Origin: a virus | Reading direction: 5' to 3' (one strand) | IMG/VR virus record: IMGVR_UViG_3300038954_000019 | Coordinates: 1-21,453 of that record | DNA: 21,453 nucleotides | Shown here: one piece after another, positions 1 to 21,453 of the stretch | Position numbering within the stretch: the first letter of the stretch is position 1 | Layout: every line of letters begins with the position of its first letter | Made by a program: the position numbers and the translations under genes | The notes under the pieces: model-generated | Seen by the model: the letters and a program-made list of their open reading frames with translations, nothing else | The model's database searches: none | Told to the model about the DNA's origin: nothing

Positions 1-1099
1 ACGAGTAGACGATCCGATTGACACGCCCGGGCTCCTGCGGCCAGCCGCGCCCGTACCCGCTGGCGTCCAGCGTGCTATCCCACGCCCAGCCCAGCGTACC
101 CCCCGGTATGCACGTCGCACCATGCTCAGCCGTCTGGTAGCAGCGTGTCCCGCCGCTGTGTGTGTAGGTCGCGTCGGCGTCGGCGAGCTCGGTGTCGGCG
201 GAGTAGGCCTCGGAGGGATCTTGATACAGTGATCCACAAAGTTTTTGATGCTGTTCTTGTGTCAGAGCCACGCCGCAGTCTAGACGGACGCGGTAGACTA
301 CAACCGGCCCCCCCGAGGACGGGTCTCCGATGGAAAAAGTGTCAGTTCCTGTCAGAGCGCCATCGCCGGATGCGTCGCCTGTGCCGTCTTCTGAGCCGTC
401 GAGATACAGATGCACGCCGTCGGATACGGTGCGATCCCACGATATCGTGCGGCAGTGGGGGGCTCCGTCATCTTCCGTCGTCGATAGGAATGTCCCGCCG
501 CCACCGCTGGAATACGTGTCCATCCTCTGCGTGTGGCCACCAGATGGAGAATAGACGATGAATCCCGATGAGGTCGACACAGCGTAGTGCCGCAGGACCC
601 TGATGGTAGTCCCCGTGGCATATAGTGGGGTGTAGATGTAAGTCATCGACAAAACAGAATCGTCGCAGATCTCGACCCCTTCTTGTATCATTGTGCCGCT
701 GTCACGGACGCCTATCCCGGCTTCATCCCACGTGACGCTTCCCGCCCCGTCGGCCACTGGCACATATGCAGGCACAGCCCGTCTGGGCGATCCGCTTGGT
801 GACAGATCCCAACCGCCCGGATTGCCCGAGTCAATCGCGTCACCGCTACTTTCCTGCAGCAGCCAGCAGTGCTCAGCGTTACGGCCTAGCGTGCACCACT
901 CCGACCGCGCCGGCAGCGCGCCCATGTCGCGGGAGGCCAGTAGCTGCATCATGATGATCTCGTCGAACACCGTGTCGCCTGGAGGGACAAGTTCGTCTTT
1001 TCCGCCGACCAGGGTGACGGCCGCGCCTACTGCGATCGACCCGATCATGGCTCCGATCAGCCCCCATTTTTGCCGTCTGGTCATCTGGATTCGCGGCAT
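1..1099 (-). CDS. Membrane-anchored LamG/concanavalin-like lectin protein, C-terminus beyond window
   Basis: An uninterrupted minus-strand frame runs from ATG 1099-1097 to the left edge with no stop, at least 366 codons. A GGAGG sits 8 bases before the ATG and sets the start. Residues about 1-10 are basic and are followed by one hydrophobic helix (WGLIGAMIGSIAVGAAVTLV), suggesting a membrane anchor or uncleaved signal with the rest outside the cytoplasm. Around residues 150-290 the pattern fits a LamG/Laminin_G_3 jelly roll: ISWDRTVSDGVHLYLDG is the usual strand before the turn, and VVYRVRLDCGVALTQEQHQ resembles the family's closing strand and short helix. The part after about residue 300 is rich in Cys, Gly and Thr and may start a second domain. 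Its place after the fibre gene suggests host-surface binding, but a membrane anchor is unusual for a tail protein. The fold is recognised by pattern only; the function is inferred. Confidence 0.72.
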   Translation of the reverse strand, partial: MPRIQMTRRQKWGLIGAMIGSIAVGAAVTLVGGKDELVPPGDTVFDEIIMMQLLASRDMGALPARSEWCTLGRNAEHCWLLQESSGDAIDSGNPGGWDLSPSGSPRRAVPAYVPVADGAGSVTWDEAGIGVRDSGTMIQEGVEICDDSVLSMTYIYTPLYATGTTIRVLRHYAVSTSSGFIVYSPSGGHTQRMDTYSSGGGGTFLSTTEDDGAPHCRTISWDRTVSDGVHLYLDGSEDGTGDASGDGALTGTDTFSIGDPSSGGPVVVYRVRLDCGVALTQEQHQKLCGSLYQDPSEAYSADTELADADATYTHSGGTRCYQTAEHGATCIPGGTLGWAWDSTLDASGYGRGWPQEPGRVNRIVYS

Positions 1100-1125
1100 T
1101 TTCTTTGCCTCCGTGCTAGTCGGCC

Positions 1126-1929
1126 TTACCGCGGTCGGCGAGGGAAGGCATAAAATCTGACGGTGGTGTCGGCGTCGAGGTTGGTGAAAATCGGCGCAGC
1201 GAATTCGCCGGCGGCGACGATGGGGCCGAGGGTCTGCATCTCGCCGAATCCAACGGCCCTCGCCTTCTGCCATTCGATAGGCAGGGTCTGGGCCACCTGA
1301 TCATGATCAGGCTCGTAGACCGCCAAATTGCCGACCAAAACTGGGCTATTTTCTGCCGTGTGGGATGCGTCGACGATCACGTCGATGTACTCCGGCGCCG
1401 CCGGCCGCTTGCCAAGCTCGCCGTAAGATGTCGATCGCTTATCGCCATCCCCACGCTGCAAAAGACTGAAAACGTGGCCGTCTTGACTCCCACCGGTCCA
1501 ATTCGATGGAAGTTCGAGATCTGCTCCGCTGGCGATGATCGCCCCAGGATCGCCGACGTCATCGCCTGTATTTTGCCGAGAGATCGGCTGCGGGGCCCGC
1601 GGGTAGAGCGCACCAAGGGATACTAAATCGTGCACGCCTTCGACGATGTCCAGTTCGAGCCCGTCGACTGGAGCGACCGCGTACACCTTGCCGCCGAAAT
1701 AATCCGACCAACCCATGCGGTAGACGCCGTGGGGCTCCAGTGGTATCCCGTCCGTCCAAAAGTCGACCGCCGAGTTGCCCCGGCTCAAAACCATCGGGAG
1801 ATCCGAACGATTGACAAAAAGGTATGGAACGTTGTTTCGATCGCTGTCGAGAACAAGCGTCGGGGACGTGCCCACCGCCGCCGATGCACGGCCTTCCTCT
1901 GCGATTTTCCTGATCTTTGGGTATGTCAT
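1126..1929 (-). CDS. Unknown 267-residue protein of the host-contact block
   Basis: Starts at ATG 1929 (MTYPKIRKIAEEG), chosen because TAGGAG lies about 7 bases upstream; the frame stays open above this but overlaps the fibre gene's end without a ribosome site. The stop TAA lies 26 bases before the lectin start. I do not recognise a family. There is no signal peptide or membrane segment; the protein looks soluble, Asp/Gly/Pro-rich and beta-rich, with short aromatic motifs such as FWTDGIPLEPHGVYRMGWSDYFGG split across the middle. It sits between the tail fibre and the lectin, where phages often carry fibre chaperones, accessory tip proteins or decoration proteins, so a virion-surface role is likely but not shown. 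Confidence 0.8.
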   Translation of the reverse strand: MTYPKIRKIAEEGRASAAVGTSPTLVLDSDRNNVPYLFVNRSDLPMVLSRGNSAVDFWTDGIPLEPHGVYRMGWSDYFGGKVYAVAPVDGLELDIVEGVHDLVSLGALYPRAPQPISRQNTGDDVGDPGAIIASGADLELPSNWTGGSQDGHVFSLLQRGDGDKRSTSYGELGKRPAAPEYIDVIVDASHTAENSPVLVGNLAVYEPDHDQVAQTLPIEWQKARAVGFGEMQTLGPIVAAGEFAAPIFTNLDADTTVRFYAFPRRPR

Positions 1930-1939
1930 TTTGTCGCTC

Positions 1940-3535
1940 CTACTCGATGGGCTGCAAAAAATGTCCAGCCAGTTCCACAGATTCCGGCGGCGGCACAAAA
2001 AGCAAATTCAGCCCGGCCTTGCGCGGGATCGCCATCATGTGGAAATCGGCTGTCGGATCGTTGTTCCCGGTCACGGCATCAGAAAGCCACAGATGAGTGT
2101 GGACCGACAACGGCATTGCGCGACCGGTCGAAAAGCCACGATAGATCAATTCGCCGGTCTTTTTTTCGTAGATCCGCAGCCGGTTATTGGCCGTGACGTA
2201 CAAAAACCGCGAGTCGACGTACATCCAATGGATGTCCTCGAGCGGCGCTTTCGTATTTTCCCAGATTTGGGCGCCTTGCGTTCCGCCGGTCATCTCCCAA
2301 GAGGATCTCAGCCCGATGGCGCAAAGACGGGACGTGATCACCTGATCAGCGTGGGATCCTGGGCTTGCGGTCAGGACATAGACCCGATCCCTGTCGGCTT
2401 TAAGCTGCAGGATCCCCGGAGAGGAAAGCGACTCATCGTAGGTGGAGATCAGGATCGACCCGTACACGTCCATTATGTGCACACGGCCATTCTGTGTCCC
2501 TGTGATAACCCGATCTTCCGATATGGCCAGGGCGGTAAGGGGATCGGAATCGTCCGATCCCGCAAAACTGGAAGTGGACTCACCGGCAATATCAAAAACG
2601 TACACTGATTTGCTGTGCGCGATGAACACCCCGGCCCCATTGGAGTACATGTCAACAATGGGATCAATGGAAGAAACAGGTATCATGTAATCGGCAACTT
2701 CGGATCCGTCTGATGCATTGAGCTTCACTAGATTGAAACGATTACTTGCCGAGACCGTCTCAGCGATCCAGACGTGCAGACCATCACAACAGATCCCCTC
2801 GATTGTGCTATCTGCCGTGTAAGACCATTTTGATGCGAATCCACTGGCCGTTCTTGCTTCACAGACCTTTCCAGATCCATTGTGCAAATACACAAACATC
2901 CCATCAGTGCAGCCACCGGCCGGCGCGTTCGCAGCAACAAAACCCGAAACAGATGCCCATGGATACTGTATAACGGGATCTATCCTGATCGGCGTCGGAT
3001 CCGAAATGGTAGACAAATCGTCGATTGCAGCTTCTACGCTTTCGTAGGATCTAATCCATGTTCGATTGTCTACATATTCTCTGGTCGCAATCGTGACGCT
3101 CGGATCCGTGACAAGCGTGACATTTGACGTGTCGCTAAAAGTCATGTAGCATTCAAAATTGATCGGAACAGCTGCCCCGTCCGCAGAAGGGTCTGGCTTT
3201 TGTACTTCCGGTGTACTGCCTATTGCGAGCAAGGCTGTTGTCCCGTCGACCCCAGGTCCAAAAAGCCCCACTTCCCGGATCGTGAAGGGACCTTCTCCGG
3301 CGCTGACACTATTCAATGCGCGGATTGTATCGGATCCGTCCGGATACGTGTCGACCGCGTCGACGTCGTCGATATAGACCTGATTGACCAGATCTGTCCA
3401 CGTGGAATCTGGTGTGATGGGAGATCCACCGCCATCGCCGAGCGCGAGCTGCTGGAACGTCAACTTGTCGCCGCCACTTGGGATCGCTGCTAAAACGGCC
3501 TGTGCCTCATCTGTAAGTATCAGTTCGAATGACAT
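1940..3535 (-). CDS. Tail fibre: collar-fibre N-terminus with propeller-like C-terminus
   Basis: Protein of 531 residues starting at ATG 3535, which overlaps the stop of the preceding gpI gene (TGATG). A TTG one codon upstream is a weaker alternative. Residues 1-150 fit the phage tail-collar fibre N-terminal domain (DUF3751 type): an early LTDEAQAVLAA helix, then KLTFQQLALGDG, TIREVGLFG and a segment close to FECYMTFSDTSNVTL, the part that attaches a fibre to the baseplate. From about residue 190 onward the protein changes to repeated beta blades with motifs such as IEGICCDGLHVWIAE, GVFIAHSKSVYVFD, ALAISEDRVITGTQNG and DRVYVLTAS, as in WD40- or PQQ-like propellers. The tip is probably the receptor-binding part. 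Codons 20-31 contain the protospacer matched by spacer 2 of the mini-array (3445-3477). The propeller call is from repeat rhythm, not from a search. Confidence 0.88.
   Translation of the reverse strand: MSFELILTDEAQAVLAAIPSGGDKLTFQQLALGDGGGSPITPDSTWTDLVNQVYIDDVDAVDTYPDGSDTIRALNSVSAGEGPFTIREVGLFGPGVDGTTALLAIGSTPEVQKPDPSADGAAVPINFECYMTFSDTSNVTLVTDPSVTIATREYVDNRTWIRSYESVEAAIDDLSTISDPTPIRIDPVIQYPWASVSGFVAANAPAGGCTDGMFVYLHNGSGKVCEARTASGFASKWSYTADSTIEGICCDGLHVWIAETVSASNRFNLVKLNASDGSEVADYMIPVSSIDPIVDMYSNGAGVFIAHSKSVYVFDIAGESTSSFAGSDDSDPLTALAISEDRVITGTQNGRVHIMDVYGSILISTYDESLSSPGILQLKADRDRVYVLTASPGSHADQVITSRLCAIGLRSSWEMTGGTQGAQIWENTKAPLEDIHWMYVDSRFLYVTANNRLRIYEKKTGELIYRGFSTGRAMPLSVHTHLWLSDAVTGNNDPTADFHMMAIPRKAGLNLLFVPPPESVELAGHFLQPIE
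3445..3477 (-). other. Protospacer: exact 33-base match to spacer 2 of the mini-CRISPR array
   Basis: Bases 3445-3477 are identical, base for base, to 20527-20559, the spacer between the second and third CRISPR repeats. Identity stops at both ends precisely where the repeats begin (flanking bases 3444 and 3478 differ from 20526 and 20560). The segment encodes residues about 20-31 (SGGDKLTFQQLA) of the fibre protein. On the minus strand it is preceded by TCCCAA and begins GTGG, so an AAG straddles the edge, matching the known type I-E PAM if the repeat is counted as 29 and the spacer as 32 bases. Confidence 0.93.
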
Positions 3536-4107
3536 CAAAAATCTCCTAGTTTCACGATCAGCCCGATATTGCAGCCAGATCCAAGATATGTCGTCCCCGA
3601 TTCATCGTAGTGTAGTGTAAGCGTCTCAAGAAATGATCTCGCCGGCTTGTAGAATGCGACAAGATTTTTTAGCGCTCGGATCTTGTCTGCCGTGATCCCG
3701 TCGTCAGATATCCAGAGGTGCATCCGGAAATAGAATGCAGATCCCCCATAATCAAACCACTCTTGTATCGTCCCGCTTTCGCCGATGACGCCAAAGAGCC
3801 GTTTTACGCTCCAGACAGTGCCGGCCCTTGCGTATAACTCAAAAACTTCTTTGATCAACGATCGCTTTTCGTCCAGCGAAGCATAAGTCCAGCCTTCCAA
3901 ACTCAAGATATGAAATCCCCACGCAACCGCGTCGAGCACGTCTTCGGGCTGCTCGTCGATAGCTGGCCAAATCACCGCCTTGACGATAGCTGACGCCACG
4001 TCTCGGACCTCCGGCTCCAGCGCCTTGTTCATGGCCTGGATTTCGGGATCGCTGCGAATAGATTCTGGCGTTACATCGTCTAGTGTGACAGTGCGCAGAT
4101 CAATCAT
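3535..4107 (-). CDS. I: Baseplate wedge protein gpI-like (tail protein I)
   Basis: A 190-residue protein. I chose ATG 4107 (MIDLRTVTLDDVTPESIR) because GAGGGG lies 7 bases upstream; ATG 4122 is possible but has no good ribosome site. The start overlaps the end of gene J by 8 bases. It matches P2 gpI/phage tail protein I by an N-terminal stretch around LTPESIRxDPxIQAM, a central segment on residues about 40-85 ending in LIKEVFELYARAGTVWSVKR, then FGVIG and EWFDYGG, and a C-terminal region about HIGLIVKLG-like strands. In P2-type phages gpI and gpJ form the wedge that connects the hub to the fibres, which agrees with its place between J and the fibre gene. Confidence 0.88.
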   Translation of the reverse strand: MIDLRTVTLDDVTPESIRSDPEIQAMNKALEPEVRDVASAIVKAVIWPAIDEQPEDVLDAVAWGFHILSLEGWTYASLDEKRSLIKEVFELYARAGTVWSVKRLFGVIGESGTIQEWFDYGGSAFYFRMHLWISDDGITADKIRALKNLVAFYKPARSFLETLTLHYDESGTTYLGSGCNIGLIVKLGDF

Positions 4108-5266
4108 CCTCGAGCCCCTCATATGTGATCGTCTTGGAGGTCAACTCACAGGCTGCATTTTTCTTGACTACAACGAACGCTGCCGGATCGGATACGGTTA
4201 CGCGCTTGGCGCCGGCCGCCATCATTTTTTCGATCAAAACGCTGGGGTTGACGTCTCGCCCAAACGCTGTCACTTGCCAGTCGATATAATCGACAACGGC
4301 GGCCTCGACGGCTGTCTGGATCTCTGCTGCTTGGCCAGCGTCAGACTGAGCGATCCAGTAGCTTACGGTGACAGAGAATGTATTTTCCACCGGATCATAA
4401 ACATCGACGTTGTCGGTCAGCGGGCGCACTGTGTCGGCGTCCAGCGCGGTTTCCACGTCTGTGATCGGCTCCCCGCCGGTTGGGATCGGGTCTTCTGGAT
4501 CTGTGCGTTTTTGCAGCACATAGACATGTACATCGCCAGGGTCTGGTTCCGGTGGGATTGTAATTTTTCCATCTGCCGAATCCTGAAAATTTACAACCGC
4601 CACATCCTGAATATTTGCATTGGCCGTTTGCGCTATCACGCGATATGCATCTCTGGGGCCGGCTACAGCGAACCCGTGGGCCGCGTCCCGCAGCCTAGAC
4701 CGGTAAGCCTCGAGATCCTCTGAGTCGGTCCCCCCCGCGGTCTCTGTTGTGTTCGTCACCGCGAATACATACCACAGGGGCTCGACGAGAGTAGTCAGCT
4801 GGCCGATGGCATATCCGTTGCCTGCTGTCCCGGTCGTCTCACAGGTCGCCCCAACGTAATGGTAGCCATTTTCATCTACCGTCAGATCCTCATCTGTGGC
4901 CCACAGCAAATTCCCGTCTGTGATCTCCGTGCCCGCAGGGATCACCTCGGCCGCGCCACCTCCCAGATCCACAGTGAACCGGATCGTCGTTGTCGCAGCT
5001 GTAGCGGCCTTACGATCCATATTCAACAGTTCCCCGATGGCGTCGATGTGCTCATCGTCGACAAATGCAAGAAGATTTTGCAATCCCGCGTTGTTGATGT
5101 TGGTTCTGAGTTGCGCCAGAAGTAGCCACCACACCATCATGTGCAGCCGTCTCGGATCCGCAGGGGCAAGGCTAACCCCGGTTTCTTCGGTATATCGCTC
5201 CAAGATCTCGGCTTTGACGGTCTCCGGATCTTTCGTTGCAAAAGTGGGTTCGTTGGGTAGGCTCAT
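4100..5266 (-). CDS. J: Baseplate assembly protein gpJ-like
   Basis: A 388-residue protein starting at ATG 5266, with an ATGA overlap to the upstream gene. It fits the baseplate J family (gp6/gp47-like wedge proteins): an N-terminal helix region with residues LHMMVWWLLLAQLRTNINNAG, the domain core VIPAGTEITDG then GNGYAIGQLTTLVEP, the family-typical GGTDSEDLEAYRSRLRDAA motif at about residues 175-195, and GFAVAGPRDAYRVIA after it. The C-terminal third carries NTFSVTVSYWIAQ and DVNPSVLIEKMMAAGAKRV, typical of the end of this family. Its neighbours, W/gp25 upstream and I downstream, are the standard order in P2- and Mu-like baseplates. Confidence 0.93.
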   Translation of the reverse strand: MSLPNEPTFATKDPETVKAEILERYTEETGVSLAPADPRRLHMMVWWLLLAQLRTNINNAGLQNLLAFVDDEHIDAIGELLNMDRKAATAATTTIRFTVDLGGGAAEVIPAGTEITDGNLLWATDEDLTVDENGYHYVGATCETTGTAGNGYAIGQLTTLVEPLWYVFAVTNTTETAGGTDSEDLEAYRSRLRDAAHGFAVAGPRDAYRVIAQTANANIQDVAVVNFQDSADGKITIPPEPDPGDVHVYVLQKRTDPEDPIPTGGEPITDVETALDADTVRPLTDNVDVYDPVENTFSVTVSYWIAQSDAGQAAEIQTAVEAAVVDYIDWQVTAFGRDVNPSVLIEKMMAAGAKRVTVSDPAAFVVVKKNAACELTSKTITYEGLEDD

Positions 5267-5556
5267 TCGATTCTCACCTTCGGACGGATCCAGCCCGTTT
5301 CATCGGCCTCAAAAAAGACCTTTTTGACGGTAGCTCGTGGCTCGTGCTTTTTGACGGTCGACACGATCGCAGCTTGCAACCTGGCTGCACCTACGCTCTG
5401 GGGCAGATCCACTGTGTCGGTCTCAATGCCAAGGTCGGGGTCCCCTGGAACGTCGCCCTGCTGAGTCACGATACAACTCAAAACATTCTGCACGACCTCT
5501 TCGGCCTCGTTGGGGGCCCATTTGATCGTCAGGCTTGTTGCTGATACGTCCGCCAT
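5263..5556 (-). CDS. Baseplate wedge protein, gpW/gp25 (IraD-like) family
   Basis: A 97-residue protein starting at ATG 5556, whose A is the last base of the preceding TGA. A GTG one codon earlier is also open. The order of motifs fits gp25/P2 gpW: EAEEVVQNVLSCIVTQQGDVPGDPDLG split near residues 18-45 (the family has a short glutamine/glycine-rich turn after the first helix), then LQAAIVSTVKKHEPRATVKKV, the helix and strand that pack in the wedge. The family is about 100-140 residues, so the length is normal but short. It is coupled to J by an ATGA overlap. Confidence 0.85.
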   Translation of the reverse strand: MADVSATSLTIKWAPNEAEEVVQNVLSCIVTQQGDVPGDPDLGIETDTVDLPQSVGAARLQAAIVSTVKKHEPRATVKKVFFEADETGWIRPKVRIE

Positions 5557-5948
5557 CACAGATACTCCCGAAGAGTCAACGTAACGCTGGCTGATACCAA
5601 CTCTCCATCACGGGATCGAATCCGTCGCTCTTCCGCCGTGTCACGGATCGTAAAATCCCCTTCGTTTTGCCCCCCCAGTATCAGGGTCAATACCTGTCCT
5701 TCGTCTCGATATTTCCGGATCTTTTTCAGCTCGTCGATGGGTTCGAGCCCGATGATCCCAACGTTGCGACTCAGGTCCACCGTCAAAGAAATCGAGTCCA
5801 AGCCAGGTCCGTTGAATTCCGATCTTGGTTTTGCTCCGTGGATATCGTGCTCAACATAACGGGGTGCACCTGTCCTGCTCTCATCTCGCAGGGTACGGGC
5901 GGCCTCGCTATTGACCTGAAACACGATGTCTCCCAAGGTTCCGATCAT
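5556..5948 (-). CDS. U: P2 gpU-like tail protein
   Basis: A 130-residue protein whose ATG overlaps the stop of the spike gene (ATGA), with AAGG just upstream. It matches the Phage_P2_GpU family: it opens MIGTLGDIVFQVNSE, then a strand with RYVEHDIHGAKPRSEFNGPGL split over residues 30-50 and an LDSISLTVDLSRNVG strand, then ELKKIRKYRDEGQVLTLILGG and the closing ASVTLTLREYL strand. In P2, U is a small tail protein needed late in tail assembly. Here it lies between the spike and gp25 genes rather than next to the tape measure as in P2, a local difference in order. Confidence 0.85.
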   Translation of the reverse strand: MIGTLGDIVFQVNSEAARTLRDESRTGAPRYVEHDIHGAKPRSEFNGPGLDSISLTVDLSRNVGIIGLEPIDELKKIRKYRDEGQVLTLILGGQNEGDFTIRDTAEERRIRSRDGELVSASVTLTLREYL

Positions 5949-6487
5949 TTTGCCTTCGTCTTGTTAGCCCCGACAGGATCTAACGATCCAATCGGGACCC
6001 CGATAGCCGGATTCGCTGTCGGGACGTCTGTCGGGCCGCTGGCCGTCGAGTGGATATGACCGTCAAAAGCGACCTGGATTTTGTCGTTGATAGTCTCTTG
6101 CAACGGAGCCAAGGCCACAAGATCGCTTGCCGTCTCATCGCCGAGCTTTACTGGATCCCCAGCGACGACGCGTTCGCTCGCTGAGCTGGTGGGCGGCGCG
6201 TTGTCGTCAGAATAGATCGTCCCCAAGACGATCCCCTCCTCGATGCCTTCAGGCAAAAACAGCACGATGGCCTTTTCGCCTGTCGACGGCGCCGCGTAGT
6301 CTTGGAGCCCTTTTGTGCGATCTTGTCGCACCCTGCAATTTTTTGTAATCACCTCGTCGTCTTGTAACCGGATCCTGACTGCACATTTGGCCCCATCTTG
6401 CGATGTCACCTCGCCCACCTTTACCAGGTTTTTGACGATCCGCTCGAGTTCCGCCACTCGATTTTTCAGTTCCTTGATTCCGGTCAT
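5945..6487 (-). CDS. V: Baseplate spike protein gpV-like
   Basis: A 180-residue protein. ATG 6487 (MTGIKELKNRVAELERI) is preferred because it forms an ATGA overlap with gene D; the frame is open to 6544 but that part lies inside D. Residues 1-25 form a short coiled coil, residues about 30-105 an OB-fold with KCAVRIRLQDDEVIT, GEKAIVLFLPEG and GIVLGTIYSDDNAPP, as in P2 gpV/Mu gp45 spikes. The C-terminal part has a triple-helix-like stretch and ends near HIHSTASGPTDVP; histidines here could bind a metal ion at the spike tip, as known for gpV. It would form the central puncturing trimer under the hub made by D. Confidence 0.9.
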   Translation of the reverse strand: MTGIKELKNRVAELERIVKNLVKVGEVTSQDGAKCAVRIRLQDDEVITKNCRVRQDRTKGLQDYAAPSTGEKAIVLFLPEGIEEGIVLGTIYSDDNAPPTSSASERVVAGDPVKLGDETASDLVALAPLQETINDKIQVAFDGHIHSTASGPTDVPTANPAIGVPIGSLDPVGANKTKAK

Positions 6488-7512
6488 CTCCACGTCCAGT
6501 CGATCACTTTTTCTAGCCGCAACTTTGTCGTCCACCCAAGGCAATCGTGGATCGCCTTGGTGATCATGTATTTCCCATCATAGTGGCCTTTCCCCTGGAT
6601 CGCAAGGCAAACGCCAGACATCAGCGCTGGCGATCCCAATACAGTGAGATCCAGCGGCGTCGAATCAATCCGAGCAGTCCACAAAAGAGCCCTTGCCATT
6701 TTCTGGGCCTCAGCTACAGAATCGACACGAGCATGCCTTGTCAGCGTCGGACCATCATTGTACATCGGATCCTCAGCTTCCCCCTTCAGAAGCTTTCCGG
6801 CTTGAAAATCGTAATATTTGACGACCACTTTTGAATACTGCTCCGCTTTCACGGCCTCAATCGATCCCTTCAGGACAAATGGGTGGTCCTCCGGACGCGT
6901 CAGGTCCAGCGTCGCAACGGGATCTTTTTCTTCATATCTCGTCCGGTCAAAAATGGCTATCATGCCATTCGTTACCTTCAGATCCAATGCTTGATCCTTG
7001 CATAGTTTCAGCAAGAAATTCAGATCCGATTCGTTTTTCTGGTCCTTCCTTGTGTATTTACCCCCTTCTTCGGCGTCAAAAAACAGAGGCAACTCCGAAT
7101 CGTCGGCGATATCCTGCGCGATCTTTTGTAGTGTTACCCTCTCCCAAGACCGGGACCGTTTAAAGCGCCTTAGCTTTGTCGTCAGCGGCGCCGAGATCCC
7201 TCCGATCTGAACCTGAGCTGGAGGCCATGAATCCGTCATTTTGTCGACAGCAAAATCGCCGAGATGGGTTTCCGTTTGCGTTCCGATCCACGGAGCGTTT
7301 GTCGTCAATTTCGCAGTGATGCTAGACCCGTAGGCCGGACACCATGAGTCAGAAAAACGCCCATCGCTGTTGTCGAGTGTCAGGCCGATTGTATCGGCCT
7401 CGCTCGATAGCTTGTCCGCAAAAGACACTGCCTCCAAAAACTCGGAAATCTCTTCGGTGACATCCTGCCCCTCGATCCATACTTGGACCTGTGTGCGCCT
7501 GGCATCTTCCAT
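6484..7512 (-). CDS. Baseplate hub, P2 gpD / late-control-D family
   Basis: A 342-residue protein from ATG 7512, with GGAG about 8 bases upstream. It fits the gpD/gp27-like hub family: an N-terminal strand pair QVQVWIEGQDVTEEI, SSEADTIGLTLDNSDGRFSD, then GTQTETHLGDFAVDKM and a PLTTKLRRFKRSRSW segment, followed by the helix VTLQKIAQDIADD and FLLKLCKDQALDLKVTNG, both typical. The C-terminal half has the expected strand VVVKYYD and ends KGHYDGKYMITKAIHDCLG. The normal length is 330-390 residues. It is flanked by X upstream and V downstream, the same order as in P2-like tails. The DNA-dependent regulatory role of P2 D is not implied here. Confidence 0.9.
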   Translation of the reverse strand: MEDARRTQVQVWIEGQDVTEEISEFLEAVSFADKLSSEADTIGLTLDNSDGRFSDSWCPAYGSSITAKLTTNAPWIGTQTETHLGDFAVDKMTDSWPPAQVQIGGISAPLTTKLRRFKRSRSWERVTLQKIAQDIADDSELPLFFDAEEGGKYTRKDQKNESDLNFLLKLCKDQALDLKVTNGMIAIFDRTRYEEKDPVATLDLTRPEDHPFVLKGSIEAVKAEQYSKVVVKYYDFQAGKLLKGEAEDPMYNDGPTLTRHARVDSVAEAQKMARALLWTARIDSTPLDLTVLGSPALMSGVCLAIQGKGHYDGKYMITKAIHDCLGWTTKLRLEKVIDWTWR

Positions 7513-7513
7513 G

Positions 7514-7717
7514 TCACGAGCTCCAGGGAGGCAGGTATCTAGGGATTGCTTCGGGGATCTCTGGACATGTCAGCACGACGCCAGAATCAAACCGCACTGT
7601 GTACCGATGCCCAACGTTGGCCTCAATGAGCTTGTCGACGTGATAGCTAGATCCGTAGACCTTATATGAGATCTCGTCCCATCTGTCCCCGGCTATGGTC
7701 GTGTAGGTGCTACTCAT
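7514..7717 (-). CDS. X: Tail protein X (LysM-like)
   Basis: A 67-residue protein starting at ATG 7717 (MSSTYTTIAGDRWDEISYK), overlapping the end of the tape measure by 8 bases. An upstream in-frame start at 7780 would lie inside the tape-measure gene and adds an unrelated stretch, so it is not used. The pattern TIAGDRWDEISYKVYGS, then LIEANVGHRY and VVLTCPEIP, is the P2 gpX/LysM-like tail fold, a small domain thought to join the hub region and the tail tube. The position between the tape measure and D is exactly as expected. Confidence 0.9.
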   Translation of the reverse strand: MSSTYTTIAGDRWDEISYKVYGSSYHVDKLIEANVGHRYTVRFDSGVVLTCPEIPEAIPRYLPPWSS

Positions 7718-9740
7718 AGGATACGCGATCCTCTTCGCGGAGCACGCGACGGATCCGGTCGGCGAGCTCGTCGGCGCCAAATGTCAATGTATCCCGTAGG
7801 CCACCGGCGCCCTCTCCGGTCATCGTGATTTTGGGCGAATAGGTCAAGTTGATAATCCGATTCCCTTTGCCTCCCCCCGTGCCGGCCAACACAGCACGGA
7901 GCGGCTGTGCAATTGCGTTCCCAGCTGCCGATTGACCGTTCATCCCGCGCTTGACTCCTGCATAAAAAGTTTCGGCCAGCTTGGCGCCGGATTCGGTGAG
8001 CCTCGAAAAAGGCCCCGCTTTGGCGTCAGAATGTGGGAGGAAGCGATCCATCCCTTTTGCCATGTCTCGAGCTGCTTTGTTCGCTACATGTGCCTTTTTT
8101 TTGATCCCCTTGGCTACAGATGCTGGGATGAGCTCTCCAGCTTGACCGCTGGCTTTGACGGCAGCGTCGAGCCCGGAACCAACCTCATCGCCGACATGCA
8201 TCGCTTTTTGGATTGCATCCCATCGATTGATGATCAGCAGTAGCGTCGCAGCTACGGCCGTCACCATCAAAAGGATCGGATGCGCCATGCAGACAGCGCC
8301 GAGCTTAGACAATACTGGGATCAGCTGCCCGCCAATTCCGCTTGCGGCAGTGTAGATCCCCGATGCCATTTGGCCGAAATTCCAAGCCACTTTTGCCAAT
8401 GCCAGCATACCGATGATTTTTCCCAGATTCTCGTATCCGCCTACCAATTCCGCGACGGTCGAAATCACCTTTCCGATCACTTTGCCGATCTTCCAGAGCG
8501 CCTTTCCTAGGCCGACTGCAGTAGGAATCGCCTTTTTCTCCAGCCAATGGGCGAACATCTTGCCCCACTTGATGATTTTTTCGCGATTCTCGCTGATCCA
8601 GTCCCCCATCCTTTTGAACAGATCGCGCAGGACCGGCATCAGAGCCACTCCGACTTGATGCTTGACGCCCTGAAACTGCGCTGAAAGCTTGGTCAAATGG
8701 TCTTGAAATTCTGCCGATTTGACCAATGCCTTTGGATCCAAAACGTTTCCAGTGCGCTCGGCCTCGTCGCCCATCGCTTTGAGCCCTTTTCTGCCGTGCG
8801 ACAGCATCAAAGCGAATTGCGGTCCAAGACGTTTTCCCGCGGCCTTAGCTGCGATAGAGGCTCTAGCGTTCTGGGTGTCCAATTCTGCCAGTGCATCCGC
8901 AAATCTGTAGAGTTGCTCGGAGGTATCCAGCTTCGCAAACTGTTTGGCGTCGATACCAAGTAGCTTCAGATCCTTTTTGAGCGGGCCCGTTCCCTTGGCT
9001 GCATCTCCTAGCGCCACAACAACGCCAGAAAGGGATCTATCGAACTCCTCGACTTCCATGCCTGAGATCTTGGCCGCATACTGCAGTCTCTGAAGTTCGT
9101 CTGTAGAGATCCCTACCGACTTGGCGGTTTTGATCACCTTGTCCCCGTAGTCAGCCGTGCTTTTTCCCAGCTGCCAGACGGCTGCGCCGAGTGCAGCTGT
9201 GGCCATGGCGCCGTAGCGAGCTACCTTCCGCAGCGCACCGCCCATTTTTTTCAGCCGCCCGACCGCCCCTTTCATCCGAGCGATCCCTTTCATCCGCCGT
9301 TGGGTAACGGAGAGTTGGCGATTGAGTTTTCGTTCGGTGCTGGTTAGGTTTTGGGTCGAGTATCCCATCGCCCGCATAGCGCGGCCGGTCTTGTCGAGCT
9401 GGGCTTTTTTCTTCTTGAGAGCTCGAGCGGAATCTTTGGTTGCTTTTTTGGCCTCCCTAAATCGCTCCTTGAGCTCAAAGGTGGGCTTTGCCGTATCCTG
9501 GATCTCTTGCCCGAGCTTGAGCATCCGGGCTTTGGCGGCCTTGGCTTGCTGCGATGCGTCGGCGACTTCTTTTTCAAGGCGTCGAAATGCCGCTGCGCCG
9601 TGTTTGGCCCTTGTCAGTTTTTCAGCTTGCTCGGACAGGCGAGATAGGTTTTTTGTCGCCGACAGTGTGCTCGAGCGGAATGATTTTTTGAGCTTGGCTC
9701 CAAGGGCGATGGCCGTTTCATATGTGGATCTCTTCGCCAT
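7710..9740 (-). CDS. Tail tape measure protein
   Basis: A 676-residue protein from ATG 9740, the longest coding gene after terminase to the baseplate. Residues 1-160 are Lys/Ala/Arg-rich helices with a strong coiled-coil pattern and sequences typical of P2 gpT-like N-termini (IALGAKLKKSFRSS). A central conserved part carries LQRLQYAAKISGMEVEEFD and FAKLDTSEQLYRFADALA, then hydrophobic segments near residues 430-500 (IIGMLALAKVAW and HPILLMVTAVAATLLLII) that can pass the host membrane on ejection. The C-terminus has FLPHSDAKAGPFSRLTESG, a motif often seen near the end of Mu/P2-like tape measures. By the usual rule of about 0.15 nm per residue the tail would be near 100 nm; this is an estimate. 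Confidence 0.93.
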   Translation of the reverse strand: MAKRSTYETAIALGAKLKKSFRSSTLSATKNLSRLSEQAEKLTRAKHGAAAFRRLEKEVADASQQAKAAKARMLKLGQEIQDTAKPTFELKERFREAKKATKDSARALKKKKAQLDKTGRAMRAMGYSTQNLTSTERKLNRQLSVTQRRMKGIARMKGAVGRLKKMGGALRKVARYGAMATAALGAAVWQLGKSTADYGDKVIKTAKSVGISTDELQRLQYAAKISGMEVEEFDRSLSGVVVALGDAAKGTGPLKKDLKLLGIDAKQFAKLDTSEQLYRFADALAELDTQNARASIAAKAAGKRLGPQFALMLSHGRKGLKAMGDEAERTGNVLDPKALVKSAEFQDHLTKLSAQFQGVKHQVGVALMPVLRDLFKRMGDWISENREKIIKWGKMFAHWLEKKAIPTAVGLGKALWKIGKVIGKVISTVAELVGGYENLGKIIGMLALAKVAWNFGQMASGIYTAASGIGGQLIPVLSKLGAVCMAHPILLMVTAVAATLLLIINRWDAIQKAMHVGDEVGSGLDAAVKASGQAGELIPASVAKGIKKKAHVANKAARDMAKGMDRFLPHSDAKAGPFSRLTESGAKLAETFYAGVKRGMNGQSAAGNAIAQPLRAVLAGTGGGKGNRIINLTYSPKITMTGEGAGGLRDTLTFGADELADRIRRVLREEDRVSYE

Positions 9741-9743
9741 TTT

Positions 9744-9920
9744 TTACGGCCTTTGGCTTCGTCGCTCCGCCTCCTTATGCAGCTCTTCGAGCGCCTGATA
9801 CCAGCGCCACAAAGATCGGAGCGGCATTGACGCCCACTGTGTTACCGGATCGCCGGTGGTCTGAGCGAGGACCAGACAGATCTTGCGGATGCCAGCCAGC
9901 CCTAGCCCTCGCCACTCAGT
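9744..9920 (-). CDS. -1 frameshift extension of the tail assembly chaperone
   Basis: After a -1 slip at the UUUUUUA heptamer (9926-9920) reading continues in the overlapping frame as TEWRGLGLAGIRKICL and ends at a stop at 9746-9744, adding 58 residues to 92 from the first frame, so a fusion of about 150 residues. P2 E+E' has a similar size. The extension has a tryptophan-rich middle (VTQWASMPLRSLWRWY) and a charged end, as in other chaperone extensions that bind the tape measure. An ATG exists in this frame at 10019, but its first part runs through the chaperone gene without homology, so independent initiation is unlikely. Confidence 0.75.
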   Translation of the reverse strand, partial: TEWRGLGLAGIRKICLVLAQTTGDPVTQWASMPLRSLWRWYQALEELHKEAERRSQRP

Positions 9921-10195
9921 AAAAAATTTACCGCCGCCATCGTCACCGACGTGGCATCGTCGGCCTTGAGCTTCGCCAACACTTCCGGAGCCTTGCCGGC
10001 CGCCTTCGCGGCGACACACCGATGGTAGATCTTCGATGTGTCGGGCATCAAGATCGGCTTCTTGGCGATCTCTTCGGCCAGCATTTGCGCGACCTCGAGG
10101 TCCCTCTGAGTAAGCGACTCGAAATCGAGTTCAAGCGCGTCGATCGTGTCGCCACCATCATGGATCGGGTGGCTCAACTCGATTCGTTCGGCCAT
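9902..10195 (-). CDS. Tail assembly chaperone, first-frame product (gpE-like)
   Basis: A 97-residue protein from ATG 10195 with GGGAGG six bases upstream. It fits the P2 gpE/Mu gp41-like chaperone families by order and pattern: an N-terminal strand ERIELSHPIHDGG, then LELDFESLTQRDLEVAQML and a short helical end, VTMAAVNFLLSGEG. It lies between the tube and the tape measure, the fixed site for this gene in long-tailed phages. The last codons contain the slippery site, so a fraction of ribosomes would make the longer product. Both forms coat the tape measure while the tube assembles and are not in the finished virion. Confidence 0.87.
   Translation of the reverse strand: MAERIELSHPIHDGGDTIDALELDFESLTQRDLEVAQMLAEEIAKKPILMPDTSKIYHRCVAAKAAGKAPEVLAKLKADDATSVTMAAVNFLLSGEG
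9920..9926 (-). promoter_or_regulatory. Programmed -1 ribosomal frameshift slippery site
   Basis: On the minus strand the heptamer TTTTTTA is in the canonical phase T TTT TTA relative to the chaperone frame, the same heptamer as in HIV gag-pol. The -1 frame opens directly into the 58-codon extension. Just downstream, CTGAG (9919-9915) and CGAG (9911-9908) can pair with CTCGCTCAG (9869-9861), a possible stimulatory stem with a loop of about 38 bases; its first pair is closer to the slip site than usual, so the stem is tentative. Confidence 0.75.
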
Positions 10196-10197
10196 GA

Positions 10198-10713
10198 TTA
10201 GCCTCCCATATTCCGGCGGGCAGTGGCCAGATAATCGACGCCATGAACCCGCAGTATGAAGTTCATCTTGTCGAAATAGATCTGTTCCACATCGTCGACC
10301 CAGTAGCCGATCACGACCGTTTCGATCTCGGTGCTACCCTCGCTAGGAGATCCCGGGCTCATCGAGCCAGGCGTCGTGTTCTTCGTGCGGCCTGTGATCT
10401 TGACCTGAACAGCTTGTTGCTGCAACAGACCGGTCGACGACTCGTAGACCTCTTGAGATCCACGGAGCACCAGATCATGATGGATCGGCTTGGCGAGCTC
10501 AAAAAGCGACGCGTTCATCTGACGCCAATTGATCGTCAGCGTCTGCGACGCAAACTGGCCCACGGTCGGCTCGTCGATGGTACCGGCGATCCCGGCCCCA
10601 GACACTTCTTCAGTGACGGCTTCGAATCCAGGGAGTTCGCAGTCGGCGATCCCGTAGAGCTGGCCACCTGGGCCGTAAACTCTAAAATTCGTGAGTTTTT
10701 CTGGAACGAGCAT
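10198..10713 (-). CDS. FII: Major tail tube protein (FII-like)
   Basis: A 171-residue protein from ATG 10713 with AAAGGAG six bases upstream. It matches the contractile-tail tube family (P2 gpFII): an opening MLVPEKLTNFRVYGPGGQL and ADCELPGFEAVTEEVSGAG, then the strand pair TLTINWRQMN and a long beta-hairpin VQVKITGRTKN, and an acidic strand VVIGYWVDDVEQIYFDK before a closing YLATARRNMGG. The family is usually 165-180 residues. It follows the sheath gene by 48 bases and precedes the chaperone, as in P2. Confidence 0.93.
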   Translation of the reverse strand: MLVPEKLTNFRVYGPGGQLYGIADCELPGFEAVTEEVSGAGIAGTIDEPTVGQFASQTLTINWRQMNASLFELAKPIHHDLVLRGSQEVYESSTGLLQQQAVQVKITGRTKNTTPGSMSPGSPSEGSTEIETVVIGYWVDDVEQIYFDKMNFILRVHGVDYLATARRNMGG

Positions 10714-10761
10714 TGTTGCTCCTTTGGTAGATCTCAGATGGACAGGTCCAGTCTAGCAGAT

Positions 10762-12222
10762 CTAGAATAGTTCGGAAAGAGCCTCCGGATCGTATTCGAC
10801 GACAAATTCCATTTCGCGCATCGGGGCCGGCCACGTGACCCAAACCCTGAATTTGACTTTTCCGTCGGACAGATCCACTACCGAGTTGTCCGCCTCGAGG
10901 AAAGCGATCTTGCCATCGATGAGCGCACCGAGGGCAATCAGCCCGTCCAGCCAGCGCTGGATCGTCCCGACGACCCCTTCGATCTGGCGCTTGTTCCCCG
11001 GCTCATCAACGTCCCGCTCCGAAGTCAAAATGATCGTGTTTCGGATTCTGTTCATCATCCGACGGCCGACGATGAATGCGTCTTTGGGATCGGTGTTCGT
11101 GGGGTAGATGGCCGTTCGATTGCCCCAGAGCTTCCAGCCGGATCGCGTATGAATCGCCGTCACTACGCCCTGTCCGTTTAACGCATTCGCCTGCGTTTTG
11201 GTGAGGTAGATCTCCGTCGTATCTTCGAAGATCATGGCGCTGGCCTTAAGCGTCTTGTTCGATGGACTCGCATACGGAACATCGTTGTGATTCGAATCTG
11301 CCGACATCGACAGGCCGATGATGTGCGACGATAGATGGCTTTCCTCCGAGTCACCGTAGAGGATTTTTGCCCACCCCAAAGCCATCCGCTCCTTTTTGTA
11401 GTTGTTGTCGCCGATCCATGTGGAGACAGCCGAATAGTCGGAGATGTCTCCGCTTGCGGGCGCACAGTCCGCCACCGTCAGACACCCGAAATCACCCGAT
11501 ACCGATTCGCCCTCGGATCGCATGGCTTCCATGACTTCGTAGGTATCGTTCCAATTTGGGCACGATACGAACTCGGGAACCAGGCCGGTGCGGGGGTAGA
11601 CCTGATGGATCACCTTCAGGCCCTTGTAGACGCCAGATGCATACGATCCGACGATGTCACTTGAAGTGATCGCCGAGGTGTCCCAGCTATCGGCCGTGAC
11701 TTCCAGGCTCGAGTCGTCTGGGATCGTCCCGTCATCCAGGATATTGATTCGCAGATAGCCGTCATCGTCGAATTCGAGGGTATAGTCGTCACCCTCGGTG
11801 TAGGTCGTCGGATCAACTTCGCCATCCGTGATGACGACGGTGGACAGGAGCACCCCGAACTCTTCCCACGTCACGTAGTCAGGGTTGCCAAGTGCAGATA
11901 GATCGAAAGTGTTGGTGGCCTCCGTGCTGTGCGTGGCTTCATCCTTGTCCAAGACGTTGATGACGCAAATCGGACCGACTTTGTAGCGATCCAAGACGAT
12001 CCGGGCAGCTTCGCACAGCGTGTATTTGTCCCAATCTTCCGACCAGCCCATCGCGTCGACGAAATCGGAGAATTCATAGCAGATCACAGGCTTGTTGACG
12101 TTGGCTGGATCCCCCATATTGACCGGCGCAGTCCCGACGAATACGGGGAGAGATCCAACTTCGACGGCAGGCCGCACTCCGGTTGGCTGCTCTGTTACAG
12201 TTACTCCGTGTGAATACGTCAT
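10762..12222 (-). CDS. FI: Tail sheath protein (FI-like)
   Basis: A 486-residue protein from ATG 12222, with GGGAG about 9 bases upstream. The N-terminus (SHGVTVTEQPTGVRPAVEVG, then LPVFVGTAP) is the standard sheath opening, and the C-terminal half has the conserved GVVTAIHTRSGWKLWGNRT split over two strands, DAFIVGRRMMNRIRNTI and a closing MREMEFVVEYDPEA strand. This shows a contractile (myovirus) tail. It is longer than P2 FI (about 400) because of an acidic, beta-rich insertion around residues 130-200 (TYTEGDDYTLEFDDDG), which probably forms an extra domain on the outer surface of the tail. Confidence 0.95.
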   Translation of the reverse strand: MTYSHGVTVTEQPTGVRPAVEVGSLPVFVGTAPVNMGDPANVNKPVICYEFSDFVDAMGWSEDWDKYTLCEAARIVLDRYKVGPICVINVLDKDEATHSTEATNTFDLSALGNPDYVTWEEFGVLLSTVVITDGEVDPTTYTEGDDYTLEFDDDGYLRINILDDGTIPDDSSLEVTADSWDTSAITSSDIVGSYASGVYKGLKVIHQVYPRTGLVPEFVSCPNWNDTYEVMEAMRSEGESVSGDFGCLTVADCAPASGDISDYSAVSTWIGDNNYKKERMALGWAKILYGDSEESHLSSHIIGLSMSADSNHNDVPYASPSNKTLKASAMIFEDTTEIYLTKTQANALNGQGVVTAIHTRSGWKLWGNRTAIYPTNTDPKDAFIVGRRMMNRIRNTIILTSERDVDEPGNKRQIEGVVGTIQRWLDGLIALGALIDGKIAFLEADNSVVDLSDGKVKFRVWVTWPAPMREMEFVVEYDPEALSELF

Positions 12223-12224
12223 TC

Positions 12225-12713
12225 TCAGATCTCCCTCGCACGTGGGATCCTGGTTGTAGTCCAGGTAGTCTGGATCAGGATTTGCCAGTGCGGTTGCTGC
12301 GCTTCCTCAAAAAAGTAAGTTGTGTTGATCGGCTTTTCGCAGCGAAAACGGCCTCCGACAACCGGGCATCTGCCAAGATTTTCCCGGATCGCCTCGACCA
12401 CAAACACGCAATCCTGCCATCCGTCGCGATCTTCCGCATACGTACCGACGACGATGTCGACATTTTCGCTGCCTTTTTCTTCGCCATCTTCTGCGTCCGC
12501 CGGCCGGATCAAAATCCATGGATGGATGTGCTCGGCCTCGTCCGGCGGCGGCAAAAGCACCTTATAGACAGATGGCTTTCGGATCTCTCCGTCGTGCTCT
12601 TCCAGCCACCACAAGGACGCCCTGGGATCTTCCCATGGATCCACTTCGCCTGTCGCCTCATCTTCCGGAGGATCGAACCTCTTGCGAATCTCTTCGAGCA
12701 GTTGAAAAGTCAT
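12225..12713 (-). CDS. Probable tail terminator/completion protein
   Basis: A 162-residue protein with an ATGA overlap to the upstream minor tail gene. I recognise a phage-protein pattern but no firm family: SVYKVLLPPPDEAEHIHPW, ILIRPADAEDGEE, VDIVVGTYAEDRDGWQDC, VVEAIRENLGRCP and a closing WQILIQTTWTT. The strand-helix order (an acidic break, then VG-Y---DGWQD, then a helix) is that of tail-terminator-like proteins such as lambda gpU or the equivalents in myophages. It lies directly before the sheath, where the terminator normally stands. The acidic N-terminal 40 residues are unusual. Function is inferred from order and pattern. Confidence 0.75.
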   Translation of the reverse strand: MTFQLLEEIRKRFDPPEDEATGEVDPWEDPRASLWWLEEHDGEIRKPSVYKVLLPPPDEAEHIHPWILIRPADAEDGEEKGSENVDIVVGTYAEDRDGWQDCVFVVEAIRENLGRCPVVGGRFRCEKPINTTYFFEEAQQPHWQILIQTTWTTTRIPRAREI

Positions 12714-13270
12714 TTCGCCGCCTTCTCAATCTGCCGTCGGATCTCATGAGCCAGCCGCTGCTCAAAGATTTCGAGCGCATACTGCTCTACGCGCTCTCGC
12801 ACCATTCCAAACATCGTGGGGACCGGCAATGCGGCCATCTCAAACATGGCTCCGCGAGCTTTGCCCCGCCGGGCCATGACCCTATTTTTGCCGCCGATGG
12901 GTGCGACGAATGCTCCTGGAATCTTTTTCCACTGGCCGCGCTTGATCTCAGCGCGGAGCGAGGGCTTGCCTGGGCCGCCGGTTCCCGGCGAAATCGGCCG
13001 GTGAGGAAAATCGGTCAGCTTTAGCGTCTCGCCGCGGGCCCTGAGCGTCCCGACAGGGGCCGAGTAGGTGGCGCGGTCGACTTCGAGTTGTGCCTTTGCC
13101 TCCTTCGATGAGATTGCGTATCGCTCTGTAATCGCTCGGCCCGCTTCGGCGCGAGCCGATTTCACGGCACGGTTGACGGCCGGGACCAGCGCTTTGACCG
13201 CACGATCCCCAAGTGTTCTGAGTATCTCTTGGGCGCTTTTCAGCGATTCTGTGCCGATCCTTACGTCCAT
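12710..13270 (-). CDS. Minor tail protein Z / HK97-gp10-like neck protein
   Basis: A 186-residue basic protein whose ATG overlaps the upstream TGA by one base. The long N-terminal helical stretch with LVPAVNRAVKSARAEAGRAI, then ITERYAISSKEAKAQLEVDRA, and the later Arg/Lys-rich GQWKKIPGAFVAPIGGKN fit the lambda gpZ / prophage minor tail Z family, which joins the tail to the head. The C-terminal part is again helical with many charges (VEQYALEIFEQRLAHEIRRQ). Its neighbours, the adaptor upstream and the terminator downstream, support a neck or tail-completion role. Confidence 0.82.
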   Translation of the reverse strand: MDVRIGTESLKSAQEILRTLGDRAVKALVPAVNRAVKSARAEAGRAITERYAISSKEAKAQLEVDRATYSAPVGTLRARGETLKLTDFPHRPISPGTGGPGKPSLRAEIKRGQWKKIPGAFVAPIGGKNRVMARRGKARGAMFEMAALPVPTMFGMVRERVEQYALEIFEQRLAHEIRRQIEKAAK

Positions 13271-13572
13271 CAGTAGCTTCCGATCCGTTGCAGCCTGATT
13301 GCCAAAATTCCTGCATTGTGGCCTACGTGCACAACAGTAAGCTTGTCACCATCGACGTCCATCCGCTGGCTGTAGACTGGCGTCTCGATGGCGCCTTCCG
13401 CGACGTGGAGGATCCACTCCGACAGAAATACTCCGTCAGAAGTATGGGTGTCGAGATCGTGACTCTCAAGAATCGCTGTGACCTCTGCTCCGTCGATATT
13501 GTGGGTTTCGGCGAATTCACCGAGATCGAGAAACGTATTCCGATCCGCTGCTATTTGATCCTTGAGAGTCAC
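13270..13572 (-). CDS. Small head-tail adaptor candidate (GTG start)
   Basis: A 100-residue acidic protein that starts with GTG 13572 (TLKDQIAADRNTFLDLGEF). No strong ribosome site precedes it; the capsid stop is only 12 bases away, so coupled translation is likely. The opening resembles small phage proteins often placed after the capsid gene (described in some annotations as Gifsy-2-like or FII-like attachment proteins), with EFAETHNIDGAEVTAIL and a C-terminal strand TVVHVGHNAGILAIR. I infer a head-tail joining role from position. The sequence has no motif that proves it. Confidence 0.78.
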   Translation of the reverse strand: MTLKDQIAADRNTFLDLGEFAETHNIDGAEVTAILESHDLDTHTSDGVFLSEWILHVAEGAIETPVYSQRMDVDGDKLTVVHVGHNAGILAIRLQRIGSY

Positions 13573-13584
13573 GATCCGTTACCG

Positions 13585-14637
13585 TTACGCCAACACAGTG
13601 GCTGTGCACGTCGAGTTGATGTCGACCGGAATCGGCAGCGGCCGGCTTGCGAGCATCAACCACAGCGTTGCCGGCTGCTCGACCACCCACCTGTCCGGGA
13701 CTCGAGTCCCCTCGACAAGCTTGAGGGTCTTTTGCCCGCCCTCTTCGACCGTAATCGGCACGGCGCCGTATCTTTTGATCATGTACGCGCTGGTCGATCC
13801 CACCATGACGCCCTTTTCCGGCCAAAGCGCTCCTTCGACGCCGGTGCTAGGGTCGATGTACCACGCCTCGTAGCACCACAGATCCAGTCCGGCGCCCTTA
13901 AGGCGGCCGATGTACTCAGCCCCTGCTTCCCTGAATTCCGGGTTGAGTTGGCCCATGTCCGCCCGGCGGGTGTCGAGCAGCGTCTTGACTGACTCGTGAG
14001 CGAGCAGCGCGTCGCGTGCAGACGGGCCCATGATCGCCACGTCAGGACCAATCTTTCCGTACCTGCGGACCGCGCGGGCCATTTCCGTCAGGGTCATGTT
14101 TGGATCCGCGCTGTCTGCGTCCCAACGTTCGCCAGCGCCGATGGTCCCAAACTCGAGGTTTCCGTCTCTGCTGAAATCGATCGAATAATCGACCCCATCA
14201 CCATTGACGGTGATCGAAGCATCCCAGAGGGCCTGCTTGCACATGACCTCCTCCGTCCTCGTGATCATCCGGTCCAACTCTGCCAGATCCTTGGCCTCGA
14301 GCTCGAGTTTGCGTTCGTTGGCTCCCCTGGCTGAGTAGACATGCTCCCCAGGGAGCCTTTTTTGCAGATCGGCTGCCGTGACGGATCGCTTCGGCTTCAA
14401 AAATGGGGCCTCGTAAGTGTTGGTGGTGAACCCCTGCCGCGTCACGGTCTGGCCGTCGACGACCGGCGAGACGAAGGAGGCACAGCTTCGCCCCTCAACT
14501 TTGGTGTCGACGTCGATCTTCTCGCTGGTCGACGTCTCGTGCCGGCCGAAAAACATCGACCGCAAAAACGTAGGGACCTTCTCGGCCTTCGCAAGCGCCG
14601 CCATCATGGTCCGGATCTCAAACATGTTGATTGCCAT
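13585..14637 (-). CDS. Major capsid protein, lambda gpE family
   Basis: A 350-residue protein from ATG 14637 with GGAGG seven bases upstream. It matches the Phage_cap_E family: an N-terminal helix AINMFEIRTMMAALAKAEKV, then the E-loop-like ETSTSEKIDVDTKVEGRS and FVSPVVDGQTVTRQGF, a spine helix LAELDRMITRTEEVMCKQAL, and a P-domain with DVAIMGPSARDALLAHESV. The C-terminus gives WVVEQPATLWLMLASRPLPI, also typical. It assembles the icosahedral head with the decoration protein encoded just upstream. The family length (about 340-360) agrees. Confidence 0.95.
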   Translation of the reverse strand: MAINMFEIRTMMAALAKAEKVPTFLRSMFFGRHETSTSEKIDVDTKVEGRSCASFVSPVVDGQTVTRQGFTTNTYEAPFLKPKRSVTAADLQKRLPGEHVYSARGANERKLELEAKDLAELDRMITRTEEVMCKQALWDASITVNGDGVDYSIDFSRDGNLEFGTIGAGERWDADSADPNMTLTEMARAVRRYGKIGPDVAIMGPSARDALLAHESVKTLLDTRRADMGQLNPEFREAGAEYIGRLKGAGLDLWCYEAWYIDPSTGVEGALWPEKGVMVGSTSAYMIKRYGAVPITVEEGGQKTLKLVEGTRVPDRWVVEQPATLWLMLASRPLPIPVDINSTCTATVLA

Positions 14638-14699
14638 TTGTGGCCTCCATAACTGCCCCGATTTGGGGACCTCTTATTGCAGCTTCAGTTGTCTGTCGC

Positions 14700-15605
14700 C
14701 TAGTCAGTGGTGACCAAATAGATCCCCAATTCTTGGGCTTCGTCGCGATACGTGTCCGCGTTCTCGCCGGCCGCGTAAGTCAGTTGATCTTCGTCAAAGA
14801 TCCCTTCCGTCCAATAGACCGCGGGAAGGGCGCCAGCGCTTGCGTCGACATCTTCGGCCAAAATGCCGACCATTGCGTCCGATCCATCCTTGGCATCCTT
14901 GTCGGCCAGCAACAATTCATCGCTGCCATCGTCGACAGTCAAGGTAAACTTGTCACCTGCGACAAAATCCGCTCCAGAACTCGCGACGGTAAACACGAGC
15001 TCGCTGCTGAATTCGACGTCTTGGGTGGCAACCCCTATCTGGGTTCCATCTGGATTTTCGACTTTGAATTTTCGCTCCGTTTCGACGGCTTCGGCCACCG
15101 TGAACGTGATTTCGTCTCCCACCTGAAAGACGTCTCCGCCGTTTTCCGTTACCTTTACTTCGATGTGGTCGTTGGCGTAGCTGGCCGCCTCTTCAAGATC
15201 CTCGAGGCGCTCGCCGTTTGGCGTGAAAACCGAAAAAATCTCCGGCGTGCCTGCGTCAGTGCAAACGATCTTGTAATCGCCGAGTTGGGCTACTTCTTGA
15301 TCGCCAATGGCCAACTCTTCGATCGTCGCGGAGCGCGGGTTGCTGTTCACCGAAATCGCTTTTGTTGTTTTGATGCACTCGACGGCGTAGTCTCCGATTT
15401 TGGCGCCGTCGCCCAATTCAAAACTGGCGATCTCGCCTTCTCCGGTGTTTCCGGGATCCGCAGTGATGGATCCGACGGCCTTTTTGATCTCGCCGACCAC
15501 AGATCCTTTGAGTAGAGACTCTCCGCTTTTGACGGTTCCAGTCTTGTGGACCGGGCGCTTTTCGGACCCGGCGAACAGCTTGTCGTACGTAGTGGTTTCG
15601 CTCAT
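14700..15605 (-). CDS. Enlarged head decoration protein (lambda gpD-like, with inserted repeats)
   Basis: A 301-residue acidic protein from ATG 15605. The ends look like a lambda gpD-type head decoration protein: near the N-terminus RPVHKTGTVKSGESLLKGSV, near the C-terminus VGILAEDVDASAGALPAVYW and TEGIFDEDQLTYA. Normal gpD-like proteins are 110-130 residues. Between the two parts, about residues 50-235, is a beta-rich insertion that holds at least two related units: GDYKIVCTDA then FSVFTPNG and VFQVGDEITFTV, and FKVENPDGTQIG then DFVAGDKFTLTVDDG. Decoration proteins bind threefold points on the capsid; the insertion probably projects outward. There is a 62-base gap to the capsid gene. Confidence 0.87.
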   Translation of the reverse strand: MSETTTYDKLFAGSEKRPVHKTGTVKSGESLLKGSVVGEIKKAVGSITADPGNTGEGEIASFELGDGAKIGDYAVECIKTTKAISVNSNPRSATIEELAIGDQEVAQLGDYKIVCTDAGTPEIFSVFTPNGERLEDLEEAASYANDHIEVKVTENGGDVFQVGDEITFTVAEAVETERKFKVENPDGTQIGVATQDVEFSSELVFTVASSGADFVAGDKFTLTVDDGSDELLLADKDAKDGSDAMVGILAEDVDASAGALPAVYWTEGIFDEDQLTYAAGENADTYRDEAQELGIYLVTTD

Positions 15606-15644
15606 GATCTCTCACCTTTCGTCGCAGGGTCCGTCCTGCTCTGG

Positions 15645-16052
15645 TTATCTCGCCGCACTGATGTATTCGGCGAGCTTGGTAGCCTGGGCCTCAATCTCTT
15701 GCTCGTCGATCTGGGCGTCGCTCGTCTGCACGCTGTCCGGATCGCTTTTGACTTTGGTTGCCTTCCCAAGCTCCTCGGATCTCTTCGCCAAAAACACCTC
15801 GCCGTGCTCGCGCTCTGCCTTGATGATCTGCACAGCTAGGACTTCCGCTGTGATCGGCTTTTCGAATTTCGCAGCGGCCACGATCTTTTCGTGTCCTGGC
15901 TTCGCGATCTCTTCGATGGCCTGGATTCTCTCACGCTCGGCCTTGGTCGCTTCGTCCTTGGCTGCCTGCACGGCCTCGGTCTGAATCGCTTCGATCTTTG
16001 CCCACAGGCCAGGGGCTTGAGCTTGCAGTTGGTCGATGGTCTCCATCGGCAT
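15645..16052 (-). CDS. Nested scaffold-like product from an internal start in the protease gene
   Basis: In the protease frame, ATG 16052-16050 (MPMETIDQLQAQAPGLW) is preceded by AAAGGAAGG four to seven bases upstream, a strong ribosome site inside a gene. It would give a 135-residue protein made of charged helices (EAVQAAKDEATKAERERIQAI and later EEIEAQATKLAEY-like segments). Lambda uses the same design: Nu3, the scaffold, is translated from within gene C, the protease. The nested product here would be the free scaffold for capsid assembly. The start and site are visible; the use of this start is inferred. Confidence 0.62.
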   Translation of the reverse strand: MPMETIDQLQAQAPGLWAKIEAIQTEAVQAAKDEATKAERERIQAIEEIAKPGHEKIVAAAKFEKPITAEVLAVQIIKAEREHGEVFLAKRSEELGKATKVKSDPDSVQTSDAQIDEQEIEAQATKLAEYISAAR

Positions 16053-16790
16053 TGATCCTTCCTTTTTTTGTTTGGAGGCTGGTAGTTTCTTTGCCTCCGT
16101 CCTGCTCGGTCTGGCCATCGCCATGATTTGGCGCGGCACCTTGGCTGCCGGATATCTCGTTCCGTTCACGTCGTAGGAGTCGGCGACCGGCGCCGGCTCG
16201 ACGGTAATTTCCTGATCCTGAACGTGGGATGCGAAGCCAAGTTCCTTGGCCTCTACGGCCGAAACGTACCGCTCTTCCGCGAGCAGGCTCCGCAGCTCGT
16301 CGCGAGACATCTTGGTCTTGGCCTGATAGATTTGGACCATCGAGTCGCCTACTTGGTCCAGTTCGTCGGCCATCTTTCGCAGTTCCTCCGAGTTGCCGAT
16401 CGCGATTGTCCACGGATTGTGCAAGTAGAGCATCGCCCCGCGCATCATTTTCGTCCGCCCGGCCATGGCTATGACAGACGCGCTGCTTGCCGCTTGGCCC
16501 TCGACGATTGATTCCACGCGAGCTGGGTGCGCTTCGAGCTGGTTGTAGATCGAGATCCCAGCGAAGACCTCGCCACCGATGGAGTTGATGTGGGTTCTGA
16601 TCTTTTTGACATCGCGCACTTCTGAGAGCAACTTTGCAATCTCGTCACTCGCGATATCTGAGTAGACCCCATCGTCGCCGATGATCCCGTAAAGGGTCAG
16701 ATCCAAAACCGAATTTTCGCCCTCGATATCGAGCGCATATGTCCACGGCCCGATCTTACCCTGCTTGCTATTCTCGTCGATGTGGCTCAT
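15645..16790 (-). CDS. Head maturation protease, ClpP-like, with scaffold-like C-terminus
   Basis: A 381-residue protein; ATG 16790 (MSHIDENSK) is chosen because GAGGG lies about 9 bases upstream, ATG 16808 being an alternative. Residues 25-195 are a ClpP-type fold: THINSIGGEVFAG gives the oxyanion region, GQAASSASVIAMAG the nucleophile (Ser102) and LYLHNPW the His124. The usual aspartate position near the end (in ClpP, GLVDS) reads GFASHV, so the third residue of the triad is replaced by Ser188 or supplied by another residue. Residues about 235-381 are charged, helical and resemble a scaffolding domain. A nested start could produce this part alone. It overlaps the portal gene by 23 bases. 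Confidence 0.92.
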   Translation of the reverse strand: MSHIDENSKQGKIGPWTYALDIEGENSVLDLTLYGIIGDDGVYSDIASDEIAKLLSEVRDVKKIRTHINSIGGEVFAGISIYNQLEAHPARVESIVEGQAASSASVIAMAGRTKMMRGAMLYLHNPWTIAIGNSEELRKMADELDQVGDSMVQIYQAKTKMSRDELRSLLAEERYVSAVEAKELGFASHVQDQEITVEPAPVADSYDVNGTRYPAAKVPRQIMAMARPSRTEAKKLPASKQKKEGSMPMETIDQLQAQAPGLWAKIEAIQTEAVQAAKDEATKAERERIQAIEEIAKPGHEKIVAAAKFEKPITAEVLAVQIIKAEREHGEVFLAKRSEELGKATKVKSDPDSVQTSDAQIDEQEIEAQATKLAEYISAAR

Positions 16791-18342
16791 CTGGCGATCC
16801 CTCATCACCCGTTGTATCCGGTTCCGGCCTCTCTGTCAACCCAGCGCTTCTTCTGAGATTTTCTTCCCTGTCCCGTACCTTGTGATTCTCTTCCCAGTCC
16901 GTCCCTGTAAGCTCGGCAGCCTCGCGAGTCCTCGTTGAGAATCCACCCGATACGCGCTGCTCGGCAGCTTTAACTTCCTTCAGGGGATCCAGTTGCCCCT
17001 GACTCGGCCCATGCCATTGTGCTCGCGTCCAAGCTGCCTGAGCCAATGGAGATCCCCAAAATCCTGGCGCCGATACATGCCCCATGGCAACGGCTTCGGC
17101 CAGCCACTGCTCATAGACCGGTTGGCAGAAGTTCTCGATCATAAATTCACGGCCGACGCGAAACCCCTTCCACGCTTCAAGTAGCGCAGCGCGGCTTGCC
17201 GAATATGACGCCGTGAAATGCTTGACCAGTAGCTCAAAAGGGAGTCCGATCGCAGATCCGATGTAGCGGCTGAGCGACAAGACGAATCCGTCGAAAGCGT
17301 TGTTTGGCCTGCTCGGGTTGATCGGTGTGATCTCTTCGCCTTCATTGAGTTCGAGAATCGTCCCGTTGGCCAGCTCGAGTGTATTGTCGTTGCTGCCGTC
17401 GATCTGTTCGTCTTCAGTCATCGCCGGCTCGATCGTCGGCTCCCCGGCTTTCGAGCTGACCGCCGCTGCAAAAAAGGAATCGATCACCGCAGCGGATACT
17501 TCGGCGTCGGTGTATCGGCTGAGTTGCTTGACCGTCTCGATCACTGGCGCCAGAAGCGGCATACCACGGCGCTGGCCAGGTCGTTCTTGCTGCATGATGT
17601 GAAGCAAGTTGGGGCGCCCAGTTTCGGCCCCGAATGCCGGCAATCTGGTCCAGCTATCTGGCTTATAGTGGATATTTTGCACCCCCTCGGGGTGCCTAGA
17701 TCGAAACCAATATGCTTCCACCTTTTCGCCTGTCCCGAATTCGACCCCGCCCACAATGTCGCGGTTCGTTGCATCGGTGACCGGTGTCCCGCAAAAATCT
17801 CCCTCGACAAGCTTAACCTTCAGCCGATACCGATCGCCGGGATGATCTTGCAGCGTAAATAGCGCGAAGCAATCACCTGACATCATCTGAGACAGGCGGG
17901 CGAGCCCTTGCATCTGGCCAAATGTCAGTTGTCGGCGAGCGTCGCACATTTTCGAGCGTGCCCAAAGATCCCATTCGCGCTTGACGTTCCGCTCCCATTC
18001 CTGGGCTTCGTCTCGGGTCAGCCCGAGAAAAGATGCGTCGATGTTTGGGTTGAGCTTGAGCCCGGGGCCGATTTCGTTGACGTTGATCGTCTTGAGCGCC
18101 CCGGTCGCGAGAGGCGATCCCATGTAGAGATCCCGTGACCTCGCCCTCAGCTTTTTGAGATTTTTGGTGGTGTCCTTGTCCGGTGATCCAGGAGCTGAAT
18201 CCCAGCCAGCTATTGCGGTCTTCCAGCCACCGCCGTGCCGAGAGTATCCTGATCCGTATGCGCCCATCCGGAGCCTGGCCACCTGGCGCTTAAGCGTCCA
18301 TTGCGGGGCGATCCGTATCCCAAGCCGCGTTAGCCAGCCCAT
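16768..18342 (-). CDS. Portal protein, lambda gpB family
   Basis: A 524-residue protein. ATG 18342 (MGWLTRLGIRIAPQWTLKR) overlaps the preceding stop as TAATG, with GAGGG seven bases before; a longer frame to 18423 has no such site. It fits the lambda-family portal: ARSRDLYMGSPLATGALKTI split, INVNEIGPGLKLNPNID, the conserved AQEWERNVKREWDLWA, FGQMQGLARLSQMMSGDCF and LLHIMQQERPGQRRGMPLLA. The C-terminal third contains SRYIGSAIGLPFELLVKHF and SYSASRAALLEAWKGFR, hallmark motifs of the family. Twelve copies form the DNA channel at the head vertex, where terminase docks. The C-terminal tail is Pro/Glu/Asp-rich. Confidence 0.95.
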   Translation of the reverse strand: MGWLTRLGIRIAPQWTLKRQVARLRMGAYGSGYSRHGGGWKTAIAGWDSAPGSPDKDTTKNLKKLRARSRDLYMGSPLATGALKTINVNEIGPGLKLNPNIDASFLGLTRDEAQEWERNVKREWDLWARSKMCDARRQLTFGQMQGLARLSQMMSGDCFALFTLQDHPGDRYRLKVKLVEGDFCGTPVTDATNRDIVGGVEFGTGEKVEAYWFRSRHPEGVQNIHYKPDSWTRLPAFGAETGRPNLLHIMQQERPGQRRGMPLLAPVIETVKQLSRYTDAEVSAAVIDSFFAAAVSSKAGEPTIEPAMTEDEQIDGSNDNTLELANGTILELNEGEEITPINPSRPNNAFDGFVLSLSRYIGSAIGLPFELLVKHFTASYSASRAALLEAWKGFRVGREFMIENFCQPVYEQWLAEAVAMGHVSAPGFWGSPLAQAAWTRAQWHGPSQGQLDPLKEVKAAEQRVSGGFSTRTREAAELTGTDWEENHKVRDREENLRRSAGLTERPEPDTTGDEGSPDEPHRRE

Positions 18343-18566
18343 TAGAGATCCCTCACAAGAACCCTCCGGCTTCGGATGCCAGTCTCGCCTCTCTCGAGCT
18401 TGCGTATCCGCGCTTCCCACCACCCGATCATTTTGTGGATGTCACTGAGATCGGCGCGGCTCAGAGAGCGGCCGGCGATTGAGTAGCTCTGCCCGGTGGC
18501 AACCGCCGCTTCGGCGTCGAGCCAGAGATCCAACCTCGCTTTTGCTTGTTCGAGTGTAATGGCCAT
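18342..18566 (-). CDS. Small DUF6148/gpW-position protein
   Basis: A 74-residue protein between terminase and portal. MAITLEQAKARLDLWLDAEA followed by VATGQSYSIAGRSLSRADL and a helix IHKMIGWWEARIRKLER is close to the DUF6148 pattern and to the position and size of lambda gpW (68 residues), the head-completion protein that joins head and tail. The order A-W-B agrees with lambda. The ribosome site is weak, and the stop overlaps the portal start, so its translation is likely tied to the portal. The assignment to W by function is inference. Confidence 0.85.
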   Translation of the reverse strand: MAITLEQAKARLDLWLDAEAAVATGQSYSIAGRSLSRADLSDIHKMIGWWEARIRKLERGETGIRSRRVLVRDL

Positions 18567-18618
18567 TTACCGCCAGGATATCGGGATCCCATTTTTTGTC
18601 AAGCTGCCTCGCAGGAGA

Positions 18619-20448
18619 CTACGGACCCATCTGGATTTTTCCGCGCTTGCGAATCCGGCGAGAGCCCGAAGGCTGCTTCGCCTTTCCTTTTTGATCAAGA
18701 TCCAAGACTGGTGCCAAAATCTCTAACGCGGCTGTCGCGTAATTCCTCACATCTAGCGGCTCGTTGCGCTCTCGGATCTGAACCCATCGGCGCCGGCGGC
18801 GGCCGGCGACAGTTTTGATTTCGCGTTTTTCGGACGTCAACCCAAGGTAGTACGGGTGGTCATATCCGCTCTTCGGATCGCTCGGAAAATGACAGTACCC
18901 TGGCCCTGGCTTTCTGATCGCCAGCCGGTCGAATAGTAGATCCTTCAGCGAGTCGACACCTACCGGATAAGCGACTACACGATGGCGCCCATATTGCTTT
19001 GGCTTGCCTATGATCGGCCGGCCGAAGCCAGGAACGCCAAAGATCGGCCTTACCCCCCTGCGGATCCGCGCCTTACAGTATTTGTCGACCGTATCCGTGC
19101 GGTGCCCGCCACGGTCGATGCAGATCAGCCGTGCGATCAACTCCTGTCCATCGGCGCGTCTTACAGTTTGCCAGAGGAGCTCGTCGAGCTCTTGCCAGAT
19201 CTGCGGCTGCGACGTGTCGCCTGTCAGCACGCGATATCCAAGCCCCCAAGACTCACGACCTTGCCCCCAGCCTACCCACTCGGCTGCGATCCAGTGGTCT
19301 TGGACATCTACTCCACAGGTTACCACCTGTACCGCGTTTGGCGCCATGCTGGCCGAATACTCGGATCTGTTTTTGTCAAGATCGCCAGCTTCTACGTGCT
19401 CCGAGTCCTCTGTGGCCCACACGCGGCCCAGATCCAAGTTGATGAATTCCTGTAGGCCTCGCTTGTCCCGATCTCGGTTGATTTTGACCCACTTTTCTGC
19501 GAGATCTGCCCACCTTACCCACGGCGACAGGATGCACGACATCTGGTATCCGCGCTTGCGGCGCTCGGGATGCTCGGCTTTCCATTCGCCGGCCAGATCC
19601 ATGGCGTTTTTGTCTCGCTCCTCGATCCTTTCGCCGCAATGTTTGCACAAATAGTGCACGTCGTCGAAGTCGATCTCGCCTAAGGCGTTCTTGTAGACGA
19701 TCCCATCCCACTCAAGCACCTGAAGTGCCCCGCAGTGTGGGCATGGGACCCATCGTCTGCGCTGGTCTGTCTCTGCGAATCGCTCGCCGATCGGGCTGAG
19801 CCCTGCGATAGTGGGGGTCGACACTCCGATGATCTTCCTGTTGTAAAAATTGGCGGTCCGCTTCATCGCTTGGGCGATCGGATCCCCGTCGCGGCCGGTT
19901 TTCACCGGATACTTGTCGATTTCGTCAAGGATCAAGACACGGATCGACCTCGAGGCTAGCGTGGCGGCCGCATTCGCAGATCCGAACGCCAGGTATCCAC
20001 CAGGAAACATTTTGAGCTCGATCGTATTGCCCTTGTCCCTCTGGCTGTCGGTCAAGAGCCCCCGCAGCGCGGGGGTCTGCCTAAAGGTGGGGTCGATCCG
20101 CTCTTTCGAAAAGCTCTTTGCCGCATCTTGAGTCTCTCGGACGTACAGGATCGGCGCCGGGTCTTGATGGGCATGGTACCCGATCACGTTGAGGGCAAGC
20201 TCACTCTTGCCGACCTGCGAGGCCATTTGGAGCCACAGTTCTTCGATCGTCGGATCGCAAGCTGCGTCCAATATTTCGCGCATGTACGGGACCCGGTCTG
20301 TACGCCATGGTCCCCACTCGGCCGAGGTGCCGCGTGCGACAAACCGATGGAGATCAGCCCACTCTCCCCCGCTGAGATCGGGGCGGGGCTTCAGGATCGA
20401 TAGGAAGGATCTTGTCCACTCGCCTTCATTCATCCTCCTTGCCTCCAT
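18619..20448 (-). CDS. Terminase large subunit (GpA family)
   Basis: A 609-residue protein if ATG 20448 is used, 604 from ATG 20433; the first lies inside the last CRISPR repeat, the second directly touches an AAGGAGG, so the start is uncertain. Motifs of the ATPase: Walker A MASQVGKS (75-82), Walker B VLILDEID (171-178) and STP (210-212). A zinc-ribbon pair follows, CPHC (236-239) and CKHC (268-271), as in many GpA-type terminases. The nuclease part has GVDVQDHW (Asp381), CIDRGGH (Asp445) and LDVRNYATAALE near the end. It cuts concatemers and packages DNA through the portal. No small-subunit gene is seen next to it; the expected place is taken by the mini-array and tnpB. Confidence 0.95.
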   Translation of the reverse strand: MEARRMNEGEWTRSFLSILKPRPDLSGGEWADLHRFVARGTSAEWGPWRTDRVPYMREILDAACDPTIEELWLQMASQVGKSELALNVIGYHAHQDPAPILYVRETQDAAKSFSKERIDPTFRQTPALRGLLTDSQRDKGNTIELKMFPGGYLAFGSANAAATLASRSIRVLILDEIDKYPVKTGRDGDPIAQAMKRTANFYNRKIIGVSTPTIAGLSPIGERFAETDQRRRWVPCPHCGALQVLEWDGIVYKNALGEIDFDDVHYLCKHCGERIEERDKNAMDLAGEWKAEHPERRKRGYQMSCILSPWVRWADLAEKWVKINRDRDKRGLQEFINLDLGRVWATEDSEHVEAGDLDKNRSEYSASMAPNAVQVVTCGVDVQDHWIAAEWVGWGQGRESWGLGYRVLTGDTSQPQIWQELDELLWQTVRRADGQELIARLICIDRGGHRTDTVDKYCKARIRRGVRPIFGVPGFGRPIIGKPKQYGRHRVVAYPVGVDSLKDLLFDRLAIRKPGPGYCHFPSDPKSGYDHPYYLGLTSEKREIKTVAGRRRRRWVQIRERNEPLDVRNYATAALEILAPVLDLDQKGKAKQPSGSRRIRKRGKIQMGP

Positions 20449-20587
20449 GCGCGCGCGGGGCTGACTTGGGCCCGCCGAAAGCCGCCAGGGGCTAGCAACT
20501 CGCCTCCATGCGCGCGCGGGGCTGACCGAGCTGCTGGAACGTCAACTTGTCGCCGCCACCTCGCCTCCATGCGCGCGCGGGGCTGAC
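20438..20587 (-). CRISPR. Mini-CRISPR array: three 28-bp repeats, two 33-bp spacers
   Basis: Repeats lie at 20438-20465, 20499-20526 and 20560-20587, with an exact 61-bp period. Repeats 2 and 3 are identical; repeat 1 has one change (20440, T instead of C on the plus strand). Spacers are 20466-20498 and 20527-20559. Read on the minus strand the repeat starts GTCAGCCCCGCGCGCGC and ends ATGGAGGCGAG, similar in layout to type I-E repeats (GT..., CCCCGCGC core), and 28+33 equals the I-E period of 29+32. The altered repeat at the terminase end has its change near its 3' end on this strand, as expected for a terminal repeat, so the leader would lie at 20588-20671. Folding does not settle the direction: the plus-sense RNA pairs GCCUC with GGGGC, while the minus-sense RNA has a mismatch there. 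Spacer 2 matches 3445-3477 exactly; spacer 1 has no match that I found in the window. No cas adaptation or Cascade gene is present. Confidence 0.88.
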
Positions 20588-20671
20588 CCTGCGACGCATT
20601 GTCACACCCAGTTTGCGCATAGTCCGTGCAGTTTTCACCACACACACCAGGACGCCTGGTGGTTTTTCGTA
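20588..20671. other. Gap between tnpB and the array: presumed leader
   Basis: This 84-base segment holds no gene. If the array is read on the minus strand it is the leader. It carries the hairpin at 20645-20661 and, closer to the first repeat, a mixed-composition stretch without a convincing -35/-10 pair. It is short for a CRISPR leader. It could also be the right end of a TnpB-type element, whose guide-RNA scaffold usually overlaps the end of tnpB. Confidence 0.4.
20645..20667 (+). terminator. Hairpin with T-run, plus-strand terminator or element end
   Basis: CACCAGG (20645-20651) and CCTGGTG (20655-20661) form a perfect 7-bp stem around an ACG loop, followed on the plus strand by GTTTTT. 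This is the form of an intrinsic terminator for plus-strand transcription, although no plus-strand gene is seen. It starts 10 bases beyond the tnpB stop, so it might instead be the subterminal palindrome of an IS200/IS605-type right end or part of a guide-RNA scaffold. Confidence 0.55.
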
Positions 20672-21451
20672 TTATCCAACATCTCTCAACCCTGTTGCCG
20701 CAGCCAAGATCACCATCGCAGCATTCCTGTCTCTGTCACACTCCCATCCGCAATGCGAACATCGATATTTCCGATCGCCTAGGCCCATCTTTTGCTGTGC
20801 GCCGCAGCTAGCGCACGTCTGCGTCGGCTTGATCTTGCGAGTATCCACCTCCACGAATTCAATCCCAGCCTCTTTGCATTTTGCCCGACACATTTGCAAA
20901 AGCAGTCCAGGTGCGCTGTCCAAAATCGAACGATTTAGGCCAGCTTTTTGCTTGACGTTCTTACCCGGCATTTTTTCGCTTCCTTTGGCCGTCGCAGTCA
21001 TATTTCGCACCTGCAGCTTCTCGGTACACAGCACAGAAGCCCTTTTAACAAGATCGCAGGATACCTGATGCACAAAGTTCCGTCTGATGTCCTGGATTTT
21101 ACGATCAAGACGTTGTAGCTTCCGCAATACCTTGTGCCAATTCCTCGATCCCTTCTGCTTTCGTGCAAGGCGGCGCTGCAACGCAGCCTTTTGCTCTTGG
21201 TATTTTGGGGCGTGACGAGGATTTTCGACATGCTCGCCGGTGTGTAGCGTCAAGTATTTACTGGTCCCCCAATCAAAAGCAATCGCTTTGTTACCATGCT
21301 GGCGATCATCGTCGACCCGCATGCCGTCGCATCTCGCGCATGCGCGAATTGCAACCGCGTTTTTGCGCGAGTCCGCGCAGACGAAAAGTCCACGCATGGC
21401 GGTACGCCCGCCATTTTTTGCAAAAAAAAAGCCCCGCAGGGTGACATGCAC
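20672..21451 (-). CDS. tnpB: TnpB/OrfB-family RuvC nuclease, N-terminus missing or beyond window
   Basis: Up to 259 residues from the window edge to TAA 20674. Key residues of the RuvC-like core are all present: Asp60 in AIAFDWGTSKYLTLH, Glu144 in LCTEKLQVRNM, a zinc ribbon Cys213/216 and Cys231/234 (TCASCG, RCSHCG), and DRDRNAA at 239-245. Between them lies the arginine/lysine-rich helical stretch typical of OrfB_IS605 (KAALQRRLARKQKGSRNW). Full TnpB proteins are near 400 residues, with about 170-190 before the first Asp; here only 59 are visible and they do not look like the normal WED/REC part. The gene may continue past the edge, or be 5'-truncated. No TnpA gene is visible. TnpB proteins are RNA-guided DNA nucleases; Cas12 effectors descend from them. 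GATC content is lower than in the phage genes, which hints at separate origin. Confidence 0.82.
   Translation of the reverse strand: MHVTLRGFFFAKNGGRTAMRGLFVCADSRKNAVAIRACARCDGMRVDDDRQHGNKAIAFDWGTSKYLTLHTGEHVENPRHAPKYQEQKAALQRRLARKQKGSRNWHKVLRKLQRLDRKIQDIRRNFVHQVSCDLVKRASVLCTEKLQVRNMTATAKGSEKMPGKNVKQKAGLNRSILDSAPGLLLQMCRAKCKEAGIEFVEVDTRKIKPTQTCASCGAQQKMGLGDRKYRCSHCGWECDRDRNAAMVILAAATGLRDVG
21422..21437 (-). terminator. Possible 3' half of a minus-strand terminator at the window edge
   Basis: On the minus strand GCGGGGC (21437-21431) is followed at once by nine T (21430-21422), the usual end of an intrinsic terminator. The matching 5' arm would have to lie at or beyond position 21453, so it cannot be seen. 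If it is real, transcription of an upstream gene ends here and the first residues of the tnpB frame (GFFFAK) are terminator sequence, which would move the tnpB start to about 21397 or later. Confidence 0.35.
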
Positions 21452-21453
21452 CG

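What the first reader, a model, noticed from the sequence alone, without database searches (positions are those of the whole stretch)
3445..3480. Self-protospacer carries an AAG at its edge, the canonical type I-E PAM, and belongs to the leader-proximal spacer
Seen: on the minus strand the protospacer is preceded by CAA and starts with G; taken as 29-bp repeat plus 32-bp spacer this gives AAG-protospacer, and the array's repeat-adjacent base is that G. Known: I-E systems use AAG and derive the last repeat base from it. The degenerate repeat is at the terminase end, so this spacer is next to the presumed leader and is the newest. Inference: host Cas1-Cas2 added a fragment from this phage or a near-identical sister, after the array was already on the phage. 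Against: the other spacer has T, not G, at the same position.
Basis: partly seen in the sequence, partly recalled or inferred. Interest (0 to 1): 0.75.

Follow-up and report, generated by a model that had tools for sequence, protein, structure and literature searches.

The report
Phage CRISPR aimed at its own tail
A bacterial virus carries a small CRISPR array next to the remains of a TnpB/Cas12-like nuclease gene, and its newest-looking spacer exactly matches the virus's own tail-fibre gene, while a nearly identical sister virus has the intact nuclease but not that self-aimed spacer; this looks like a CRISPR system that turned on its carrier and was switched off.

Summary
Window 20527-20559 (minus strand) is a 33-nt spacer identical, 33/33, to 3445-3477 in the phage's own tail-fibre gene; the longest chance repeat elsewhere is 15 nt. 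The flank is CCCAA-G. A sister contig, L004 (3 differences in about 2.95 kb outside the array and one deletion), carries the same array without this spacer: [S2][S3][S4] against [Sself][S2] here. That fits leader-end gain in the window plus loss of S3-S4.

The array lies directly downstream of a TnpB/Cas12-family gene, between terS and terL. L004 encodes a full 435-aa effector (RuvC D-E-D, zinc ribbon). In the window, 741 bp including its ribosome site, start codon and about 218 residues are gone. So the genome with the self-spacer has no intact effector, and vice versa.

Best reading: a phage-borne type V-U-like system whose array picked up its carrier's (or a sister's) DNA, tolerated because the effector is broken. 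Type I-E traits suggest spacers supplied in trans by a host I-E adaptation complex, but the repeat lacks the I-E hairpin and no host was found. Viral TnpB-plus-array loci are known; the self-spacer paired with effector loss is unusual.

The parts
3445..3477 (-). Self-protospacer, 33 nt, in the N-terminal part of the tail-fibre gene (about 20 codons from the start; sense strand = spacer strand)
   Evidence: 33/33 identity to 20527-20559
3478..3480 (-). 5' flank of the protospacer, CAA on the minus strand (PAM-side candidate)
   Evidence: Sequence
1940..3535 (-). Tail-collar fibre protein gene, target of the self-spacer (ATG at 3535; the ORF list starts it at TTG 3538)
   Evidence: Pfam Phage_tail_fib 7e-26; PHROG tail fibre
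20438..20465 (-). CRISPR repeat 3 (terminal, 27/28, GGCAAG); overlaps the terL translation start region
20466..20498 (-). Spacer S2 (TTGCTAGCCCCTGGCGGCTTTCGGCGGGCCCAA), shared with L004 where it is the first spacer
20499..20526 (-). CRISPR repeat 2
20527..20559 (-). Self-spacer, leader-proximal
   Evidence: absent from L004
20560..20587 (-). CRISPR repeat 1 (GTCAGCCCCGCGCGCGCATGGAGGCGAG)
20588..20671 (-). 84-nt leader between effector stop and first repeat; the L004 version plus repeat 1 folds stably (z -3.25), anti-repeat pairing not significant
   Evidence: one difference from L004 at window 20662
20672..21326 (-). Remaining C-terminal part of the TnpB/Cas12-like effector gene (RuvC plus zinc ribbon), homologous to L004 2483-3137
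   Evidence: Pfam OrfB_IS605 4e-19, Cas12f1-like_TNB 3e-16; PADLOC Cas12f/Cas12u4; alignment to L004
21326..21327 (.). Deletion junction: 741 bp present in L004 (1742-2482), holding the effector ribosome site, start codon and N-terminal half, is missing
   Evidence: the contig ends exactly 127 nt beyond this point
18619..20433 (-). Terminase large subunit (terL); likely start ATG 20433 with AAGGAGG supplied by the terminal repeat
   Evidence: Pfam GpA_ATPase 1.5e-79; sequence; homologues align from residue 2-6

Best explanation
A phage (late-gene fragment: terL, portal, capsid, tail sheath, tail fibre) carries a compact type V-U-like CRISPR locus between terS and terL: a TnpB-family effector of 435 aa followed on the same strand by a short array. 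The array is live on a recent time scale, because two near-identical strains differ in it. In the window strain the spacer beside the leader is an exact copy of the phage's own tail-fibre gene. I infer that an adaptation complex acting in trans, most simply the host's Cas1-Cas2 (I-E-like by period and flank), inserted a fragment of this phage or a close sister. With an intact effector this would direct cutting of, or binding to, the carrier's own tail-fibre gene. The genome that bears the self-spacer has lost the start and N-terminal half of its effector, so it cannot self-target unless an effector is supplied in trans. Shown: self-match, array difference, effector deletion, gene order, effector family. 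Inferred: RNA-guided use of the array by this effector, leader-end gain, trans adaptation, and that effector loss permitted the self-spacer.
For: 33/33 self-match against a longest background repeat of 15 nt. The sister contig L004 differs at 3 positions in about 2.95 kb, yet has spacers [S2][S3][S4] and no self-spacer. L004 encodes a full effector with invariant D236, E320, D417 and CxxC...CxxC, scoring over the NCBIfam guided_TnpB cut-off (190.6 against 100), nearest solved sequence RdCas12n (2.6e-29), with a model matching TnpB (Z 22) and Cas12f (Z 19) over the whole length. The window lacks 741 bp, including its ribosome site and start. Other viral contigs have the same layout, effector then array on the same strand: L021/L022/L036, L023, L035, L037-L039. 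None of the spacers tested in four of those records matches elsewhere in its own record, so a self-spacer is unusual here. No tnpA is seen beside the gene and no canonical right end follows it. I-E-like period and half-repeat.
Against: Only one lineage (two contigs), so co-inheritance of effector and array is not tested by independent examples. Leader-repeat pairing is not better than in shuffled leaders (p about 0.06 and 0.31). The deletion lies 127 nt from the contig end and could be an assembly or minority variant. Gain of Sself in the window and loss from L004 are equally parsimonious. One protospacer cannot fix a PAM. The effector branch is long and falls among ordinary IS605 TnpBs, so its use of the array is inference.
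Confidence: 0.55

Rival explanations
1. A virus-borne mini-array that exploits the host's type I-E system: host Cas1-Cas2 fills it and host Cascade-Cas3 uses it against competing phages; the TnpB gene beside it is a bystander.
For: 61-bp period, half-repeat GTCAGCCCCGCGC identical to real I-E repeats, AAG flank, precedent of virus-borne mini-arrays aimed at related viruses (PMC6858448, PMC11656645).
Against: Repeat lacks the 3' stem arm and folds weakly; this repeat was not found in any array of 84,980 species genomes by the pattern used; mini-arrays described so far have host-identical repeats and avoid self-targeting by mutated targets (PMC6858448), whereas the target here is intact; several unrelated viral loci place an array directly behind a TnpB-like gene.
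Confidence: 0.22
2. Assembly artefact or strain mixture: array, deletion and tail-fibre gene come from different coexisting strains and were joined into one contig.
For: Metagenomic virus record, linear fragment; the deletion junction lies exactly 127 nt from the contig end, the largest k of a common metaSPAdes setting (own knowledge), so the contig probably starts at a branch of the assembly graph.
Against: A graph branch means reads support the junction; 127-mers span more than two repeat-spacer units, so array order should be reliable; L004 is nearly identical, so any strain mixing would be between close sisters and the target would still belong to the same population.
Confidence: 0.13
3. 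Self-regulation: the spacer directs a nuclease-weak TnpB/Cas12-like protein to the start of the tail-fibre gene to tune its expression, as phage TldR proteins and Cas12m do elsewhere.
For: The target is about 60 nt into the coding sequence of a single gene; phage-encoded TldR (PMC13418256) and binding-only Cas12m (PMC11013384) are precedents.
Against: The catalytic triad is intact in L004; the effector is truncated in the genome that has the spacer; the sister lacks the spacer; the spacer lies in a fast-changing array.
Confidence: 0.06
4. The locus is an ordinary IS605-type TnpB gene beside an unrelated short tandem repeat.
For: The effector falls in a clade of IS605 TnpBs.
Against: No tnpA, no right end with GTTCAT; repeats are evenly spaced with unique, strain-variable inserts, one matching a gene exactly.
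Confidence: 0.04

Closest known systems
Type V-U systems (TnpB-derived effector plus array), including V-N/V-U4 (Cas12n)
   Same: Compact RuvC/zinc-ribbon effector of TnpB descent, adjacent array on the same strand, no Cas1 seen; the AAG flank fits the Cas12n AAN PAM if the repeat is counted as 29 nt (PMC11641405); nearest solved sequence is RdCas12n
   Different: Scores below the c2c8 cut-off; sits among IS605 TnpBs, not with the other array-bearing viral proteins; array is I-E-like; self-spacer present; effector partly deleted in the spacer-bearing genome
Virus-encoded CRISPR and mini-CRISPR arrays (PMC6858448, PMC11656645, PMC12607003)
   Same: Short virus-borne array with spacer turnover between near-identical viruses, at least one spacer against a phage gene, TnpB-like genes near viral arrays
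   Different: In the archaeal cases the carrier's own target is mutated to avoid self-targeting; here the target is intact and the effector is broken instead
Type I-E CRISPR arrays
   Same: 28-29 + 32-33 bp period, GTCAGCCCCGCGC half-repeat, AAG flank, leader-end polarity
   Different: No palindromic stem, no cas genes seen, a TnpB-like effector alongside
TldR (phage-encoded nuclease-dead TnpB regulators)
   Same: TnpB relative carried by a phage
   Different: Catalytic residues intact in L004, guide comes from an array, target is a phage gene

Membership tests
CRISPR array (any type) | Near-identical repeats at regular spacing with unique spacers | tested here: met
   28/28, 28/28, 27/28 at 61-bp spacing; same in L004 with 4 repeats
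CRISPR array (any type) | Spacer turnover between related strains | tested here: met
   [Sself][S2] against [S2][S3][S4] at 3 differences in about 2.95 kb
Type V-U (TnpB-derived effector with array) | TnpB/Cas12 fold with RuvC D-E-D and zinc ribbon | tested here: met
   In L004; only the C-terminal part remains in the window
Type V-U (TnpB-derived effector with array) | Array adjacent to the effector gene, same strand | tested here: met
   84-nt gap in window and L004
Type V-U (TnpB-derived effector with array) | tracrRNA or anti-repeat | tested here: inconclusive
   Leader plus repeat fold z -3.25 but pairing p 0.06 / 0.31
Type V-U (TnpB-derived effector with array) | Array RNA guides the effector | not testable with these tools
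   Needs RNA and protein experiments
V-N / Cas12n | Groups with Cas12n rather than with TnpB | tested here: inconclusive
   RdCas12n is the best PDB sequence match, but also for the IS605 TnpB L014; Cas12n not in the tree
V-N / Cas12n | 5'-AAN PAM | tested here: inconclusive
   One protospacer; AAG only if the repeat is counted as 29 nt
V-U2 / c2c8 | NCBIfam V_cas_c2c8 cut-off | tested here: not met
   100.5 against 350 bits
Type I-E | Repeat with a G+C-rich stem-loop for Cas6e | tested here: not met
   3' arm missing; -7.4 against -14.9 kcal/mol
Type I-E | 61-bp period and AAG-flanked prespacer | tested here: met
   AAG background about 1.5-2%
Type I-E | Cascade, Cas3 and Cas1-Cas2 present | tested here: inconclusive
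   No Cas1 in this record or in L004's, both fragments; Cascade and Cas3 not searched; host unknown
IS605 element | tnpA nearby and canonical right end | tested here: not met
   No tnpA among the ORFs of L004; the GTTCAT right end seen in relatives is absent
Virus-borne mini-array for interviral conflict | Carrier's own target mutated so that only rivals are hit | tested here: not met
   Own target 33/33 with flank intact

The most novel reading that the evidence does not exclude
A phage-borne TnpB-derived CRISPR system draws its spacers in trans from a host type I-E adaptation complex, and the two sister genomes record an autoimmune event: gain of a spacer against the phage's own tail fibre resolved by deletion of the effector rather than of the target or the spacer.
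Probability: 0.3. Interest if true: 0.8.

Novelty: new variant of a known kind. Interest (0 to 1): 0.62.

Why it matters
Compact TnpB-derived CRISPR systems in viruses lack their own spacer-insertion genes, and how they gain spacers is open. Two near-identical phage strains that differ by one new spacer and by an effector deletion catch spacer turnover in the act. They suggest an outside (I-E-like) supplier of spacers, and show what may happen when such an array copies its carrier. If the pairing holds in more strains it gives a natural autoimmunity experiment for viral CRISPR and a starting point for finding the missing adaptation partner. L035, a different virus with a TnpB-like gene and a 61-bp-period I-E-like array, hints that the pairing with I-E-type arrays is not unique.

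Tried and rejected
Host search by repeat: 84,980 species genomes scanned for two GTCAGCCCCGCGC half-repeats at array spacing; only real actinobacterial I-E arrays, one Roseiflexus array and one Sandaracinus tandem repeat, none with the phage repeat. Host search by terL: none in the five genomes behind those loci; in 282 genomes of the Sandaracinus phylum only 32-40% matches. Close relatives of terL or tail fibre in viral contigs: none besides L004. Spacer S2, the protospacer core and the upstream 30-mer elsewhere in viral contigs: no further hits. S3, S4: compared only with the window and L004, no match. Anti-repeat/tracrRNA in the leader: looked convincing in the minimum-energy fold but failed shuffle tests; the first leader hairpin also resembles a terminator for the opposite strand. 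Rfam: nothing at E up to 1 in L004. First profile for distant effectors (A1) could not be used; A2 worked. Altae-Tran 2023 (PMC10691335) is not held. Effector-like gene near the actinobacterial I-E arrays: none. In the fold search no family was excluded merely for being absent from the list.

Full report
OBSERVATION. The window is a whole virus record, a linear fragment of 21,453 bases, with a terL-to-tail-fibre late module on the minus strand. At 20438-20587 there are three 28-nt repeats, GTCAGCCCCGCGCGCGCATGGAGGCGAG on the minus strand, at 61-bp spacing with two 33-nt inserts; the copy beside terL has one change. The insert next to the other end, 20527-20559, equals 3445-3477 at 33 of 33 positions, and the match stops exactly at the repeat borders. 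The next longest exact repeat outside the array is 15 nt. Counted as 29+32 this gives an AAG edge; counted as 28+33 the flank is CAA. AAG occurs at about 1.5-2% of positions, so one case is mild evidence at best. The base after the 28-nt repeat is G, T, G, T over the four known spacers.

SISTER PHAGE. A scan of viral contigs for the repeat found one other contig, IMGVR_UViG_3300037284_000017 (L003/L004, 5,585 bp), and the effector scan found the same one. Outside the array and one deletion it differs from the window at 3 positions in about 2.95 kb (2,181 + 767 aligned bases compared). Its array has four repeats and three spacers, S2-S3-S4; S2 is the window's second spacer, and the self-spacer is absent. 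So the window array is [Sself][S2][end repeat] and the sister's is [S2][S3][S4][end repeat]. Gain of Sself at the leader end plus loss of S3-S4 explains this; loss of Sself from L004 plus loss of S3-S4 from the window is equally parsimonious, and only the usual leader-end polarity favours gain.

WHAT SITS NEXT TO THE ARRAY. Upstream of the array, on the same strand and 84 nt away, is a TnpB/Cas12-family gene (Pfam OrfB_IS605 and Cas12f1-like_TNB). In L004 it is complete: a likely start GTG at 1830 after GGGAGGT, 435 aa, between terS (phrog_57) and terL. It scores 190.6 bits against a cut-off of 100 for guided_TnpB and matches PADLOC Cas12f and Cas12u4. Its best solved sequence is 9j09, RdCas12n. 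The acidic triad D236, E320, D417 and the zinc-ribbon cysteines are invariant in the alignment with five relatives. The AlphaFold model (mean pLDDT 79.5, pTM 0.48) matches TnpB (8h1j, Z 22.0, 341 residues) and Cas12f (8dzj, Z 19.2) over the whole chain, though with large rmsd (10-11 A), probably because the lobes are placed differently. No tnpA lies nearby, and the right end with GTTCAT seen behind canonical relatives is missing.

EFFECTOR DELETION. In the window 741 bp of L004 (1742-2482) are missing, which removes the ribosome site, the start codon and about 218 residues. The surviving ORF keeps RuvC and zinc ribbon only. The contig ends exactly 127 nt beyond the junction. From my own knowledge, 127 is the largest k of a standard metaSPAdes run, so the contig probably begins at a graph branch where the intact and deleted versions diverge; I take this as a sign that both coexist, not as proof. 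The correlation is then: self-spacer with broken effector, intact effector without self-spacer. It rests on one pair of genomes.

IS THE EFFECTOR-ARRAY PAIR REAL? Among 25 viral loci with related proteins, L021/L022/L036, L023, L035 and L037-L039 have arrays directly behind the gene on the same strand, with quite different repeats. On a tree, array carriers are not one clade: at least three changes are forced by well-supported branches, and the L004 protein stands on a long branch within an IS605 TnpB clade. This agrees with the published view that type V systems arose many times from TnpB (PMC12669027) and with TnpB-like genes beside viral arrays in landfill phages (PMC12607003). The leader plus first repeat of L004 folds better than shuffles (z -3.25), but the pairing of leader with repeat does not beat shuffled leaders, so I do not claim a tracrRNA.

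TYPE I-E TRAITS. Real I-E arrays of Nocardiopsis, Actinomyces, Actinomadura and Actinocorallia carry the same first 13 bases and period. The phage repeat aligns to the Nocardiopsis repeat with a 4-nt gap where the second stem arm would be and folds weakly (-7.4 against -14.9 kcal/mol). So it could be a target for I-E-like integration but looks unfit for Cas6e processing. No Cas1 was found in this record, in L004 or in four relatives' records, all possibly fragments. L035, a separate virus with a TnpB-like gene, also has a 61-bp-period array with an I-E-like repeat. AAG also matches the Cas12n PAM AAN (PMC11641405), so the flank does not tell I-E acquisition from V-N-like targeting.

SELF-TARGETING AS A RARITY. 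None of the spacers extracted from four relatives' records (17 tested, incomplete for two arrays) matches elsewhere in its own record. In archaeal viruses with mini-arrays the carrier's own target is mutated (PMC6858448). In cells, disabling cas genes is a known way out of self-targeting (PMC6990116). Here the target is intact and the effector is the broken part, which on a phage I have not found described in the held library; the search was limited.

CONCLUSION. Most likely this is a phage-borne type V-U-like CRISPR locus with recent spacer turnover, filled in trans, whose self-spacer is tolerated because the effector is gone (0.55). The I-E mini-array reading remains at about 0.22, strain mixture or artefact at 0.13. 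Function, processing and host are untested.

Noticed in passing
L004 1713-1742 and 1777-1806: Two identical 30-nt copies of GTTGCAATTCGCGCATGCGCGAGATGCGAG, 34 nt apart, upstream of the effector start, with a 14-bp palindrome inside; could be a one-spacer second mini-array or an operator. Only one copy remains in the window, at the deletion junction.
   Followed up: partly
window 20433-20465: The terminal repeat's changed base (GGCAAG) helps form AAGGAGG just before the likely terL start ATG 20433, so the end repeat may serve as terL's ribosome site.
   Followed up: no
window 1-21453: GATC is about fourfold over-represented (325 against 79 expected); may be a clue to the host or to a modification system.
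   Followed up: no
L021 3735+, L022 3735+, L036 3735+, L023 2103+, L037-L039 4123+: TnpB-like genes in other viral contigs followed on the same strand by CRISPR arrays; in L021 and L023 the leader carries a shared CCTTTCA that could pair with TGAAAGG of the repeat.
   Followed up: partly
L035 4046-4440: Array of about seven 29-nt repeats at 61-bp period with an I-E-like repeat (GACTTACCCACGTGCGCGGGGGAGTTTGG) directly behind a TnpB-like gene in an unrelated virus record.
   Followed up: partly
L019 3832-5448: Terminase-like ORF that seems interrupted by an intein-like stretch (starting CLTLATAVETD, ending VHHN) before SGKTT.
   Followed up: no
L004 3147-3165: Hairpin just after the effector stop reads as an intrinsic terminator for the opposite strand.
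   Followed up: no

What the first reader, a model, noticed from the sequence alone, without database searches (positions are those of the whole stretch)
20438..20587. Phage-borne mini-CRISPR whose spacer exactly matches the phage's own tail-fibre gene
Seen: three 28-bp repeats at a constant 61-bp period, and spacer 20527-20559 identical over 33 of 33 bases to 3445-3477, ending exactly at the repeat borders. A chance match of this length in the window is negligible (of order 1e-15). Known: mini-arrays carried by viruses can target related viruses and use host Cas proteins. Unusual: the target is present in the same genome, so an active matching Cas system would attack the carrier itself. Options are exclusion of sister phages, a self-acquired spacer, protection by an anti-CRISPR, or use of the guide for regulation.
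Basis: partly seen in the sequence, partly recalled or inferred. Interest (0 to 1): 0.95.

Follow-up and report, generated by a model that had tools for sequence, protein, structure and literature searches.

The report
Phage TnpB-linked CRISPR array with self-spacer
A bacterial virus carries a tiny CRISPR array right beside a TnpB-type RNA-guided nuclease gene; one memory in the array matches the virus's own tail gene exactly, and in that same copy the nuclease gene has lost its front half, while a near-identical sister virus has an apparently intact nuclease and no such self-matching memory.

Summary
In detail: three 28-bp repeats at 61-bp period (20438-20587), spacer 20527-20559 identical over 33/33 to the tail-fibre gene at 3445-3477. 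The array lies 84 bp downstream of, and co-oriented with, a TnpB/Cas12-like gene that is truncated in the window. A sister contig (L004; 2 substitutions in 2,153 bp of terL-portal) has the full 435-aa effector with intact RuvC triad. Its array holds three spacers: one shared, two different, the self spacer absent. So spacers turn over in nearly identical phages, and the self spacer is leader-proximal, i.e. newest. The 84-nt leader can fold with the first repeat into a guide-RNA-like structure. The effector nests among IS605 TnpBs without arrays, apart from Cas12n; yet the repeat most resembles a Rothia Cas12n repeat and has type I-E geometry (61 bp, AAG motif). Best reading: a separate phage-borne TnpB-to-CRISPR association (type V-U/TranC-like), probably fed with spacers by a host I-E integrase. 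The window's effector lost residues 1-217 (WED/REC half), which would make the self spacer harmless. Activity is inferred, not shown. Known kind, new variant.

The parts
20672..21326 (-). Remnant of the TnpB/Cas12-like effector gene: residues about 218-435 (RuvC and zinc ribbon); fused by the deletion to upstream sequence in an ORF running to 21451
   Evidence: Pfam/NCBIfam/PADLOC hits; 100% protein identity to the sister L004 over residues 41-259 of the ORF; deletion mapped
21327..21453 (-). 127 bp from upstream of the effector gene (identical to L004 1615-1741); the deletion joint lies at 21326/21327, 741 bp (L004 1742-2482) missing
20588..20671 (-). Leader, 84 nt, predicted to pair with the first repeat (omega-RNA/tracr-like scaffold)
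   Evidence: Folding; against shuffled leaders p 0.015 (window) and 0.003 (L004)
20560..20587 (-). Repeat, leader-proximal
20527..20559 (-). Spacer X, identical to own tail-fibre gene; leader-proximal, absent from L004
20499..20526 (-). Repeat, middle
20466..20498 (-). Spacer A, shared with L004, no target found
20438..20465 (-). Terminal repeat with one change; runs into the start of the terminase gene
3445..3477 (-). Protospacer of X; on the minus strand it is preceded by CCCAA, so the motif is AAG (3477-3479) if the spacer is counted as 32 nt
1940..3538 (-). Tail-collar fibre gene that holds the protospacer
   Evidence: PF12571
18619..20448 (-). Terminase large subunit gene (gpA type), directly downstream of the array; start possibly ATG 20433

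Best explanation
This is a phage-borne, TnpB-derived CRISPR unit: one TnpB-type nuclease gene, a guide-RNA scaffold directly downstream, and a short array whose repeats take the place of the 3' end of an omega-RNA. Expected action of the intact form (L004): the array transcript supplies guides, the leader pairs with the repeat to make the scaffold, and the nuclease cuts DNA next to an A-rich 5' motif; most likely this excludes competing phages or plasmids. New spacers enter at the leader end, probably through a host type I-E Cas1-Cas2 acting in trans. In the window lineage a spacer against the phage's own tail gene was taken up and the WED/REC half of the effector was lost, leaving a silent array. 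Shown: array, adjacency, spacer turnover between near-identical phages, truncation, phylogenetic position. Inferred: guide processing, cutting, adaptation in trans, and that the truncation is what makes the self spacer tolerable.
For: Effector gene, leader and array are adjacent and co-oriented in both contigs. L004 carries the full 435-aa protein with D236, E320 and D417. Spacers differ (X-A against A-B-C) although terL-portal differs by 2 in 2,153 bp. Leader plus repeat folds better than shuffled leaders (p 0.003-0.015), as for Rothia Cas12n and phage L051. Other phage TnpB/Cas12n loci have arrays at the same place and period. The model matches TnpB-omegaRNA complexes best (Z 24.5) and residues 1-220, the part lost in the window, align to the TnpB half seen when RuvC is unresolved. 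Two genomes with Cas12n arrays of 60-61 bp also hold type I-E cas1 and I-E arrays of that period. Motif AAG at the X protospacer fits both I-E uptake and the AAN motif reported for Cas12n (PMC12477157).
Against: Only two contigs of this lineage; no reads, no expression data. Anti-repeat pairing is modest in duplex-only tests (p 0.04-0.07) and cannot be tested by covariation. Spacers A, B and C have no known target. The host and its Cas proteins are unknown. One protospacer cannot establish a motif (an AA there has a 1 in 16 chance). The link between self spacer and truncation rests on one pair of genomes, and the order of the two events is unknown.
Confidence: 0.6

Rival explanations
1. Orphan virus-borne mini-CRISPR array that works with host type I-E machinery for interference as well as adaptation; the TnpB gene next door is an unrelated transposon remnant.
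For: 61-bp period, AAG motif and 33-base match are type I-E hallmarks; 17 of 28 bases shared with a Saccharopolyspora I-E repeat; virus-borne mini-arrays using host Cas are known (PMC6858448); IS605 TnpBs are common in phages.
Against: Repeat is a poor hairpin (-7.4 against -12.8 and -14.3 kcal/mol for I-E repeats); array sits where an omega-RNA 3' end would be; leader can pair with the repeat; no TnpA next to the effector in L004; the same layout recurs in other phages.
Confidence: 0.22
2. The self spacer is used on purpose: a binding-only complex represses or times the phage's own tail-fibre gene.
For: Perfect protospacer retained; phage-encoded TnpB-like repressors that guide to genes exist (TldR, PMC13418256).
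Against: The window's effector has lost its WED/REC half; the sister's effector keeps the catalytic triad; the spacer is missing in the sister.
Confidence: 0.05
3. Assembly artefact or chimera in one of the contigs produced the truncation or the array difference.
For: Both sequences are metagenomic; the window ends inside the locus; no reads are available.
Against: The deletion joint has no shared bases, so a k-mer collapse cannot make it; repeat borders are exact; another contig holds the same array site with one spacer in common.
Confidence: 0.08

Closest known systems
Cas12n / c2c9 (type V-U4), e.g. Rothia L159, Saccharopolyspora L161, phage loci L043 and L057
   Same: TnpB-sized effector, array directly 3' of the gene, 60-61-bp period, leader that can pair with the repeat (Rothia), closest repeat sequence (18 of first 21 bases)
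   Different: Effector scores 173 bits to the Cas12u4 model against about 650 for members, falls in another clade, N-terminal half unrelated at sequence level
IS200/IS605 TnpB with omega-RNA
   Same: Closest proteins (up to 43% over the C-terminal 300 residues) and best fold match (ISDra2 TnpB)
   Different: No TnpA, no transposon end at the expected place; the omega-RNA 3' end is replaced by repeats and spacers
Phage-borne type V-U loci: cyanophage CL131 V-U2 (PMC6293099), landfill phages with TnpB beside arrays (PMC12607003)
   Same: TnpB-like gene beside an array on a phage, no adaptation genes
   Different: 36-nt repeats in CL131; no near-identical sisters with spacer turnover and no self spacer reported in the passages read
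Virus-borne mini-CRISPR arrays of SPV1/SPV2 (PMC6858448)
   Same: 1-3 spacers, turnover between close virus strains
   Different: No effector gene in those viruses; self-targeting there is avoided by altered protospacers, here the protospacer is intact and the effector truncated
TranC intermediates (LaTranC structures 9jfo, 9jfq)
   Same: TnpB-like effector on the way to Cas12; fold match Z 18.3
   Different: Weaker match than to TnpB; clade membership not tested here

Membership tests
CRISPR array | Regular repeats with unique spacers and exact borders | tested here: met
CRISPR array | Spacer turnover, newest at leader end, degenerate last repeat | tested here: met
   X-A against A-B-C in near-identical phages
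CRISPR array | Transcribed and processed to guides | not testable with these tools
   no RNA data
TnpB/Cas12 superfamily | RuvC triad, zinc ribbon and TnpB fold | tested here: met
   L004: D236, E320, D417, C389/C392/C407/C410, fold Z 24.5; the window copy lacks the N-terminal half
Cas12n (type V-U4) | Effector groups with Cas12n by profile score and tree | tested here: not met
   173 bits against about 650; clade rejected, p 0.0009, 0.051 in a quicker tree
Cas12n (type V-U4) | 29-nt-class repeat, 60-61-bp period, array 3' of effector | tested here: met
Type V-U / TnpB-CRISPR association (broad sense) | TnpB-like effector stably linked to an array | tested here: met
   both contigs of the lineage
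Type V-U / TnpB-CRISPR association (broad sense) | Effector uses guides from the array | not testable with these tools
   needs RNA pull-down or interference assay
IS200/IS605 transposon | TnpB with TnpA and defined ends, omega-RNA ending at the right end | tested here: not met
   no TnpA beside the gene in L004; repeats in place of the right end seen in relatives
Type I-E CRISPR array | Repeat with strong central hairpin | tested here: not met
   -7.4 kcal/mol against -12.8 and -14.3
Type I-E CRISPR array | 61-bp period and AAG motif with PAM-derived base | tested here: met
   one protospacer only
TranC | Membership in the described TranC clades | not tested
   reference set not held; only similarity to LaTranC seen

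The most novel reading that the evidence does not exclude
A phage turned an IS605 TnpB into its own CRISPR effector independently of the known type V lineages; it is fed with spacers by a host integrase in trans, and in one lineage an autoimmune acquisition was resolved by loss of the effector's guide-binding half, so that near-identical sister phages show CRISPR birth, spacer turnover and autoimmune decay side by side.
Probability: 0.4. Interest if true: 0.8.

Novelty: new variant of a known kind. Interest (0 to 1): 0.66.

Why it matters
About 50 independent TnpB-to-CRISPR associations have been inferred (PMC12669027), but here spacer turnover is visible between nearly identical phage genomes. 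If the reading holds, this locus is a small, testable case of how a transposon nuclease becomes a CRISPR effector, of how phages obtain spacers without adaptation genes of their own, and of how a virus survives a spacer against itself.

Tried and rejected
Host identification by the repeat: no match in 84,980 genomes. Targets of spacers A, B and C: none in viral contigs by 20-base seeds, none in the phages collection or the window; the core of X's target is in no other viral contig. Further relatives by terminase or by the truncated effector: only the one sister contig. Membership in Cas12n: rejected on scores and trees; the fold comparison lists RdCas12n (9j09) only as a partial match, which is inconclusive. 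Known RNA families: none at gathering level in the window, L004, L043, L051 or L159; a loose search of the locus gave one chance-level hit. Self-matches of other phage TnpB arrays: none for L043, L057 and L022, and for L051 only copies within about 2.3 kb of the array. tRNA genes: none in the window. cas1: none in the window. Searches failed on a wrong reading frame; PMC10691335 was not held.

Full report
Observation. The three repeats, the 61-bp period and the exact 33-base identity between 20527-20559 and 3445-3477 are all present. The array reads on the minus strand: leader side at 20587, then repeat, spacer X, repeat, spacer A, and a slightly degenerate last repeat that runs into the start of the terminase gene.

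What lies next to it. On the same strand, ending 84 bp before the first repeat, is a TnpB/Cas12-like gene (OrfB_IS605, Cas12f1-like_TNB, guided_TnpB). In the window it is incomplete. A scan for the repeat and a scan for this protein both returned one viral contig, L003/L004, 5,585 bp. It carries the full gene (start GTG 1830, 435 aa) between terS (phrog_57) and terL, followed by the same leader and an array of four repeats with spacers A, B and C.

How close the two phages are. From terL to the portal gene they differ by 2 substitutions in 2,153 bp, in the leader by 1 in 84, and the upstream 127 bp are identical. Yet the window has X-A and L004 has A-B-C. By the usual leader-end rule X is the newest spacer and B and C were lost. 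This is spacer turnover in what is nearly one strain, and it argues against a random repeat or an artefact.

The truncation. Relative to L004 the window lacks 741 bp (L004 1742-2482): ribosome-binding site, start codon and residues 1-217. The joint has no exact microhomology, so a simple assembly collapse is unlikely. The AlphaFold model of L004 (mean pLDDT 84) matches TnpB-omegaRNA complexes best (Z 24.5), and its residues 1-220 align to the TnpB structure in which RuvC is unresolved (8ex9). The lost part is therefore the WED/REC half that holds guide and target, and the remnant should be unable to use guides. The copy with the self spacer thus has a probably dead effector, and the copy with an apparently intact effector (D236, E320, D417 present) has no self spacer. 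With two genomes this is suggestive only, and which event came first is unknown.

Guide RNA. The 84-nt leader plus first repeat folds into two hairpins and a long stem in which the leader pairs with the repeat (GUCA, CCCG and GCGCAUGG). The folding energy beats shuffled leaders with p 0.015 (window) and 0.003 (L004); Rothia Cas12n reaches 0.003 and phage L051 none in 300. Duplex-only tests are weaker (0.04-0.07). The repeat alone is a poor hairpin, unlike type I-E repeats. In IS605 relatives the omega-RNA ends at a right end of the type GGAG..GTTCAT shortly after or inside the end of the gene; here repeats and spacers stand in that position.

Relatives. A profile scan of viral contigs gave 79 loci. 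Arrays at 61 bp directly 3' of the gene were found in L043 and L057 (true Cas12n, about 650 bits to Cas12u4) and L051; other periods in L022/L023/L025 and L083/L084. A genome scan added Rothia, Saccharopolyspora and a Flavobacteriales MAG. In the trees L004 falls within a clade of IS605 TnpBs, none of whose other sampled members has an array, while the array-bearing effectors other than L051 form a separate clade. Joining L004 with Cas12n is rejected (p 0.0009; 0.051 in a quicker tree). L004 is a long branch, so its exact sister is uncertain.

Origin of spacers. No cas1 is on the window. Period, AAG motif and the extra matching base are typical of type I-E uptake (established knowledge of that system). 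Rothia and Saccharopolyspora, which hold Cas12n arrays of 60-61 bp, also have I-E cas1 and I-E arrays of the same period. The window repeat is closest to the Rothia Cas12n repeat (18 of the first 21 bases). I infer uptake by a host I-E integrase in trans; the host itself is unknown.

Interpretation. Phage-borne type V-U loci and TnpB beside phage arrays are known (PMC6293099; PMC12607003), as are about 50 inferred independent TnpB-CRISPR associations (PMC12669027) and mini-arrays in virus conflict (PMC6858448). This locus is a new variant of that kind. What stands out is turnover in near-identical phages, an intact protospacer for the phage's own spacer, and a truncated effector in the same genome. 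Cutting, guide processing and the causal link between self spacer and truncation are inferences.

Noticed in passing
L004:1713-1742 and 1777-1806: Two exact 30-bp copies of GTTGCAATTCGCGCATGCGCGAGATGCGAG, 64 bp apart, upstream of the effector gene; their last bases resemble the end of the CRISPR repeat (GATGCGAG/GAGGCGAG). The window has one copy, and its deletion starts at the end of it. Function unknown; the 34-bp stretch between them is not in the window.
   Followed up: partly
L051:2204-3900: 435-kb viral contig with another TnpB outside the Cas12n clade, a 61-bp-period array beside it and a leader that pairs with the repeat far better than shuffled leaders; further partial copies of this region lie nearby.
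   Followed up: partly
L043:3409-3930 and L057:3430-4300: Viral contigs carrying true Cas12n (c2c9) effectors with long 61-bp-period arrays; no spacer matches the carrier.
   Followed up: partly
L022:1949-3520, L025:2060-3560, L083:1844-3850: Other viral contigs with TnpB/Cas12-like genes followed by arrays (36-nt repeats at 65-66 bp; irregular 67-73 bp in L083), grouping with Cas12n in the tree.
   Followed up: partly
L089, L090, L091, L094, L095 (JACPHN01 contigs): Five related IS605 TnpB copies in one Candidatus Schekmanbacteria MAG, the closest cellular relatives of the effector (up to 43% over the C-terminal 300 residues).
   Followed up: no
window 1940-3538: The tail-collar fibre protein has a weak PQQ/BamB-like propeller match in its C-terminal part.
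   Followed up: no
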